A stretch of DNA of 64,000 nucleotides from an uncultured Elusimicrobiales bacterium (GTDB taxonomy: Bacteria; Elusimicrobiota; Elusimicrobia; Elusimicrobiales; Elusimicrobiaceae). The notes beneath the pieces were generated by a model. It was not told the origin of the DNA. It searched no databases and worked only from the letters and a program-made list of their open reading frames with translations. The stretch covers positions 1-64,000 of the forward strand of contig CALUXG010000038.1 of assembly GCA_944324685.1 (NCBI GenBank), written 5' to 3'. The translations under genes were made by a program, and so were the position numbers. Shown here piece after piece: positions 1 through 64,000 of the stretch (positions are counted from its first letter, which is position 1; each line of letters opens with the position of its first letter).

Positions 1-16
1 ATAACGGCGCTGCCTA

Positions 17-151
17 CTGTGTAATGCGTTACACAGTTAAATGGCGACGCCGCTTTCGGGGTGACAGCTCCCGCAAATCCGGGTGCTCCGCTTACGCGGA
101 CCCAAAAACGAGCCGATTTAACGTATCAAATTTTTAGCGTATTTACGCTAG
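17..151. other. Structured non-coding stretch at window edge
   Basis: No gene is visible between the window start and the rpsI terminator. The stretch holds three inverted repeats: a perfect 8-bp stem with a four-base loop at 17-36, a stem TCCGC/GCGGA inside an outer GGG/CCC pairing near 84-107, and TAGCGTA/TACGCTA at 136-151. This could be the end of a structured RNA or the intergenic region of a gene outside the window. I cannot assign it to a known RNA family. Confidence 0.3.
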
Positions 152-182
152 AGATATTATGGCAAAAACACGGGCCAAAAGT

Positions 183-208
183 AAACCCCTTCCCGAAGGA
201 AGGGGTTT
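183..208 (-). terminator. Rho-independent terminator of rplM-rpsI
   Basis: A perfect 11-bp stem (AAACCCCTTCC paired with GGAAGGGGTTT) with loop CGAA lies 26 bases past the rpsI stop. It is followed on the minus strand by a T-rich tail. The symmetry means it could also act on plus-strand transcripts. Confidence 0.85.
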
Positions 209-233
209 GTAAAACATACTCTGCCAAAAACGC

Positions 234-629
234 TTAACGTTTGGAGAACTGGAAGCGTTTTCTGGCACCCGGCTGACCCGGTTTCTTTCTTTCCACCATG
301 CGGGGGTCGCGGGTTAAAAAGCCAGCTTTTTTGACGGTCTTTTTCAGCTCTTCGCTGATTTCCGCCACGGAGCGGGCAATGGCGTGGCGCAAAGCGCCGG
401 CCTGGGCGGAAATACCGCCGCCCTGCACTTTGGCGGTCACGTCATATTCTTTTTCCAAGTTGGTCACCGTAAGCGGAGCTTTGACGGTGGCTTGGAATTT
501 TTCATGACCTTTAAAATAGTCAGCCAAGGCCTTGGCGTTTACGGTAATAACGCCGGTGCCTTTTACCAATCTGGCCTGCGCCACAGAAGTTTTGCGGCGG
601 CCGGTTTTAATTTCTTTGGTATTGTTCAT
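234..629 (-). CDS. rpsI: 30S ribosomal protein S9
   Basis: Protein of 131 residues, the normal S9 length. It is a structural protein of the small ribosomal subunit whose C-terminal tail reaches toward tRNA in the P site. The N-terminal TGRRKTSVAQARL motif, the central GGGISAQAGALRHAIAR segment and the basic C-terminus ending KRFQFSKR are all characteristic of S9. It follows rplM after 15 bases, the conserved bacterial L13-S9 operon order, and is closed by a strong terminator. Nothing unusual was seen. Confidence 0.97.
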   Translation of the reverse strand: MNNTKEIKTGRRKTSVAQARLVKGTGVITVNAKALADYFKGHEKFQATVKAPLTVTNLEKEYDVTAKVQGGGISAQAGALRHAIARSVAEISEELKKTVKKAGFLTRDPRMVERKKPGQPGARKRFQFSKR

Positions 630-644
630 AAAACTCTATCCCTC

Positions 645-1070
645 TTATTTGGCAAATCTGCTGGCGAATTCATGTTCTTCCCCGCTGAACAGGCGCAAGC
701 GTTTGAGGCGCGGCGCGCGCAAGCGGTTGACGTCCAACATACGTTTCACAGCCAGCTCCAAGACTTTGGTGGAGTCTTTTTCAAACTGGCGGCGAAGCGG
801 CGTTTCTTTGGCGCCTTTGGCGTAGCCGGAATGGGTGAAATAAATTTTTTCGTCCATTTTGTTACCGGTTACTTTGATTTTATCCGTGTTGGTTACAACG
901 ACAAAATCACCGCAGTCCATGTGAGGGGTATAGGTTCTTTTGTGTTTGCCCATCAGCAATACCGCCACGCGGGTGGCCAGTCTGCCCAGGGTTTGGCCCG
1001 AAGCATCAATGTGATGCCATTTACGGGTGGTTTCAACTTCCTTAACGGAAGGCAGAAAAGTTTTCGTCAT
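645..1070 (-). CDS. rplM: 50S ribosomal protein L13
   Basis: L13 is an early-assembling 23S rRNA-binding protein of the large subunit. The chosen start (MTKTFLPSVKEVETTRKWHH) gives 141 residues, matching the usual length of about 142. An upstream in-frame start at 1124 would add 18 residues not typical of the family and is rejected. Family signatures include DASGQTLGRLATRVAVLLMG and the HMDCGDFVVVTN segment. It is first in a two-gene operon with rpsI and has a recognisable promoter 78 bases upstream of this start. Confidence 0.96.
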   Translation of the reverse strand: MTKTFLPSVKEVETTRKWHHIDASGQTLGRLATRVAVLLMGKHKRTYTPHMDCGDFVVVTNTDKIKVTGNKMDEKIYFTHSGYAKGAKETPLRRQFEKDSTKVLELAVKRMLDVNRLRAPRLKRLRLFSGEEHEFASRFAK

Positions 1071-1147
1071 AAGTTTATGTTTACCTTTTGTTATTAAAGC
1101 GCAGCGGAGTGGTGGCCGCCGCATTAATGACTCGTGGTTTCCTGTAT

Positions 1148-1176
1148 ATTATACCAAAACAAAATGAAGCTGTATA
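1148..1176 (-). promoter_or_regulatory. Promoter of rplM-rpsI
   Basis: On the minus strand there is a perfect TATAAT -10 box (1153-1148) preceded by TGG, an extended -10, and a TATACA -35-like box (1176-1171) at 17-bp spacing. The dus gene ends just upstream at 1182, so the ribosomal protein pair has its own promoter. The same TGGTATAAT form recurs before nifU, tRNA-Val and pfp. Confidence 0.7.
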
Positions 1177-1181
1177 GAGGA

Positions 1182-2153
1182 TTAAAAAGAAAGACCGGCA
1201 AACAGTTCCCGTATTCCCGCCAAAGTTTCCTGCCGGACAAAGCGGCCGCGCACCTCTGCCGCCATGGGAAAATCTCTCAGCCAATACCCTGCCGTCTTTT
1301 TGCTGCGTCCTATGCCTATTTTTTCTCCGTAATGCGCCACGTTTTCTTCTATCAGGGCCAAATAAATTTCCACACGACGCCGCGCCGTCAGCGGAGCGGA
1401 TTCTTTTCCTGCCAGTTCCGCACAAATATTTTGAAAAACAAACGGATTGCCCACCGCCGCACGGCCCACCATAATGCCGCTGCAGCCGGCGTCAAAAAAC
1501 TTTTGGGCGGTTGCTCCGTCCTTAATGCCTCCGTTGCCGATAACGGGAATTTGCACCGAAGCGCAAATTTTAGCCAAAGCCGCCAAATCCGGCTCCCCGT
1601 TATGAACGTTTTCCGCCGCGCGGGCATGAATAATAACGGCCGCGGCTCCCTCATTTTGAGCCACACGGGCAATTTCATCTCCCAGTAATACGCCGTTTTT
1701 AAGTCCAATACGTGTTTTAAGCGTTACGGGAACGCTTACCGCTTTTACCGCCGCCGCTACCAAACGGCCCAGATGTACGGGATCTTTCATCAATACGCAG
1801 CCGGCACCGGCTTTATTGATTTTTTTCACGGGACAGCCGGCATTAATATCCACAATATCCGCCCCGCGTTCCTGTGCCGCCAAAGCGGCCTGCGCGATGG
1901 TTTGCTCGTCCGCGCCAAAAATCTGCATAGACACAGGCTTTTCTCTTTCATCTATCCGCAACATACGCAAACTGCGCGCATTGGCATAATGCAAAGCATG
2001 CGCCGACACCATCTCCGCACAGACTACACCGGCGCCGCCGCGCAAGCATAAAGCCCGAAAAGGCCCGTCCGTTACGCCGGCCATGGGCGCCAGCCATATA
2101 TTATTGGGCGCCCTGAAAGAACCGATTTTCAAAGAATGTATGAAGGAGGTCAT
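1182..2153 (-). CDS. dus: tRNA-dihydrouridine synthase (Dus family)
   Basis: FMN-dependent enzyme that reduces specific uridines in the D-loop of tRNA to dihydrouridine. The N-terminal TIM-barrel shows LAPMAGVTDGPFR near the start, the catalytic cysteine loop NAGCPVKKINKAGAGC near residue 95, and phosphate-binding segments VIGNGGI and GIMVGRAAVGNP, followed by a C-terminal helical domain. Length 323 residues is normal. I chose the ATG at 2153: it forms an ATGA overlap with the stop of the preceding gene and has GGAG nine bases upstream. The alternative TTG at 2168 would start inside that Shine-Dalgarno region. Which uridine it modifies cannot be read from sequence. It is the last gene of the nucleotidase-family transcript. 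Confidence 0.93.
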   Translation of the reverse strand: MTSFIHSLKIGSFRAPNNIWLAPMAGVTDGPFRALCLRGGAGVVCAEMVSAHALHYANARSLRMLRIDEREKPVSMQIFGADEQTIAQAALAAQERGADIVDINAGCPVKKINKAGAGCVLMKDPVHLGRLVAAAVKAVSVPVTLKTRIGLKNGVLLGDEIARVAQNEGAAAVIIHARAAENVHNGEPDLAALAKICASVQIPVIGNGGIKDGATAQKFFDAGCSGIMVGRAAVGNPFVFQNICAELAGKESAPLTARRRVEIYLALIEENVAHYGEKIGIGRSKKTAGYWLRDFPMAAEVRGRFVRQETLAGIRELFAGLSF

Positions 2154-3646
2154 GGAGTTTTTCTCCAACGTCCCGAAAACGGGCTTGGGACATGCGGTTT
2201 ACCAGCCAGACACAAAGCCAAAACGGTACGCACTTCCACCTGCGTGTTTTTGAATTCCAAAGAATCAATAAATCCGTCATGACCCGCGCCGCCCGCCAAC
2301 ATTTGATCCGTAATTGCCACACGATATGCGGTTTTGCTCGCCAACGGCGCGCCGTTTACCGCAACGGACCGTATACGGCGGCCGGCAGAAGCGGAAGGAT
2401 CATACACGATGGACAAGCCGGAAATCTGCGCAAAATTATGAGGCACGGACAGTCCCTCCTCCAAAGCTCTGCGCAAAGCCGCTCCTTTGATATCTAAAAA
2501 CATAATATGGTCCGCATAAGGATATGTTTTATACAAGTCATATTGTGTAACGGTTCCTTTAGGCAAAGATGCACGCAAAGAATCGGAATTGATAATGGCC
2601 GCATCCGCTTTGGCCCAGCGGCGCAAGCAGTCGGCCGTCCAGTTGCCCAGCGAGGATTCGCCATCCAGTTCTCCCGTTAATTCCCGTTCCAGCTTTCCGG
2701 CGGGACGGTTCATCTGGCTGCGCGCGGCGCGCCGGACGGAAGCAGTTTGCTCAGCGATGGCGGAATCTTCTCCAAAGTCGCGTCTATATAAAGCAATATC
2801 ATCAAAACGGCTATCTTCCAGCACGCCGTTTTTATTAAAAAATAAAGACACGCGGCCAACACCGTCCAGCTTAGATCCCGGGTAAACAATGAGCGTAGAT
2901 CCCACTTTTTGCGTTTCCGCGGCATCACGGCCCAAATTGGAACTTAAAATAACGTCAATACCTTCCACTTCTTGTGCCAAAGTGGCATCCGTAAGCGCGG
3001 TTTCCTTATCAGAAGATCCCAAAGCGCTGAGCAGCACCACGGCCTGTATATTTTGCTCCCGCAAAAGCCGCACCGTTCTTTTTATGGCGGAAATTTCGTC
3101 ATCTACTTTCAAACCGCCTATACGGCGTTTACCGCGCACGGCATCGCGCCCGACGACACCCAAAACCCCGATGCGGTATTTTCCCACCGAGACAATAAGC
3201 CACGGCTTTGCTCCGGCAGGTATTTGGCCGTTTACCGTAACATTGGAAAGAATAAAGGGAAAAGGGGATTTTTCTATAATTTGGCTTAATGAAGTCCAAC
3301 CGTAAAGCAAATCTTTTTCCGTAAACAAACGTCCGGAATAAGGCAGAGAGGCCGCCACCGTATTAAAATAAGCTCCCTGAGAAAGCGTCCCCTCCGGCGT
3401 TTGGGCAAACCAATTTCCTCCGTCCAGCAACAAAAAAGGAACCGTTTGCTTGTCCAAAAAAGCTTTCAACACAGAAAGCCCGCCCGTCATTTCATTGCCG
3501 TAACGCGGCTCCGGCCTTGACCAAAAAACGCCTTCTATATCTGAGGTAAAAAATAAATAGGCCGACGGCTCCGCCTGTTTGCCGCATCCGACAAGGCATG
3601 CGGCAAACGCGAGAAAGAAACAAAAACGGCGGACGGCGATATACAT
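2150..3646 (-). CDS. 5'-nucleotidase-family lipoprotein, probably catalytically dead
   Basis: Protein of 498 residues with the two-domain layout of periplasmic 5'-nucleotidases: an N-terminal calcineurin-like metallophosphatase fold and a C-terminal substrate domain from about residue 310 (ending motif AGGAGHDGF). It begins with a lipoprotein signal, lipobox LVGC with the lipid-carrying cysteine near residue 21, so it should be membrane anchored. The metal ligands present in both neighbouring paralogues are missing: DTHG is DIEG, GNHEF is absent, the GGHVH-type motif is replaced by SSNLGRD, and the HD pair is SA. The family says these residues bind the two metals, so I infer it has lost hydrolysis and may bind nucleotides or act as a partner protein. 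It overlaps the upstream paralogue by one base (TAATG) and dus by four, implying co-translation. Confidence 0.82.
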   Translation of the reverse strand: MYIAVRRFCFFLAFAACLVGCGKQAEPSAYLFFTSDIEGVFWSRPEPRYGNEMTGGLSVLKAFLDKQTVPFLLLDGGNWFAQTPEGTLSQGAYFNTVAASLPYSGRLFTEKDLLYGWTSLSQIIEKSPFPFILSNVTVNGQIPAGAKPWLIVSVGKYRIGVLGVVGRDAVRGKRRIGGLKVDDEISAIKRTVRLLREQNIQAVVLLSALGSSDKETALTDATLAQEVEGIDVILSSNLGRDAAETQKVGSTLIVYPGSKLDGVGRVSLFFNKNGVLEDSRFDDIALYRRDFGEDSAIAEQTASVRRAARSQMNRPAGKLERELTGELDGESSLGNWTADCLRRWAKADAAIINSDSLRASLPKGTVTQYDLYKTYPYADHIMFLDIKGAALRRALEEGLSVPHNFAQISGLSIVYDPSASAGRRIRSVAVNGAPLASKTAYRVAITDQMLAGGAGHDGFIDSLEFKNTQVEVRTVLALCLAGKPHVPSPFSGRWRKTP

Positions 3647-5112
3647 TATTGGAATTCCACAATGCGTCCCGTTTCAACGGCGCGGACGGGGGATTGCGTT
3701 TTTAATCCATTTTCCAATACGCTGCGAATGGTAACATCCGGTATCAACTGTTTTTCGGAATCTTTGATTTTCTTAAAAGGCCATCCTTCACTGCCGCCAT
3801 ATCCTATATAAGAATTGGTCGCCAGCGTATATTTATGATGGTTTTCCACCGGTTTTCCATCCACAAAAATTTGCAAATCTTTCACTTTGCCATTTTTGTT
3901 CCGATACGTAACATCCATGCCCGAATAGGTAAACAGACTGCGCGGCAACAAAGATTTTTTGACCAAATATTTCAGAAATTTACCGTCCACCGTCATTTTT
4001 ACGATACCGTTGTCAAACGGATGAATATCCGTCGTATCGCGGCGGGTAACAGGCCCTTTTTGGACATCCATGCGCGTGCCGCCGTTATTGTGCACGAAAA
4101 TTTGCGTGCCGGAGGCGGCGCGGCCCAAATCGGCAATCCAGTCATTAAGAGGACCGTCTTTATGTTCCGGTACGGAAGACACGCGGTTAATATTCTCCGC
4201 CGCTTCGCCAAAAACTTCATCCATACCCGCCTCTTTTAACGTTTCAGCATATTCGGCTATTTTTTGATCCTGACCAACCTTCTCGACAATCAGCGGAATA
4301 ATTTCCGATTTGGCGGAAATAAATTTACCGGTTTCGTCATCGGTTTCTACGGTGATTTTGCTCACATGTTGCAGATGACACCCGCTTTCTACAAACAATG
4401 TGCCGTTGATATATTCATTCTGTACGATATTATGCACGTGTCCGCCCAAAACGATGTTTACACGGCCGCCGAATTTTTTCGCTATTTTGGCCACATAAGC
4501 TTGCGTTCCATGTTTCACGTCCCTCAGCCCATCATGCACCAGCACGACCACCACATCCGGCTGTTGTTCTTCCACTTCTTTAAGCGCTTTTTTCAAAGCG
4601 GGCAGCGGCTTGGTAAATTTATACATTTTGTCGTCGTTGGTGGGATAGCGGTTGGCAAGTCCGATGACGGCTATGCTGACGCCGTCTACATCAAATATTT
4701 TATACGGCTTAATCAACGGCGGGAATTTGCCCGTTTTGCGTTCCAAAAAATTGGCCGCCAGAACGGAAAATTTTAAGTTCTGCAACAGAGGCTCCAAGGC
4801 GCTGTCTCGGAAATCAAATTCATGGTTCCCTATGGTGGTGGCCTGATAGCCCAACGCATTCATCAAAGCAACGCTTTTTAATCCCTGAGAGTTTTTGGCT
4901 TCTGCGGTGCCGTTGGCGAAATCCCCGCTGTCAAGCAGCAGATAATGTTCGGGTCCCGCTTCCAAAACAGCGGCCAAAGCGGCAAAGCCGCCCTGCCCGT
5001 TCTTTGGATAGAAAAAACCATGCGTATCGCTGGTATGATAAATAACCGTCGTTTTGGCAAACAAGCCTGCCGCAGCCAATGTCAATGCCAAAATCAAAAA
5101 TATTTTTCTCAT
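3646..5112 (-). CDS. Secreted 5'-nucleotidase/metallophosphatase
   Basis: Probable periplasmic nucleotide phosphohydrolase (5'-nucleotidase/UshA family) that would release phosphate and nucleosides from nucleotides outside the cytoplasm. The chosen start MRKIFLILALTLAAAGLFA has an AGGAG ribosome binding site and gives a clear cleavable signal peptide of about 19 residues. An in-frame start at 5154 would put 14 residues in front of the signal and is rejected. Metal-binding motifs are intact: SDTHGFFYP, LLLDSGDF, TIGNHEFDFRD, LVHDG and LGGHVHN, followed by the C-terminal substrate domain with HNNGGTRMDVQKG and ATNSYIGYGGSEGWPF. It is 488 residues, highly similar to the gene at 5229-6704, and lies in one transcript with the degenerate lipoprotein paralogue and dus. 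The exact substrate is unknown. Confidence 0.88.
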   Translation of the reverse strand: MRKIFLILALTLAAAGLFAKTTVIYHTSDTHGFFYPKNGQGGFAALAAVLEAGPEHYLLLDSGDFANGTAEAKNSQGLKSVALMNALGYQATTIGNHEFDFRDSALEPLLQNLKFSVLAANFLERKTGKFPPLIKPYKIFDVDGVSIAVIGLANRYPTNDDKMYKFTKPLPALKKALKEVEEQQPDVVVVLVHDGLRDVKHGTQAYVAKIAKKFGGRVNIVLGGHVHNIVQNEYINGTLFVESGCHLQHVSKITVETDDETGKFISAKSEIIPLIVEKVGQDQKIAEYAETLKEAGMDEVFGEAAENINRVSSVPEHKDGPLNDWIADLGRAASGTQIFVHNNGGTRMDVQKGPVTRRDTTDIHPFDNGIVKMTVDGKFLKYLVKKSLLPRSLFTYSGMDVTYRNKNGKVKDLQIFVDGKPVENHHKYTLATNSYIGYGGSEGWPFKKIKDSEKQLIPDVTIRSVLENGLKTQSPVRAVETGRIVEFQ

Positions 5113-5166
5113 ACGTTCTCCTTGCAGAATCAAAGGCGCCGCATTCGGCGGCAAACAACTGTTTTT

Positions 5167-5210
5167 ATCCTATCAAAAACAAACGCCCGCATTCAAGCGC
5201 GGGCGTTTGA
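5167..5210 (-). promoter_or_regulatory. Composite terminator/promoter between nucleotidase genes
   Basis: A hairpin AAACGCCCGC / GCGGGCGTTT (5181-5190 and 5199-5208) follows the stop of the upstream paralogue and has a T-rich tail on the minus strand, so it looks like a terminator. The arm and loop also contain TTGAAT (5196-5191), which sits 18 bp from TAGGAT (5172-5167), a plausible sigma-70 promoter for the next gene. The same arrangement, with nearly the same bases, occurs at 6728-6770. Confidence 0.6.
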
Positions 5211-5228
5211 ACAAACAAAAGGGATGCG

Positions 5229-6704
5229 CTACCCTTTCAGCTGGCGGACGCGGCCCGTATCCGGCGCCGATACAGGCCCTCGATTCAGAGCCCGTTCCAG
5301 CAACAGCCGGATGGTCTTGTCTCCGGCTTGTTTTTTCTTATCCTCAGCAATGGATTTGAACATTTTTCCCTCGCTGCCGCCGCCTGCCAAATAAGAATTG
5401 GTCGCCAAAACATATATATCTTTATTTTTGACTTTTTTCCCGTTTACATATACGTTAACTTTTTTTGCCCGTCCTTTTTTATCTTTATGATAAGTTACCC
5501 GCAGGCCGGAATAACTCAGCAAATTTCGGGGTAACAGAGAAGACGAGACCAAATCTTTCAAAAACTTGCCGCTCACTTCCATCATCACCACCGTATCGTC
5601 AAAAGGGAACATGTCCATCAAATCCCGTCTGGTAATATCCCCTTTTTCCAAGCCCGTCCGCACGCCGGCGCTGTTGTGCACGAATATATCCGCTCCGGCA
5701 TACTCGCGGGCAACGTCAGCTATCCAATTTTCCGCCGCACCGTCCATTTCTCCCATGGCAGAAGACCGTTTAGGCAGCGCTTGCTCCGTTCGGCCCAAAA
5801 CCTCATCCATCCCGGGTTCTTTTAGAGACTGGGCATAAGAAGCCATCCCTCTATCTTCTCCGGTTTTGGCAATATCCAAAGGAATAATAAAAGATTCCGC
5901 CGATACAAATTCTCCCGTTTTATCATCTGTCGTAACGGAGACTTTGCCCAAGAACTGCAAATTGGCTCCGTCTTCCACAAAAAGGACGTCTTTGATATAT
6001 TTATTGCTGAAAATTCTGTGGGCATGACCGCCTAACACCACATGAATGCGGCCGGAATACCTCCGTCCGATTTCCCCTATATAAAACGGACGTTCGGGCT
6101 TGTCGTCTGCCAAAGAGTCATGCGCCAAAACGGCCACCACGTTCGGTTTTTGTTTCTCCACTTCCGGCAATACTTTTTCCAAAGCGGCCAGCGGATCGGT
6201 GAATGTATATTTTTCCGTCGGCCGCGTAGGTTTGGCATTGGCCAGTCCGATAACGGCTACACGGACTCCATTTACATCAAAAATTTTATAGGGCAATACA
6301 TGGGCCGGCATTTTACCGGTTTTTTTCTCCACCAAATTGGCAGCCAGCACCGCAAAATCCGCCTCTTGCAGCATATTTTCAAGCGCCACCTCCCGATAAG
6401 CAAATTCGTGATTGCCCAACGTCGCCGCATGATAGCCCATTTTATTCATCAATTGTACGGCTTTAAGTCCTTTGGAGGTTTTCACTTCCATCGTCCCTTC
6501 CGCAAAATCTCCTCCGTCCAGCAACAAATAATGTTTTGGTCCCTGATTCAGCACGGCTTTGGCGGCGGCAAAACCGCCCCGTCCTTTTTTGGGATAGAAA
6601 AACCCATGTGTATCGCTGGTATGATACATAACCGTCGTTTTGGCAAATAAAATGCCCGCCGTTAAAACAAAAAGAAACAATAAGCTTATTTTTTTCACCG
6701 TCAT
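5229..6704 (-). CDS. Secreted 5'-nucleotidase/metallophosphatase, paralogue
   Basis: Protein of 491 residues from the same family as the gene at 3646-5112 and close to it over its whole length. It has a signal peptide (MTVKKISLLFLFVLTAGILFA), then intact metal-site motifs YHTSDTHGFFYP, LLLDGGDF, TLGNHEFAYRE, LAHDS and LGGHAHRIF, and the C-terminal domain with VHNSAGVRTGLEKG and ATNSYLAGGGSEGKMF. It is expected to hydrolyse nucleotides or related phosphoesters in the periplasm. CAGGAG precedes the ATG. It is flanked on both sides by the same hairpin/promoter element, so it is probably an independent transcription unit produced by tandem duplication. Confidence 0.88.
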   Translation of the reverse strand: MTVKKISLLFLFVLTAGILFAKTTVMYHTSDTHGFFYPKKGRGGFAAAKAVLNQGPKHYLLLDGGDFAEGTMEVKTSKGLKAVQLMNKMGYHAATLGNHEFAYREVALENMLQEADFAVLAANLVEKKTGKMPAHVLPYKIFDVNGVRVAVIGLANAKPTRPTEKYTFTDPLAALEKVLPEVEKQKPNVVAVLAHDSLADDKPERPFYIGEIGRRYSGRIHVVLGGHAHRIFSNKYIKDVLFVEDGANLQFLGKVSVTTDDKTGEFVSAESFIIPLDIAKTGEDRGMASYAQSLKEPGMDEVLGRTEQALPKRSSAMGEMDGAAENWIADVAREYAGADIFVHNSAGVRTGLEKGDITRRDLMDMFPFDDTVVMMEVSGKFLKDLVSSSLLPRNLLSYSGLRVTYHKDKKGRAKKVNVYVNGKKVKNKDIYVLATNSYLAGGGSEGKMFKSIAEDKKKQAGDKTIRLLLERALNRGPVSAPDTGRVRQLKG

Positions 6705-6727
6705 CTCCTGTTTGCAAAAGATGATTT

Positions 6728-6770
6728 ATTATATTACAAACCAACGCCCGCATTCAAATGCGGGCGTTGG
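6728..6770 (-). promoter_or_regulatory. nifS terminator combined with nucleotidase promoter
   Basis: A 14-bp stem (6741-6754 with 6757-6770) ends the nifU-nifS unit. The minus strand then carries TTGAAT (6757-6752), which covers the hairpin loop, an 18-bp spacer, and a perfect TATAAT (6733-6728) ahead of the 5229-6704 gene. Spacing and most bases match the element at 5167-5210. Confidence 0.65.
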
Positions 6771-6795
6771 GTGTATCAAGAAAGCCTCTGGTATA

Positions 6796-7971
6796 TTATT
6801 TATCGGCATTCATGCGAGAAAACGGAGATATTTTGCGCAAGTTTTCAATAATGGACGGCAGCACTTCCAACACTTTGTCCACCTCGGCTTCCGTCGTTTG
6901 TTCGGACAGAGAGAAACGCACAGACCCATGGGCAAACTTAAAATCCACCCCCATCGCACGCAAAACGTGCGATGGCTCCAACGAGCCGGACGTGCAGGCG
7001 GACCCCGAAGAAGCGCAAATGCCGTATTCATTCAAGTGCATTAAGATTGCCTCGCCTTCCACATAGCCAAAGCTGATATTCACCGTATTGGCTACGCGAT
7101 TTTGCGGATCTCCGTTTAATTTACTGTCGGCAATGGCGGACAGCAATCCGTTTTGCAATTTATCGCGCAAAACGGCCATGTGCTCCACGCTTCCATCGGA
7201 CAAACGGGTTTTGGCCAATACCGCCGCGGTACCCAAACCCACTATATACGGAATATTTTCCGTGCCGCCGCGGCGGCCCCTTTCCTGATGGCCTCCCATC
7301 ATCCAGCCCGAAAAACGTGTGCCGCGGCGAACATACAAAGCGCCTACACCTTTAGGCGCATGAAATTTATGTCCCGACAAAGACAGCATGTCTATCGGCG
7401 TATTTTTCACGTCTATGGGCAGTTTGCCGATGGCTTGCACCGCATCCGTATGGAACAAAGCTCCGCGTTCTTTGGCCAAGGCGGCTATTTCCGGTATGGG
7501 GAAAATGGTCCCCGTTTCACTGTTCACCCACATGACAGACACCAAGGCCGTATCGTCTCTGAGCGCTTTTTTATATTGCTGCATATCAAAACGCCCCTGC
7601 GAATCCACACCGATATAGTCCACTTTATAGCCTTGTGTTTCCAAGTAAGAATACGGATGCAGCACGGCAGGATGTTCCACGGCCGAGGTAATGATATGTT
7701 TCTTTTGCGGATAACTTCGTACGGCGGAAAAAATGGCCGTATTGTCGCTTTCCGTCGCGCAAGACGTGAAAATAATTTCGTCTGGATAAGCCGCGCCTAT
7801 CAAATCCGCCACTTCTGAACGCGCAATATCCATGGCTTTTTTGGCCTCGGCGGCCAACGGGTACATGGAAGAAGCGTTTCCGTATTTATCCGTAAAATAC
7901 GGCAACATGGCTTCCGCTACGGCAGGCGCCACACGCGTGGTGGCATTATTATCCAAATAAATGATCTTCAC
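6796..7971 (-). CDS. nifS: Cysteine desulfurase NifS
   Basis: PLP-dependent enzyme that takes sulfur from cysteine and passes it to the NifU scaffold for Fe-S cluster building. The 391-residue sequence shows YLDNNATTRVAP at the N-terminus, the PLP lysine motif LSLSGHKFHAPKGVG near residue 203, and the mobile loop SSGSACTSGSLEPSHVL with the catalytic cysteine near residue 325. It starts with GTG. It lies 13 bases after nifU, and no nitrogenase gene is in the window, so this pair is likely general Fe-S assembly rather than dedicated to nitrogen fixation. A hairpin terminator follows. Confidence 0.95.
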   Translation of the reverse strand: MKIIYLDNNATTRVAPAVAEAMLPYFTDKYGNASSMYPLAAEAKKAMDIARSEVADLIGAAYPDEIIFTSCATESDNTAIFSAVRSYPQKKHIITSAVEHPAVLHPYSYLETQGYKVDYIGVDSQGRFDMQQYKKALRDDTALVSVMWVNSETGTIFPIPEIAALAKERGALFHTDAVQAIGKLPIDVKNTPIDMLSLSGHKFHAPKGVGALYVRRGTRFSGWMMGGHQERGRRGGTENIPYIVGLGTAAVLAKTRLSDGSVEHMAVLRDKLQNGLLSAIADSKLNGDPQNRVANTVNISFGYVEGEAILMHLNEYGICASSGSACTSGSLEPSHVLRAMGVDFKFAHGSVRFSLSEQTTEAEVDKVLEVLPSIIENLRKISPFSRMNADK

Positions 7972-7984
7972 GACCCAGCCCCCT

Positions 7985-8839
7985 TTAGGCCTGCTCCACG
8001 GTAATGGAAGGATCCAGTTTCTCTTTTAATGTGCGTTCCACAAATCCTTTCAACGTCGCCGGTGCGGCCATGCAGCCGCTGCACATGCCCAGCAAGCGCA
8101 CTTTGACGCTGGAACCGCTGACGTCCACCAGCTCCACGCTGCCGCCGTCCATATTTAACTGCGGGCGCACATCGTCTTCCAGCACTTTTTCGATGCGTTT
8201 GATTTTTTCCACAATGGTCAAATCGGCAAATTTTTTGTCTTTGGCCGGCTCCGGCGCGGGCACCGCGCAGGAATTGACCTTATCCAAAATTTTCTGTATT
8301 TCGCCTTTGCACTGCCCGCAGCCGCCTCCGGCTTTGGTATAAAAAGTAACTTCTTCCACGGTTTTCAGATGATTGGCGCGTATGGCTTTGATAATTGTTT
8401 CCTCCGACACATTAAAACAATGGCAGACGATTTTTTCGGCCTGTTGTTCAAACACGACGGGTTTTCCGCCTTGGCGGTAGCTCTGCACGGCGGCTTCCAA
8501 CGCTTCCATTCCCATAACGGAGCAGTGCATTTTTTCGGCCGGCAGAGAACCTAGCTCATCGGCAATGTCCTGATTGGTGATTTTGGAGGCCTCCGCCAAC
8601 GTTTTGCCTTTAATCATCTCCGTCAAAACGGAGGAAGAGGCAATGGCGCTGGCACAGCCGAAAGTTTCAAATTTGGCATCCTCAATGACTTCGGTGTCTT
8701 TGTTTATTTTCAGCGTCAGTTTCAAGGCATCGCCGCATACCAAACTACCCACCTGTCCGGTGGCATCGGCATTTTCTATGGCGCCCACATTGCGCGGGTG
8801 CCGGAAATGATCCATAACTTTATCCGTATAATCCCACAT
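7985..8839 (-). CDS. nifU: Fe-S cluster scaffold NifU
   Basis: Full three-domain NifU of 284 residues. The N-terminal IscU-like domain has conserved cysteines in GSLVCGDAL, FGCASAIASSS and KMHCSVMG. The middle 2Fe-2S domain is BFD-like, with CHCFNVSEETI and GGGCGQCKGEI. The C-terminal Nfu domain carries the CSGC motif in LGMCSGCMAAP. It assembles clusters using sulfur from NifS, the next gene. The start has AAGGAG seven bases upstream and an extended -10 promoter just before that. The complete NifU form is typical of anaerobes that use it as the housekeeping system. Confidence 0.95.
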   Translation of the reverse strand: MWDYTDKVMDHFRHPRNVGAIENADATGQVGSLVCGDALKLTLKINKDTEVIEDAKFETFGCASAIASSSVLTEMIKGKTLAEASKITNQDIADELGSLPAEKMHCSVMGMEALEAAVQSYRQGGKPVVFEQQAEKIVCHCFNVSEETIIKAIRANHLKTVEEVTFYTKAGGGCGQCKGEIQKILDKVNSCAVPAPEPAKDKKFADLTIVEKIKRIEKVLEDDVRPQLNMDGGSVELVDVSGSSVKVRLLGMCSGCMAAPATLKGFVERTLKEKLDPSITVEQA

Positions 8840-8856
8840 AAAAACTCCTTTTTTAT

Positions 8857-8862
8857 ATTATA
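8857..8862 (-). promoter_or_regulatory. Extended -10 promoter of nifU-nifS
   Basis: TATAAT preceded by TGG on the minus strand, 18 bases upstream of the nifU ATG. No convincing -35 box is present, as is common when the extended -10 exists. The plus strand of the same gap carries TAGAAT at 8940-8945, just before the divergent nadK. Confidence 0.55.
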
Positions 8863-8953
8863 CCATTACCCGTGTTAATGCGGGGAACGCGCAGAGGACA
8901 TGCTTCAGAGGCTTCATGCGCAACATCCATATATTTTGCTAGAATGAAGTGCT

Positions 8954-9796
8954 ATGAATATCCGCCGTGTTTTGCTTGTTTGTCATCCAGCCCGTCCCAA
9001 CGCCGCCCAAACGGCCCAGAAGTTGGCTGATTTCCTGCGAAAAAGGGGCCTCAACAGCGAAATTTTATCCGATTACCGCCTCATTAGCCAACACCCGTCT
9101 GCCGATCTTTGCGTCAGTCTGGGCGGAGACGGCACCGCACTGCGTTGTGCGCGCGCCGCGGCGGCGCTGGCTATACCAGTATTAGCGGTCAATTGCGGAA
9201 GTTTAGGGTTTCTCTCCGCTTGCGAAGAGGCGGAATCGGCAGAATGTCTGCGTCAAATTTTAGACGGAAATTGCCACATCAGCCGCCGCTTGCTTTTAAG
9301 CGCCGATATTGAACGGTCCGGCCATAAACCCGTTAAAAATCTGTTGGCGTTTAACGACTGCGTCATTAAAACACTGCAGCCGCGCGCTTTTGCGCTGCGC
9401 GCCCAATATAACGGCACGGAATTAAAAAATTACTATGGGGACGGCTTAATCATATCCACCCCGGCCGGTTCTACGGCTTATTCGTTGGCGGCGGGAGGAC
9501 CTATCGTAGAACCGGACTTGGACGTTTTGCTGTTGGCCCCCATTTGTCCGCACAGCCTCACGGAACGGACCTTGGCGCTGCGTGCGGGCGGAAAACTTGT
9601 TTTCTCCCCTCAATTTCCGCATTCGGAAGACCGCGCATCCGTCAGTTTGGACGGCCAACATAATTATGAACTGAGAAATGCGGACCGCGTGATTTTGCGC
9701 CGTGCCGACTGCGACGCACAACTGGTCAGCACAAAAACCTATGACTTTTTTTCCCGCCTGCGCAAAAAACTGGAATGGGGAACGCGGTATGCTTAA
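8954..9796 (+). CDS. nadK: NAD kinase
   Basis: Phosphorylates NAD to NADP using ATP or polyphosphate, the only route to NADP. The 280-residue protein shows the GGDGT motif (SLGGDGTALRCARAA) near residue 55, NCGSLGFLS near residue 80, and the glycine-rich STPAGSTAYSLAAGGP segment near residue 170. Length and domain order are standard. There is no strong ribosome binding site. Its last codons overlap the start of recN by 8 bases, so the two are co-translated, a pairing seen in many bacteria. Confidence 0.95.
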   Translation: MNIRRVLLVCHPARPNAAQTAQKLADFLRKRGLNSEILSDYRLISQHPSADLCVSLGGDGTALRCARAAAALAIPVLAVNCGSLGFLSACEEAESAECLRQILDGNCHISRRLLLSADIERSGHKPVKNLLAFNDCVIKTLQPRAFALRAQYNGTELKNYYGDGLIISTPAGSTAYSLAAGGPIVEPDLDVLLLAPICPHSLTERTLALRAGGKLVFSPQFPHSEDRASVSLDGQHNYELRNADRVILRRADCDAQLVSTKTYDFFSRLRKKLEWGTRYA

Positions 9797-11447
9797 AAAA
9801 TTATCCGTACGAAATTTTGCCGTAATTTCTTCTATGGAATTTGAACCGAAAGCCGGTCTGAACGTGTTTACCGGCGAAACGGGCGCCGGCAAATCCGTGG
9901 CCATTTCCGCTTTAAGTTTTGTTTTGGGTGCGCGCGGCGCTTCTTCTTTCATCAAAGACGGCGCGGACAAACTGGAAGTACGCGCCGAATTTGACATGCA
10001 AGGTTTTGATACCTCCCTGATTCATAAATATGGCTTAACGGAGAAAACGCTTGTTTTGACGCGTTCGCTGGATAGAAAAAGCAAAAGCAAAGCTTTTATA
10101 AACGGCAGAGCCGCACCCGCCGCCACATTGGCGGAATTAGGCAGGGAATTGGTGGATTTCCACGGACAACATGAACACCAGAGCCTTTTGCGTGCGGACG
10201 TGCAGCTGCGTCTGTTGGATACTTTCGCCGGTCTTTCCCAAAAGCGTGAACAAACCGCCCGCGCTTATCAGGCATGGAAAGAAACGCAAGCGCGGCTGGA
10301 AGCGGCTCAAATGAGCGAACAAGAAAAAGAACGGCTGCTGGATTTATATGTCTTTCAGCTCAAAGAAATAGAAAATGTCCATCCCGCAGAAGGAGAAGAT
10401 TTGGAGCTGGAGCAAAAACTGCCGCAAATGAAACATGCGGGGCGGTTGCTGGAACTGGCGGGAGAAGCCTATCAAAATCTATACGGACAGGAAAATTGCG
10501 CCGTCTCTCTGGCGGGCCGCGCCGCGCGTTTGGCGCGGGATATGGCGCAGCTGGACGATAATGCATCCCAGATAGCCAACGCTTTGGAAAATGCACAAAC
10601 GCTGCTTTCCGACGCCGCCGCCGAACTAAGCGGCTATCAAGATCACCTAAACGCCGACCCGCAAAAACTAGATGACATGTTAAGCCGCCATGAAAAACTC
10701 AAACGTCTGAAATTAAAATACGGACCTGAAATTTCCGACGTGTTGGCAAAAGCCGAAGAATTAAAACGCCAAATAGACCATTTGCAAAACTCTCAGCAGC
10801 GCGAAGAAGAATTGCGCGAAGCCGAGCAAAAAGCCCGTCAAGAGCTGGATGCTCTGTGTGAGGACCTGCACGCAAAACGTACCGAATCCGCCCACAAACT
10901 GGCCAAACGTCTGGAAAAAGAAATCACGCCGCTGGGCTTTGCCGGTTTGTGTTTTGAAATCAGCGTGGAAATGGACGCGGCAAATCCCACGGCCACAGGG
11001 GCGGATCATGTGGAATTTTTATTCTCGCCCAATCCGGGACAAATGCCGCGGCCGCTGGCGGTGGCGGCGTCAGGAGGAGAACTCTCGCGCGTCATGCTGG
11101 GGCTGAAAACCGTTTTGGCGGGAGAAGTTCCCGTTATGGTATTTGACGAAGTGGACAGCGGCGTCGGCGGGCGCACAGCCGCGCTGGTGGGACGGAAACT
11201 CCGCGAAGCAGCCGCAGGCCGGCAGGTGCTGTGCGTTACCCATTTGGCTTCCGTAGCGGCCTGTGCGGACGCTTTCTTCCACATAGAAAAAAAGACGGAC
11301 GGGAAGACAACGGACGTCGCGCTGAAAGAGCTTTCCGGTCAAGCTGTAACGGCAGAAATTGCACGCATGCTGGGCGCTTCTTCGGACAATGATCAAACCG
11401 CCCTGCGCCATGCGCGTGAAATGTTGCAGCGCGCCCAAAACGCATAA
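9789..11447 (+). CDS. recN: DNA repair protein RecN
   Basis: SMC-like ATPase acting in recombinational repair of double-strand breaks. The N-terminal half-ATPase has GETGAGKSVAISALSFVLG (Walker A) and the QHEHQSLL segment. A long coiled-coil region follows from about residue 150 to 370, and the C-terminal half has the ABC signature ASGGELSRVMLGLK and Walker B VMVFDEVDSGVGG. I chose the ATG at 9789 (MLKKLSVRNFAVISSMEF) because it begins the family's N-terminal strand. A longer frame from 9702 would only translate nadK sequence. Length 552 is typical. Confidence 0.96.
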   Translation: MLKKLSVRNFAVISSMEFEPKAGLNVFTGETGAGKSVAISALSFVLGARGASSFIKDGADKLEVRAEFDMQGFDTSLIHKYGLTEKTLVLTRSLDRKSKSKAFINGRAAPAATLAELGRELVDFHGQHEHQSLLRADVQLRLLDTFAGLSQKREQTARAYQAWKETQARLEAAQMSEQEKERLLDLYVFQLKEIENVHPAEGEDLELEQKLPQMKHAGRLLELAGEAYQNLYGQENCAVSLAGRAARLARDMAQLDDNASQIANALENAQTLLSDAAAELSGYQDHLNADPQKLDDMLSRHEKLKRLKLKYGPEISDVLAKAEELKRQIDHLQNSQQREEELREAEQKARQELDALCEDLHAKRTESAHKLAKRLEKEITPLGFAGLCFEISVEMDAANPTATGADHVEFLFSPNPGQMPRPLAVAASGGELSRVMLGLKTVLAGEVPVMVFDEVDSGVGGRTAALVGRKLREAAAGRQVLCVTHLASVAACADAFFHIEKKTDGKTTDVALKELSGQAVTAEIARMLGASSDNDQTALRHAREMLQRAQNA

Positions 11448-11551
11448 TCTGTTTTTCAAACAAAACGACTTTTTTCCGCATGCTTTTGATACAATATATT
11501 TATACGGTGCAGGGATCTCCCAAACCGAATTTGAAACACAAGGAGCATACC

Positions 11552-11884
11552 ATGGCTTGCAAAAACAAATGGTGGCCGCACAACTGGTTCTGTCTGAAAG
11601 GACTTTACTGGATTTTTGTGGCTTTGTTCTATTTTACGCTCATCTATACGATTTACATTGTGATTTGGATGAGCAGATCCCCGATGATCAGCAGGGATGT
11701 CTTATGGCAAACGATCATCAACTTCCTGTTCAACAGCTTAAGCGTCATGTTGATTATGCTGACGGTGGCGGCCGTGCTGAAAGCGCTGCGCAAAATCAAA
11801 GCCGCCGTGGCTCCGTGCTGCTGTGAAACCGCCAAACAAGAAACAGTGGCCGTCAGCGTAGAAACAGAAGAAAATAAAAAATAA
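11552..11884 (+). CDS. Small two-helix membrane protein, unknown function
   Basis: A 110-residue protein starting at an ATG with AAGGAG ideally placed. An in-frame start at 11480 has no such site. Two hydrophobic helices are visible at about residues 15-40 and 55-80. The N-terminus is short and tryptophan-rich (WWPHNW), and a CCC cluster precedes an acidic tail rich in E, V and T. I do not recognise the family. It stands alone, about 100 bases after recN and before a strong terminator, so it is probably a single-gene unit at the inner membrane. Confidence 0.65.
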   Translation: MACKNKWWPHNWFCLKGLYWIFVALFYFTLIYTIYIVIWMSRSPMISRDVLWQTIINFLFNSLSVMLIMLTVAAVLKALRKIKAAVAPCCCETAKQETVAVSVETEENKK

Positions 11885-11894
11885 CTCTATCCAT

Positions 11895-11922
11895 AAAGGC
11901 GGCGCATGACGCCGCCTTTTTT
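11895..11922 (+). terminator. Rho-independent terminator
   Basis: A 10-bp stem AAAGGCGGCG / CGCCGCCTTT with a five-base loop followed by a T run, directly after the small membrane protein gene. Confidence 0.9.
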
Positions 11923-11958
11923 ATCTATACGTTCTGTCCGTACGCTTTGGAGCGTTTC

Positions 11959-13410
11959 ATGAAAAAAAGTTTTATCCTTGCTGTTTTTCTTTGCTTTTTT
12001 TCCCTTTCTTTTGCCGAAACCGTCAAACTGAAAGACGGCACATTTATTAGCGGATCCATTTTGTCCCAAACGGAATACACCATCAACATGACCACCTCTT
12101 ACGGCCCCGTGGTGCTGAACCAACGCGACGTGGAAGCCGTTCTGCCGGACAAACACCGCATCTTCCTAAAAGGCGGCACGCAACTAATAGGGGTTATTTT
12201 GGATTTAGATGAATTTAATATGACGTTGCAAACGGATGAAGGCGTCGTAAACATAGACATGCCCCAAATCGTTTCCATTGAAGTGTACGACTACGACCAA
12301 GGCAATGCGGCGCAGCGCTTGGCGGAAGAAAACCAAGCCAGACAAGCCGCTTTGGTAGCGGCGGCTGCCGCTGCACAGCAAGTAACCCTGTCCACCGCGC
12401 CGGCGGCTTCCGCGGTTTCATTTCCGATTGCTTCGGGCAAAACACCCAGTCTGCCGGCGACAGACGCCGTTGAGGCGCAAGGTGGTCTGACTTTTGACGC
12501 CGACATTGACCGCGTATTTGACGCGCAAAAAGCAGAAGTTGTAAACGGACAAGTGCAAACCGTGCGGGAAATTTCCGCCGCGGAAATACGCGCCCAGCGC
12601 GCAGCGCAGCAGCTCAGCGACGAACAGGCTTTCTTAAACAGCGGCAGCGGCGCAAAACGGCTTCAAACCGATGATGCCGCCATCGCACAAACCGCCGAAG
12701 CGGCTCGCAGCGGCAAATTGGAAGAAATGCGCAAAGCGCAGGCCAAGCGCGCCAAGCGTCCTAAAGACAGCGCCACAGACAAATATTTTGCCATATCCAT
12801 CGGTGCACAGGCCCATGATTTGAAACTGAATAATACCGAACGCGCCGGCTTTGAAAACACCGAGGCATATGACATTGGCGGTACAGGTGTACGCGCCGAA
12901 GCGACATTTATGTGGAGACTGAAAAGCAGTAATTTATGGATAGGTCCCGCCTTGGCTATTTCCAATATTCCGAATGCTTCCTTTTATGATTTGGACCCTG
13001 CCATTGAAGCGGCCAATGAAGCAGAGCGCCAAAAAGCAGAAGACGAAGGAAGAGAGCCGAATCTTCCATATCCCGAAGGTTCAGACCGCGACGTCAGCAC
13101 CAGCGGACAATCCATAGATATACTGGTGAAAGCCAACTATTATTTTAACCCCGACGATTTGTTTTCTTTTTACTTGACCGCTTCCGGAGGTTATCGCATG
13201 TTGTCGCTTAATTACCGCGGAGTCATTAACAGCGAAAGCCTGAACTCCAACGGTTTTGTCGGCTCGGCCGGTATTGGCGTGGAAACACATTTTGATGATC
13301 TAATGTTAGGTTTGGAAGTGCAAGAATTCTTCAGTCCCTATTCCTCGGAATTCAAGGATTCCTCTTCCGCCAACTTGGTCGCTTCTTTGAAATTCAGCTG
13401 GAAATTTTAA
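11959..13410 (+). CDS. Outer-membrane protein with tandem N-terminal SH3-like repeats
   Basis: A 483-residue exported protein of unknown function. The ATG at 11959 with TTGGAG upstream gives a signal peptide (KKSFILAVFLCFFSLSFA). The next roughly 90 residues hold two related beta-rich units: VKLKDGTFISGSILSQTEYTI, and FLKGGTQLIGVILDLDEFNM followed by a V-N-I-D-M-P-Q-I end, each of the lysine/glycine-x-x-x-G-x-hydrophobic type seen in small SH3/Sm-like barrels. An alanine/glutamine-rich low-complexity stretch follows (about 110-250). The C-terminal third looks like an outer-membrane barrel: alternating strands, aromatic girdle residues and a final phenylalanine (SLKFSWKF). It overlaps the next gene by one base (TAATG), although their functions look unrelated. 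Confidence 0.7.
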   Translation: MKKSFILAVFLCFFSLSFAETVKLKDGTFISGSILSQTEYTINMTTSYGPVVLNQRDVEAVLPDKHRIFLKGGTQLIGVILDLDEFNMTLQTDEGVVNIDMPQIVSIEVYDYDQGNAAQRLAEENQARQAALVAAAAAAQQVTLSTAPAASAVSFPIASGKTPSLPATDAVEAQGGLTFDADIDRVFDAQKAEVVNGQVQTVREISAAEIRAQRAAQQLSDEQAFLNSGSGAKRLQTDDAAIAQTAEAARSGKLEEMRKAQAKRAKRPKDSATDKYFAISIGAQAHDLKLNNTERAGFENTEAYDIGGTGVRAEATFMWRLKSSNLWIGPALAISNIPNASFYDLDPAIEAANEAERQKAEDEGREPNLPYPEGSDRDVSTSGQSIDILVKANYYFNPDDLFSFYLTASGGYRMLSLNYRGVINSESLNSNGFVGSAGIGVETHFDDLMLGLEVQEFFSPYSSEFKDSSSANLVASLKFSWKF

Positions 13411-14534
13411 TGCGTATTCTTATTCTGCCCAACAGTTTTAAAGGTTCTTTAAGCGCGCGCCAAACGGCGCGCGTTTTGACGCAGGCTCTGCGACACGAAC
13501 ACAACATAAAAAGCTTTCCCCTTTCCGACGGAGGAGACGGATTTATTGATTTCTTTCAGGCTTTATATCCCTCTGCTTCCTTAGTGCGTCTGCACGCCAA
13601 AAACGCCTTTCTCAAAAAAGCCCCCACCTCGTATCTGTGGCTTCCCGAAGAAAAAACGGCCGTTTTGGAAACGGCACGAATTTGTGGACTGGGCTCGGCC
13701 AAAAAAGAGGATTTAGATCCATTGGGGGCCTCATCTTTTGGCGTAGGAGAAGTCATGCGACACGCTTTGCGGCGCGGCGCTAAAACAATTTATGTCGGCT
13801 TGGGCGGAGTAGCCTGCAATGACGGAGGCGCCGGTATCGCGTGCGCGCTGGGTGCGCGTTTTCTGGACATGCAAGGAAAAGAAATTCCCCTCGGGGCAAA
13901 ACCTTTGCTCCGCTTAGCGCACGTAGACATAAAAGAACTGAAAAAAAAGATTCAAGGCGTTAAAATTTATGCCGTGGCCGACGTCATCAACCCGCTCTTG
14001 GGTCCCCGCGGTTCCGCCCGAGTCTTCGGTCCTCAAAAGGGAGCCACGCCTTCACAAGTACGGATGTTGGAAAAAGCATTAACGGTATATGCCCGCGCCA
14101 TTAAAAAATCCTCCGGAAAAAATACGGCACACAGGCCTTCTGCCGCCGCGGCCGGCGCTTTATGTGCAGGGCTGTACGGTCTGCTAAACGCCCGCATTAT
14201 TTTGGGCTCCAATTTTATCAAAAAACATCTGCCTCTTACGCAATGGATAAAGAAGGCGGATTTGATTATCACTTCGGAAGGCCGGTTTGACGAACAGACA
14301 GGATACGGCAAAGCGCCTTTGGCCGTATTGGAAACCGCTGCCACTGAGGGAAAACCCGTATTGTTCTTTTGCGGCACATATGAAGAAAAGGCCTTGAAGA
14401 AACTGCCAAAAAATCTTTGCTTATCTATCGTCTCACTGACGGATTTTGCCAAGAACAAACAAGACAGCATAAAAAACGCCGCAACTTATATGCGGCGCAT
14501 ATGCAAAAATCTTTCTTTACTTCAGCATTTGTAA
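13410..14534 (+). CDS. garK: Glycerate kinase (GarK/GlxK type)
   Basis: Phosphorylates D-glycerate, normally to 2-phosphoglycerate in this family, feeding lower glycolysis. The N-terminal ILPNSFKGSLSARQTARVL, the SDGGDGFIDF motif and GLGGVACNDGGAGIACALG are hallmarks. The C-terminal half has TSEGRFDEQTGYGKAP and FFCGT. Length 374 fits. The ATG overlaps the stop of the previous gene by one base. At its 3' end it runs 18 bases into the convergent gph gene, so the two transcripts overlap tail to tail. Confidence 0.92.
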   Translation: MRILILPNSFKGSLSARQTARVLTQALRHEHNIKSFPLSDGGDGFIDFFQALYPSASLVRLHAKNAFLKKAPTSYLWLPEEKTAVLETARICGLGSAKKEDLDPLGASSFGVGEVMRHALRRGAKTIYVGLGGVACNDGGAGIACALGARFLDMQGKEIPLGAKPLLRLAHVDIKELKKKIQGVKIYAVADVINPLLGPRGSARVFGPQKGATPSQVRMLEKALTVYARAIKKSSGKNTAHRPSAAAAGALCAGLYGLLNARIILGSNFIKKHLPLTQWIKKADLIITSEGRFDEQTGYGKAPLAVLETAATEGKPVLFFCGTYEEKALKKLPKNLCLSIVSLTDFAKNKQDSIKNAATYMRRICKNLSLLQHL

Positions 14535-15167
14535 AATATCGTCCGGCTTATCCGCCATATATTTGGGATGATAAGACGCCAGTTCTTCGCGCGTACGGAA
14601 GCCCCATGTAACGGCGCAGGCGTCTACGCCCGCATTGCGCGCGGTTTGCATATCCACGTCTGAATCTCCCACGTACAAGGCGTCCGCCGCACCGGTATGC
14701 GTTTGCTCTAAAATATCCCGCACAAAAAGAGGATCCGGCTTGGTAGGCAAACCGGCACGCTGTCCCAACACCGCCGCAAAGGATATAGCTGGGAAATAAT
14801 GCCGCACCAATTCCGTGGTGGCGGCTTGATATTTATTAGATGCAACGGCCATTTTAACTCCCAGCTCCTGCAAATGCCGCAATACGCCGGATATGCCGGC
14901 ATAGGGAGCCGTCAAATCGGTGCCGTGAGCATTATAATAAGGGACAAACAATTCCCGCACGCGCAAAATATTTTCCTCCGTGCGCGCGGCCGGCGGCAAA
15001 GCCCGTTCAAACAATTTGTCAATCCCGTTGCCTACAAAACGCAAATATGCCGGCGTGGGATGTGTAGGATAATCAAGTTTTTTTAATGCCTGATTGGTTG
15101 CCGCGGCCAAATCATCAATTGTATTTAAAAGTGTGCCGTCCAAATCAAAAATAACCAGTTTTTTCAT
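14517..15167 (-). CDS. gph: HAD-family phosphatase, phosphoglycolate phosphatase-like
   Basis: A 216-residue HAD hydrolase. Motif I is FDLDGTLLNT with the nucleophilic aspartate and the acid/base aspartate, motif II is VASNK, a lysine lies in LPTKPDP, and motif IV is YVGDSDVDMQTARNAG. The helical cap between motifs I and II and the overall length match phosphoglycolate phosphatase (Gph/PGP), which clears 2-phosphoglycolate. HAD substrate assignments from sequence are weak, so the activity is likely rather than certain. It converges on glycerate kinase with an 18-base overlap of coding ends. Confidence 0.8.
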   Translation of the reverse strand: MKKLVIFDLDGTLLNTIDDLAAATNQALKKLDYPTHPTPAYLRFVGNGIDKLFERALPPAARTEENILRVRELFVPYYNAHGTDLTAPYAGISGVLRHLQELGVKMAVASNKYQAATTELVRHYFPAISFAAVLGQRAGLPTKPDPLFVRDILEQTHTGAADALYVGDSDVDMQTARNAGVDACAVTWGFRTREELASYHPKYMADKPDDILQMLK

Positions 15168-15484
15168 ATTTATATTTTAGAATTTTATTCCGCAAGAAAA
15201 CATCATCCAAACAATCACCAACCTGTCAATAAACCGCAAGAAACAAAAAGCGTTCATATGTACAAAAGGTTGGCAGAAGGCAAATGCAACGACTGGAACG
15301 GCTGTGTCATTCAAAAGCCGCTCGTTTGCCATTGAAACCATCGGGGCGAGCTGGCCTGATTTTGAAAATTTGACAGAAATCCGCCCCACTAGTTTGACCG
15401 CTGTGCCGCAACGCTGCATAGGGTCAAAGGCGGGGCGAAGTTAAAACAGTTAACAGGACACAAACGCAACAACTGAAACTGCCG
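15168..15484. other. Intergenic stretch with a two-step inverted repeat
   Basis: About 317 bases with no gene I can support. It contains an inverted repeat in two blocks: CGCCCC (15382-15387) with GGGGCG (15432-15437), and TTTGACC (15393-15399) with GGTCAAA (15422-15428). There is no T run on either side, so it is not an ordinary terminator. An 80-codon minus-strand open frame (15177-15419) covers the region. It has no signal, domain or clear ribosome binding site, and I do not call it as a gene. Confidence 0.4.
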
Positions 15485-16372
15485 TTATAAATATTTCTTA
15501 AAGAAATCGGCCAATCTTTGCTTATACTCAAACCCTCCCACTTCCGCACATTTATTATGTTTGGCCCCGGGGACCAGCCAAATCTCTTTCGGTTCTCCGG
15601 CGCGTTTGAACAACATTTTAGCCTGCGCGGCAGGGACCAAATTATCATAGCGTCCGTGAATGATAAATATGGGCCGAGGAGAAATTTTGGGAATATTATA
15701 TTTGGGGCTGTATTTCTCCGGATTGACGGCCAGATTCCGGCGCATATAATGGAGAATGATGGGGATGAGAGGAAAGTACGGAACTTTATTGTGAACCCAT
15801 GCCCAGCGGGAAACGACCCTTCGGAACGAATAATACGTCGCTTCCGCCACAACGCAGCATATTTCAGGGTTTTGCGCGGCTTCACAAATAGCCGCCATGC
15901 CACCCATGGAAAGCCCGTAAAGGCCTATCTTGCCGCAGGCAAAGGGACGCGTCTCTTTCAAAAATTTTATACAAGCCTGTAAATCTTTCACTTCCAAATA
16001 GCCTATAGAACTGACCGTCCCGCCGCTTTCCCCCAAAGCGCGGAAGTCAAAATACATCAAATTATAACCCAAGTCATACAAGAAACAGGTGTTTTTGAAC
16101 ACGTCGCCGCGGTTCATACCCCAGCCATGCATAAAAATAATGGTTTTGTCCGAGAGGGGATTTGGAATAAACCAGCCCTTGATTTGCACTCCGTCGGCCG
16201 TCTTAAAAAAAACATTTTCGTAAGGCAGCTTATATTGGTCGGGCCAGACGTCAAGCGGCTTGCGCTTGGCGGTAGGATGCAAAGCTTTTTTGGCAATATG
16301 CGCGCATCCCCACAAAGTGATGCACACTAAAACCGCAAGAATTATCAATACCATCAAAATCGTATGAATCAT
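15485..16372 (-). CDS. Membrane-anchored alpha/beta hydrolase
   Basis: A 295-residue serine hydrolase. An N-terminal hydrophobic helix (about residues 5-25) anchors it to the membrane or acts as an uncleaved signal. The core shows the oxyanion-side IIFMHGWGMNRGD, the nucleophile elbow GLSMGGMA with serine near residue 153, the acid in IIHGRYDNLVPAAQA and the histidine in VPGAKHNKC, a complete triad. The order resembles the family often labelled serine aminopeptidase S33 or dienelactone hydrolase-like. The substrate is unknown. It is isolated on the minus strand with non-coding sequence on both sides. Confidence 0.8.
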   Translation of the reverse strand: MIHTILMVLIILAVLVCITLWGCAHIAKKALHPTAKRKPLDVWPDQYKLPYENVFFKTADGVQIKGWFIPNPLSDKTIIFMHGWGMNRGDVFKNTCFLYDLGYNLMYFDFRALGESGGTVSSIGYLEVKDLQACIKFLKETRPFACGKIGLYGLSMGGMAAICEAAQNPEICCVVAEATYYSFRRVVSRWAWVHNKVPYFPLIPIILHYMRRNLAVNPEKYSPKYNIPKISPRPIFIIHGRYDNLVPAAQAKMLFKRAGEPKEIWLVPGAKHNKCAEVGGFEYKQRLADFFKKYL

Positions 16373-16416
16373 AGTTTGATTTTATAAAATATCTCTCTTA
16401 AACTGCATAAAAACAT

Positions 16417-17313
16417 TTAGCGCGCCAATATGCGTTTAAATGCGCGGGGAATCTCAGCTGCCACATCCGACGCCAACACACAGCGTTCTGTCAGCTTTTG
16501 CGCCGCCAAATCTCCACACAATCCATGCAAATAGGCCCCGCACACCGCGGCTTGCAAAGCGGTTTTGTTATCAAACTTTTCCGCCGTCCCCAGCTGCGCC
16601 CATAAACCGGCTATCATGCCACCCAATGTATCGCCGCTGCCCGCTTTGGCCAAAGCCGGTCCGCCCGTAGGATTTACATAAACGGTCTTTCCGTCCGTTA
16701 TAACCGTATGAAAACCTTTCAGCAGCGTTATGCCTCCGGTTTGCTCAGATAAAGATTTCGCACAGCGAATGCGACCTCCTTCATCGGTCGGTATGGATTT
16801 TTTTAACAAGCGCTTCATTTCCCCCGGGTGCGGTGTGCAAATCAACGGAAAACGCCTGCCCAACACGGTGCCAAAATCCGCCTGAGAAGCCAAAGCGTTC
16901 AAAGCGTCGGCGTCCAGAACGGCAGGCAAAGTATTGCGTTTTAGAAAAGGAATAATAAAAGGGGCTATAGACAGGCCCGGCCCCAGCAAAAGCACGGACG
17001 GGTGGAAATCTTGTATAAACTTCTCCAATACGGATACCGCCCGCACGGAAATCATGCCGTTTTTTTCCGGCAAAGGCAGCGTAAGCATTTCCGGCAAGGC
17101 TGCCGCCGCCATACATTGGCGGCTGCGCGGCAAGGCCAATACCGCCAGTCCCGCTCCGGTTCTTAAAACGGCTTTTGCACATAAAACAGCCGCACCGGCC
17201 ATTTTTTCCGATCCCGCCACAATGAGGACCCGCCCGAACATGCCTTTATTGGCCTGCTTTGGACGGGCGGGCAAAAAAGATTTAATTAAAGCGCGCGTGC
17301 TGCGCATATGCAT
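16417..17313 (-). CDS. nnrD: ADP-dependent NAD(P)H-hydrate dehydratase
   Basis: Repairs hydrated NADH/NADPH by dehydrating the S-hydrate at the expense of ADP. The ribokinase-like fold shows KGMFGRVLIVAGSEKMAGA near residue 24, LDADALNAL, TPHPGEMKRLL, and the catalytic-aspartate motif AKAGSGDTLGGMIAG near residue 225. It consists only of the dehydratase domain. In many bacteria this is fused to the YjeF N-terminal epimerase (NnrE), which is not seen in this window. It begins two bases after the glmS stop, so the last gene of the glmM-pdxJ-glmS-nnrD run is probably translationally coupled. The start could be either of two ATGs two codons apart. Confidence 0.9.
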   Translation of the reverse strand: MHMRSTRALIKSFLPARPKQANKGMFGRVLIVAGSEKMAGAAVLCAKAVLRTGAGLAVLALPRSRQCMAAAALPEMLTLPLPEKNGMISVRAVSVLEKFIQDFHPSVLLLGPGLSIAPFIIPFLKRNTLPAVLDADALNALASQADFGTVLGRRFPLICTPHPGEMKRLLKKSIPTDEGGRIRCAKSLSEQTGGITLLKGFHTVITDGKTVYVNPTGGPALAKAGSGDTLGGMIAGLWAQLGTAEKFDNKTALQAAVCGAYLHGLCGDLAAQKLTERCVLASDVAAEIPRAFKRILAR

Positions 17314-17315
17314 CC

Positions 17316-19157
17316 TTATTCTACGGTAACGCTCTTGGCCAAATTGCGCGGCTGGTCAATATCCCGCCCTAAACGCTTGGCCACCCAGTATGCAAAAAAT
17401 TGCAGGGCGATAACATTCAGTACCGGCTGCAAATACTCACCAGTTTTGGGCACCAAAATTCGTTTGTCCGTTACCGCCGCCGCTTCTTCCGAACCGTCCG
17501 GCGTAGTTACGGCAATGACAAAAGCCCCGCGCGCGCGGCACTCCTGCGCGGCGGAAAGCATTTTGTCAAACAAATGATCTTTCGGCATGAGAATAATCAC
17601 CGGAGTGCCTTTGTCAATCACAGAAATAGGTCCGTGCTTGATTTCTCCAGCGGCAAAACCTTCCGCAGAGGTATATGAAATTTCTTTCAGTTTCAGCGCC
17701 CCTTCCAACGCAATGGGATAATCCACATTGCGGCCCAAGAAAATAAACCGGTTCGCCTTGTATACTTTTTTGGTCAGATGGCGCACGTCATATTCAATTT
17801 TCAAGGTTTCAGCTACGGCTTTGGGCAGCGCCATCATTTCCTTGTAAAGCTTATCAAACTGGCCGCGGCTGATATTGCCCGAAGCATGCCCCAAGAAAAT
17901 GGACAAAGCATACAGAGAAATAATTTGGCTGGTAAAAGCTTTTGTGGACGCCACGCTGATTTCCGGCCCGCAATGCGTATAAAAGACGCTTCCGCAGGCA
18001 CGCGTCAAACCGGACCCCAGCACATTGCAAATGGCCAAACGCTTAAAACCCAATTCTTTGGCTTTCTTTACCGCGCCCAGCGTATCAGCGGTTTCGCCGG
18101 ATTGACTGACGGCAATGCAAAGAGTGTCTTTGGCCGGAGGAATGGTGCGGTACTTAAACTCGCTGGCTAAATCCACAGAGGCGGTAACTCCGGCAAAATT
18201 TTCCAAATAATACTTTCCGATTAAAGCGGCGTGATACGCCGTTCCGCAAGCCACCAAATAAATGTTTTTTATACGGCGCAAATCCTCGGTTTTCAGGCCC
18301 AAGATACGCATAAAGTCTGCCTGCGCCGTACGCAAAGTATCCTCTAACGCCTGCGGCTGGTCATAAATTTCCTTTAGCATGAAATGCTTGAAACCGCTCT
18401 TTTCTGCGGTTTTCTGATCCCATGCCACTTTGGTCGGTTTTACTTTTGTTTCTTTGCCGTCCATGCCATATACGACCGTCTTTTCAGGCCGAAGCACCAC
18501 GGTTTGGCCGTCTTCTAAAAAAAGCACTTTGTTGGTATATTTCAAAAAAGCCGGCACATCGGAGGCAAGGAAATTTTCCCCTTCTCCCAAGCCCACCACC
18601 AGCGGGCTTTGGTTTTTAACGCCGATAATTTGATTCGGAGTTTTGGCCCACAAAACGCCGTAGGCAAAAGCCCCCTGCAGTTCATCGCTGGTTTTCATTA
18701 CGGCACGGAAGAAACGCTGTTCATCCGTTTCCGCATGAACATGTTTTAAGTTTTCCTCAATCAGATGGGCTATGACTTCCGTATCCGTTTCGCTTTGAAA
18801 CTTATGTCCCAAAGCCTGCAGCTTTTCTTTCAAAGACAAATAATTTTCAATAATGCCGTTATGCACCACAACGATATCGCCGGAACAATCCGTATGCGGA
18901 TGGGAATTTTCTTGACTGGGTTTGCCATGGGTGGCCCAGCGCGTATGGCCTATGCCGCAGCAGCCACGCGGGTTTTCCAACAGGGAAGCTTTTTCCAGCT
19001 CCGCCACTTTGCCCACAGCGCGCACGCGGTGAATATGGCCGTTTTCCGCTACGGCAATACCCGCCGAATCATATCCGCGGTATTCCAATCTTTTTAATCC
19101 TTCTATCAAAAACGGAACGCTGTTTTTATCACCCACATATCCAATAATACCGCACAT
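17316..19157 (-). CDS. glmS: Glutamine--fructose-6-phosphate aminotransferase
   Basis: Makes glucosamine-6-phosphate from fructose-6-phosphate and glutamine, the first step of the UDP-GlcNAc pathway for peptidoglycan and LPS. Residue 2 is the nucleophilic cysteine (MCGIIGYVG). The glutaminase domain has GIGHTRWATHG and VVHNGIIENY, and two SIS isomerase domains follow with CGTAYHAALIGKYY, SQSGETADT and SAEGFAAGEIKHGP, ending DQPRNLAKSVTVE. The 613-residue length is normal. It sits in the same run as glmM, the next enzyme, with pdxJ between them and only 10 bases from pdxJ, leaving no room for a glmS ribozyme. Confidence 0.97.
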   Translation of the reverse strand: MCGIIGYVGDKNSVPFLIEGLKRLEYRGYDSAGIAVAENGHIHRVRAVGKVAELEKASLLENPRGCCGIGHTRWATHGKPSQENSHPHTDCSGDIVVVHNGIIENYLSLKEKLQALGHKFQSETDTEVIAHLIEENLKHVHAETDEQRFFRAVMKTSDELQGAFAYGVLWAKTPNQIIGVKNQSPLVVGLGEGENFLASDVPAFLKYTNKVLFLEDGQTVVLRPEKTVVYGMDGKETKVKPTKVAWDQKTAEKSGFKHFMLKEIYDQPQALEDTLRTAQADFMRILGLKTEDLRRIKNIYLVACGTAYHAALIGKYYLENFAGVTASVDLASEFKYRTIPPAKDTLCIAVSQSGETADTLGAVKKAKELGFKRLAICNVLGSGLTRACGSVFYTHCGPEISVASTKAFTSQIISLYALSIFLGHASGNISRGQFDKLYKEMMALPKAVAETLKIEYDVRHLTKKVYKANRFIFLGRNVDYPIALEGALKLKEISYTSAEGFAAGEIKHGPISVIDKGTPVIILMPKDHLFDKMLSAAQECRARGAFVIAVTTPDGSEEAAAVTDKRILVPKTGEYLQPVLNVIALQFFAYWVAKRLGRDIDQPRNLAKSVTVE

Positions 19158-19167
19158 ATTTTTCCCC

Positions 19168-19884
19168 TTACAACAACTCTTTCATGGCGCAAACGGCGTT
19201 GGGCAGGCCAGCCAACACAGCACGCGAAATAATGGAAAACCCAATATTCATACAGCTGACGCCGCACAAATCCGCCACCGGCAGCACATTTTCATAATCC
19301 AACCCGTGGCCCGCATGCACTTCCAGCCCCAGCTCATTGGCCAACAAAGAAGCAAGCGCCAAATCCCGCAGGAGCTTGGCCTGTTGTTTTTTGTTCTTTG
19401 CTTCGCTGTAATCGCGCGTACAAAGCTCCACGATGTCCGCCCCGCATTTGGCGGCGGCACGAACGGAATCCGCATTCGGGTCAATAAACAAGCTGACCAA
19501 AATGCCTTTCTTCTGTAAAGCTTCCGTCATCTGGCGGATGCGGTCAAAATTCTTGGGCGTAAAATTCAGCCCGCCCGTAGTGGTAACTTCTCCGGCCTTT
19601 TCCGGCACTATGCAAACGGAAAAGGGTTTATGTTTCAACGCCATTGTCTGCATCCGTTCAGAAAAGTTGCATTCCAAATGTATATACTTGCGATAAACTT
19701 TGCACAAACGCGCCAAATCTTTTTCCGTTATATGACGCTCATCATTACGCACGTGAACGACGATATAGTCGGCTCCGACGCACAAACACAGTTCCGCCGC
19801 CAGCAGCGGATCTGGATATACGGCTTGGCGCGCACGGCGCAGCGTGGCTACATGATCAATATTCACACCCAGTTTTAACGTCAT
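19168..19884 (-). CDS. pdxJ: Pyridoxine 5'-phosphate synthase
   Basis: Condenses 1-deoxyxylulose-5-phosphate with 3-amino-2-oxopropyl phosphate in the DXP-dependent route to vitamin B6. The 238-residue TIM barrel starts LGVNIDHVATLRRAR, the family signature, and continues with VHVRNDERHI, TTTGGLNF, ELCTRDYSEA and VHAGHGLDYENV. Active-site residues of the family (the DHVATLR block, the early histidine, the HAGHGL loop) are all present. The start codon shares an ATGA overlap with the glmM stop. B6 synthesis next to glmS and glmM is an arrangement also seen in proteobacteria. Confidence 0.96.
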   Translation of the reverse strand: MTLKLGVNIDHVATLRRARQAVYPDPLLAAELCLCVGADYIVVHVRNDERHITEKDLARLCKVYRKYIHLECNFSERMQTMALKHKPFSVCIVPEKAGEVTTTGGLNFTPKNFDRIRQMTEALQKKGILVSLFIDPNADSVRAAAKCGADIVELCTRDYSEAKNKKQQAKLLRDLALASLLANELGLEVHAGHGLDYENVLPVADLCGVSCMNIGFSIISRAVLAGLPNAVCAMKELL

Positions 19885-21233
19885 TTGTTCGCCTCCGTTT
19901 TGGCGCGGTAAACGGCTTCGGCCGCTTCAGCCGTTTGATGTACAAGAGCGGCGTCGGCACCTTCCACCAAAATACGCAGCTTGGGTTCTGTGCCGCTGTA
20001 ACGCACAAAGATGCGGCCTTTCCCGCCGAGCTTCGCTTCCAATTTTTCTATATCTTCCCAAAATCCCGACAAAGAATCCAAATCCGGCTTTTGTTCTACT
20101 CGTACCGCGCGCAATTCACAAGGATACTTGTCCCATGTGGCGGCAAAGGCGCTTACCGGCAGGCCGGACGCTTTGGCAAACTGCAAAAATTGCAGTGCCG
20201 ACAAAATACCGTCCCCCGTGTTTGAAAAAGACGGAAAAATAATATGTCCGGACGTTTCGCCGCCGATGGCCAAACCTAGCTTCTCCAGCGTTTGGGCCAC
20301 GTATTTGTCTCCGACGGGCGTTAATTCCACATTTACGCCGGCATCCTTTAAGTAATTGATGCAGCCTAAATTGGCCATCACGGTCATGACGGCTTTGTCC
20401 TCAGGCAATTCTCCTCGTTTTTTCAAGGCCAGCGCAGAGGCCGCAATAATATATTCTCCGTCCAGCTGACGGCCCGTTTCATCGGAGGCGATCACACGGT
20501 CCGCATCTCCGTCAAAGCTAAAACCGACATAGGCGTTCTCTTGGCGCGTTAACCGCTGCATTTGTTCGGTATGCAACGCTCCCACGCCGTCATTAATATT
20601 TGCCCCGTCGGCGGCGTCCGCCATGGCAATCACCTGCATACCCAAAGAACGAAACACTTTCGGCGCCACCTGATACGCCGCACCGTTGGCGCAGTCCAAT
20701 ACGACTTTTGTTCCTTTTAACAAAGAGGCGTCCACCGTAGAAGCCAAAAACATTTCATACTCCTGCACCAATTCCGGCGCGGCACGGTAAGCCCCCGATG
20801 GAGCGGGCAGCTCCTGCAAAACATCAATGGCCCGTTCAATACAGGCTTCCGTTTCTTCCGGCAATTTGGTACCGTGCGCGGAAAAGAATTTTATGCCGTT
20901 AAATTCCGGCGGATTATGGCTGGCCGAAATCACCACGCCGCATAAAGAATGGCTCCGTTTTACCGCCGCTGCCACAGCCGGCGTCGGGGCCACTCCCATA
21001 TCCAACACATCCGCACCGGCGGCGCGTATGCCGCGGGCAAGACTTTCTAAAATAGCCGGACCGGACAAGCGCGTATCCCGCGCGACAACCACTTGCTTTT
21101 TCAGGCGTTTTTCATCGGCAGATGCCACGAGCTCTTTCAACGCGCAGTATCCCAGCTTTTGAATAAAACCGTCAGTTAACGGGAATTGCCCCGCTACGGC
21201 GCGAACGCCGTCCGTACCAAAATATTTTCCCAT
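19881..21233 (-). CDS. glmM: Phosphoglucosamine mutase
   Basis: Converts glucosamine-6-phosphate to glucosamine-1-phosphate for UDP-GlcNAc synthesis. The 450-residue four-domain phosphohexomutase shows KYFGTDGVRAVAG at the N-terminus, the phosphoserine loop VVISASHNPPEFNG near residue 105, the magnesium-binding SFDGDADRVI motif near residue 245, the sugar loop GGETSGHI near residue 330 and the phosphate-binding RYSGTEPKLRILVEG near the end. AAGGA precedes the ATG. It is the first gene of the run with pdxJ, glmS and nnrD, and is separated from ftsH by a terminator. Confidence 0.96.
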   Translation of the reverse strand: MGKYFGTDGVRAVAGQFPLTDGFIQKLGYCALKELVASADEKRLKKQVVVARDTRLSGPAILESLARGIRAAGADVLDMGVAPTPAVAAAVKRSHSLCGVVISASHNPPEFNGIKFFSAHGTKLPEETEACIERAIDVLQELPAPSGAYRAAPELVQEYEMFLASTVDASLLKGTKVVLDCANGAAYQVAPKVFRSLGMQVIAMADAADGANINDGVGALHTEQMQRLTRQENAYVGFSFDGDADRVIASDETGRQLDGEYIIAASALALKKRGELPEDKAVMTVMANLGCINYLKDAGVNVELTPVGDKYVAQTLEKLGLAIGGETSGHIIFPSFSNTGDGILSALQFLQFAKASGLPVSAFAATWDKYPCELRAVRVEQKPDLDSLSGFWEDIEKLEAKLGGKGRIFVRYSGTEPKLRILVEGADAALVHQTAEAAEAVYRAKTEANK

Positions 21234-21293
21234 ATATTTTCCTTGTGTCGTTCGTTTGAAAAGCGCACAACCGCCTTAGCAAACAATACAAAA

Positions 21294-21321
21294 CGCCGCG
21301 CCGCGCTTTATTGGCGCGGCG
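21294..21321 (-). terminator. Terminator after ftsH
   Basis: A nine-base perfect stem CGCCGCGCC / GGCGCGGCG with a ten-base loop, followed on the minus strand by TTTTG. It separates hpt-ftsH from glmM. Confidence 0.75.
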
Positions 21322-21327
21322 GCGGGA

Positions 21328-23241
21328 TTAAAACAATTCTGCCTGACGCGGCGCCGGTTCCGGCTGCGGCGGCACGTCTCCATCGGACTTCTGGGGAGCA
21401 TGCTCTCCGTCCGTTTCTTCTTTTTGTGGAGCAAGCCCTAAAATTTCATCAATTTCCGCCGCTTCCACCACTTCCTTTTCCAATAAACGCGCCACCAATG
21501 TATCAAATTGTACGCGGTGCGACTCAATAATTTCTTTGGCGCGCGCATATGCGGCCTGCAACGTATCTGAAATCTCCTGATCAATACGGCGGGCCAATTC
21601 TTCGGAATATTGGCGGTGGCGCGACAAATCCCTCCCCAAGAACACCTCTCCGTCTTCGCCGTTAGGCAACGCAATGGGGCCTATTTTATCGCTCATTCCC
21701 AATTCCATAATCATCTTGCGCGCATATGCGGTGGCCTTGTTGAGGTCGTCGCTGGCGCCGGAAGTGATTTCTCCAAACACAACTTCTTCGGATACGCGGC
21801 CTGCCAGCAAAATGCAAATTTTATCCAATATCTCGGACTTGCTGGTAAGGAATTTGTCTTCCAGCGGCAATTGCAGCGTATATCCTAATGCCTGCCCGCG
21901 CGGAATAATGGTTACTTTATGAACGGGATCAGAATGATTAGTCAGCCGCGCGACCACCGTATGCCCCACTTCATGCGCCGCGATAATTTTCTTTTCTTTT
22001 TCGGAAATAATGCGGCTTTTTTTCTGCGGACCGGCAATCACGCGCTCCACGGCTTCATCCATATCGGCATTGTCTACGGCGTCTTTATCGGCGCGGGCGG
22101 CCAAGATGGCGGCCTCGTTAATGACATTGGCCAAATCCGCCCCCACAAACCCGGGAGTGCCTTTGGCCACCGTGGCCAAATTAACTTCCGGCGCGAGTTT
22201 GACTTTTTTGGCATGGACTTTTAATATTTCTTCGCGTCCCTTCAAATCCGGCGCCGGTACGGCTACATGACGGTCAAAGCGCCCCGGGCGGATTAAGGCG
22301 GGGTCCAACACGTCGGGCCTATTGGTGGAAGCCATTAAAATAATGCCTTGCTTGCTCTCAAAACCGTCCAATTCAATGAGCAGCTGATTTAAGGTCTGCT
22401 CGCGTTCGTCATGTCCGCCTCCTATACCGGCAAAGCGTCGGCGGCCGACAGCGTCCAACTCGTCAATAAAAATAATAGCCGGAGAATTTTTCTTGGCTTG
22501 TTCAAACAAATCGCGCACGCGCGCAGCGCCCACGCCGACAAACATTTCCACAAATTCCGAAGCGGACGCGCTAAAAAATGCCACGCCGGCTTCCCCCGCC
22601 ACAGCTTTGGCCAACAATGTTTTGCCCGTCCCGGGAGCGCCGTACAGCAACACTCCTTTTGGCAATTTGCCGCCTAATTTTTGGAATTTTTTGGGATTTT
22701 TCAAAAACTTGATAACGTCCTGCAGTTCTTCTTTCGCTTCTTCCACGCCGGCCACGTCCTTAAACGTAATCGTCTGTTTGGAAGGATCCTGCATTTTGGC
22801 CTTGCTGCGCGCGAAATTCATGGCGCTTTTGCCGTCGCCGCGCTGCGGACGGATAAAAACAAACCACCACAGCCCGATCAGCACCACAATCCACAATACG
22901 TTAAATAAAATATTGCCTATCCATGAATTATCGGCCTGCGCTTTGTAGGTAATATTTTGAGCGGAAAGCTCTTTGACCAAATCGGGGTCTTCCATGCGCA
23001 CGGTCTTGAAATGGATATTTTTTCCGTCGGCATCTTGAAACGTGCCGGTAATAACCCCCGGGGCCACGGTCAAATCGGCCACACGGCCTTCGGCCACTTT
23101 ATGCTTAAAGTCGGAATAATCCAAGGTCTGCGTTTGGGAGCCGGGCCGGTTAAACAAAAACACGGCTACGGCAAAAATAACCACCCACATCAAAATTTGT
23201 TGGACGGAAATGATTCTCCTATTATTATTCTTGTTATTCAT
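21328..23241 (-). CDS. ftsH: ATP-dependent zinc metalloprotease FtsH
   Basis: Membrane-bound AAA+ protease that degrades misfolded membrane proteins and specific regulators. The 637-residue protein has an N-terminal transmembrane helix (about 12-30), a short periplasmic domain, a second helix (about 107-130), then the AAA module with Walker [10 protein letters not shown] near residue 200, Walker [15 protein letters not shown] and the RPGRFDRHV second-region arginines. The protease domain has the zinc motif [11 protein letters not shown] near residue 420. The tail is acidic and proline-rich. Its ATG shares one base with the stop of hpt (TAATG), so translation is coupled. A terminator follows. 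Confidence 0.97.
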
Positions 23242-23768
23242 TATTTTTTAAACACCCCGATATATGGCAAATTGCGGTACAGCTCGTTATAGTCCAACCC
23301 GTACCCGATCACAAATTCATTTTCTATGGTAAAGCCGACGTATTTTGGATGCACTTCGGTTTTGCGGTTGGCGGGTTTATCCAAAAGACAGCAGATTTCT
23401 ATGCTGGCCGCGCCGCGGTTTTTGAGGTTTTTGAGCAAATAGTCCAGCGTCAGGCCCGTGTCCACAATGTCTTCCACAATGACGACATGGCGGCCTTTAA
23501 TGCTTTCACGCAAATCCAGCATGGTGCGCACCTCGCCGGTAGAACTGGTGCCGTTGTAAGAAGAAAGACACATGAAATCCATTTTGCAGTCTATGCTGAC
23601 GGCGCGCAGAAGATCCGCATAAAACATAATGCAGCCGCGCAAGATCCCCACAAACAGCGGTTCTTTGCCTTTATAGTCGGCTGAAATTTCCCGTCCGAGT
23701 TCAGACACTCTTTGCGTCAATTGTTCCTGCGAAAATAAAACTCGTTCCAACACGGGCGTATCGGCCAT
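23241..23768 (-). CDS. hpt: Hypoxanthine phosphoribosyltransferase
   Basis: Salvages hypoxanthine, and usually guanine, to the nucleotide using PRPP. The 175-residue type I phosphoribosyltransferase shows the PRPP loop VVIVEDIVDTGLTLDYLL near residue 100, the flexible-loop segment MCLSSYNGTSSTGEV and the purine-side YVGFTIENEFVIGYGLDYNE near the C-terminus. GGAGGGATT lies just upstream of the ATG. It is the first gene of an hpt-ftsH unit, an order shared with many Gram-positive and deep-branching bacteria, where tilS often precedes it; tilS is not seen here. Confidence 0.95.
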   Translation of the reverse strand: MADTPVLERVLFSQEQLTQRVSELGREISADYKGKEPLFVGILRGCIMFYADLLRAVSIDCKMDFMCLSSYNGTSSTGEVRTMLDLRESIKGRHVVIVEDIVDTGLTLDYLLKNLKNRGAASIEICCLLDKPANRKTEVHPKYVGFTIENEFVIGYGLDYNELYRNLPYIGVFKK

Positions 23769-23844
23769 AATCCCTCCAATAGAACATATATAATAAAGGA
23801 TACCTTATTTTAACCTTTCTGGAAAGATTTTTGTATAGCAAAAA

Positions 23845-23864
23845 GCCGCGTTTTTAAACGCGGC
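23845..23864 (-). terminator. Terminator of the first pilin gene
   Basis: Stem GCCGCGTTT / AAACGCGGC, with a T-rich run after it on the minus strand, about 55 bases past the pilin stop. Confidence 0.8.
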
Positions 23865-23917
23865 GCGGCACAAAAATACGCCAAAAAGCCGTATGTTTTG
23901 GCAAAACGAGACGTTTT

Positions 23918-24397
23918 TTACAATTTGGGAATGCCAAAAATAGTTTGCTTTTCGTCGGACACATTCGCCCCCAGCATAGCGCACAAATAACGGCCCGTTT
24001 TGCTGCCGTTGCGTACCACACATTGATCCGTCTGCCAGTCAAAAATTCGCTGCACCACCACATCGGGCGTATAAAAATCCAAACGCCAGCCGCCGTCCTT
24101 TTGCAGCACATACCACACTCGTTTTGAAGGATAATTCAGTTGAAAAAACCCTTCTCCCTGCCGTATGGTACCGCCGGACGGCAGAGACACGGCCAAAGCG
24201 TTTACGTCCACGGTATAAGTCCCATTGGCCATTTTGTATACATACTCCGCTTGTACTATACTTTTCCCTACGGCCAAACCTTCCGCCAAACGCGCTTTGG
24301 CTACGGCCTTTTGATATTGAGGAAACGCCGCCGCGGCCAATATGCCAATAATGAGAACCGCCGCCAACAATTCCACCATCGTAAACCCTTTTTTCAT
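23918..24397 (-). CDS. Type IV pilin-like protein (prepilin)
   Basis: A 159-residue prepilin. The chosen ATG gives the short basic leader MKKG, cut before F by prepilin peptidase, then the N-methylated hydrophobic helix FTMVELLAAVLIIGILAAAA with the conserved glutamate at mature position 5, and PQYQKAVAKAR. A globular C-terminal domain of about 110 residues follows with a cysteine pair (DQCVV and YLCAM) likely forming the D-loop disulfide. A longer frame reaching 24529 would put 44 residues before the leader and is rejected. No assembly ATPase, platform or secretin genes are nearby, so this is a stand-alone pilin or pseudopilin. It shares leader, helix and promoter design with the gene at 49599. 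Confidence 0.85.
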   Translation of the reverse strand: MKKGFTMVELLAAVLIIGILAAAAFPQYQKAVAKARLAEGLAVGKSIVQAEYVYKMANGTYTVDVNALAVSLPSGGTIRQGEGFFQLNYPSKRVWYVLQKDGGWRLDFYTPDVVVQRIFDWQTDQCVVRNGSKTGRYLCAMLGANVSDEKQTIFGIPKL

Positions 24398-24466
24398 TTT
24401 TACCCCTATAACGGCATTTAGGCAATCAAAAACACGGCACAACCGCCTTTTGTTTTTAAGCACGTA

Positions 24467-24496
24467 TAGGGTATCAAAAAAAAAAAACGAGTCAAG
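24467..24496 (-). promoter_or_regulatory. Pilin promoter with 12-T spacer tract
   Basis: On the minus strand: TTGACT (24495-24490), CG, twelve T, GA, then TACCCTAT. TTGACT is a good -35 box and TACCCT at 16-bp spacing a possible -10. The same string with ten T occurs before the second pilin gene at 50172-50198. The homopolymer sits exactly where length sets promoter spacing. Confidence 0.6.
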
Positions 24497-24652
24497 CCAT
24501 GGGCGTTCCCAACCCACAAATGGCTCCACAAACTAAAGAAAGATAAATCATTCCTATATGTCAATGTCCAGAAATGACGGAAAAAGCAGAAAATTACAAG
24601 CGGCTGCGCCTCTGAATGGCTGTATACGGAAATCCCAACAAAAGAAAATGTT

Positions 24653-26530
24653 TTACCGTCCAAATAATTTGGCTATGTCTTTTGTGGACAGTACCGCTAC
24701 GCAGGGACGCCCGTGCGGACAGTGCATGCCGTCTTCGCACTTTTTCATATTTTCCAAAAGTTCTTCCGCTTCCGCGGCGGAAAGCTGATCATGCGCTTTG
24801 ACGGCTTTTTTACAGGCCAACAACGCCACCATTTTGCGCTTCAGTTCATCGGTGGATTTGGCGGGATCTCCGGCAATTTGCGAAAGAGAAGAAATAAAAG
24901 CTTTCATATCGTCTTCCTTAAAACGCAACATAGACGGAACCGTATTAACCAATACCGTGCGGGTGGAAAAACGAGTCAAATCAAACCCCGCTTCTTTCAG
25001 CCACGGCGCCCAACTCATCAGGCTTTCGGCATTGCTGGGCGGCACATCTACATGAATGGGAAAAATCAAGTCCTGCACCGCCACTTTTCGTTTTTCAAAC
25101 GCATGCATATAATGTTCAAACAATACGCGTTCCTGCGCCGCATGCTGATCTATCAAAACCAACCCGTCCGGATTTTCAAACACCAAATAAGTCTTTTCCA
25201 GTTGCCCCAAGTAATGATAAGGACCGCGCCACCACGCCGGTTCTTCCGCTAGAGGAATGTCTTTCGCCGGAGCGGAAACTTCCGGCCCCGACGCGCAAGC
25301 ATGGTATTCTACGGGGTCTTCCGTTTCCCGCACGCTAAAAACGCCCTTGGACGTTTGCTCCTGCGGCACGGAAAGCGGCAAACTAAACGATTCTTTTCTC
25401 CCCGCCTCAAACAAATCTGCCGAAGCCGCCGGCGCGGGCGTAATCTGCGGCAAAGGCTGCGAAATCAAATCCGGCTGTGCCGAAACGGACGCGGCAGCAT
25501 GCGGGGCTGCGGATACACGCATCTGCACGGGTATAGCCGAGCCGAAAACCGTGTCAGATACGGCACGCGACACCGCCGAAAACATGGCATGTTCATCGGC
25601 AAAGCGAACGTCCCTTTTTTGCGGATGAATATTAACGTCAAACGAAGCGGGATCCAAGTCCATGTACACGATAAACGCAGGATGGCGGTCTTTAGGCCGT
25701 ACGTTTTGATAGGCTTTATACACTGCCTGCTGTATGGTTTTGCTGTCTACGGGGCGGCGGTTCACGAAAACAAACTGCAAATCCCGCGTCGCCACCAGTT
25801 TATCCGGCGGAGTAATAAAAATTTTCAAACCGTTTTCGGCAAAAGATTTGCATAACAGCGATGAACCGACGTCCTCGCCCAAAATTTCTTTGGCACGGGC
25901 CAATACGGCGTCTGTTTCATTCTCCGTCTGCGCCGGCAAACGGTACACTTCCCGTCCGGAACTGAATACCGTAAAACCCACGTTTAAGTTGGCCAAAGCG
26001 CTTTCTTCCACCACTTTGAGCAGGCAGGCCCGTTCATACGAAGGACTTCTCAAAAATTTTAAGCGGGCGGGAACATTATAAAACAAATTCCGTATTTCCA
26101 CCGTCGTTCCGCGTATGGCCGGCGCGGGGCTTTGCGCAAGCACTTTGCCGCCATGCACTTCCAAACGGCTGCCTTCTCCTCCCTCTGTACAGCTGGACAA
26201 AATCATTTGAGACACGGCCGCCACGGAATACAAAGCTTCTCCGCGGAAACCAAACGTATGCAGGGTATTAAGATCCTCAAAACGCGTAATTTTGCTGGTG
26301 GCGTGGCGCAAAACGCTGGCGGCCAAATCCTGCGGCGTCATACCGCATCCGTCATCGTTAATGCGTATCATTTCACAACCGCCGCCTTCTATATCTATGC
26401 GCACGTGGCGCGCGCCGGCGTCTACGGCGTTTTCCAAAAGCTCTTTCAGCACTCCGGCCGGCCGCTCTATCACTTCCCCCGCGGCGATTTGCCCCGTCGT
26501 TTTTTCATCCAAAACATGTATTTTATTCAT
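24653..26530 (-). CDS. mutL: DNA mismatch repair protein MutL
   Basis: GHKL-family ATPase linking MutS to strand incision. The N-terminal ATPase shows ELLENAVDAGA, NDDGCGM and the TFGFRGEALYS loop. A proline/alanine-rich linker spans about residues 335-430. The C-terminal domain holds the nuclease signature DQHAAQERVLFE near residue 460 and CPHGRP near the end, the zinc-binding motif of nicking-type MutL. This means the protein itself probably cuts the strand, as expected in bacteria without MutH. It is 625 residues and starts 8 bases inside the mutS coding end, so the two are co-translated. Confidence 0.96.
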   Translation of the reverse strand: MNKIHVLDEKTTGQIAAGEVIERPAGVLKELLENAVDAGARHVRIDIEGGGCEMIRINDDGCGMTPQDLAASVLRHATSKITRFEDLNTLHTFGFRGEALYSVAAVSQMILSSCTEGGEGSRLEVHGGKVLAQSPAPAIRGTTVEIRNLFYNVPARLKFLRSPSYERACLLKVVEESALANLNVGFTVFSSGREVYRLPAQTENETDAVLARAKEILGEDVGSSLLCKSFAENGLKIFITPPDKLVATRDLQFVFVNRRPVDSKTIQQAVYKAYQNVRPKDRHPAFIVYMDLDPASFDVNIHPQKRDVRFADEHAMFSAVSRAVSDTVFGSAIPVQMRVSAAPHAAASVSAQPDLISQPLPQITPAPAASADLFEAGRKESFSLPLSVPQEQTSKGVFSVRETEDPVEYHACASGPEVSAPAKDIPLAEEPAWWRGPYHYLGQLEKTYLVFENPDGLVLIDQHAAQERVLFEHYMHAFEKRKVAVQDLIFPIHVDVPPSNAESLMSWAPWLKEAGFDLTRFSTRTVLVNTVPSMLRFKEDDMKAFISSLSQIAGDPAKSTDELKRKMVALLACKKAVKAHDQLSAAEAEELLENMKKCEDGMHCPHGRPCVAVLSTKDIAKLFGR

Positions 26531-29090
26531 GTTCCACCCGTTTCTTCCATTCCGCCACCAACTGCAAAGCTCCCATCGGCGTCAGTTTGTCGGGATCAGT
26601 CAATTTAATCTCCTGTACTATGGGAGCGGAAAACAAATCTTTGACTGGGTCTTTTTCCTTGGCGGAAATTTTGGCGCCTTTTTTTGCTTCCAAATCTTTC
26701 AGCACTTTTCGCGCGCGCACCGTTACGGCGGCGGGCAGACCGGCTATTTCCGCCACGTGTATTCCGTACGACTGGTCCGCCGCCCCGGGCAATATTTTAT
26801 ACAGAAACGCCAATTTGCTTTGGCCAAAAGCATCCTGATACTCTTTGGCCTCCACATGAAAATTTTTCACGCTGGGATATTTGTTTTCCAAATCCACCAG
26901 CTCAAAATAATGCGTGGCAAAAAGCACTTTCGCCCCGCCTTTGGCTTTATGCAAATATTCCACGATGGCCCAAGCAATGGATATGCCGTCAAAAGTAGAA
27001 GTGCCTCGTCCCACTTCGTCCAGCAAAATCAAACTGCGCGGCGTCTGGGACGCCAATATATGCGCCGTTTCGTTCATTTCCACCATAAACGTAGAATTGC
27101 CGCGCTGCAATGCGTCATGCGCACCGATACGCGTCATAATTTTATCCACAAGTCCCACCGTGGCTTCTTGGGCAGGGACAAATGACCCCATTTGAGCCAT
27201 AATCGTTATCAGAGCCGTTTGTTTCAAAAAGACGCTTTTACCTCCCATATTCGGCCCCGTAATCAGCATCATTTGGGTATGAATGCCGTCCATATGCAAA
27301 TCATTGGGGACAAACGACCCCGCCGGCAGCAAAGATTCCACAATAGGATGGCGGCCGGATTTATAAGAAAGCGTCGTTTCTTCGCACACGTGAGGACGGG
27401 TATAGCCGTATTTCATGGCGGCCAACGCCAAGGAAAGATACACATCCAACTCCGCCGCCGCCTGCGCAAAGCGCTTCAGCGCCATTATCTGGCCGGCCAA
27501 AGTTTTGCGGACGGCGTCAAACAAAGAACTTTCCAGCCGCAAGATGCGGCTTTCGGCGTTTAAGATTTTATTTTCCAGTTCTTTCAGTTCTTCGGTAATA
27601 TAACGTTCCGCATTGGTCAACGTCTGTTTGCGTACATAATTATACGGCACTTTGGCGCTGTGGCTCTTGGTAACTTCCAGATAATAGCCGTAAATGGAGT
27701 TATACCCCGCTTTCATATTTGCAATGCCGGTGCGTTCCCGCTCGCGTTTACACAGCTCCTCCAACGCTTTTCCGCCGCCGGCATGCAGCCCGCGCAATTC
27801 GTCCAGCTCCGCATTGTACCCGCTGCGAATAATATTGCCGTCGGCAATACGAAGCGGCGCTTCCTCATTAATGGCGTCATAAAGCAGCTGCGACATTTCT
27901 TTTACGACGGGATACGTTTTATCAAAAAGTTCTTTGATATGCGCCGCCACCGACGCGCCATATTTATCCAGCCACCGACGCAAAGGTTCGGCGTTCAACA
28001 GCGAATGGCGCAACCCACTCAAATCCCGCGGAGAGGCGTTCCCCGCCGCCACACGCGTCATAATACGTTCCACATCGGAAATATTTTGCAAAATATCGGC
28101 CAAAGCGCCCAGCGCTTCTTGGTTTTTCATCAATCTTTCTACGCAATCCTGTCTGCGCCGTATTTCATCCAAAGACAGGGACGGATGCAAAATCCATTCT
28201 TTTAACTTGCGGCTGCCAAACGCCGTTTTCGTATGGTCCAGCAAAGCCCACAGACTGCCTTTGCGGCTGCCCTCTTGGCTTTTGACCAATTCTAAAGAAG
28301 TTACGGCGTTTTCATCTATTTGCAAAGAATCCGACAGCTCTGTATAAGAAGGCACCAGTGTATCTTTGACTTCCGGTTCCGTGGCGGAAACATAATCCAG
28401 TACGGCAAGCGCACAGCCGAGCGCCAGTTCTTTGCCGCGCCATTGTGCAAGCGGCGGCCATGTCGTCGGCAATGAAAAATCCCCTTCAAAAGGTTTTATT
28501 TCTGTCAACGGCACGCGGGCGGGAAGCACGATTTTGTTCTGCAACAGCCGCAGCGTCTGGGCATCCGCCACAATTTCCGCCGGATTAACGGCGGCCAATG
28601 CCGCGGCCAAATCGGTAAAATTCGAGTCTTCCAAATTTTGAGTGGTCCAAAACTGACCGGTGGACACGTCCACACAGGCCAGTCCCCAGCCCTTGTCTTT
28701 GGCGCGCGAACAAACCAAAAAATTGGATTGATTGGCGTCCAGCATATCGTCTTCCATCACTGTACCGGGCGTAATAACGCGAATAACTTTGCGTTCAAAA
28801 AGTTTACTTTTGCTGTCTGCGGAAGAACTGATTTGTTCGCAAATGCCTATTTTTTTGCCCGCCTTCAGCAAACGCGCTATATAAGAAGCGGAAGCGTGAA
28901 ATGGAATACCGCACATGGGAACGCCGTGCCGCTGCGTCAGCGTCAGTCCCAAAAGCGCGCTGACTTCACGGGCTTGTTCGTCAAACATTTCGTAAAAATC
29001 ACCCAACCGGAAAAACAGGATAATCCCCGGATATTGCTTTTTTATTTCATAATATTGTTTCATCAAAGGCGTATTGTAACTGTTTTGCAT
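26523..29090 (-). CDS. mutS: DNA mismatch recognition protein MutS
   Basis: Recognises base mismatches and small loops in DNA. The 855-residue protein has the mismatch-probing F-x-E motif in FFRLGDFYEMFDEQA near residue 28, connector, lever and clamp domains, then the ABC ATPase with Walker A ITGPNMGGKSVFLKQTA near residue 615, the signature block LLDEVGRGTSTFDG, and ATHYFEL. A short C-terminal helix-turn-helix dimer segment follows. Length and layout are those of MutS1, not MutS2. It forms an operon with mutL through an 8-base overlap. Confidence 0.97.
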   Translation of the reverse strand: MQNSYNTPLMKQYYEIKKQYPGIILFFRLGDFYEMFDEQAREVSALLGLTLTQRHGVPMCGIPFHASASYIARLLKAGKKIGICEQISSSADSKSKLFERKVIRVITPGTVMEDDMLDANQSNFLVCSRAKDKGWGLACVDVSTGQFWTTQNLEDSNFTDLAAALAAVNPAEIVADAQTLRLLQNKIVLPARVPLTEIKPFEGDFSLPTTWPPLAQWRGKELALGCALAVLDYVSATEPEVKDTLVPSYTELSDSLQIDENAVTSLELVKSQEGSRKGSLWALLDHTKTAFGSRKLKEWILHPSLSLDEIRRRQDCVERLMKNQEALGALADILQNISDVERIMTRVAAGNASPRDLSGLRHSLLNAEPLRRWLDKYGASVAAHIKELFDKTYPVVKEMSQLLYDAINEEAPLRIADGNIIRSGYNAELDELRGLHAGGGKALEELCKRERERTGIANMKAGYNSIYGYYLEVTKSHSAKVPYNYVRKQTLTNAERYITEELKELENKILNAESRILRLESSLFDAVRKTLAGQIMALKRFAQAAAELDVYLSLALAAMKYGYTRPHVCEETTLSYKSGRHPIVESLLPAGSFVPNDLHMDGIHTQMMLITGPNMGGKSVFLKQTALITIMAQMGSFVPAQEATVGLVDKIMTRIGAHDALQRGNSTFMVEMNETAHILASQTPRSLILLDEVGRGTSTFDGISIAWAIVEYLHKAKGGAKVLFATHYFELVDLENKYPSVKNFHVEAKEYQDAFGQSKLAFLYKILPGAADQSYGIHVAEIAGLPAAVTVRARKVLKDLEAKKGAKISAKEKDPVKDLFSAPIVQEIKLTDPDKLTPMGALQLVAEWKKRVEHE

Positions 29091-29388
29091 AATGTTATTT
29101 TATCAATTTTAATGCGGTAACGCCCCTGCTTAAATCTTTAGACCGCCGGAACCGCACCGCCGGACGCAAGCCGTATTTTCTCCAACGGATTGTTACAAGA
29201 CCGAGCTTGCCTCTTTCCCTTCCCCAAAATCAGACAGCCCGCTGACGGCGGACTTCTCCAGCTCTAAAAAACCCGTGTGTTTTTTAACCAAGCAACCGGA
29301 TATGACATATTTCTTCATTTTTTGTTATAATATTTATGTTGCCAATGGCTGCGGATCAAACCCGCGGCGTTTTTAATCCGTTTTGTTC
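29091..29388. other. Intergenic stretch between mutS and tRNA-Tyr
   Basis: Nearly 300 bases upstream of mutS (minus) and tRNA-Tyr (plus). Apart from the tRNA promoter at the right end and a weak A/T-flanked hairpin near 29270-29290, I see no gene or repeat. Confidence 0.5.
29302..29331 (+). promoter_or_regulatory. Promoter of tRNA-Tyr
   Basis: ATGACA (29302-29307), an 18-bp spacer and a perfect TATAAT (29326-29331), 57 bases upstream of the tRNA. Confidence 0.6.
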
Positions 29389-29472
29389 GGTAGGGTGGCT
29401 GAGTGGTCAAAAGCAACGGTCTGTAAAACCGTCGGGCTACGCCCTACATAGGTTCGAATCCTATCCCTACCA
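29389..29472 (+). tRNA. tRNA-Tyr (GTA)
   Basis: An 84-base class II tRNA. The acceptor stem is GGTAGGG / CCCTACC, the D arm GCTGAGTGGTCAAAAGC, and the anticodon loop CTGTAAA with anticodon GTA. A long variable arm GGGCTACGCCC follows, as expected for bacterial tRNA-Tyr, and the T arm is ATAGG-TTCGAAT-CCTAT. The 3' CCA is not encoded. A terminator starts 8 bases later. Confidence 0.97.
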
Positions 29473-29479
29473 AAAATAT

Positions 29480-29506
29480 AACCCCGCGCAAGCGGGGTTT
29501 ATTTTT
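29480..29506 (+). terminator. Terminator of tRNA-Tyr
   Basis: Stem AACCCCGC / GCGGGGTT closed by a short loop and followed by TATTTTT, immediately after the tRNA and before the convergent alaS end. Confidence 0.85.
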
Positions 29507-29542
29507 GAATCAATATGGCCAACTGTCAAGACAAAACACGCC

Positions 29543-32152
29543 TTACATGTTTTCTTGCAAAGAAGCCATAAACTCGCGCCAAGGCCGTTTGGCTTCGCCT
29601 CCGCCTTGTGCGAAGTCCGGCCTGCCGCCGGCGCGGCCGTTAAGTTCAGCGGCAATTTGCTTGGCCACCTGCAAAGCGTCCGCATTGGGCAGCTGCCCCA
29701 CCATTTTGACCACAAAGGATCTTTTTCCGTCTCTATCCGCCGCCACAATAATTAAGGCCTTGTCGTATTTTTGGCCGATGGTGTCGGCTATGTTGCGCAG
29801 TTCGCGCGGCTGGGCGCCGTCGGCATTTTGCATAACCACCGTAGCGCCGTTTTTCATGGTAAATGACACCTGAGCCACCCCGCCCGCAGCCAGCGTTTTT
29901 TCGCGAAATTCCATATATCCTTTTTTCACTTCGCGCAATTCGTCCATTAACGCATGCAGCCGTTGGGCCACTTCCGCCACCGGAACGGTCAGACGGGCGG
30001 CCATATGCTCCATTTCGGCATTAATTTCTTTCAAGTAGTCCAACGCCGCCGGACCGGCTACGGCTTCTATGCGGCGCACGCCGGCAGACAGAGAACCCTC
30101 TTTCAAAGGCACCACCGTCATTATTTGCGCCGTATTGCGCACATGCGTGCCGGCGCACAGTTCCAAACTGTATTTTTTTTCCGGTTCGTCAAAACTGCCG
30201 CCCATTAAAACAAAACGGGCCGGATCGGCATAGGTTTCGCCTAAAAGCGTTACGGCTCCGAGTTTGGCGGCGTCTTTCAACGGACGTTCTTGGCAGGAAA
30301 CGGGCAAAGAGGCATCTATGGCCTGCTGTACAATACGCCACACGCTGGCCCATTCGTCTTTCGTAGGCGTTTTGGACAAGGTATAGTCAAAACGCAGCCG
30401 CTTGGGTGAAACGTAAGAACCGCTCTGATGTACGCCGTCTCCAAACACTTGCCGCAAGGCCGCGTTAATGACGTGAATGGCGCTGTGATTGGCCGCGGCG
30501 CGGCGGCGAGCATCTTTATCCACGGATAAAATTACGTCTTCGCCCGCATGCAAAAAACCGTCCACTTTGTGCAGAAAAATCTTTCCTATGGGTTTCTGCA
30601 CGTCCAATACGCGCGCCACCGACTGGCCGTCTTTGATAATCAGACCGATATCCCCCACTTGTCCGCCGGACTCGGCGTAAAAAGAGGTTTTGTCAAAAAC
30701 GGCGTATCCCTCGCCCTCAAGCGCCGGCACCTCTTCAAACGCTCCATTAAGCAACGTCAATATGCGGGCGGACTGCTCCAAGCCGTCATAACCCGTAAAA
30801 ACCGTGGCGGGATATGTGGTTTCCAACCGCTGTAAAATCTTCACTTTTTCTTTGGAAAACTCATCGGCATAACTGCGGCTTTTTGCAGAAGCTTCTTCTT
30901 TGGCGCGTTCATAGGCTTTTTCGTCCACCGTTATCCCTTTGGCGGCGGCAATTTCGCGCGTAAGCTCCAGCGGAAAACCGAATGTTTCATGTAAATAAAA
31001 TGCATCTTTGCCGGACAACACCTTCCCTTTTTTGGCCAACAGTTCCGCCAATTTTTCCTCACCGGTTTGCAGCGTTTTCAAGAACAGGGCCTCTTCCGTT
31101 TTCAACACGTCTTTTATATGGTTGAGGTTTTTGTCTATTTCAGGATACAGCCCCTCAAAAATCTCTCCCACTTTCGGAGCCAGCATATACAAAAAAGGCT
31201 CTTTTCCGCCCATCAGCTTGCCGTAACGCGCGGCGCGGCGTATCAGACGGCGCAAAATATAACCGCGGCCCTCATTGGAAGGCAAAATGCCTTCCGCGAT
31301 AAGAAATGACGAGCTGCGCACGTGATCAGCTATAATGCGCAAAGCGGAAATTTCCGCCGCGGTTTCTCCGGACAAAGCCAATATTTTTTGCGCGGCTTCC
31401 GTCAATGGGGCGAACAAATCCGTTTCAAAAATGTTTTGTTTGCCCTGCATAACCATGCACAACCGCTCCAGCCCCATGCCGGTGTCTATGTTATTCTGAG
31501 GCAAAGGGCGCAAAGAACCGTCCTCTTGACGGTTATAACTTTCAAAAACAATATTCCATATTTCCACAAAACGGCCGCAGCCGCACGTAATATCGCAGTG
31601 TGGATTTTTGCAGCCCTTATCCCCAAAGTCATAATAAATTTCGCTGCACGGACCGCAAGGGCCGGTAGGTCCCATCGTCCAAAAATTATCCGCCTCGCCC
31701 AGTTCAAAAATACGCTCTTCAGGCACGTATTTGCGCCACGCCTCATAGGCTTCTTCGTCCCGCGGAGCAATGCCGCCCTTATAAACGCTGACATACAATT
31801 TGTCCGGAGAAATACCCAGCGTCTCCGTTAAGTATTGCCATGCCCACGCAATGGCTTCCTGCTTAAAATAATCTCCAAAAGAGAAATTGCCCAGCATTTC
31901 AAAAAAAGTTAAATGCCTCTCCGTAAATCCCACGCTGTCAATATCGGTGGTGCGCACGCATTTTTGGCAAGTGGCGGCATTTTTAAGACTTTTGTCTATG
32001 CCCATAAAGTTGGCTTTGAACTGCACCATGCCGGCTGAAGTAAACAACAGCGTGGGATCCGAACGGGGAATAAGCGGACTGGACGGAATGACCGGCAGAC
32101 CTTTGGAATGGAAGAATTGCAAAAAACTGTTTCTGACTTCTGTACTTTTCAT
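29543..32152 (-). CDS. alaS: Alanyl-tRNA synthetase
   Basis: Charges tRNA-Ala. The class II catalytic core has FLQFFHSKGLPVIPSSPLIP and RHLTFFEMLGNFSFGDYFK. The editing domain has the zinc-site histidines in HSAIHVINAAL and the CAGTHV motif, and the C-terminal C-Ala/DHHA1 domain includes the glycine-rich GRAGGRPDFAQGGG. The 869-residue length is normal. The start at 32152 has AGGAAA upstream; an in-frame start at 32191 adds 13 unconserved residues. It is divergent from the HAD gene across an 88-base gap. Confidence 0.96.
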   Translation of the reverse strand: MKSTEVRNSFLQFFHSKGLPVIPSSPLIPRSDPTLLFTSAGMVQFKANFMGIDKSLKNAATCQKCVRTTDIDSVGFTERHLTFFEMLGNFSFGDYFKQEAIAWAWQYLTETLGISPDKLYVSVYKGGIAPRDEEAYEAWRKYVPEERIFELGEADNFWTMGPTGPCGPCSEIYYDFGDKGCKNPHCDITCGCGRFVEIWNIVFESYNRQEDGSLRPLPQNNIDTGMGLERLCMVMQGKQNIFETDLFAPLTEAAQKILALSGETAAEISALRIIADHVRSSSFLIAEGILPSNEGRGYILRRLIRRAARYGKLMGGKEPFLYMLAPKVGEIFEGLYPEIDKNLNHIKDVLKTEEALFLKTLQTGEEKLAELLAKKGKVLSGKDAFYLHETFGFPLELTREIAAAKGITVDEKAYERAKEEASAKSRSYADEFSKEKVKILQRLETTYPATVFTGYDGLEQSARILTLLNGAFEEVPALEGEGYAVFDKTSFYAESGGQVGDIGLIIKDGQSVARVLDVQKPIGKIFLHKVDGFLHAGEDVILSVDKDARRRAAANHSAIHVINAALRQVFGDGVHQSGSYVSPKRLRFDYTLSKTPTKDEWASVWRIVQQAIDASLPVSCQERPLKDAAKLGAVTLLGETYADPARFVLMGGSFDEPEKKYSLELCAGTHVRNTAQIMTVVPLKEGSLSAGVRRIEAVAGPAALDYLKEINAEMEHMAARLTVPVAEVAQRLHALMDELREVKKGYMEFREKTLAAGGVAQVSFTMKNGATVVMQNADGAQPRELRNIADTIGQKYDKALIIVAADRDGKRSFVVKMVGQLPNADALQVAKQIAAELNGRAGGRPDFAQGGGEAKRPWREFMASLQENM

Positions 32153-32240
32153 ATGTTTTCCTGTGCTGCGTGCGCCTTTACAGGTATGCACGGGGTATAT
32201 ATAATAGATTATATCAAATCGCTTTTAGACAGGGCGGTCC

Positions 32241-32930
32241 ATGAAAAATAACATTAAATTTATCGCTTTTGACGCAGATGACACTTTGTGGATAAACGAA
32301 AACTATTTCCGCGAGGCGGAACATGCTTTCTGTCATTTGATGATGCCATGGCTTCCGCATGAAAAAACCGCAGAAGAACTTTTCAAAACCGAAATGCAAA
32401 ACTTAAAGCTGTTCGGTTACGGAGCCAAAGGCTTTGCTCTGTCTTTAATAGAAACGGCCATACGCATTTCAGACGGCAAAATCACGGGCGGCCACATGCA
32501 AAAAATTATAGACATTGTCAAACGCCTGCTGGAACGGCCCGTGGAACTGCTGCCAGACGCAGACGAAGTACTCAGAACATTAAAAAACAAATACGCATTG
32601 GTACTGGCCACAAAAGGAGACCTCTTGGACCAGCAGCGCAAAATATCCAAATCCGGCTTGGAAGGCTATTTTGCACATATAGAGATTATGAGCGACAAAC
32701 GCCCGCAGGACTATACCCGCTTGTTGCGGCGGCTGGGTTCCAAACCGCAGGAATTTGTCATGGTAGGCAACTCATTAAAATCAGACGTGCTTGCCCCGCT
32801 GGAAGCGGGCGCCTATGCCGTATATGTACCTTATCCCATTATTTGGAAACATGAATGCACACAGGAGCCGCGGTCTCCTCGTTATTACAAGGCAGAAAAA
32901 CTTCGGGATATTCTGGACTTTTTGTTATAA
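32241..32930 (+). CDS. HAD-superfamily hydrolase
   Basis: A 229-residue phosphatase-like protein. Motif I is FIAFDADDTLW with the two catalytic aspartates, motif II is VLATKGD, a lysine lies in MSDKRPQDY and motif IV is MVGNSLKSDVLAPLEAGA. The mostly helical insert after motif I makes it a C1-cap HAD, similar to YjjG/phosphoglycolate-type enzymes. I cannot name the substrate. It leads a small plus-strand cluster with a membrane protein, a lipid kinase and a nuclease, with 7 bases to the next gene. Confidence 0.8.
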   Translation: MKNNIKFIAFDADDTLWINENYFREAEHAFCHLMMPWLPHEKTAEELFKTEMQNLKLFGYGAKGFALSLIETAIRISDGKITGGHMQKIIDIVKRLLERPVELLPDADEVLRTLKNKYALVLATKGDLLDQQRKISKSGLEGYFAHIEIMSDKRPQDYTRLLRRLGSKPQEFVMVGNSLKSDVLAPLEAGAYAVYVPYPIIWKHECTQEPRSPRYYKAEKLRDILDFLL

Positions 32931-32937
32931 TTTTTTT

Positions 32938-33294
32938 ATGTTCAATAAAATTATCGCTTATTTATTGCTGGTTGTAGGACTGGGGCTTATGTTTTTTGCT
33001 TTTACGGGTATGTATCAAACTTTCGTCAACAAAAAACCCGTTGTGCAAATTCTGCAGCTTAAGCCTTTGGCCGTGAATACGCAATACGGCGCCTTGGAAG
33101 TAGAAGCAGACGTATTGAACGAAGTGCTGAATCTGGTATTGTTTGCCGTATTTATGTTGTTTCTGGCCGCCTTGGGAGGCCGCGTGGCCGTCGTAGGAAA
33201 CAATATGCTCAAAACGGAACGCATATGCGAAACACTTTTGTCGCTTACAGCTGAAGAAGCGCTGGAAAAAATAAACGATATTAAAAAAATATGA
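32938..33294 (+). CDS. Two-helix membrane protein, unknown function
   Basis: A 118-residue protein with two hydrophobic helices (about residues 5-25 and 60-85) separated by a soluble segment that includes LKPLAVNTQYGALEVEADVL. A short amphipathic C-terminus follows. I do not recognise the family. The ATG at 32938 sits seven bases after the HAD gene stop and lacks a clear ribosome binding site. Its stop overlaps the next start (ATGA at 33291), so it is co-translated with the lipid kinase. An earlier in-frame start at 32791 lies inside the HAD gene and is rejected. Confidence 0.65.
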   Translation: MFNKIIAYLLLVVGLGLMFFAFTGMYQTFVNKKPVVQILQLKPLAVNTQYGALEVEADVLNEVLNLVLFAVFMLFLAALGGRVAVVGNNMLKTERICETLLSLTAEEALEKINDIKKI

Positions 33295-34172
33295 AGACTT
33301 TTGTCATTATCAATCCCGTCAGCGGCGCACGGCGAATGGAAAAAACGCAGCTGGAACACGTCGCACGAATCAATTTTCCCCATGCACAAGGCGCATTTAC
33401 CCAACATGCCGGCCACGCCACCCAACTGGCGGCGCAGGCCGTGAAAGAGGGATACGAATGCGTGATTGTGGCGGGAGGAGACGGCACGGTCAACGAAGCT
33501 GCCAGCGCATTGGTCGGCACACAAACGGCGCTGGGTATTGTACCTAAAGGTTCAGGCAACGGATTAGCGCGGGAATTGGGCATGCCGCTTTTGTACGAAG
33601 AAGCTTTTACCGCACTGCAAAAAGCGCAGCCGCTTGCTTGTGATGTTGGACAGGCTAACGGAGAATATTTTTTTAACGTTGCCGGTGTAGGCATTGAAGC
33701 GGAAATCGCCCGCCAATTTGCGCGGCACGGCCAAAAAGGCACGCGCGGAAAGTGGCCTTATTTCAAACTAGGAGCCGAGATTTTGCTGTCGTACCATCCA
33801 AAAACACTGCGCGTAAGTTACAATGGAAAAGACGAAATTCTAACTCCGCTAACCTTGGTATTTGCCAACGGTACGCAATACGGAAGCAATTTCAAAATCG
33901 CACCGCATGCTAGCTTGAACGACGGACAATTGGATATGGTGGAAGTGCTGTCCGCAAGCAAATGGAAGTTGGCTCTGGCCGCTCCGACTTTTTTCAGCAA
34001 AACATTTCGCCCCATACAAGTTACGCGCACGCAGCATACCGCACGGGCGGTTATTCATTTTGACGGTGAAATCGTCTATCACTTGGACGGAGAGCCAAAA
34101 ACCGCCCAGAACGAATTACACATTTCTCTCTTGCCCAAAGCGCTGCGGCTGTTGGTGCCGAACAGATATTAA
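33291..34172 (+). CDS. Diacylglycerol kinase-family lipid kinase
   Basis: A 293-residue kinase of the YegS/DgkB family. The N-terminal catalytic domain shows VIINPVSGARR, the nucleotide motif VAGGDGTVNEAASAL near residue 63 and GIVPKGSGNGLARELGMP near residue 82. The C-terminal beta domain has NVAGVGIEAEIARQF and the closing HLDGEPK. Members phosphorylate diacylglycerol or related lipids at the inner face of the membrane; which lipid is used here is not clear. The start overlaps the preceding membrane-protein gene by four bases and the nuclease gene follows after one base. Confidence 0.88.
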   Translation: MKTFVIINPVSGARRMEKTQLEHVARINFPHAQGAFTQHAGHATQLAAQAVKEGYECVIVAGGDGTVNEAASALVGTQTALGIVPKGSGNGLARELGMPLLYEEAFTALQKAQPLACDVGQANGEYFFNVAGVGIEAEIARQFARHGQKGTRGKWPYFKLGAEILLSYHPKTLRVSYNGKDEILTPLTLVFANGTQYGSNFKIAPHASLNDGQLDMVEVLSASKWKLALAAPTFFSKTFRPIQVTRTQHTARAVIHFDGEIVYHLDGEPKTAQNELHISLLPKALRLLVPNRY

Positions 34173-34173
34173 T

Positions 34174-34665
34174 ATGACGCGGCGCAAACGAAAATATACC
34201 AAAAAACAAGTCAAATTTTGGGCGGCGGTTTTGGCAACGGCCGTTTTAGCCGTCATCCAACAAAATGGAAAACCCTCCGACCCGACGGCCGCCCTGCCGA
34301 AAGCCGACGCCCTGCAAAACGTATCCGTCGCTTCCGTTTATGACGGCGACACTTTTAAGATTAATCTAAACTGTTCGTGGGCGGTCTACTGCGAAAAAGT
34401 ACCCGTACGTGTGGCGGGGGTGGATTGTCCTGAAATCAAGGGCAAAACCCAAAAAGAAAAAGCCTTGGCTCAAAAGGCAAAAGCCTTTACCAAGACTTTT
34501 TTACGGCACACGCCCGTTTCTTTGTCTCATTGCTCACGGGACAAATATTTCCGCTTGCTTTGCGACGTGCATAACGGACAAGGGAAAAATTTGGCAGAGG
34601 AACTGCTCCTCCAAAATTTGGCCTATCCGTACGACGGCGGGAAAAAATCAGCCGTATTCCAATAA
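34174..34665 (+). CDS. Thermonuclease-like (SNase) domain protein
   Basis: A 163-residue protein with a basic N-terminus, one hydrophobic helix (about residues 13-31) serving as anchor or signal, and a staphylococcal-nuclease OB fold from about residue 48: SVASVYDGDTFKI, VPVRVAGVDCPEIKG, a lysine/alanine-rich helix, and LAEELLLQNLAYPYDGGKK. The aspartate pair and the arginine and glutamate of the active site appear retained. Several cysteines (about residues 70, 75, 85, 128, 138) could form disulfides, consistent with export. The ATG is two bases after the lipid kinase stop; a longer frame from 34060 would read kinase sequence. Confidence 0.8.
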   Translation: MTRRKRKYTKKQVKFWAAVLATAVLAVIQQNGKPSDPTAALPKADALQNVSVASVYDGDTFKINLNCSWAVYCEKVPVRVAGVDCPEIKGKTQKEKALAQKAKAFTKTFLRHTPVSLSHCSRDKYFRLLCDVHNGQGKNLAEELLLQNLAYPYDGGKKSAVFQ

Positions 34666-34758
34666 TATTCCTGCAAAAAACCTTCGTCGCCGGCGGCCTT
34701 AAAACGCAATCTAAATCAAAAAGCCCCGCATATTGGCACAAAAAGGCTTTGGAACGGT

Positions 34759-35307
34759 TTATTTTTCCGCGTAAAAACTCTTATACATCAATAAGGCGAT
34801 AATTGTCTTGGCGTCCTGTATTTTACCGGTTTTTATCATGGTATATAATTTCGACAGAGGAAATTTTTTGACGTTCAGGAACTCGTCTTCGTCCGGACAG
34901 CCGTTCACGCGCTTTAATCCCGTAGCCAAGTAAATGTGCAAATACTCCGTAGAGAAAGCATTGCTGGGATTAAAGACCGTCATTTTTCTCCATTTGGCCG
35001 CGCGCAGACCGGCTTCCTGTTCCAGCTCTGCTTTGGCGCAGCTGAGTGGATTTTGATATGTTTCCCGTTTGCCTGCCGGCAATTCCCACGTTGTCCGGCC
35101 GACAGGATATCGATACTGCTGCACCAAATAGACTTGGCCGTCATCCGCCAGCGGCAAAACGGCGCTGGCGCCCTGATGGGCCAAATAAACACGCGTGGTT
35201 TCGCGGCCGTTAATCAAGCGTACGGTGTCTTTTTTAAAACCGACAATTCCTTTGTATAAGGTTTCGGAAGAAACCTTGGTTTCTTTTAATTTACTATAAT
35301 GTGGCAT
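34759..35307 (-). CDS. NUDIX hydrolase, ADP-ribose pyrophosphatase-like
   Basis: A 182-residue protein of the NudF/ADP-ribose pyrophosphatase type, judged from VYLVQQYRYPVGRTTWELPAGK before the box, as in that subfamily. The box itself departs from the consensus: AKAELEQEAGL in place of the usual RE-U-x-EE-x-GU, with arginine replaced by alanine and one glutamate by glutamine, and glutamine at the spacer glutamate. The two glutamates most important for metal binding remain, so activity is plausible. It lies convergent to the nuclease gene and divergent from dnaE. Confidence 0.8.
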   Translation of the reverse strand: MPHYSKLKETKVSSETLYKGIVGFKKDTVRLINGRETTRVYLAHQGASAVLPLADDGQVYLVQQYRYPVGRTTWELPAGKRETYQNPLSCAKAELEQEAGLRAAKWRKMTVFNPSNAFSTEYLHIYLATGLKRVNGCPDEDEFLNVKKFPLSKLYTMIKTGKIQDAKTIIALLMYKSFYAEK

Positions 35308-35393
35308 ATCCCTATCTTATAAAATTTAGCCAAGCCGTTCCTGCCGCGGACGGAACTTTGTACGGATTTTAGGAAAAGGAAACGCTGGAATTT

Positions 35394-38300
35394 ATGAAAG
35401 AATTTATCCATTTGCACAATCATTCGGAATACTCCCTGCTGGACGGTATGCTGCGTATTTCAGAAAAACATAAGCCTTCCCGTTTCTTGCGCGGTTTGGC
35501 CGAAAGTGGCATCAAATCCATGGCCTTAACCGATCATGGCAATCTCTACGGGGCATTAGATTTCTACGATTCGGCCCGCGCGGCGGGGCTTAAACCCATT
35601 GTCGGCTGCGAAATGTATATCACGGAAGGGAAATATACGGAAAAAGACAAATCCCGCACCGGACATTTAACGCTTTTGGCCAAAAATCATCAGGGATATT
35701 TGAACTTAATGCAGCTGAATTCCTTGGCATGGGTAGACGGGTTTTATTATCATCCGCGCATAGACAAAGAGCTGCTGGCCAAATATTCCGAGGGGTTAAT
35801 TGCACTCTCAGGGTGTCTGAAAGGTTTTTTATCCCAATATGCCCTTGAAGGGACTTTTGAACAAGTGTGTGCGCTCGCCCGCGAATACGCCGATATTATG
35901 GGCCAAGGCAATTACTACATTGAGCTGATGGACCACGGCATACAGGAAGAACAGCAAGCGCTGCCTATCCTTAAAGAAGCTGCAAAAAAACTGGGGCTGC
36001 CCGTTGTGGCGACAAACGATTGCCACTACGAAAAAAAAGAAGATTGGGAAGCCCACGACGTCAACTTATGCATTTCCACCAGCAAAACTTTGGACGACCC
36101 GCGACGCATGAAAATGACGACGCATGAATTGTACTTCAAGTCTCCCGATGAAATGTACGCTCTTTTTGCCCACACGCCCGAAGCGCTGACAAATACGCTG
36201 GAAATAGCCGAAAAATGCAATTTGGAATTTCCAAAACACGGTTTTATCTTGCCCAATTTTGACATTCCTGCGCAATACCCTAATTCGGCGGAATATTTCA
36301 AAGCTTTATGCCGCGAGGGATTAAACAAAAAAATGCACGGGAACGTGCCCCCCGAATACAGCAAACAGTTGGAATATGAATTTGACGTCATTATCAAAAT
36401 GGGATTTGACTGCTATTTCCTCATCGTGCAAGACTTTATCCACTGGGCGCGGCAGAACGGTATCCCCATAGGCCCGGGCCGCGGCAGCGGAGCCGGCAGC
36501 ATTGTAGCCTATAGTTTAGACATTACGCGCATTGACCCGATAAAAAGCAAGTTGCTTTTTGAACGTTTTTTGAATCCGGACCGCGTCAGCATGCCGGATT
36601 TGGATATTGACATGTCCGACACGGGACGCGAACGCATCATTGATTATGTGCGCCACAAATACGGCGCCGACAAGGTGGCGCAGATTATTACGTTTGGCAC
36701 CATGAAAGCCAAACTGGCCGTCCGCGACGTGGGACGCGTCATGGGGCTGAGTGTCAGCGAAGTAAACCGCGTGGCAAAAATGATCCCCAACGATCCAAAA
36801 ATCACTTTAGACGACGCGCTGAACAATATACAAGAATTAAAAAACGAAGTTTCCCGAAATTCCACTTCCAAACGCCTCTTTGACATGGCGCGCAAAATTG
36901 AGGGACTGAAACGCCATACCGGCATTCACGCCGCCGGCGTATTGATTACCAAAGAATCGGTGTCCCATTATGTGCCGCTGGCGCGCGCCCGCGACCGAGA
37001 AGGCACCATTACCACGCAATTTGAAGGGGAACCCTGTTCCAATCTCGGCTTGCTGAAGATGGACTTTTTGGGCTTGCGTACGCTGACGGTTATTGACAAT
37101 GCTGAAAAGCTGATACGCAAACGCCATGACCCTAATTTTGACATTAACAATATCCCGCTGGACGACAAAAAAACCTATGATCTACTTTGCGCCTGCCAGA
37201 CACTGGGGATATTTCAGCTGGAAAGCGGCGGCATGCGCGATTTAATTAAAAAACTCCAGCCGACCCAGTTTAGCGATATATCCGCACTGGTGGCATTGTA
37301 CCGCCCCGGGCCGATGGAGTCCGGCATGATGGATATGTTTGTCCGGCGCAAGAACGGACAAGAACGAATTTCCTATGAAACCCCTCTTTTAGAGGATTTG
37401 CTCAAAGATACCTACGGCTGCATGGTATATCAGGAACAAATCATGGAAATATCTAAAAAGCTCGGAGATTTTACCCCGGGCGAAGCTGATACGCTGCGCA
37501 AAGCCATGGGAAAAAAGAAAATAGAGGTGATGGAAAAATTCGGGAAACAATTTGTGGAGGGAGCAAAAGCGCACCATATCTCCGAAAAGGTTGCCACGCA
37601 TATTTATGAACAGATGAAAGCTTTTGCCGGATACGGGTTTAATAAATCCCATTCATACGCTTATGCATTGGTAGCCTACCAAACGGCCTATCTAAAAGCA
37701 AATTATCCCATTGAATTCATGTGCGCCGCGCTGACCAACGAAATCGGTCATAACGCCATAGGAGCCGACGACAAAGAAAACAAAATCGCTACTTATCTGG
37801 AAGAAGCCAAAAAAATGGGTTTTAAGATACTGCCGCCGGACATCAACAAAAGTCAGCCTGAATTCGCCGTTGAAGAACAAGACGGCAAAGAATGTATCCG
37901 TTACGCGCTGGAAGCGGTAAAAAACGCCGGCACGGAAGGCTGTATTTCCATAGCGTTGGAAGCAAAGAAAAAACCTTTTGATTCTCTGCAGGATCTCTGT
38001 GCGCGCATTGACCTGTTTCAAGCAAACAAAAAAACCATTGAAAGCCTGATGAAAGCCGGCGCGCTGGACTGCCTGATGCCGGACAAAGACCCCAAAGAAG
38101 CGCGGGCTATCCTCTTAAGCCAATTGGACGAAGCCGTAGATACGGCGCATTTGATAGCCAAGGAAAAGGAAAGCGCTGCCCCCAGTTTATTTGGCGAAGA
38201 TTTTTCTTCCGTTATGAGCTTTAAGAAAAAGACGGACAAGCAACATATTTTGCCGCTGACGCAGGACGAGTTGCTAAATTATGAAAAAGAAGTAATGGGG

Positions 38301-38897
38301 CTGTATTTCAGCGGACACCCGCTGGCGCGTTACCAACCGCTGCTGCCCCGTCTAAACTGTGTGGACATTAAAGATATTTTAGACGGCAAAGTTTCCGGAA
38401 AATTAAAAGTCGTCGGCATTGTTACGCGCATGAAAAAACGCCAAAACAAGCAAAAACAGGAATGGGCGCAATTTGTCATAGAAGACTGCACCGCGTCCAT
38501 TACCGTCAATGCGTTTGCCCGTACGTGGCAAGAGGTAAGCGCTTTTGTAACCCCAAACGCCATTTTGTCTTTTTTTGGAGAAGTGCGCATGGATGATGAA
38601 AGCGCCCGCGTGGAAATCAATTTGCAAAACGTCAACACCATACCGGAAATGATCGGGAATATAGCCCGCACGCTGACTATTCGCTTAAGCGCGAATTATT
38701 CCGCAGATAATTTACAAAAACTCAAAATACAGCTGGAAGCCGCCAAGGGAGTTACGCAAGTATTTTTGGAAGTTCCTTCAAAAGCAGACCCGAGCAAGCT
38801 GCACCGCATACGCACGAACAAAACCGTCATGATCCACGACTCCCTGCTAAAACATATTGAAAATACGCTGGGTTCCCAAGCATGGAGCATTGAATAG
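35394..38897 (+). CDS. dnaE: DNA polymerase III alpha subunit
   Basis: Main replicative polymerase of 1167 residues, normal for DnaE1. The N-terminal PHP domain begins IHLHNHSEYSLLDGMLRI and keeps its metal histidines. The polymerase core has PIGPGRGSGAGSIVAYSL and the catalytic aspartates in MPDLDIDMSDTGRERII. The helix-hairpin-helix region, the OB domain around residue 1000 (VVGIVTRMKKRQNKQKQEWA) and a C-terminal tau-binding segment follow. A weakly spaced AGGAAAAGGAA lies upstream of the ATG. It is a single gene, ending before a hairpin at 39048. Confidence 0.97.
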   Translation: MKEFIHLHNHSEYSLLDGMLRISEKHKPSRFLRGLAESGIKSMALTDHGNLYGALDFYDSARAAGLKPIVGCEMYITEGKYTEKDKSRTGHLTLLAKNHQGYLNLMQLNSLAWVDGFYYHPRIDKELLAKYSEGLIALSGCLKGFLSQYALEGTFEQVCALAREYADIMGQGNYYIELMDHGIQEEQQALPILKEAAKKLGLPVVATNDCHYEKKEDWEAHDVNLCISTSKTLDDPRRMKMTTHELYFKSPDEMYALFAHTPEALTNTLEIAEKCNLEFPKHGFILPNFDIPAQYPNSAEYFKALCREGLNKKMHGNVPPEYSKQLEYEFDVIIKMGFDCYFLIVQDFIHWARQNGIPIGPGRGSGAGSIVAYSLDITRIDPIKSKLLFERFLNPDRVSMPDLDIDMSDTGRERIIDYVRHKYGADKVAQIITFGTMKAKLAVRDVGRVMGLSVSEVNRVAKMIPNDPKITLDDALNNIQELKNEVSRNSTSKRLFDMARKIEGLKRHTGIHAAGVLITKESVSHYVPLARARDREGTITTQFEGEPCSNLGLLKMDFLGLRTLTVIDNAEKLIRKRHDPNFDINNIPLDDKKTYDLLCACQTLGIFQLESGGMRDLIKKLQPTQFSDISALVALYRPGPMESGMMDMFVRRKNGQERISYETPLLEDLLKDTYGCMVYQEQIMEISKKLGDFTPGEADTLRKAMGKKKIEVMEKFGKQFVEGAKAHHISEKVATHIYEQMKAFAGYGFNKSHSYAYALVAYQTAYLKANYPIEFMCAALTNEIGHNAIGADDKENKIATYLEEAKKMGFKILPPDINKSQPEFAVEEQDGKECIRYALEAVKNAGTEGCISIALEAKKKPFDSLQDLCARIDLFQANKKTIESLMKAGALDCLMPDKDPKEARAILLSQLDEAVDTAHLIAKEKESAAPSLFGEDFSSVMSFKKKTDKQHILPLTQDELLNYEKEVMGLYFSGHPLARYQPLLPRLNCVDIKDILDGKVSGKLKVVGIVTRMKKRQNKQKQEWAQFVIEDCTASITVNAFARTWQEVSAFVTPNAILSFFGEVRMDDESARVEINLQNVNTIPEMIGNIARTLTIRLSANYSADNLQKLKIQLEAAKGVTQVFLEVPSKADPSKLHRIRTNKTVMIHDSLLKHIENTLGSQAWSIE

Positions 38898-39047
38898 CTC
38901 CATCATAAGCAAGAGAAAGACCTCTCTTTGCGACCTTGACTGTTTTGAAAAAAGCATATGTGTCAGAAAACCCTGCGACACGGGTCTCATGCGCAGCTCC
39001 ATACCGTTTTTATAAACCCATAAGCAGGGCAAAAAGCTATAATTTAT

Positions 39048-39084
39048 AAAAGCCCCGCATCCTTTTTTCTGGAGCGGGCTTTTT
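39048..39084 (+). terminator. Terminator between dnaE and small membrane gene
   Basis: Stem AAAAGCCC-GC with GC-GGGCTTTT, one bulged C, a T run at the end. It lies 150 bases past dnaE and partly overlaps the ribosome-binding region of the following gene (GGAGGA at 39085), so it could also influence that gene. Confidence 0.65.
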
Positions 39085-39093
39085 GGAGGACAG

Positions 39094-39396
39094 ATGAGTA
39101 TTTTTGAAGCTTTGATGATGTTGGGTTTTGGACTGGCGTGGCCTTTTAATATATATAAATCCGCCGTTTCCAAAACCGCTGCCGGCAAGAGTTTTTTATT
39201 TACCGTTACGATTGCATTGGCGTATTTATGCGGAATTATTCACAAAATTTTTTATAGTTTTGACGCCGTTTTCTGGCTGTATGTTTTGGATTTTCTGCTT
39301 GTAGCGGCAGACCTGACGCTTATGCTCCGCAACCGCAGGCTGGATATGCTCCGTGCCAAACAAAACGCCGCGTACGCCACAAGCGCACACGCATAA
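39094..39396 (+). CDS. Small PQ-loop/SemiSWEET-like membrane protein
   Basis: A 100-residue protein with three hydrophobic helices and the arrangement FGLAWPFNIYKSAVSKTAAGKS near the N-terminus, followed by YLCGIIHKIFY. The W-P-x-N-I and K-T-x-x-G-K-S pattern matches small PQ-loop proteins related to SemiSWEET sugar transporters, which work as dimers of three-helix units. Transport activity is inferred from family only. GGAGGACAG precedes the ATG. It lies directly after a hairpin and before tRNA-Val, not in an operon with any sugar gene. Confidence 0.7.
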   Translation: MSIFEALMMLGFGLAWPFNIYKSAVSKTAAGKSFLFTVTIALAYLCGIIHKIFYSFDAVFWLYVLDFLLVAADLTLMLRNRRLDMLRAKQNAAYATSAHA

Positions 39397-39431
39397 ATGC
39401 CGCTAAAACTGCGTATCCCAAGCAATATAAG

Positions 39432-39460
39432 TTTTCAAAAAACGCACATTTTGGTATAAT
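39432..39460 (+). promoter_or_regulatory. Promoter of tRNA-Val
   Basis: TTTTCA (39432-39437), a 17-bp spacer and TATAAT (39455-39460) with the TGG extension, 24 bases before the tRNA. Confidence 0.6.
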
Positions 39461-39484
39461 AAAATAAATATTTATCCGTTTTAA

Positions 39485-39556
39485 GCCCAGTTGGCGCAGG
39501 GGTAGCGCGTTCCCTTGACATGGGAAAGGTCATAGGTTCAAATCCTATACTGGGCA
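39485..39556 (+). tRNA. tRNA-Val (GAC)
   Basis: A 72-base tRNA. Acceptor stem GCCCAGT / ACTGGGC, D arm GCGC-AGGGGTA-GCGC, anticodon arm TTCCC-TTGACAT-GGGAA with anticodon GAC reading GUC/GUU, and T arm ATAGG-TTCAAAT-CCTAT. The CCA end is not encoded; TTTT follows the discriminator A. Confidence 0.95.
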
Positions 39557-39635
39557 TTTTTTCTTCCATACTAATTAAAAAATGTGCCAAAAAATGACCT
39601 TTTTGGCCACAGATTATCAGAAAAACTAACTTTTC

Positions 39636-39685
39636 AAAAAGCCCTGTTTTTTGTGCTCTAAAAACGCAAAATTCAGGGCTTTTTT
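39636..39685 (+). terminator. Hairpin terminator downstream of tRNA-Val
   Basis: Long stem AAAAAGCCCTG / CAGGGCTTTTTT with an AT-rich loop of about 27 bases and a T run. Confidence 0.65.
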
Positions 39686-39882
39686 ATTTTTGCATTTTTG
39701 ACTTAATTTTGATATTACACTATACCGTATCCCGCTAAAGATGTTTTAGCCGGATTGGCGGGGACTGTAGAAAATGGCGAATTGCGAAGAAGGCAAGCAT
39801 ATTTTCATTGAAAAAGATGTAAACGGCACCAATCACGGAGACGGTTTTGTTGCTCGCGCATAGCAGAAGACGGCAAGTTTGG

Positions 39883-39888
39883 TATAAT
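39883..39888 (+). promoter_or_regulatory. Extended -10 promoter of pfp
   Basis: TATAAT preceded by TTTGG, 35 bases before the pfp ATG, with GAGGAG as ribosome binding site at 39911-39916. Confidence 0.6.
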
Positions 39889-39922
39889 TTAGTTAGTATT
39901 TTCTGTTCTTGAGGAGCCAATC

Positions 39923-41614
39923 ATGCCTACAAAAACAAGTAAAAATTCAAATTGTTCCTTATTGCAGGCACACCGCACGCTTTATAAACCGGTGCTGCCC
40001 GAAATTTTGAAAAAAGGCCCGGGTTCTGTCAAAATTAAAACCGGACGCGCCACCCAAAGCGTGGCAGACCAAGCCGCAGTAAAAAAAATGTTCCCCAACA
40101 CGTACGGCATGCCGGAAGTAACTTTCATAAAAGGAGCCAACCCCGCCGCCGTCAAAAAGACGATTAAAGCGGCCGTCGTACTTTCCGGAGGGCAAGCCCC
40201 TGGCGGACACAATGTAATTGCGGGACTGTTGGACGGTTTGAAAAAGGCCAATCCGAAAAATAAATTATACGGTTTTTTAGGAGGCCCCAGCGGTATTTTA
40301 GACGCGCAATGGAAAGAAATTACCCCGAAACTGATGGACGGTTACCGCAATACGGGCGGATTTGATTTAATCCAATCCGGACGCACCAAAATTGAAACCA
40401 ATGAACAACTCTCCAAAGCGCTGGACACTTTGAAAAAATACAAAGTAAACGCATTAATCATTGTCGGCGGAGATGACTCCAACACCAATGCCGGCGTATT
40501 GGCGGAATATTTCAAACAAAAAGGCGCCGACATCTGCGTGATCGGCGTGCCGAAAACCATTGACGGAGATCTTAAGAATGACAAGATAGAAACTTCTTTC
40601 GGCTTTGACACCGCCACGAAAATTTATTCCGAAATGGTGGGCAATATTTGCCGCGACGTAAATTCCGCCCGCAAATATTGGCATTTCATTCGTTTGATGG
40701 GACGAAGCGCTTCTCACATTACGCTGGAAGTGGCGCATGAAACGCACCCCAATGTTACTTTGGTGGGAGAAGAAGTTTTGTCCAAAAAAATGACCCTTAA
40801 GCAAATTATTGATTATTTGGCCGGCGTCATCGCCGCACGCGCAAAACAAGGTAAAAATTTCGGCGTCGTGTTGGTGCCGGAAGGCCTGATTGAATTTATT
40901 CCGGAAATGAAAGCCCTCATCTCCGCCTTAAATGATTTATTGGCCGACCACGAGACCGAACTGGCCAAGATGGACTCCATCACACAAAAAAAGGATTTTA
41001 TCATTTCCAAACTGCCCTCTAAGCTGGCCGCACTGATGAAATCTCTTCCGGCGGGCATCGCTTCACAACTCATGTTGGACCGCGATCCGCATGGCAATGT
41101 ACAGGTGTCTTTGATTGAAACTGAAAAACTGTTGGTGGAAATGCTGCGCATCCGCTTAGCGGAAATGAAAAAAGCCGGCAAATACAACGGTAAATTTTCC
41201 GCCATTATGCATTTCTTTGGCTATGAAGGCCGCTGCGGCGTTCCCTCCACTTTTGACGCCAACTATACCTATGCGTTGGGTTACAATGCCGCCGCTTTGG
41301 CCTTAAACGGCTGCAGCGGTTATTTGTCTTCCGTACGCAAACTTACGCGAAAGCCCCAGCAATGGGAATGCGGCGGCGTACCTTTGACTATGATGATGAA
41401 TATGGAACGCCGCAAAGGAAAAGAAAAACCCGTCATCCGCAAGGCTTTGGTGGAGTTAAACGGCGAGCCGTTTAAGCAATTTGCCAAAAAACGCGATTTG
41501 TGGGCTATGAGTGAATCTTATTTATTCCCGGGACCCATTCAGTATTTCGGACCGGCTGAAGTAACGGATATGATTACTTATACGCTGCGTTTTGAAAGAG
41601 GAAATAAGAAATAA
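39923..41614 (+). CDS. pfp: Pyrophosphate--fructose-6-phosphate 1-phosphotransferase
   Basis: Interconverts fructose-6-phosphate and fructose-1,6-bisphosphate using pyrophosphate instead of ATP, a reversible step that saves ATP in fermenting anaerobes. The diagnostic residues are visible: GGDDSNTNA near residue 178 (aspartate where ATP enzymes have glycine) and PKTIDGDLKND near residue 211, both hallmarks of the pyrophosphate-specific type. FGFDTATK, GRSASH and PEGLIEFIPE follow. The 563-residue length matches the long PFP group related to plant beta subunits. It is a single-gene unit with its own promoter, GAGGAG site and strong terminator. No ATP-PFK is in the window. Confidence 0.95.
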   Translation: MPTKTSKNSNCSLLQAHRTLYKPVLPEILKKGPGSVKIKTGRATQSVADQAAVKKMFPNTYGMPEVTFIKGANPAAVKKTIKAAVVLSGGQAPGGHNVIAGLLDGLKKANPKNKLYGFLGGPSGILDAQWKEITPKLMDGYRNTGGFDLIQSGRTKIETNEQLSKALDTLKKYKVNALIIVGGDDSNTNAGVLAEYFKQKGADICVIGVPKTIDGDLKNDKIETSFGFDTATKIYSEMVGNICRDVNSARKYWHFIRLMGRSASHITLEVAHETHPNVTLVGEEVLSKKMTLKQIIDYLAGVIAARAKQGKNFGVVLVPEGLIEFIPEMKALISALNDLLADHETELAKMDSITQKKDFIISKLPSKLAALMKSLPAGIASQLMLDRDPHGNVQVSLIETEKLLVEMLRIRLAEMKKAGKYNGKFSAIMHFFGYEGRCGVPSTFDANYTYALGYNAAALALNGCSGYLSSVRKLTRKPQQWECGGVPLTMMMNMERRKGKEKPVIRKALVELNGEPFKQFAKKRDLWAMSESYLFPGPIQYFGPAEVTDMITYTLRFERGNKK

Positions 41615-41627
41615 GTTCCGCCATACC

Positions 41628-41658
41628 AAAAAGCCCGCGCCGCAAGCGCGGGCTTTTT
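41628..41658 (+). terminator. Terminator of pfp
   Basis: Perfect 13-bp stem AAAAAGCCCGCGC / GCGCGGGCTTTTT, loop CGCAA. Confidence 0.95.
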
Positions 41659-41661
41659 GTC

Positions 41662-41690
41662 TTGACCCCGTTTAGGAAAAGTGTTACCAT
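41662..41690 (+). promoter_or_regulatory. Possible promoter of manA
   Basis: TTGACC (41662-41667), 17-bp spacer, TACCAT (41685-41690), right after the pfp terminator. This leaves a leader of about 115 bases before the manA ATG. The -10 box is weak. Confidence 0.4.
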
Positions 41691-41810
41691 GAAAGAACAA
41701 CGCGGCGTTGCGGACGGAGGCTGTTCCCATAAACAACGCTTTTTACATTTTCCCTTTGTTAAAATACCGGTTGCAGGCATCATGCAACATGAACAGAAAC
41801 GGGAGAACCA

Positions 41811-42782
41811 ATGAATCTATACCCCCTTAAATTCCGTCCTATCTTCAAACAAACCCTTTGGGGCGGAGACAAATTGCGCAGATTGCTGCATAAAACACTG
41901 GCACCGGAAAACGCCGGAGAAAGCTGGGAATTATCCGCCGAACAGGGGCATATATCCGTCGCCAAAAACGGTACGCTGGCGGGCAAAAATCTGGATTTTT
42001 TGTGTAAATATTTCGGAGCGGATTTTTTGGGAGAAAAAGTATATGCTTCAACAGGGGCAAAATTCCCCCTTCTGCTCAAATTTATAGACGCGTCCAAAGA
42101 TCTCTCTCTGCAAGTGTATCCGGCACGCAATCCCGCACAGCCGCACAGCCATTGCGGAGGAAAAACCGAAATGTGGTATGTTGTACAAGCAGACGGAAAC
42201 GCACGGCTGTTCAGCGGATTTCAGGAAGAAACGGACAAAAGCCAATACGCACAATTGGTGCAAAGTGAAAAAATTATGGACCGCTTGGGCGCCTATGAAG
42301 CCGCGGCGGGAGACTGTTTTTTTATTCCCTCCGGACGCATACACGCCATAGGGGCGGGAGTATTGTTGGCAGAAGTACAGCAAAACTCCGGCCAATCCTA
42401 CCGTATTTATGACTATCACCGCAAAGATTTGGACGGCAAAGAAAGACCTCTGCAGGTGGAATTGGCTGCCGAAGCCATTGACTTTGCGCCTTTGGAAGAT
42501 GCGCGTACGCATTATGTGGCGCGTCTAAACCATGCGGTGCCTGTTGTCCAATGTCCGTCGTTTACGGTTCAGGTGCTGGAACTGCAGGGAAAAATGACGC
42601 GCCGACTGAAAGACCAAGGCAGTTTCGTCGCTTATATGTGTGTAAAAGGGCAAGCAGAATTGGAATGCAAACAATACGCTCTGCCCATGCAAATGGGAGA
42701 AACCGTCTTTGTGCCGGCGCAATGCGCCGACGACATTCTGCTGCGCGCCTCGCACGCCAGACTTTTGGAAGTATACATTTAA
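41811..42782 (+). CDS. manA: Mannose-6-phosphate isomerase (type I, short form)
   Basis: Interconverts mannose-6-phosphate and fructose-6-phosphate. The 323-residue cupin protein matches the short ManA form: FKQTLWGGDKLR, GESWELSAEQ, FPLLLKFIDASKDLSLQV, GGKTEMWYVVQ, PSGRIHAIGAGVLLAEVQQNS and YRIYDYHRKD. Family zinc ligands are Gln, His (Q-V-H-P), Glu (KTEMW) and His (GRIHAIG). Here the first histidine is tyrosine: QVYPARNP, codon TAT near residue 104. The other three ligands are intact. Activity may persist with altered metal binding, or be lost. It faces galE tail to tail across a shared terminator. Confidence 0.9.
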   Translation: MNLYPLKFRPIFKQTLWGGDKLRRLLHKTLAPENAGESWELSAEQGHISVAKNGTLAGKNLDFLCKYFGADFLGEKVYASTGAKFPLLLKFIDASKDLSLQVYPARNPAQPHSHCGGKTEMWYVVQADGNARLFSGFQEETDKSQYAQLVQSEKIMDRLGAYEAAAGDCFFIPSGRIHAIGAGVLLAEVQQNSGQSYRIYDYHRKDLDGKERPLQVELAAEAIDFAPLEDARTHYVARLNHAVPVVQCPSFTVQVLELQGKMTRRLKDQGSFVAYMCVKGQAELECKQYALPMQMGETVFVPAQCADDILLRASHARLLEVYI

Positions 42783-42800
42783 TCCACGCCGACATTTTAC

Positions 42801-42840
42801 AAAACGCAAGGCCGCCTTTTTTCGGGCAGCCCTGCGTTTT
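42801..42840. terminator. Bidirectional terminator between manA and galE
   Basis: Imperfect stem with AAAACGCA and TGCGTTTT arms and additional G/C pairs inside, placed between the convergent ends of manA and galE. T runs are available in both directions. Confidence 0.75.
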
Positions 42841-42860
42841 GTAAACAGGCAAAACCCACT

Positions 42861-43841
42861 TTAGTATCTTCTGTTCTGTTCCCACTTCCACGCCGTAGCA
42901 ATAATATCTTCAATTTGCAAATAACGGGGCTTCCAGCCTAACACGGTTTCGGCCGGTCCATGAGCCGCGGCATATAGCTCGGCTGGATCTCCGGCGCGGC
43001 GAGGTGCGGGTTGCACGGGGCAAGTCTTTCCCGTTACTTTTTCAGCCGCCGCAATAATATCTTTGACCGATGTTTTAATGCCCGTCCCCAAATTGACATA
43101 TCCGCTGAAGTCATTCAGTTTTTCCAAAGCGAGCCGGTGGGCGCAAGCCAAATCTTCCACATGAATATAGTCGCGCAAACAAGTTCCGTCCGGTGTAGGA
43201 TAGTCGGTTCCAAAAATTTTAATGCAAGACCTTTCTCCTTTAATAGCCTGCAGGACCAAAGGAATTAAATGTGTTTCGGGATTGTGGGATTCCCCTATGC
43301 TTGCGTCTTGAGCGGCTCCGGCGGCATTAAAGTAACGCAAAGCCGCATACTTCAACCCGTACGCACGGGCATAATCAGCAAAGACTTGCTCAATCATCAG
43401 TTTGCTGCGTCCGTAAGGATTAATGGGGTTTTGCGGATGTTTTTCATCCATAGGCGTATATTTGGGCTCTCCATATGTGGCGCAAGTACTGGAAAAAACG
43501 ATTTTATTTACGTGATGTTTTTTCATTACAGAGAGCAGATTGAGCGTGCCTGCCACGTTATTTTGATAATATTTTTGTGGATCCGTTACGCTTTCTCCCA
43601 CATAAGCGTACGCGGCGAAATGCAGCACCGCCGAAAAATCATACTTGGAAAAAATTGGTTCCAAAGACGCAACATCGGCCAGATCCGCTTTTTCAAACGG
43701 CACCCCCTCCGGCACAGCCTGCCGGTGGCCATAAACCAAATTATCCGCCACGACGCAGGAATATCCTTGTTCCTGCAAATGCTTTACCGTATGCGAGCCT
43801 ATATAACCCGCTCCGCCCATAATCAATACCGTTTTTTCCAT
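42861..43841 (-). CDS. galE: UDP-glucose 4-epimerase
   Basis: Interconverts UDP-glucose and UDP-galactose, for galactose use and for envelope polysaccharide. The 326-residue extended short-chain dehydrogenase has the NAD motif GGAGYIGSHTVKHL at the N-terminus, catalytic serine/threonine in VFSSTCATYGEP near residue 121, the YxxxK pair in YGRSKLMIE near residue 145, and the family block RYFNAAGA. Substrate-side RDYIHVEDLA and NLGTG are present. It is transcribed alone, divergent from the large surface protein gene. The active-site loop does not distinguish UDP-glucose from UDP-GlcNAc use. Confidence 0.95.
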   Translation of the reverse strand: MEKTVLIMGGAGYIGSHTVKHLQEQGYSCVVADNLVYGHRQAVPEGVPFEKADLADVASLEPIFSKYDFSAVLHFAAYAYVGESVTDPQKYYQNNVAGTLNLLSVMKKHHVNKIVFSSTCATYGEPKYTPMDEKHPQNPINPYGRSKLMIEQVFADYARAYGLKYAALRYFNAAGAAQDASIGESHNPETHLIPLVLQAIKGERSCIKIFGTDYPTPDGTCLRDYIHVEDLACAHRLALEKLNDFSGYVNLGTGIKTSVKDIIAAAEKVTGKTCPVQPAPRRAGDPAELYAAAHGPAETVLGWKPRYLQIEDIIATAWKWEQNRRY

Positions 43842-44006
43842 AACACGCTCCGTTTTCGCCAGATAAACGGCGCCGCAAACCGCCGCTTCCCCACAGTATA
43901 GAAAATAGCCTATCAGACGTCAAATAAAACAAGACTAATTATTTTTCATCTCTCTCTTTTTGCTCATATAAATATATAATACCAGCAGATTGTAACGGGA
44001 GGATAT

Positions 44007-47003
44007 ATGAAAATACGGATATGGATTGCATTGTTTGCCGCATTGGCGGCGGCTTCGGCGGCGCAAGCTTTGGAAAATGAAGTAACCAATACGGTAAAAG
44101 AAATCAGCAATGCCGACATTGCCGGCCAAGAGGCGGTAGACTATGCCCACGCCGAAGAAAATGCCACAGGCAACCGTCTGATTATTACGGCAAGCAACAT
44201 ACACAACAACAATAGCCCGCTGCACAATTCCGCCGTGATAGGCGCATGGGCCAATACAGGCATAGCTAATGGAAACCAAGTGGAAATTTCCACCTCTTCC
44301 ATAGACCGCAGCATATACGGGGGTTATACGCCTTATGGCACGCAAGCCAACGGCAATTCCGTTACTGTTACTGCTTCTTCCGTCAATCCCAACGCCCCGC
44401 TGTCTCCGGATACGACGCTGACCGATTACCAAGTGGAACACCGCGTGGACGCACAAGGCGACACCTACACTTTATCTTCCGTTATTGTGGATTCCGTGCA
44501 AATATCCGGAGCAATGGGCAGCGGCGATCCGAGTGAAAAATCCAACTATAATATTTACGGCGGCGTAGTCGGCCAAGGAGAAGCCGCCTATAATTCTGTG
44601 CTTATACAAGATGCAGCAAATGAAGCGGCCCCCATCGGCAACAATATTATCGGTGCATATAGTCCGTATTTGTCGGAAACTTATCTGCATGACAATACTG
44701 TGGAAATCACCAATTCTTACGTCAACGGTTTGGTGGCCGGTGCTGCGGGACTCGGCGCCAGTTGGGACATTACCGTACGTCAGCCTTTGCGAAACGACAA
44801 CAATACCGTCCGCTTGACCAATGCCTTCGCACACGACATAATCGGCGCTTACGGAGGCATCAGCACGGACGGAAATACCGTATCCTTGGATCATTCCAAC
44901 GCACATCATGTTTACGGCGCTTCTTTCGGACAAAACATTTTTTATTCCAATGGCCAGCCGACGGAAATAGAAAATACCGCCAATGAAAATACCGTCTCTT
45001 TGACAAACGGATCTTCCGCTTCCGGAAACGTATACGGCGCGCAAAGCCACAGCGTACAAGCCGCCGGCAACCGCGTAGAAATCATCTCAGGATCCCGCGC
45101 AACGGGGAATATCTTTGGCGCGCACATATCCAACGCGCGCGTCCAGCAGGATCCCTCGACCGTGGGCTGGAACACCGCACAAACGCTGGCGCAGCAGAAC
45201 ACCGTTTTTCTGCAAAACGCCGAAGCGGGCAACGCCGGCGCTCAAATAGCCGGTGCGTTAAATTTCAGCGGAGCGGCCAATGCCAACACGGTCCAAATAG
45301 AAAATTCCTCCGTCAACGCCTCTGTACTGGCCGGCGGCTGGGCCGAACATGAACGCCAAACGTTAAGCGCGCAGGGACAACAAGACTTTTCCATAGGTTA
45401 TCAGGCGGATCATAACAACATGGTAATAAGCGAAAGCAGGCTGACGGCTTCCGTTTACGGCGGTCTGGTTACCCGAGAAGACAATGTAAATCCCGACGGA
45501 CTGTTAGACACGGCCCTTTCTTCCGCTTCATACAATCAATTAAATATTTCCGCTTCGTCCGTTACCGGAAACGTATATGGAGCGGCGGCATATGGGGATT
45601 ATACGCAGACCGACGGGAACCAAGTAACTCTTTCCGACACGCAGGTAGACGGCAGCATATATGGAGCTTTGGCGCAGGGAGAGAATGCTTCTTCCAGCGG
45701 AAATAAACTCATACTACATAATACCTCCGTTAATGGCGATGTATATGCTGCCGATGCCAAAAATGGAGGAGGCCACAGCGTTACTTTATCCGGTACAAGT
45801 TCCATTACGGGTGAAGTATACGGTGGAGCGGGGACGGGCAATCAGCTGACCTTGCTTAACTACCAAAGCGAAGAAACATTAAAACTGTCCGGTTTTGATC
45901 TGCCCTATTTAATTGTCGGAGCGGATACTTCCGTTATTTTTGACCAAAACGTCCACGAAGCGCATCTGGTGGTGGAGGGAACGGAAGACATAAACGGCCG
46001 CATATTAATCCGTACTCCGAGTGCCGACTCTTCTTTCACGCTGCACGCGGCTAATTCCGGCGTCTATACCTATTCATTAAGTCCGCAAGCAGAAGCCAGC
46101 GGCATGACGGCTTGGATATTGAACGGGGGCTTCTCCGTTCCGCGCGCGCACAGTTATGGACAGACGGGATTGCTGGCGCTGGCTTTGGCTAATGCCTCAG
46201 ACGCTCTTTTGGACGACGTTTTGCAGACCGCCGCGCAAAACGGCCGCAGCAGCGGCACTTTTTTCAAAGCCGGCTATGAACATCTGAAACACGACACCGG
46301 CAGCGGCTTTACATTACGCGCCACAACGGCTATAGCCGGCATATACAAAAAAAATGATGCCTTTACCGCCGGTTTATATGCCCGTTATTCATACGGAGGA
46401 TACACCCTCTACCCCGTGCGGGCCGACAGTTACGCCGAAGATTGGGCGGGCGGTTTATTTGGCGGCTGGGCCGCCTCCGAACGGCTCCGTTTGACCGCTG
46501 ATATGCGCGTCGGCTGGCAAAAAACCAGTTACGGCGGCAGTGAAACCGGTGCGGATTTTGATTACCAGAGTCCGCTTCTGTCTTTGCAGGCAGGAGCTTT
46601 ATACAAACTGGACGAAGAGTTGCATGCGCAAGCAAAACTGCGCTGGACACACGTCCAAGGCGACAGCATGACAAATAATTTAAGCGAACGCATCCACATA
46701 AACGGGTTGGACGGTCTGCTGGGAACACTCTCTTTGACATACCGCCCCGCCGCGTTGTCTTTTGGTCGTTTTTCGCCCATGGCTCAGGCGGAAGTACTGC
46801 ATGAATTTAACGGCCGCGCCGTCAGCGCTGTGGAGGAGAGAAGAATAGAAGACTTGTCTTTGCGCGGGACCTCCGCCCGCGCCAGACTCGGCTTGATTTA
46901 TACCAATACGGAAACGGGTCTTACCGCAGCGTTGAACGCTTTTGCACAAGGCGGACAGCAAGACGGCTGGGGCGGAGAAATTAACGCCGCTTGGCATTTC
47001 TAG
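44007..47003 (+). CDS. Autotransporter-like surface protein with beta-helix repeats
   Basis: A 998-residue exported protein. The signal peptide is MKIRIWIALFAALAAASAAQA. Residues of about 45-640 are built from imperfect repeats of roughly 22-35 residues carrying N-x-V/L-x-I/L, S/T-x-V and a closing V/I-Y-G-A/G, for example SVTGNVYGAAAYG, QVDGSIYGALAQG, SVNGDVYAADAKN and SITGEVYGGAGTG, consistent with a right-handed beta-helix passenger. Residues from about 735 to 998 look like an autotransporter translocator barrel: FFKAGYEHLKHD, WAGGLFGGWAA, YDYQSPLLSLQAGALYKL-like strands and a terminal INAAWHF. The family suggests self-secretion and cell-surface display. GGGAGG precedes the ATG. Binding target unknown. 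Confidence 0.8.
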   Translation: MKIRIWIALFAALAAASAAQALENEVTNTVKEISNADIAGQEAVDYAHAEENATGNRLIITASNIHNNNSPLHNSAVIGAWANTGIANGNQVEISTSSIDRSIYGGYTPYGTQANGNSVTVTASSVNPNAPLSPDTTLTDYQVEHRVDAQGDTYTLSSVIVDSVQISGAMGSGDPSEKSNYNIYGGVVGQGEAAYNSVLIQDAANEAAPIGNNIIGAYSPYLSETYLHDNTVEITNSYVNGLVAGAAGLGASWDITVRQPLRNDNNTVRLTNAFAHDIIGAYGGISTDGNTVSLDHSNAHHVYGASFGQNIFYSNGQPTEIENTANENTVSLTNGSSASGNVYGAQSHSVQAAGNRVEIISGSRATGNIFGAHISNARVQQDPSTVGWNTAQTLAQQNTVFLQNAEAGNAGAQIAGALNFSGAANANTVQIENSSVNASVLAGGWAEHERQTLSAQGQQDFSIGYQADHNNMVISESRLTASVYGGLVTREDNVNPDGLLDTALSSASYNQLNISASSVTGNVYGAAAYGDYTQTDGNQVTLSDTQVDGSIYGALAQGENASSSGNKLILHNTSVNGDVYAADAKNGGGHSVTLSGTSSITGEVYGGAGTGNQLTLLNYQSEETLKLSGFDLPYLIVGADTSVIFDQNVHEAHLVVEGTEDINGRILIRTPSADSSFTLHAANSGVYTYSLSPQAEASGMTAWILNGGFSVPRAHSYGQTGLLALALANASDALLDDVLQTAAQNGRSSGTFFKAGYEHLKHDTGSGFTLRATTAIAGIYKKNDAFTAGLYARYSYGGYTLYPVRADSYAEDWAGGLFGGWAASERLRLTADMRVGWQKTSYGGSETGADFDYQSPLLSLQAGALYKLDEELHAQAKLRWTHVQGDSMTNNLSERIHINGLDGLLGTLSLTYRPAALSFGRFSPMAQAEVLHEFNGRAVSAVEERRIEDLSLRGTSARARLGLIYTNTETGLTAALNAFAQGGQQDGWGGEINAAWHF

Positions 47004-47024
47004 ACCGGAGGAAAAAGAAAAAAG

Positions 47025-47053
47025 TTTGCAAACGAAGAAAAAATTGCTATACT
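47025..47053 (+). promoter_or_regulatory. Promoter of tRNA-Ala
   Basis: TTTGCA (47025-47030), 17-bp spacer, TATACT (47048-47053) with a TGC extension, ending 10 bases before the tRNA. Confidence 0.6.
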
Positions 47054-47063
47054 ATATGCAGAC

Positions 47064-47139
47064 GGGCCCGTAGCTCAGCTGGGAGAGCGCCTGCATGGCA
47101 TGCAGGAGGTCGCAAGTTCGATCCTTGTCGGGTCCACCA
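47064..47139 (+). tRNA. tRNA-Ala (GGC)
   Basis: A 76-base tRNA with acceptor GGGCCCG / CGGGTCC (one G-T pair), D arm GCTC-AGCTGGGA-GAGC, anticodon loop ATGGCAT with anticodon GGC, T arm CAAG-TTCGATC-CTTG and an encoded 3' CCA. The other two tRNAs in this window do not encode CCA. Confidence 0.97.
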
Positions 47140-47145
47140 TTTCAT

Positions 47146-47173
47146 AAAAACCTGCTGCACGGCAGGTTTTTTT
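47146..47173 (+). terminator. Terminator of tRNA-Ala
   Basis: Stem AAAAACCTGC / GCAGGTTTTT with a six-base loop and a T run. Confidence 0.9.
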
Positions 47174-47231
47174 CTGCCCGAAAACATTTTTAAAAAATCT
47201 CGTCCCGTCTATAAGGCTCATCTGGAAAACA

Positions 47232-47284
47232 TTGACAAAGAAAGCGGGTCTTACCTACAATAAATATACAGATTCCGTCTGTAT
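47232..47284 (+). promoter_or_regulatory. Restriction-modification promoter with palindromic operator candidate
   Basis: A near-consensus promoter, TTGACA (47232-47237), 18-bp spacer, TACAAT (47256-47261), is followed by a perfect 7-bp-arm palindrome ATACAGA-TTCCG-TCTGTAT at 47266-47284. The palindrome covers the expected transcription start. A protein bound there would block the promoter. The leader then runs about 80 bases to the methyltransferase ATG, which has TTGGAG at 47351-47356. Confidence 0.6.
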
Positions 47285-47362
47285 GATTATTCCTGAAATT
47301 TAACTCAAAAACGGGCGGGGCTTTGGCCTCTTGCGTAAAGCCTTGCAGCGTTTGGAGAAAGT

Positions 47363-48379
47363 ATGCCCACGGTCAAAGCCGGCAGAAACAAAACGATTGA
47401 CACTTCCGTACGAGAAGGAAAAATTTTTCTGAATCGTTGCATTCGGCTTACGCAAAAAACCGCCAGTCTTCGCGCCGTGGCCAACAAAACCATTCTGGGA
47501 GATATGCTGCAAGTATGTCCTCTTCTGCCGCAAAAAAGCGTAGATTTAATCATAGCGGACCCTCCGTATAATTTGACCAAGTCCTTTAATGGCGCCACAT
47601 TCTCCAAGAAAAAAACCGCCGACTATGAAACTTATACGCGCCAATGGCTTAGCGTGATAAAACCTTTATTGAAAGAAACCGGCTCCATATACGTTTGCTG
47701 CGATTGGCAGACCAGCCTGATTGTGGGGCGGGTTTTAGGCGATTTTTTTCATATACGCAACCGCATTACGTGGCAGAGGGAAAAGGGCCGCGGCGCCAAA
47801 GCGAATTGGAAAAACGGCATGGAAGACATTTGGTTTGCCACCAACGGGGACAAATATACATTTGACCTGAACGCCGTCAAAATACGCAAAAAAGTCATCG
47901 CTCCTTACCGCGTCAACGGCCAGCCGAAAGATTGGACGAAAACCGAACAAGGCAATTATCGCGACACTTGTCCTTCCAATTTTTGGGACGATATTACCAT
48001 TCCCTTTTGGTCCATGGCGGAAAACACGGCCCACCCCACCCAGAAATCCGAAAAGCTGATTGCAAAAATCATCTTGGCCAGCTCCGTCAAAAACGACCTT
48101 GTGTTAGACCCCTTTTTAGGCTCCGGCACCACCAGCGTCGTAGCCAAAAAACTGCAGCGCCGTTATATAGGCATAGAACGGGAAGCCCGTTATTGTGTAT
48201 GGGCGGAAGAACGCCTAAAAGCGGCGGAGCAAAACCCGCAAATCCAAGGGTATGTGAACGGCGTCTTTTGGGAACGCAATTCCCTGCCGGAACAGAAAGC
48301 CCAAACCAAAATCCCGCGCTCAAAAAAGAAAAGTGCACCAAAAGCATGCAGGAAATTTTTTACCGCAAAAAACAAATAA
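47363..48379 (+). CDS. Type II DNA methyltransferase (amino-methylating, beta class)
   Basis: A 338-residue S-adenosylmethionine-dependent DNA methyltransferase that would protect host DNA from the adjacent nuclease. The catalytic motif DPPYNLTKSFNG (motif IV) near residue 68 precedes the cofactor motif VLDPFLGSGTTSVVAKKL near residue 248, the beta-class order. DPPY fits N6-adenine, or less often N4-cytosine. HPTQKSEKLIAKII is the motif X block. The region between, about 115-190, should hold target recognition; specificity cannot be read. The first 45 residues before ILGDMLQVCPLL form a basic extension (KAGRNKTIDTSVREGK) that is longer than the catalytic core needs. A 12-residue-scale lysine-rich tail closes the protein. 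The endonuclease gene follows after two bases. Confidence 0.9.
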   Translation: MPTVKAGRNKTIDTSVREGKIFLNRCIRLTQKTASLRAVANKTILGDMLQVCPLLPQKSVDLIIADPPYNLTKSFNGATFSKKKTADYETYTRQWLSVIKPLLKETGSIYVCCDWQTSLIVGRVLGDFFHIRNRITWQREKGRGAKANWKNGMEDIWFATNGDKYTFDLNAVKIRKKVIAPYRVNGQPKDWTKTEQGNYRDTCPSNFWDDITIPFWSMAENTAHPTQKSEKLIAKIILASSVKNDLVLDPFLGSGTTSVVAKKLQRRYIGIEREARYCVWAEERLKAAEQNPQIQGYVNGVFWERNSLPEQKAQTKIPRSKKKSAPKACRKFFTAKNK

Positions 48380-48381
48380 AC

Positions 48382-49536
48382 ATGTATCCCCGACAAACCA
48401 TACAGCAAATCACTTCTTTTATTTTCGCCCGCGACGGCATAGCGGATAAAAAGCGCCTGTCCGAACAAGCGCAGCAGGCGTTCGGTCTTGCCAAGGCCCG
48501 AAGCGTATTTTACGGAAACGATTTTGCCATTCGGTTTTGTTCCGCGGCCTCCCCACATTGCAGCAATACCGTTTTGTCTCTTTCCGCTTTGCTGCGTTAT
48601 GACCGCATGCCGTTTCTGGTTTGCCTTGTAACGCCGATAAAAAATTATTTATGCCTTGCCAACACCACTTTTTTAACAAAAATAAGCCATTCTTCTCAAA
48701 CGTTTCGCGCAGACAATATAAGAGGCAGTTTTAACTACGGCGATATTACGCAGGAATTTGAAAATATGGCGAACCGGCCGGAAAATTTTGAATATTTATT
48801 TGCCGTACATGCAAAATCCTCCGTTGAAAAAAACCTGCAAAGACTGGAGGAAGCCACAAAAAACATTCATCCGTCTGGAAAAAAATTTACGCCGACAAAA
48901 GAGCAAACAGCCTGCATTCTGCGCGCGCCGGAACGGGCTGCCGCTTTTATGCTTTCTGCCGAATATACCGCCCTAAATGCAGACTTGGACAAACGCGTAC
49001 GAGACGTTCAGGAAGATCTTGTGGCGGCGGCGGAAATAAACAACGTAAATCTGCGGGGCAGAGTGATTGAATCTCTCATTACGGCGGCGGAAAACGACAA
49101 ACAAATACTGCAAAAATGTCTGCGCGATGGAAAAACGTTGCCGAAAATATACACGGCAGACGCCTTGGCAGATTATATGCGCCGCGTCGGTTTGTACAAC
49201 ACCGCCACAGACATCAAAAGCAAAGTGGCGAATTTGTCCAGCAACCCCAAAGGATACAATATAGATAAATTACTTTCGTTTCTGGCGCAAGAACAAAGCG
49301 TTTATATGATTTATATCGTATCCGTCCGCGGAAAAGAAGTCCGAACGCGCTTATGTTCCCCTTTTAGCCGAACTTTGCTGGAAAACACGCGAATCATCAA
49401 ACATTGGGCGGGCAGAAATTCCCGCGGGGTAACGCAATATGAGGGACAAGCGTTGGAAAATTTGCTGAATGATTTGAACAATAAAATTGATCAAGAAAAA
49501 GCACTGGCCTTTATGACGCAATGCCTGCAAGCTTAA
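48382..49536 (+). CDS. Probable cognate type II restriction endonuclease
   Basis: A 384-residue protein starting two bases after the methyltransferase stop, with no strong ribosome binding site, so probably translated by coupling. Its call as the restriction enzyme rests mainly on position and orientation: two-gene operon, methylase first, and no other match to a known function. A long frame beginning at 47932 would overlap the methyltransferase and is rejected. The sequence is soluble. It contains FAIRFCSAASPH, LLRYDRMPFLVCLVTP, LRGRVIESLITAAENDKQI and the C-terminal HWAGRNSRGVTQYEG, but I could not place a PD-(D/E)xK, HNH, GIY-YIG or PLD active site with confidence. The family is unassigned. 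Confidence 0.65.
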   Translation: MYPRQTIQQITSFIFARDGIADKKRLSEQAQQAFGLAKARSVFYGNDFAIRFCSAASPHCSNTVLSLSALLRYDRMPFLVCLVTPIKNYLCLANTTFLTKISHSSQTFRADNIRGSFNYGDITQEFENMANRPENFEYLFAVHAKSSVEKNLQRLEEATKNIHPSGKKFTPTKEQTACILRAPERAAAFMLSAEYTALNADLDKRVRDVQEDLVAAAEINNVNLRGRVIESLITAAENDKQILQKCLRDGKTLPKIYTADALADYMRRVGLYNTATDIKSKVANLSSNPKGYNIDKLLSFLAQEQSVYMIYIVSVRGKEVRTRLCSPFSRTLLENTRIIKHWAGRNSRGVTQYEGQALENLLNDLNNKIDQEKALAFMTQCLQA

Positions 49537-49598
49537 ACGGGCAGTCTCGGCCGCATGGAACCAAACATCATTTCTCTTTTACCGCTGTCATCAAAATA

Positions 49599-50102
49599 TC
49601 ACTGCAATAAGAAACATGTATCCTTGGTGGAGCCTGCTTGACAACCAGTATAGCCTTTACCGCCTAAAGATTTGCACAGTTCGGCATATTTTTTATCGCC
49701 GCCATCTACGTGGCAGGCAAAACTATCCACCGCGCGATAATAAGCCAAACTATACAATCTTTTACCTTCCTCCAGACGGACCGCATGCGGATTACCGGTT
49801 CTTTGCGCAAAGCCATAGTTGAAATGCTTTGTTCTTCTCCACATTCTATTTCCACCGTCATCGCTTTCTTCATCTTCCCCAGGAATCTGTATATCCAAAT
49901 CTTCCAAAGCGGGAATTTCATCTGCCCCATTGGCTAAAATATACACATCTTGTGCCTCTTTCAAGCTTTTTAATATGATCATAGCTTCCGAAGCGCGCGC
50001 TTTTTCCACGGCTTTTTCATACTGAGGCAGCGCAATGGCAGCTAAAATGCCAATAATGAGTACAACCACTAACAATTCAATTAAGGTAAAACCTTTTTTC
50101 AT
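49599..50102 (-). CDS. Type IV pilin-like protein (prepilin)
   Basis: A 167-residue prepilin with leader MKKG, cleaved before FTLIELLVVVLIIGILAAIA with glutamate at mature position 5, then PQYEKAVEKARASEAM. The globular part carries an acidic loop (PGEDEESDDGG near residue 75) and four cysteines in FACHV, ELCKS, TGCQA and DTCFL, suggesting two disulfides. The sequence differs from the 23918 pilin outside the N-terminal helix and the Y-A/V-x-A region, so these are diverged paralogues, not a recent copy. It stands alone between the restriction-modification operon and a gene-less stretch and has the same promoter design as the other pilin. Confidence 0.85.
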   Translation of the reverse strand: MKKGFTLIELLVVVLIIGILAAIALPQYEKAVEKARASEAMIILKSLKEAQDVYILANGADEIPALEDLDIQIPGEDEESDDGGNRMWRRTKHFNYGFAQRTGNPHAVRLEEGKRLYSLAYYRAVDSFACHVDGGDKKYAELCKSLGGKGYTGCQAGSTKDTCFLLQ

Positions 50103-50826
50103 TTTTTACTCCTATATGGCGTTTAATCTCCCAAAAACACATCTTGGCGTTATTTGATTTTTACCATGCATAGGGTATCAAAAAAAAAACGAGTCAAGGC
50201 TTAGGCAATTTTGGGCAAATAAACGGCAAAGGCCAAACACCTGCGGAAACGGCACAATGCTTTTGGCTGAACAAGCATTCAACCAGCCTTGCCGCAGCGT
50301 AACAAGCACGGCAACCGCTGGGCGAAAACAGCGCAATCCTCTCTGACATGGCCTAAAGACAAAACAAACATATCATAAAATTTTATTTCACCCGTCATGC
50401 TCACCGGTCTCTGTATGCATCTATGTCGTTTTGTTCTTATTTATCAAGAGGAGATTGCCATGTGCAGCCCTCAGAAATGACGAGACGGATAACCGGAGCC
50501 ATGAGGCAGGCGTGTGTCCGGAATGCGTATTAGATTGGTGGGCAAAGATGATGCGCTTAGATGAGGATTTTATTGTTTCAGAAATAAAACATGTCCCCAC
50601 CGCGTCCGCCCAGACGCATCTGTAGGAGTTGCTGCCGTGGACATTGCCGTTTGCCGCAAATGAAATTCCGTGTCCGTTCTTCTATTTTGTAAATTGGAAT
50701 ACCGTGGCGGAGCGGCATGGCGCCAGCTGCTGGAAGCCGCAAGACACAAAGCGTATACATATTGAGAATGTTTGGCCGGCCTTTGGTGCACCTGCGGAAA
50801 CCGCCGCTATAAACAAACGCCGCCGT
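50103..50826. other. Gene-less stretch of about 0.7 kb
   Basis: I see no supportable gene. The left end holds the pilin promoter. A 13-base string CACCTGCGGAAAC occurs twice, near 50238 and 50790, close to the two ends. A 64-codon plus frame (50431-50625) has AAGAGGAGATTG just downstream of its start, which is the wrong side, and no recognisable domain. A C-x-x-C pair (CPEC) is its only feature. Confidence 0.45.
50172..50198 (-). promoter_or_regulatory. Pilin promoter with 10-T spacer tract
   Basis: On the minus strand: TTGACT (50197-50192), CG, ten T, GA, TACCCTAT. It is the same element as at 24467-24496 but two T shorter, giving 14 instead of 16 bases between TTGACT and TACCCT. Confidence 0.6.
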
Positions 50827-51570
50827 TTACATTCCCCACGACAAACTGTCTATTAAAAATTCCGGCAATTTAGCCGCGCGCATTTTTTCCTGTGTGAGAT
50901 GAAAATCATATTTTTGGCGCAAGAAACGAAATGTTTCTTTCTCAGTATCCCACAAACCAAAGGAAGCCCGTGCGTCATTGTCGCGCGGTTTACCGATGGA
51001 ACCTGCGTTAATCACATAGCGGCAGGACGGCTGCAAGGGGACTTCCTCTTCCTCTCTTACAACATGTACATGGCATGCGGACGCGTCTCCTTCCATATAA
51101 AAAGATAAATGCGTATGCCCTACAAAGAGCATTTGCCCCTGCCACTGTTTATAGGCCATACGATATTGCTGGCAGCTGGAGAAATATTCCTTGATCGGAT
51201 CCATCGGAGTGCCATGCACTACGGTAAAATTATCTCCGTGCGTCACTTCCGGTAAAAAAGAAACGAAGCGCGTATCTCGGGCATTAAGCTGTTTGCCCGT
51301 CCAATCCAACGCCTGCAAAGCGTCAAAATTAAAAAATTCCCGCAATTCCGGATGAGAAAAAACGGCGTCGTGATTGCCCAAAACGCCCACCACTTTTCCA
51401 TCGTCCTGCATATTGCGGTACTTCTGGATGCATTTTTCCGGATCGGGGCCGTATCCCACCAAATCTCCGCAAAAAATATATTGCTGCGCTCCTTCTTCTT
51501 TCAAACGCTGCAATGCGGCATAAAACGCTTCCAAATTTCCGTGAATATCCGAGAGAATGCCGTATATCAT
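50827..51570 (-). CDS. Calcineurin-like metallophosphoesterase
   Basis: A 247-residue cytoplasmic phosphoesterase of the YfcE/diadenosine-tetraphosphatase-like group. Metal motifs are complete: YGILSDIHGNLEA at the N-terminus, FCGDLVGYGPDP near residue 35, LGNHDAVF near residue 66, VVHGTP near residue 117 and VGHTHLSF near residue 150. The substrate is not evident. I chose the ATG at 51570, which overlaps the smc stop by one base (TGATG); the TTG one codon earlier is less likely. It is translationally coupled to smc, although no functional link is known to me. Confidence 0.88.
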   Translation of the reverse strand: MIYGILSDIHGNLEAFYAALQRLKEEGAQQYIFCGDLVGYGPDPEKCIQKYRNMQDDGKVVGVLGNHDAVFSHPELREFFNFDALQALDWTGKQLNARDTRFVSFLPEVTHGDNFTVVHGTPMDPIKEYFSSCQQYRMAYKQWQGQMLFVGHTHLSFYMEGDASACHVHVVREEEEVPLQPSCRYVINAGSIGKPRDNDARASFGLWDTEKETFRFLRQKYDFHLTQEKMRAAKLPEFLIDSLSWGM

Positions 51571-54500
51571 CAAAGCACCGCCATGGCTTCCAGTTCTTCT
51601 TTTTTGGCTTGGTCTGCGCGATCGGCCAAATTGACAGACAACACTTTCGATACGCCGCCTTCTTCCATGGTGACGCCATAAAGCCTGCGCGCCGACTCCA
51701 TAGTGCGTTTGTTGTGCGTAACCACAATAAACTGAGTTGTATTTGAAAACTCTTTGATGAGATTTACAAAACGTTCCACATTCGCCTCGTCCAACGCCGC
51801 ATCGGCTTCGTCCATAATGCAGAAAGGAGCCGGATTGTGCGTAAAAAACGCAAACAGCAAAGACAGAGCCGTCAGCGTCTTTTCCCCGCCGGACAGAGAA
51901 GAAATATTCAAAAACTTTTTGGCAGGCGGTTGGGCGTAAATTTCAATGCCCGTCTCCAGCAGATTTTCCGGATCGGTCAGAACCAAATCACATTCTCCGC
52001 CGCGGAAAAGAGTCTGGTAAATATTCTTAAAATGCATTTTAACTTGCTCAAATGTATATTTGAAATTGTCGCGCGTAGTGATATTAATTTTATGTATGGC
52101 GGAACGCAAATCTTTTTTGGCGTCTTCCAAATCGTTAATTTGGCCTTTTAAGAAATCATGGCGCTGGGTCAGAGCGTCATATTCTTCCGGAGCGGTCATA
52201 TTGACCGCTCCCATATTTTCAATGCGCTTGCGCATCATCTTGACGCGTTCATAATCCACCGTTTTCCCGCCAAAGTTCATTTGCGCTTCTTCCGGCGTAA
52301 TATTCCAGCTTTCAAACAAATTGTTGACTACCGTCGTGCGTTGGCGGCGGGCGTTGGCCAGAGCGTTTTCTAAATCGTTTTGTTTGATATGCAAATCCGA
52401 CAGCTGTTTTTTGTTGGCGTTGAGCGCGGTCATTTTCTCGTTATATTCTTTTTTCATCACTTCCAATGACTCACGCAATTTATACTCGTCCGTTTCCAAC
52501 AGCGCCAACGTATCGCGCTCGGCAGAAAGTTTGGCCTGCGTACCGAGTTTTTCTTGTGCCAGCGCCTGCAGCCGCGCACTGGCGGATTTAACCGCCTCGG
52601 CGCGTTTGCCCTCATTGGCCCGCAGCGTGTTATACTCAAACTCCGTGGATTTCAAATCCACTTCCACATTGTTCTTACGTATCTTAAACTCATATAAAGC
52701 GCCGTTCAAGCTGTTCAAGCGGCTTTTGGTTTGTTCCGTTTGTTTCTGCAACTCCGCTTTTTGCGTTTTTAAATTTTCCGTTTGCGCTTTCAGAGACTCT
52801 TGCTGCTGTAAAATATTTTGCAAATCATTTTGCAATTGCTGGACATGCAGTTTACGTTTGTCCACGCGAAGCATCAGCTCCTGCTTTTGCGCGGCGGCTT
52901 TTGCCAACGCTTCCTCCACTTGCTTTAGCTCCCGCTCTTTGGAAGCCAGCTCCCCCTGCACCGCGCCGGCGGCAACGGCGGCTTCCTGCACATGGATGCG
53001 CATGGTACGCAACGCTTCGTCGGCTTTCTGTAAAGCTTCATAATTGGAGATAATTTCTTTGGAAATCTGGTCTTCTTGCTGCGTTTTCTCGGCCAAAATT
53101 TGTTTGACGTTTTCTTCTTCGCCCCAATACGCCTCCGGCGCACTGACGCCGCTGGCGCCGGCACTGAGGAAAAACCCGCCGGACAAAACGCCGTCCGTTT
53201 CCAAGTTATAATCACCCGCCAGCAAACTGATCAGATTTTCCAGCTCCGGCGCATATTGCAGCTGCGCCTTAAATGTACCGGCGACGGGTTTTATCGGAGG
53301 CACTTTATCCAACAAAATAAACTTGCAGCGCGCCTTGCCGTGTTCTTTGAGTTTTTCAGCGGCGGCGCGGGCGGCCGCCTCATTGTCGCACAGTACCGCG
53401 TCCAGATATTTTCCAAAGGTTTCTTCCACGGCGGTGGCTGCTTCGGGGGCAAATTTCAACGCTTTGCGCAACGTGCCTTTCACGCCGGCAATGCCGGCCT
53501 CGCAGGCCGTTTTGACGCCCACCCAATAAGGATCATTTTCCCCTTGCGTGCGAATAATGTCCAACTTGGCGTTCAACGCCGCTTTCTCAGATTTTATCAA
53601 GGAAAGTTTTTCATTCAAAGAACTTCTTTTTTGCTGCAGCTCTTTCAGCTGGCTTTCCGCCTCTGCGATTTGCGCGCGGCATTGTTGCGCGGCGTTTTGT
53701 TTTTCCGTCAAACGCATGCGGATCTCTTCCAACGCTTTTTTCACCCCTTCTACGCCGCTTTCCGCGCTGCTGCTTTTTTCCAATGTGATTAAATCGTCGG
53801 TTTCGCGCTGCACGTTGGCCTGTTCCAACGCAATTTGATTTTGGCATTCCATCTGGTTTTGCACCAAACGCATTAAATCAGCGCTGGCGCGCTGGATTTG
53901 CCCGTCCGTATCGCGCCATTCCCGCTCCTGCTTTTGAGATAAGGAAAATTCTTCATTATATTGCTGTTGCAGCGGGGAAAGCTGCCCGTCCAAATCCGCC
54001 AATTGCGCTTTCAGTTTGGCTATGGCGGGTTCTATTTCTTTAAGACGGTTCTGCCCACGCTGAGACTCATCACCGGAGGCGGCCAGCTGCGCCGTAAATT
54101 CTGCCGTTAAATTGTCGCAGTTTTTTATCGCCCCCTCCAACAAGCCCACTTGGTATTTGCTGGCGGCTATTTTTTCGTTAAACTGCGTCAACTCTTTTTG
54201 TTTGTGCGTTAAATTTAAATCCATGGCGGCCGTCTGTCCTTCCTGCGCGGAAATCTGATTTTCCAAATCTTTCGCACGCGAAAGCACCGGCTCCAGTTCC
54301 CCCCCGTGTTTGGCTATCAGCTCGTCCGCCTCTTTGATGGAGCAGAGCGAAATGGCAATTTCGCTCTCTTTTAATTCTTCGCGGTATTTTTGATACAAAC
54401 GGGCTTTGCGGGCCTCCCCGTCTAATTTTTTGATTTGCTCCGCCAGCAAAGTTACCGTATCAGCCAAACGCGCCAAATCCAAATCCACGCGCTCCAAGCG

Positions 54501-55037
54501 CCGTATGCATTCTTCGCGTTTGGCTTTGTATTTGGATACACCGGCCACTTCTTCAAACATTTCCCGACGCTGTTCCGGCGTGGCGGAAAGCACGCTTTCC
54601 ACGCCGCCTTGGTCTATAATGGCATAGCCTTCTCCGCCTATGCCCGTGTCTAAGAACAAATCGCGTATATCACGCAGGCGGCACTGCACTTTATTCAGAT
54701 AATATTCGCTTTCACCGGAGCGGAAAATTTTACGCGTAACGGTAATCTCATTAAAATCCAAGGGCAAATTGCGCGTGGAATTGTCAAAAATCATGCTGAC
54801 CTGCGCCATATTCAGCGGTGCACGTTTGGCCGTACCGTTAAAAATAATATCCACCATAGAAGCCGAACGCAAAGCCTTCCAACTCATTTCACCAATGGTC
54901 CAGCGGACCGAATCAATGACGTTGGACTTACCGCAGCCGTTGGGGCCCACCACGCAGGTGATACCCGGCTCAAAATCCAAACGCACCTTATCGGCAAAAG
55001 ATTTAAAACCGACGATTTCTATGGCTTTCAAATACAT
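51570..55037 (-). CDS. smc: Chromosome segregation ATPase SMC
   Basis: Structural maintenance of chromosomes protein of 1155 residues, acting as a dimer with ScpA/ScpB to organise and separate chromosomes. The N-terminal head has MYLKAIEIVGFKSFADKV and Walker A VGPNGCGKSNVIDSVRW. Two long coiled coils (about 165-500 and 655-990) flank the hinge around residues 505-650 (VKTACEAGIAGVKG onward). The C-terminal head carries the ABC signature SSLSGGEKTLTALSLLFAF and Walker B PAPFCIMDEADAALDEANV. A TATAAT sits about 40 bases upstream. scpA and scpB are not in the window. Confidence 0.97.
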   Translation of the reverse strand: MYLKAIEIVGFKSFADKVRLDFEPGITCVVGPNGCGKSNVIDSVRWTIGEMSWKALRSASMVDIIFNGTAKRAPLNMAQVSMIFDNSTRNLPLDFNEITVTRKIFRSGESEYYLNKVQCRLRDIRDLFLDTGIGGEGYAIIDQGGVESVLSATPEQRREMFEEVAGVSKYKAKREECIRRLERVDLDLARLADTVTLLAEQIKKLDGEARKARLYQKYREELKESEIAISLCSIKEADELIAKHGGELEPVLSRAKDLENQISAQEGQTAAMDLNLTHKQKELTQFNEKIAASKYQVGLLEGAIKNCDNLTAEFTAQLAASGDESQRGQNRLKEIEPAIAKLKAQLADLDGQLSPLQQQYNEEFSLSQKQEREWRDTDGQIQRASADLMRLVQNQMECQNQIALEQANVQRETDDLITLEKSSSAESGVEGVKKALEEIRMRLTEKQNAAQQCRAQIAEAESQLKELQQKRSSLNEKLSLIKSEKAALNAKLDIIRTQGENDPYWVGVKTACEAGIAGVKGTLRKALKFAPEAATAVEETFGKYLDAVLCDNEAAARAAAEKLKEHGKARCKFILLDKVPPIKPVAGTFKAQLQYAPELENLISLLAGDYNLETDGVLSGGFFLSAGASGVSAPEAYWGEEENVKQILAEKTQQEDQISKEIISNYEALQKADEALRTMRIHVQEAAVAAGAVQGELASKERELKQVEEALAKAAAQKQELMLRVDKRKLHVQQLQNDLQNILQQQESLKAQTENLKTQKAELQKQTEQTKSRLNSLNGALYEFKIRKNNVEVDLKSTEFEYNTLRANEGKRAEAVKSASARLQALAQEKLGTQAKLSAERDTLALLETDEYKLRESLEVMKKEYNEKMTALNANKKQLSDLHIKQNDLENALANARRQRTTVVNNLFESWNITPEEAQMNFGGKTVDYERVKMMRKRIENMGAVNMTAPEEYDALTQRHDFLKGQINDLEDAKKDLRSAIHKINITTRDNFKYTFEQVKMHFKNIYQTLFRGGECDLVLTDPENLLETGIEIYAQPPAKKFLNISSLSGGEKTLTALSLLFAFFTHNPAPFCIMDEADAALDEANVERFVNLIKEFSNTTQFIVVTHNKRTMESARRLYGVTMEEGGVSKVLSVNLADRADQAKKEELEAMAVL

Positions 55038-55340
55038 GGGTTACCGTCCTTGGCTCAAAAGGGGATATATATTGTATTATACATTATCCCGCGCGTACGA
55101 AACCTGACGCAAGCCGCTCTTACGCGTACGATTTCTATATTCAAAAACACTTTCGAATACAAAGACAAAGCTCTCCGAAGAAAAAAAGGCTTGCAAAAGA
55201 GAAGAATATTTATTAGACTTTTTCGGTAAGGGTGCCGGACACCCCGGCGCAGACGTGAGAGACGTTATGCGCACGGCTAACATTTCGCAGTTTTTAATCC
55301 GAACCCTGAAAACTGTTTCCTTAAAGGAGGAACATCCAGT
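55038..55340. other. Divergent control region of smc and the small repeat protein
   Basis: The minus strand has TATAAT (55081-55076) for smc. The plus strand has TTGCAA (55191-55196), a 17-bp spacer and TAGACT (55214-55219), a possible promoter leaving a leader of about 115 bases before the small gene. The leader contains a GGGTG / CACCC hairpin near 55232. No gene is visible; a long minus-strand frame across 55077-55712 is a shadow. Confidence 0.45.
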
Positions 55341-55565
55341 ATGGCAGAAAAAGTACTCAAAATCGGCGTAGAACGCGAAGACGGATTCTTGTATTATATT
55401 GACAAGGACGGCGACGTGGCGCGCGTGCAAATGGCTCGCGGCGGCAAAAAAGGCGGCAAGCCTAAAAAAGTGGAAAAAACCGGTATCAAAAAAGAAAAAG
55501 GATATCTGTATTTCTTGGATAAGAAAGGCGATATTTCCAGAGCAAAAATGGTTAACGCCAAATAA
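55341..55565 (+). CDS. Small lysine-rich two-repeat protein
   Basis: A 74-residue basic protein built of two copies of a unit of about 26 residues: first VEREDGFLYYIDKDGDVARV, second IKKEKGYLYFLDKKGDISRA, joined by the glycine/lysine linker ARGGKKGGKPKKVEKT. The shared pattern is charged-G-F/Y-L-Y-Y/F-I/L-D-K-x-G-D-V/I-A/S-R-x-x-M, which suggests a paired beta-hairpin. I know of no function. AAAGGAGG lies ideally before the ATG and a strong terminator follows, so it is a single-gene, probably well-expressed unit. The positive charge would allow nucleic-acid or ribosome binding, but this is only inference. Confidence 0.8.
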   Translation: MAEKVLKIGVEREDGFLYYIDKDGDVARVQMARGGKKGGKPKKVEKTGIKKEKGYLYFLDKKGDISRAKMVNAK

Positions 55566-55570
55566 TTTAA

Positions 55571-55597
55571 CGCCCCGCAAAACGGGGCGTTTTTTTA
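55571..55597 (+). terminator. Terminator of the small repeat protein gene
   Basis: Perfect 7-bp stem CGCCCCG / CGGGGCG with loop CAAAA and a run of T. Confidence 0.95.
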
Positions 55598-55968
55598 TCC
55601 GTACAGTAAATTTTTTCGTAAAAGACGGGCCTTGCAGACCGTTTTTTGAAAACGGAAAATACCGAATCGGCACGGCGGGCCCCACCGAATAAGGCAAATT
55701 GCCGACCGTCAACGCATGACTGTATGCGCGGCAGAGATTGTCATTTTATGCGCGGTTTTGTTTTTGCTCTTGTTTTTTGTCTGAATTGTTTTATACTTAA
55801 ATAACGGTGCGGCTTTCGTCCGTACCGGCTGTTTGTCCGCGACGCGCCGCCACCGGCCCGCGGCCTTTTCTTTCAGGCCCCGCCCTCCGCGCCCGCCGTT
55901 GACACTGACGAGAAATTAATGATTAAATGTGAGTACGGGTTTCCCGTCAAGACTATACGGAGGAAGTT
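55598..55968 (+). promoter_or_regulatory. Promoter and long GC-rich leader of raiA
   Basis: A stretch of about 370 bases without a gene. TTGTTT (55770-55775), 16-bp spacer, TATACT (55792-55797) looks like the raiA promoter. The resulting leader of about 165 bases is GC-rich and can fold: GGTGCGG with CCGTACC near 55806-55829, and ACGGG-TTT-CCCGT near 55935-55947 close to the ribosome binding site GGAGG. Nothing I recognise as a known riboswitch. Confidence 0.45.
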
Positions 55969-56520
55969 ATGGAAATTAAAGTTACCGCCAAAAACATTAA
56001 ACTGACGCCCGCCATCAAACAATTTGTGCAAACCCGCGTCAGCAAAATTGAAAATTACGTAGATCATATTGTTTGGGCGCAGGTTTTGCTTTCCGTGGAA
56101 AAGAAAATAAACCAGCGCGCGGAAATTATTATCCATACGGGAGGCAAAAATCCGGTCAGCGCCAGCGCCGTTGAAACCGATTTATATAAGGCTATAGACG
56201 CCGCGGCCGTCAAAGCAGAAGCGCAGCTGAAAAAAGCCAAAGAAAAAACAAAATCCAAACGCACGGCCAAAAAAGCCGCTGCGGCGGAAGAGTTTGCGAC
56301 GTTCACCGATCACATTCTGTTGCCTCCCAACGACGTTAAATTCTCGGTCATCAAACAGGTGGAAGTTACCCCGATGAACCCTGAAGACGCGGCTTATGAA
56401 ATGGAACGGCTGGGCTATTCGTTCTGGATGTTTTTGGACGAAGATTCCAAGCAAATCAACTTAATTTTCAAACGCTTGGACGGAACGTACGGTTTGATTA
56501 AGCCTATTAAGAAAAAATAA
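55969..56520 (+). CDS. raiA: Ribosome hibernation factor, long form (HPF/RaiA)
   Basis: Binds the 30S subunit in slow growth and joins ribosomes into inactive 100S dimers. The 183-residue long form has the N-terminal S30AE domain (about 1-105: MEIKVTAKNIKLTPAIKQFV and AEIIIHTGGKNPVSASAVE), an alanine/lysine linker and the C-terminal dimerisation domain (VIKQVEVTPMNPEDAAYEME, then GYSFWMFLDEDSKQINLIFK). Long forms are the rule outside gammaproteobacteria. GGAGG precedes the ATG. It heads the plus-strand run with hprK and rapZ. In proteobacteria the related cluster is rpoN-hpf-ptsN-rapZ; here rpoN and ptsN are absent. Confidence 0.93.
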   Translation: MEIKVTAKNIKLTPAIKQFVQTRVSKIENYVDHIVWAQVLLSVEKKINQRAEIIIHTGGKNPVSASAVETDLYKAIDAAAVKAEAQLKKAKEKTKSKRTAKKAAAAEEFATFTDHILLPPNDVKFSVIKQVEVTPMNPEDAAYEMERLGYSFWMFLDEDSKQINLIFKRLDGTYGLIKPIKKK

Positions 56521-56532
56521 AAAGGACAAGCG

Positions 56533-57486
56533 GTGCAGGAATTTACCAAATCCGTAACAGTCTGCGAATTGCTCCAAGTGAAGCGTCTTCACTTGGAGCT
56601 GATTTGCGGCAAACGTTACGTGCATCGGGAAATCACCACTCCCAGCATTAACCGGCCCGGGCTGGCCCTGTGCGGGCATTTGGATCATTTCCGCGCCGAC
56701 GCCGTCCAAGTGTTTGGAAGAGGAGAACACGGCTTTTGCGCCAAAGAAAAACCGAGCGTATTGAAAGCAAATATCGCCAAGATGCTGGGCCAAGGCCGCG
56801 TACCGTGCGTTATCATGGCGGCGGATCTAATGCCGTTGCCAGCAGTAAAAAAAGCTTGTTTGGAAGCGGACGTACCCGTGTTAAAAACCAGCATGGAATC
56901 GGCCGCGTTTGTGGCGGAATTCTCCCGCTATTTAGATGAAAAACTCTCCCCTGTTACGCATTTGCACGGCGTACTCCTAAACGTCAGCGGCATAGGCGTA
57001 TTGCTGCGGGGGGAAGCGGGCATAGGCAAAAGTGAATGCGCTTTGGAGCTGATTAAGCGCGGACATATTCTGGTAGCCGATGATGTTGTGGAAGTACAGA
57101 AACGCTGGGGACGTTTTTTGGTCGGCTCCTGTCCCGAAATGCTCAAACACTACATGGAAGTGCGGGGTTTGGGGATTTTGGACGTGGAACTGTTGTTTGG
57201 CGTCGGTTCCACTTTAGACGAAATGAGCATTGATTTGGAAGTGGTGCTTACTCCGCCGGCAAAAAATATAGACCGTTTGGGAGTGGAGCAGAATACTTCG
57301 GAAATACTGGGCATAGAGGTGCCTTCCCTGCTCCTGCCGGTTACCCCGGGGCGGAACTTGGCGGCGCTTATAGAAGTGGCCGCGCTGAACCAGCGCTTAA
57401 AGGCGCAAGGCATTTTTTCGGCCAAAGAATTCAGCCGTAAAATGCTGGACCGCATGAAACAAACAACAAAAAACCATGCAAACTAA
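56533..57486 (+). CDS. hprK: HPr kinase/phosphorylase
   Basis: Phosphorylates serine 46 of HPr with ATP or pyrophosphate and reverses the reaction with phosphate, coupling PTS state to carbon control. The C-terminal kinase domain has the P-loop [19 protein letters not shown] near residue 160, the catalytic histidine region VADDVVEV, and the family signature [18 protein letters not shown] near residue 210. The N-terminal domain of about 130 residues is the usual hexamer cap. Length 317 is standard. It starts with GTG 12 bases after raiA, with AAAGGACAAG upstream, and its end overlaps rapZ by 11 bases. Confidence 0.95.
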
Positions 57487-58330
57487 ACGCAAACTTTTTA
57501 TTATTACCGGCATGAGCGGCGCGGGCAAAAGCCAAGCGCTCAAAATTTTCGGCGATTTTGGTTTCTATTGCGTAGATAATTTGCCGCTGGCTCTTTTTAG
57601 ACAGTTTGCCGATTATGTAAAACAAAGACCGGAGCTGCAAAACGTCGCTTTGGGCGTAGACGTACGCGAGGGAGAAAAATTAAAAGAACTGCCCGCTCTT
57701 TTGAAAAATATCACAAAAGATGATTTCAGTCCGAAGGTCATTTTTTTGGACGCTTCCGAAGAGTGTCTGATCCGGCGTTTTTCCGAAACGAAGCACAAAC
57801 ATCCCATTCATAAAAAACTTGCAACGGCCATCGCACATGAACATGATTTATTGACGCCCATTAAAATAGCCGCCGACAAAGTGATAGACACCACGGACTT
57901 AAAACTGGGAGAATTAAAAGAAAAGCTGTCTGCTTTGCTAGAATTAAAGAAAGAAGGAGAAATGCAAATTTCCGTAGTCTCTTTCGGTTTTAAAAACGGC
58001 ATTGCCAAAGAAGCGGATATCGTCATGGACGTGCGCTTTCTGCCCAATCCATATTATGTAAGCGGGCTTAAAAACAAAACCGGTTTGGACAAGGCCGTAC
58101 AGGATTACATTTTGTCATTTAAACAATCGCGTGAATTTGCCGACCGCTTTGCGGATTTGATTAAATACCTTATCCCCAAGTATATTAAGGAGGGCAAAAG
58201 TTACTTGACTATCGCCATAGGATGCACCGGTGGCAAACACCGCAGCGTTTTTATGGCGCATCAATTGGCGCAAACATTGCGCAAACAGGGACTGAGTGCT
58301 TCGGAATTTCATAGAGATATAGGATTATAA
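57476..58330 (+). CDS. rapZ: RNase adapter protein RapZ
   Basis: P-loop nucleotide-binding protein. In E. coli the family member directs RNase E to a small RNA controlling glmS, but the role elsewhere is less clear. The 284-residue sequence has [20 protein letters not shown] at the N-terminus, [13 protein letters not shown], a Walker B-like [21 protein letters not shown] and a C-terminal domain with [26 protein letters not shown] and the [16 protein letters not shown] motif. It overlaps hprK and is followed by PTS IIA after one base. glmS is in this window at 17316 but in another transcription unit, so no link is shown. Confidence 0.95.
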
Positions 58331-58331
58331 T

Positions 58332-58736
58332 ATGGTAGAACTGATCTTAGTTACCCACGGCAATTTAGCCGAGGAAATGTTGGCCACGGCGGCCCAGATT
58401 CTGGGCAAGCCCGCCGAAGGCGTACGAACGCTTTCGGTTACCACGTCCAGCTCCGTAGAGCAAGGCGCGAAAGAATTGACGAAACTCTTGGCCGACACGG
58501 CGGAAGGAGCCGTCGTTCTTACGGATATTTTCGGCGGAAGCGCAACCAATATCGCCCTTACGGCCACCAAGGAAAATCCAAAGTGCCACGTGATTACGGG
58601 CATGAATTTGAGCATGCTCCTTACTGCCTTGAACAGCCGCAAAAAACTGACGCCTAAAGAACTGGCAGAAAAAATAGAGTCCGACGGTAAACGTGCCGTC
58701 ATTAACGCCACGGAGCTTTTGATAAAGGGGCTGTAA
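58332..58736 (+). CDS. PTS mannose-family EIIA component
   Basis: A 134-residue phosphocarrier that takes the phosphoryl group from HPr. The active histidine lies in LILVTHGNLAEEMLATAAQ at about residue 9, with the typical aspartate pair later in VLTDIFGGSATNIALTA, the D-I-F-G-G-S motif of man-type IIA. It is a separate protein rather than fused to IIB as in E. coli ManX. One base separates it from rapZ and one from IIB, so the whole set is translated as a unit. The sugar substrate cannot be assigned. Confidence 0.92.
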   Translation: MVELILVTHGNLAEEMLATAAQILGKPAEGVRTLSVTTSSSVEQGAKELTKLLADTAEGAVVLTDIFGGSATNIALTATKENPKCHVITGMNLSMLLTALNSRKKLTPKELAEKIESDGKRAVINATELLIKGL

Positions 58737-58737
58737 T

Positions 58738-59202
58738 ATGCCTATTATTTTTGCTAGGGTGGACGACCGCCTGATACACGGACAAATTGTACAGGCATGG
58801 CTGCCCGAACTTAATATTGACGAAGTGGTTATTCCGTGTCCGCGCGAACGGGAAAACTGCGTCAATAAAAATTTATTACGTTTATCCCTGCCGTTTGAAT
58901 ATGAACTGACGGTCATGGAGCCGGCGCGCTGCGTCGGTTACATAAGTGCATCTAAAAAACGCATTTTTCTGCTAATGGGATCTTTGCAGGACTTGAATCC
59001 GCTGCTGGAAGACGGTCTGCAAATAAAATCTCTTAACATCGGCGGAATGCATTTTAAGGAAGGCGCACAAAAACTGGCCGAAAACGTATTTTTGGACGCG
59101 CGGGACAGACATACATTGCGTATATTAAATGATTTGGGAATAGACATTGAAACGCGGGCCATACCCAGTTCCAAGTCCGTTTCCATAAAAGAGACTTTAT
59201 AA
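58738..59202 (+). CDS. PTS mannose-family EIIB component
   Basis: A 154-residue phosphocarrier of the mannose/fructose/sorbose family. The phosphorylated histidine is in ARVDDRLIHGQIVQAWLPEL near residue 15, the strongest marker of this family. Later segments (VVIPCPRERENC, SLNIGGMHFKEGAQ) agree with man-type IIB. It receives phosphate from IIA and would pass it to the incoming sugar in IIC/IID. It lies between IIA and IIC with one-base gaps. Confidence 0.92.
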   Translation: MPIIFARVDDRLIHGQIVQAWLPELNIDEVVIPCPRERENCVNKNLLRLSLPFEYELTVMEPARCVGYISASKKRIFLLMGSLQDLNPLLEDGLQIKSLNIGGMHFKEGAQKLAENVFLDARDRHTLRILNDLGIDIETRAIPSSKSVSIKETL

Positions 59203-59203
59203 T

Positions 59204-59809
59204 ATGACGTTGCCTTTGATTTTGTTGTGCGTTTTTGCCGCTTTGCTGGAGTTGGACACGACTTATGCGTTTCAGACGCTTTTGTCGCGTCCGATTATTG
59301 CCGCCCCCATTTTCGGATGGCTGACAGGCGACGTAGCGGCAGGCATACAAATAGGCATTTTTGCAGAACTGCTGTTTGCGGATGTTTCTCCTTTGGGCGG
59401 CATTATACCGCCCAGCGGAGTGGTGGCCAGCGCCGTACCGCTGTTTCTATATGTACAGGGAATTGAATTGTATTTTGGCTTTTTCTTAGGCGTTTTAGGC
59501 GCGGTACTGTATTCGTTTTTTGACGCATTGCTGCGCAAAACCCGTTTTAAGTGGCTGATTTTTCTGGAAAAACGCATAGGAAAAAAACCTTCCGACATTA
59601 CGCGCATTATTTTGATCACCCTCCTTTTGTCTTTCTTGATGAGTTTTGTATTTATATCCGTTTTGGTGTGGGCCAGCTCTCAACTGATGTTTATATTGTA
59701 CCCCTATTTGCCACAGCAGCTGCACTTCTCGTTCCGTTTGGCGTACATGGCCGTGCCGTGGATAGGCTTGGCCGCACTCATACCCATATTTAGGCTTAAA
59801 GCGAGGTAA
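59204..59809 (+). CDS. PTS mannose-family EIIC component, short
   Basis: A 201-residue integral membrane protein with about five to six helices. Family markers include the GIQIGIFAELLFADVSPLGG segment and the P-P-S-G-V pattern following it. Man-family IIC proteins are usually about 250-265 residues, so this copy is some 50-60 shorter, missing C-terminal material rather than being cut by a frameshift: the reading frame is intact and the next gene begins three bases later. It may be a streamlined permease, or a sensing partner rather than a transporter. Confidence 0.85.
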   Translation: MTLPLILLCVFAALLELDTTYAFQTLLSRPIIAAPIFGWLTGDVAAGIQIGIFAELLFADVSPLGGIIPPSGVVASAVPLFLYVQGIELYFGFFLGVLGAVLYSFFDALLRKTRFKWLIFLEKRIGKKPSDITRIILITLLLSFLMSFVFISVLVWASSQLMFILYPYLPQQLHFSFRLAYMAVPWIGLAALIPIFRLKAR

Positions 59810-59812
59810 AAC

Positions 59813-60628
59813 ATGTCCCTTTGGTTACGCGTAAATATGTTTTTCCGCTCTTTCTTTTTACAAGCCGGCTGGAATTACGTCAAATACCAGAACCTCGGTT
59901 TTGCTTTGGTCATGCTGCCTTTTTTGCGCCGTTTATACCGCAAAGACCCAGAAGCCTTGCATACGGTCGTTAACCGTTATTTGGAAGCTTTCAACACACA
60001 CCCCGTCATGGCCTCTTTCTGCTTCGGAGCCATGGCCCGCATGGAAGAGAACATCGCACAAGCCCATTCCGTAACGGATTACAAAGAGCAAGTGGCTGAA
60101 TGGATGGGCGCACGACGGGGGTTATCCATTACCGCCGCTTCCATAGGGGACAGGCTCTTTTGGGGTACGTTAAAACCGTTAACGTTGCTGCTGGCCATTT
60201 TTATTTGGATGCTGCTGGGAGTGAATTTCTTGGAAACGGAAATATCCGAAGTCCCCCTCTCTTATGCGCTGTCGGCGGGCGCGGCGGCATTTTTTATCTA
60301 TAATGCCATAGCACAATTTGTCCGCTGGGAAGGTCTAAAAATAGGATATGAAGCGGATGAAAAATCCTGTTTTGGGCTGACGCGTTTTGATTGGAACCGC
60401 ACCATTTACAACGCCAAGCGCATCGGCATTTTCTGTGCGGCCGGACTTATTTTGTTTGGAGTCTACCGGTTTTTGGAAAATAAACAACCGGATATTCATT
60501 TTGTGGCCAGATCCATATTAGTATTGTTTTTTGTCATCGCTTCGTTTGTAACGCGCCGCCTGCGCATTCCAAACGTGTATTTGTATCTGGCGGCTGTAAT
60601 CATTTTCAGTACCGTGTGTTTAATATAA
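59813..60628 (+). CDS. PTS mannose-family EIID component
   Basis: A 271-residue membrane protein. The N-terminal amphipathic region RVNMFFRSFFLQAGWNYVKY with GFALVMLPFLRRLYR, and the later SFCFGAMARMEEN, match the N-terminal part of man-type IID. IGDRLFWGTLKPLTLLLA is the conserved G-D-x-x-F-W-G-T motif near residue 115. Three to five helices follow. It completes the IIA-IIB-IIC-IID set. The middle part is diverged, with a charged insert near residues 175-195. Confidence 0.88.
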   Translation: MSLWLRVNMFFRSFFLQAGWNYVKYQNLGFALVMLPFLRRLYRKDPEALHTVVNRYLEAFNTHPVMASFCFGAMARMEENIAQAHSVTDYKEQVAEWMGARRGLSITAASIGDRLFWGTLKPLTLLLAIFIWMLLGVNFLETEISEVPLSYALSAGAAAFFIYNAIAQFVRWEGLKIGYEADEKSCFGLTRFDWNRTIYNAKRIGIFCAAGLILFGVYRFLENKQPDIHFVARSILVLFFVIASFVTRRLRIPNVYLYLAAVIIFSTVCLI

Positions 60629-60644
60629 AAGGGGCTTTTTTACC

Positions 60645-60914
60645 GTGATCACACAAGAAATTAAAATCACCAACCGCTTAGGGCTGCACGCCCGTCCGGC
60701 CGCCATGGTCGCACAAACGGCGGCGAACTACGACTGTGATATCAAAATAGCCAAAGATCGGGTGGAAATCAACGCCAAAAGCATCATGGGCGTCATGATG
60801 CTGGCCGCCGAATACGGGTCCATATTGCATGTAAGCTTTAACGGAAAAGACGAGAAAGAAGCTTGTGAAGCCATTACGCGTTTATTTACCGAAAAATTTA
60901 ACGAGGAGTATTAA
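60645..60914 (+). CDS. ptsH: PTS phosphocarrier protein HPr
   Basis: An 89-residue HPr starting with GTG and preceded by AAAGGGG. The EI-phosphorylated histidine is in RLGLHARPAAMVAQ near residue 16, and the HPr kinase site serine in NAKSIMGVMML near residue 47. Both are present, so this protein can act in sugar transport and be a target of HprK in the same gene run. The stop is directly followed by ptsI without a gap. Confidence 0.96.
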   Translation: MITQEIKITNRLGLHARPAAMVAQTAANYDCDIKIAKDRVEINAKSIMGVMMLAAEYGSILHVSFNGKDEKEACEAITRLFTEKFNEEY

Positions 60915-62657
60915 ATGTTTGTCATCAAAGGCGTTCCCGCCAGTCCGGGCGTGGCTATAGGTCCTGCAGTATTGCTTCCCACGGCGGATTTTGCCGTAGC
61001 CAACCAACACGTTCAGGAACCGGAGGTAAAGGCGGAAATTGCCAAATTTGCCCGTGCTGTGGATAAAACACTGGCGGATTTGGACGAAAGCGAAAAAAAA
61101 CTGCGGCAGACGTTAGGCGGCGAATACGCCAGCCTGATGTCCATGCATAAAATGATTTTGCAGGATCCCATGCTTAAAGACGCCGCCATAGCCAAAATCA
61201 AAAACGAACGAATGTCGGCTCAAGCCGCCATTTTCCATACGCTGCAGGAGCTGGCCGCGTCTTTTGACAAAATAGAAGACAAATTTTTCAAAGAACGCCG
61301 CAATGACATTTTTGACGTCGGCAAGAGGCTGGTGGGCAACTTGCAGGGAGACAAAGGACAGTTTTGGTCCTCCATTCGTCGTCCTTCCGTTTTAATCGCC
61401 CATGATTTATTTCCATCTGACACCATGAACCTGCAGGAAAACCAAATTATCGGTTTTTGTACGGATTTAGGAGGCAAAACAAGCCACACGGCTATTTTGG
61501 CCCAAAGCCTGAAATTACCGGCGGTAGTCGGCCTATCCAATGCGCTGCGGCAGGTCAAAGACGGCGACACCGTTATTGTAGACGGGGAAAACGGCCTGCT
61601 TATTCTGTGTCCGGACCGATATACATTGGCACGGTATAAAAAAACCCAGCGTGAAATAAAAAAAGCGGAATCCTTGCTGCAAACCATTAATCACCTGCCC
61701 ACCATTACGGCGGACGGGAAACCTTTTAAGCTGATGATTAATTTTGATCCGCGCACCGATACGAAAGAAAATAAAAAACTCATTACGGACGGGCTGGGGC
61801 TTTTGCGTACGGAATTTTTATTTATGAATATTCCCCAACCTCCTACGGAAGAAGAACAATATCAGCTTTATCTGTCCACGGCCAAAAAATTTGACATGCG
61901 CCCCGTTACTATCCGTTTGGCGGATTTGGGAGCGGATAAATTACCGGATTTTCCTTTGGATGAATTTGACAAAGACAACAATCCGTTCATGGGCTGCCGC
62001 GGCATACGCCTGTTTTTGAAAAATCCGGAATTGATGCATACGCAACTGCGCGCCATTGTGCATACCGCCTGCGAGGTGCCTGCACAAATACGCATCATGA
62101 TCCCCATGTTGTCGTCCGTAGAGGAAATACGCCACGTACGCACCGCCTTGAACGAAGTACTGGCGGAATTTGAAGCCCAAGGCAAAAAACCCGTAAATAA
62201 AATCGCACTTGGCGCCATGATAGAAGTACCGGCGGCCGCTATAGCCTTGGACGGAATGATAAGCGAAATGGATTTCCTTTCCATAGGGACCAATGACTTG
62301 ATACAATATTTAATTGCGGTGGACCGCGTAAATCCCGAAGTGGCACATATGTATGATCCGTGTCATCCGGCCGTATTGCGCACCATACGCCAAATTATTC
62401 AGACGGCTCACCAGCGAGGCAAAGAAGTCAGCATTTGCGGGGAAATAGCTTCCGATGTAAAAATGGTCCCCATGCTGTTAGGGCTGGAAGTAGATACATT
62501 GTCCGTTCCGGCGCGCATGTTTTTGCGCATAAAAAACCGCATACGCCATCTGAATTTTGAAGCATGCTCCGATACGGCACAGGCCGCTTTGCTGGCCAGT
62601 TCGTCGGAAGACATACGCAGTTTAATAGACCAACAGAACCAAGATGAAGATTCGTAA
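60915..62657 (+). CDS. ptsI: PTS enzyme I
   Basis: Starts the phosphotransfer chain by moving phosphate from phosphoenolpyruvate to HPr. The 580-residue protein has the HPr-binding helical domain, the phosphohistidine loop in DLGGKTSHTAILAQSLKLPA near residue 190, and the PEP-binding barrel with LRTEFLFMNIPQPPTEEEQ, GCRGIRLFL, SIGTNDLIQYLIAVDR and the active cysteine in VSICGEIASD near residue 510. Its ATG follows the ptsH stop at once, and its end overlaps lepA by 14 bases. Confidence 0.97.
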   Translation: MFVIKGVPASPGVAIGPAVLLPTADFAVANQHVQEPEVKAEIAKFARAVDKTLADLDESEKKLRQTLGGEYASLMSMHKMILQDPMLKDAAIAKIKNERMSAQAAIFHTLQELAASFDKIEDKFFKERRNDIFDVGKRLVGNLQGDKGQFWSSIRRPSVLIAHDLFPSDTMNLQENQIIGFCTDLGGKTSHTAILAQSLKLPAVVGLSNALRQVKDGDTVIVDGENGLLILCPDRYTLARYKKTQREIKKAESLLQTINHLPTITADGKPFKLMINFDPRTDTKENKKLITDGLGLLRTEFLFMNIPQPPTEEEQYQLYLSTAKKFDMRPVTIRLADLGADKLPDFPLDEFDKDNNPFMGCRGIRLFLKNPELMHTQLRAIVHTACEVPAQIRIMIPMLSSVEEIRHVRTALNEVLAEFEAQGKKPVNKIALGAMIEVPAAAIALDGMISEMDFLSIGTNDLIQYLIAVDRVNPEVAHMYDPCHPAVLRTIRQIIQTAHQRGKEVSICGEIASDVKMVPMLLGLEVDTLSVPARMFLRIKNRIRHLNFEACSDTAQAALLASSSEDIRSLIDQQNQDEDS

Positions 62658-64000
62658 TTTTTCTATCGTGGCACACATTGACCACGGCAAAACCACCTTA
62701 TCAGACAGAATACTGGAAGACACAGGAACCGTACCCAAGCGGAAAATGCAGGCTCAGCTTTTGGACGGCATGGATTTGGAACGCGAACGCGGCATTACCA
62801 TTAAAGCCAAAGCGGTGCGCATTCAATATAAAGACTATATTTTGAATTTGATTGACACCCCGGGGCATGTGGATTTCTCGTATGAGGTTGCCCGTTCTCT
62901 GCGGGCCTGCGAAGGCGTACTGCTGTTGGTGGACGCTTCCCAAGGCGTGGAAGCGCAAACCGTCGCACACGCCCATTTGGCGCAAAGTTTAGGTCTTAAA
63001 ATCATCCCCGTTATGAACAAGGTGGACTTATCCCAGTCGGACGCCGACGCCGCTGAAGAACAATTGTGGGACATTTTGCGCGAACCTATAGAAGCCGAAC
63101 GCGTCAGCGCAAAAACGGGCATGGGCATTGAACATTTGCTGGACCGGATTGTCAACGACATTCCTGCACCGCAAGGCGACCCAAACGCACCGCTGCGCGC
63201 ACTGATTTTCGACTCTTTTTATGATCCGTTCCGCGGCGTTATTATGTACGTACGCATCGTGGACGGGACGATAAAAGCCGGTCAAAACATTCGTTTCATG
63301 GCAACGGGTGCCAGCTATAAAACCGAAGAAGTGGGATTTATGACTCCCAAGCAGCTGCACAAAGCCGCCTCTCTCAGTGCAGGAGAAGTGGGATACTTGG
63401 TGGCGGGGATTAAAGACATACACCAAGTAAAAGTCGGCGACACCGTAACGCTCTCAGATCGGCCGGCACAAACTCCGCTGCCCGGCTATGCCGACGCCAA
63501 GCCTGTGGTGTTTGCCAGCATTTTCCCCGTGGAAACTACGGATTTTCCGCTGCTGCGCACGGCACTGGAAAAATTGAATTTATCGGATTCTTCTTTCCAT
63601 TACCAAAGCGAAACCTCCAAAGCTTTAGGCTTCGGTTTTCGTCTGGGTTTTATGGGCATTTTGCATATAGAAATCGTCAAAGAACGCTTGGAACGGGAGT
63701 TCAATCTTTCCTTGATTGCCACCGCGCCGAACGTAGTATATCACGTAAAATTTACTCCGCGCAAAAATCATCCGCAGGAGCTGGCCGCTCTGCCGGACGC
63801 TCCGGATGACCCGGGCTACAAAATTATAGACAATCCGGCCAATTTTCCTCCCCATGGGGATATTATTGACATCAAAGAACCGGTCATTCATATTACGGTC
63901 GTAACGCCCGTGGAGTACATGGACGGCGTTATGACGTTGTTGAAAGAGAAACGCGGCACCTTTATCCACATGGATCATCTTTCCAATCAGCGCGTCATCA
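62644..64000 (+). CDS. lepA: Elongation factor 4 (LepA), 3' end beyond window
   Basis: Ribosome-associated GTPase that promotes back-translocation or assembly. The visible 452 residues begin MKIRNFSIVAHIDHGKTTLS with G1, then ERERGITIKA (switch I), DTPGHVDFSYEV (G3), NKVDLSQSD (G4) and SAKTG (G5), followed by domain II, domain III and the LepA-specific GFRLGFMGILHIEIVKERL segment. The family is about 600 residues, so roughly a quarter, including the C-terminal domain, lies outside. The start lies inside ptsI (14-base overlap), indicating coupling to the PTS run. Confidence 0.96.
   Translation, partial: MKIRNFSIVAHIDHGKTTLSDRILEDTGTVPKRKMQAQLLDGMDLERERGITIKAKAVRIQYKDYILNLIDTPGHVDFSYEVARSLRACEGVLLLVDASQGVEAQTVAHAHLAQSLGLKIIPVMNKVDLSQSDADAAEEQLWDILREPIEAERVSAKTGMGIEHLLDRIVNDIPAPQGDPNAPLRALIFDSFYDPFRGVIMYVRIVDGTIKAGQNIRFMATGASYKTEEVGFMTPKQLHKAASLSAGEVGYLVAGIKDIHQVKVGDTVTLSDRPAQTPLPGYADAKPVVFASIFPVETTDFPLLRTALEKLNLSDSSFHYQSETSKALGFGFRLGFMGILHIEIVKERLEREFNLSLIATAPNVVYHVKFTPRKNHPQELAALPDAPDDPGYKIIDNPANFPPHGDIIDIKEPVIHITVVTPVEYMDGVMTLLKEKRGTFIHMDHLSNQRVI

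What the first reader, a model, noticed from the sequence alone, without database searches (positions are those of the whole stretch)
2150..6704. Cluster of three 5'-nucleotidase paralogues, one a degenerate lipoprotein
Two secreted enzymes keep all metal-site motifs. The third, a lipoprotein in the same coupled transcript, has lost DxH, GNHE, GGHxH and the HD pair but keeps the C-terminal substrate domain with its AGGAGHDGF loop. Selection has preserved a full-length frame. Inference: it may be a nucleotide-binding surface receptor or a scaffold handing nucleotides to its active neighbours.
Basis: partly seen in the sequence, partly recalled or inferred. Interest (0 to 1): 0.52.

Follow-up and report, generated by a model that had tools for sequence, protein, structure and literature searches.

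The report
Dead nucleotidase lipoprotein paired with enzyme
A gut bacterium carries a secreted nucleotide-cutting enzyme and, coupled to it, a membrane-anchored dead copy of the same enzyme; relatives across the bacterial order keep the same pair, which suggests the dead copy is a working partner and not a decaying gene.

Summary
The cluster is real. N2 (3646-5112) keeps every metal and dyad residue. N3 (2150-3646), a lipoprotein, keeps 1 of 7 metal ligands and is under purifying selection. Corrections: N1 (5229-6704) has Ala at the catalytic-dyad Asp, and a terminator hairpin separates N1 from N2; only N2-N3-dus is coupled (TAATG, ATGA).

N3 is not decaying. In the order, 83 of 89 genomes examined have an intact secreted copy directly followed by a degenerate one. 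Of 82 complete degenerate homologues, 81 keep at most 3 of 7 ligands. All 86 with an N-terminus have a lipobox-like Cys. An E-F motif is in 86 of 87 of them and in 0 of 148 intact copies. In 28 genomes outside the order the gene is intact, without a degenerate partner.

Best reading: an old, dedicated pseudoenzyme, the lipid-anchored non-catalytic partner of a secreted 5'-nucleotidase. Pairing, predicted anchoring and constraint are shown by sequence; physical association is inferred. Canonical nucleotide binding is doubtful: the base clamp is altered here and lost in the sister family. The searches run found no earlier description.

The parts
5229..6704 (-). N1: secreted 5'-nucleotidase paralogue, 7 of 7 metal ligands, catalytic-dyad Asp replaced by Ala102
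3646..5112 (-). N2: secreted 5'-nucleotidase with complete metal site and His97/Asp100 dyad; the presumed active partner
2150..3646 (-). N3: lipoprotein pseudo-5'-nucleotidase, 1 of 7 metal ligands
3584..3595 (-). lipobox LVGC of N3 (Cys21)
   Evidence: translation; lipobox rule recalled
2246..2257 (-). E464-F-K-N467: motif specific to the degenerate clade
3644..3648 (-). TAATG: N2 stop overlapping N3 start
2150..2153 (-). ATGA: N3 stop overlapping the likely dus start
1182..2153 (-). dus-like gene (tRNA-dihydrouridine synthase; name recalled from the sequence), directly downstream of N3 in the family
   Evidence: no family search was run on it
5180..5209 (-). terminator-like hairpin with T tract between N1 and N2
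6741..6770 (-). similar terminator-like hairpin upstream of N1

Best explanation
N3 is a dedicated pseudoenzyme: the lipid-anchored, non-catalytic partner of the secreted 5'-nucleotidase N2 made from the same coupled message. Shown by sequence and prediction: N3 keeps the two-domain fold, has lost the metal site, is a predicted lipoprotein with a short tether, is coupled to N2, is under purifying selection, and belongs to an order-wide clade with its own conserved C-terminal E-F motif that almost always follows an intact secreted copy. Inferred: N2 and N3 associate, so that N3 holds the soluble enzyme at the outer membrane (no Asp at +2, E. coli rule) and may tune it or pass substrate to it; the complex strips phosphate from nucleotides so that nucleosides and phosphate can be taken up. 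Step probabilities: N3 non-hydrolytic by the UshA mechanism 0.95; functional, not decaying 0.95; works with N2 0.6; by physical tethering 0.4.
For: Tandem intact->degenerate in 82 of 89 order genomes by rule plus G244 by eye; 4 more end at contig edges, and in G163 the intact copy ends at another contig's edge. Degenerate clade one branch, SH-aLRT 100. Lipobox-like Cys in 86 of 86 degenerate copies with an N-terminus against 5 of 145 intact ones; a stricter first pattern gave 50 of 55 against 6 of 92. +2 residue never Asp, tether 7-10 residues, 86 copies. E-F motif in 86 of 87 degenerate and 0 of 148 intact copies. Omega 0.041-0.123. Full-length fold kept: pLDDT 83.4; 461 residues aligned to 3ive, Z 32.6, rmsd 6.5. 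The two order genomes with no degenerate copy, G044 and G048, also lack the tandem-type intact copy and hold only the lone type.
Against: No interaction is tested; linkage and coupling also fit two functions sharing a message. In G243 the degenerate copy has no intact gene upstream; a tandem-type intact copy lies on another contig. Co-loss rests on two genomes of one genus code. UshA itself is known as a monomer (recalled). Five intact copies were flagged as lipobox-like; I judge them doubtful but did not exclude them. Lipoprotein status and the +2 rule are predictions transferred from E. coli.
Confidence: 0.5

Rival explanations
1. N3 is a nucleotide- or nucleoside-binding surface receptor that captures ligand with its retained C-terminal domain and hands it to N2 or to a transporter; the N-terminal domain is a relic.
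For: In the window's genus R410 and Tyr at 429 are kept in all 37 rows with those residues, and position 498 is His in 32, Tyr in 4, Gln in 1; the GGxGH loop is conserved. PF02872 is still the best match.
Against: In the sister family R410 remains in 2 of 34 rows, 498 is Ser in 28 and the loop is gone, though lipobox, tandem order and E-F motif persist. The window copy has Gln at 498. Parts of the N-terminal domain are as conserved as the C-terminal one in the genus.
Confidence: 0.25
2. N3 has gained a different catalytic or ligand-binding activity at the remodelled N-terminal site, unrelated to N2.
For: Within the genus the former metal loops are conserved in changed form (DIEG, GGNW, EKD); some metal positions are among the less variable columns in family f1 (percentiles 0.11-0.74).
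Against: The replacements differ between genera (DIEG, DVQG, AGIG, RSGG, RGQG), and in family f2 the seven positions are at variability percentiles 0.22-0.98, so no single new site is shared.
Confidence: 0.12
3. N3 is a decaying pseudogene on its way out, or lineage-specific noise.
For: One copy, L084 (G042), is split by a frameshift into two ORFs, which may be an assembly error; G044 and G048 lack it.
Against: Omega of 0.041-0.123; full-length frames in two families; clade-specific motif in 86 of 87.
Confidence: 0.03

Closest known systems
UshA / CD73 type I secreted 5'-nucleotidases (PF00149 + PF02872), e.g. E. coli UshA, c4898 (3ive/3ivd)
   Same: Two-domain architecture and fold; N2 has the full metal site, dyad and an aromatic base clamp; N3 aligns over 461 residues
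   Different: N3 lacks 6 of 7 metal ligands, the dyad and the Phe clamp
Lipoprotein 5'-nucleotidases such as Vibrio parahaemolyticus NutA (passage in PMC8475336)
   Same: Family member anchored by a lipobox
   Different: NutA is listed among 5'-nucleotidases as an enzyme; here the anchored copy is the dead one and the intact one is soluble
Enzyme-pseudoenzyme pairs in general (recalled)
   Same: A dead paralogue kept beside an active one
   Different: I know of no case in the UshA family; the searches run found none
UshA_like_PCGU (NF041198)
   Same: Weak similarity, 61.1 bits
   Different: Far below its 275-bit cut-off

Membership tests
UshA-type 5'-nucleotidase (N2) | Metallophos and 5_nucleotid_C domains above Pfam cut-offs | tested here: met
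   61.7 and 83.5 bits
UshA-type 5'-nucleotidase (N2) | Seven metal ligands, His/Asp dyad, R410, aromatic clamp | tested here: met
   D29 H31 D64 N96 H193 H225 H227; H97/D100; R347; F366/Y435
UshA-type 5'-nucleotidase (N2) | 5'-nucleotidase activity | not testable with these tools
   needs an assay
UshA-type 5'-nucleotidase (N1) | Complete catalytic site | tested here: not met
   metal ligands 7 of 7, but Ala102 at the dyad Asp
UshA-type 5'-nucleotidase as an enzyme (N3) | Dimetal site | tested here: not met
   1 of 7 ligands; no Metallophos match at E<=1
UshA-type 5'-nucleotidase as an enzyme (N3) | Aromatic base clamp F429/F498 | tested here: not met
   Y377 and Q448
UshA homologous superfamily (N3, by descent and fold) | C-terminal domain and two-domain fold | tested here: met
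   PF02872 118.4 bits; Z 32.6 to 3ive over 461 residues, rmsd 6.5
Bacterial lipoprotein (N3) | Signal peptide with lipobox Cys | tested here: met
   LVGC at residues 18-21; lipobox-like Cys in 86 of 86 degenerate copies with an N-terminus; lipidation itself not tested
Pseudoenzyme partner of N2 (N3) | Physical or functional association with the active paralogue | not testable with these tools
   only genomic linkage and coupling were seen

The most novel reading that the evidence does not exclude
The pair is a heteromeric 5'-nucleotidase not described before: after a secreted paralogue took over catalysis in the ancestor of the order, the phylum's own single-copy enzyme lost its active site, gained a lipid anchor and became an obligate structural or regulatory subunit, with the conserved E-F motif as part of the contact surface. 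The basal copy in G169 (5 of 7 ligands) preserves an intermediate stage.
Probability: 0.35. Interest if true: 0.68.

Novelty: new variant of a known kind. Interest (0 to 1): 0.52.

Why it matters
It offers an evolutionary series in one gene family: an intact single-copy type outside the order, an intermediate copy with 5 of 7 ligands, and a dead, anchored, selected pseudoenzyme inside it. It makes testable whether a pseudo-subunit can divide anchoring from catalysis in a periplasmic nucleotide-scavenging enzyme. It also warns that annotation by the C-terminal domain would call these lipoproteins 5'-nucleotidases.

Tried and rejected
Pseudogene or recent decay: rejected on omega, frame conservation and the shared motif.

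A single conserved replacement site at the old metal centre: not supported; replacements differ among genera.

Nucleotide auxotrophy as the reason for the pair: pyrB is absent here and matched in 4 of 32 genomes of the genus, but it is matched in 43 of 45 genomes of the sister family, which also has the pair. So auxotrophy does not explain the pair.

In-place duplication against replacement by another lineage: the quick tree puts the degenerate clade with the single-copy class enzymes (91, 91 and 87, not starred), and C340/C479 is shared by them (20 of 28 single-copy, 81 of 91 degenerate rows, 0 of 120 intact order rows), but the AU test does not reject one clade of all order copies (p 0.219). 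Left open. The tree is a quick one with long branches.

Degenerate homologues outside the phylum were not surveyed: the one genome-contig scan returned only 14 loci at 59-75% identity, titled Elusimicrobiota or unnamed uncultured bacteria.

Limits of the counts: the profile classes were built from rows split by metal count, so 'degenerate' and 'low metal count' are partly the same measure; lipobox, motif and gene order are independent of it. My lipobox rule was changed between and after seeing the sequences. Not classified at the site level: genus and order genomes seen only as hits (for example G076, G083, G092, G240). G048 was read later and is not in the 89.
Full report
WHAT IS THERE. The window is part of a 1.4 Mb genome in 49 contigs whose nearest named matches to N3 are Elusimicrobiota metagenome genomes, among them Candidatus Avelusimicrobium at 74%. 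On the - strand lie N1 (5229-6704), N2 (3646-5112) and N3 (2150-3646). N1 and N2 match Metallophos and 5_nucleotid_C; N3 matches only 5_nucleotid_C of the two. Using E. coli UshA (NC_000913.3) as yardstick, with residue roles recalled (D41, H43, D84, N116, H217, H252, Q254 metal; H117/D120 dyad; R410; F429/F498 clamp), N2 keeps everything, with His for Q254 and Tyr for F498. N1 keeps the metal ligands but has Ala at D120. N3 keeps only D41 of the ligands. The general two-domain mechanism and base sandwich were seen in passages of PMC10454023 and PMC8475336.

GENE ORDER. N2 and N3 overlap as TAATG, and N3 and the next gene as ATGA. A 12-pair hairpin with a T tract lies between N1 and N2 and a 13-pair one upstream of N1 (17 terminator-like sites were found in the scanned region against 13.2 expected, so the count alone is weak, but these two stems are the longest). 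N1 is thus probably a separate unit.

SURVEY. N3 finds a match in 61 of 61 relatives and in 148 of 247 genomes drawn from the phylum. I fetched 138 loci (placeholder left out) and classified their ORFs with two profiles and by metal residues. Complete rows: 144 intact-type (142 with 7 of 7, 2 with 6) and 82 degenerate-type (22 with 0, 51 with 1, 6 with 2, 2 with 3, 1 with 5). The one with 5 is L146 (G169). Of 89 order genomes, 82 have the degenerate gene directly after an intact one by rule; G244 does too, but its stop-to-stop ORF is long; four (G056, G163, G165, G248) end at contig edges; G243 has it apart; G044 has none. G048, seen later, also has none. G044 and G048 also lack the tandem-type intact copy. 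All 28 genomes examined outside the order have an intact gene and no degenerate one.

ANCHOR. All 86 degenerate copies with an N-terminus have a Cys after a hydrophobic stretch, 7-10 residues before the domain, never with Asp at +2. Five of 145 intact copies were flagged by the same rule (L068, L197, L191, L146 and, outside the order, L165). With the first, stricter pattern, on the smaller set, the figures were 50 of 55 and 6 of 92.

CONSTRAINT. Nei-Gojobori omega is 0.041-0.123 for 9 N3-type pairs, 0.027-0.092 for 9 N2-type pairs and 0.118-0.152 for 3 N1-type pairs; some dS values exceed 1, so these are rough. A motif E-F (N3 464-465) near the C-terminus is in 86 of 87 degenerate rows with letters there (one has E-L) and in 0 of 148 intact rows. 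The seven metal columns are invariant or nearly so in intact rows; they stand at variability percentiles 0.11-0.74 in family f1 and 0.22-0.98 in family f2 degenerate rows.

HISTORY. On a quick tree of 93 rows the degenerate copies form one branch (100), with G169's intermediate among its basal lines; the tandem intact copies fall in another (99). The degenerate branch falls with single-copy enzymes of the class, and a Cys pair (C340/C479) is shared with these (20 of 28) and absent from all 120 intact order rows. A single clade of all order copies is not rejected (p 0.219). In the window's family, a dus match follows the degenerate gene in 35 of 39 genus rows (the other four are cut at contig ends) and in 17 of 18 other rows (in G169 2.1 kb away). 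In the sister family rplM-rpsI matches lie upstream of the pair in 32 of 34 rows, and in 8 of 28 outside loci they lie upstream of the single enzyme, which points to one ancestral locus.

STRUCTURE. AlphaFold2 on 17 sequences gave pLDDT 83.4, pTM 0.78. Foldseek ranks the E. coli 5'-nucleotidase 3ive first (1.3e-41, TM 0.62); the second aligner gives Z 32.6 over 461 residues, rmsd 6.5. The dead N-terminal half keeps its predicted fold even though the Metallophos model does not match it. The moderate TM and rmsd probably reflect domain rotation (inference).

WHAT IT DOES. The features common to nearly all degenerate copies are the anchor, the place after an intact secreted copy and the E-F motif. 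The nucleotide pocket is not common: R410 is in 37 of 37 genus rows with the residue, 4 of 18 other family rows and 2 of 34 sister-family rows. So the best common function is a partner or anchor of the active enzyme; ligand binding may be an added or kept role in the window's family. No protein contact has been tested.

LITERATURE. PMC10454023 (passages read) marks Elusimicrobiota as without ushA-like genes, with cut-offs of score >150 and coverage >70% on complete genomes; the matches here in 148 of 247 phylum genomes come from a different query and looser limits. Searches for a degenerate or pseudoenzyme 5'-nucleotidase in bacteria gave nothing that describes this pair (listings and abstract starts only, apart from the two papers named). 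Most subscription papers are not covered.

VERDICT. A real, conserved enzyme-pseudoenzyme pair, new as a variant of a known kind. Mechanism moderately supported, untested.

Noticed in passing
5229-6704; L099, L102, L104, L106, L108, L111-L113, L115-L119: N1-type copies keep their metal ligands but have Ala at the dyad Asp in 14 of 15 three-gene clusters (L120 keeps Asp; the L113 copy is split in two ORFs); a second, milder loss of a catalytic residue in the same cluster, with somewhat higher omega.
   Followed up: partly
L146:4874-6499: Lipoprotein copy in G169 with 5 of 7 metal ligands but without the catalytic dyad: an apparent intermediate.
   Followed up: partly
window genome G000: No aspartate carbamoyltransferase and no PurF above cut-off; 4 of 32 genomes of the genus have a pyrB match. 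Likely nucleotide auxotrophy, though the genome is about 95% complete.
   Followed up: partly
L091-L096: A separate group of intact 5'-nucleotidases in several genus genomes with an altered pocket (FQLPG-R, Tyr429, His498) and no degenerate neighbour in the fetched stretch.
   Followed up: no
L084:4694-6203: Degenerate gene of G042 split by a frameshift into two ORFs; assembly error or real decay not decided.
   Followed up: no
L145 (G090, one contig of 1,643,562 bases): The pair is present in a one-contig genome whose size matches, from memory, the cultured Elusimicrobium minutum; identity not verified by any search.
   Followed up: no
5180-5209 and 6741-6770: Two very similar terminator-like hairpins flank N1, as if a gene-plus-terminator unit had been duplicated.
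   Followed up: no
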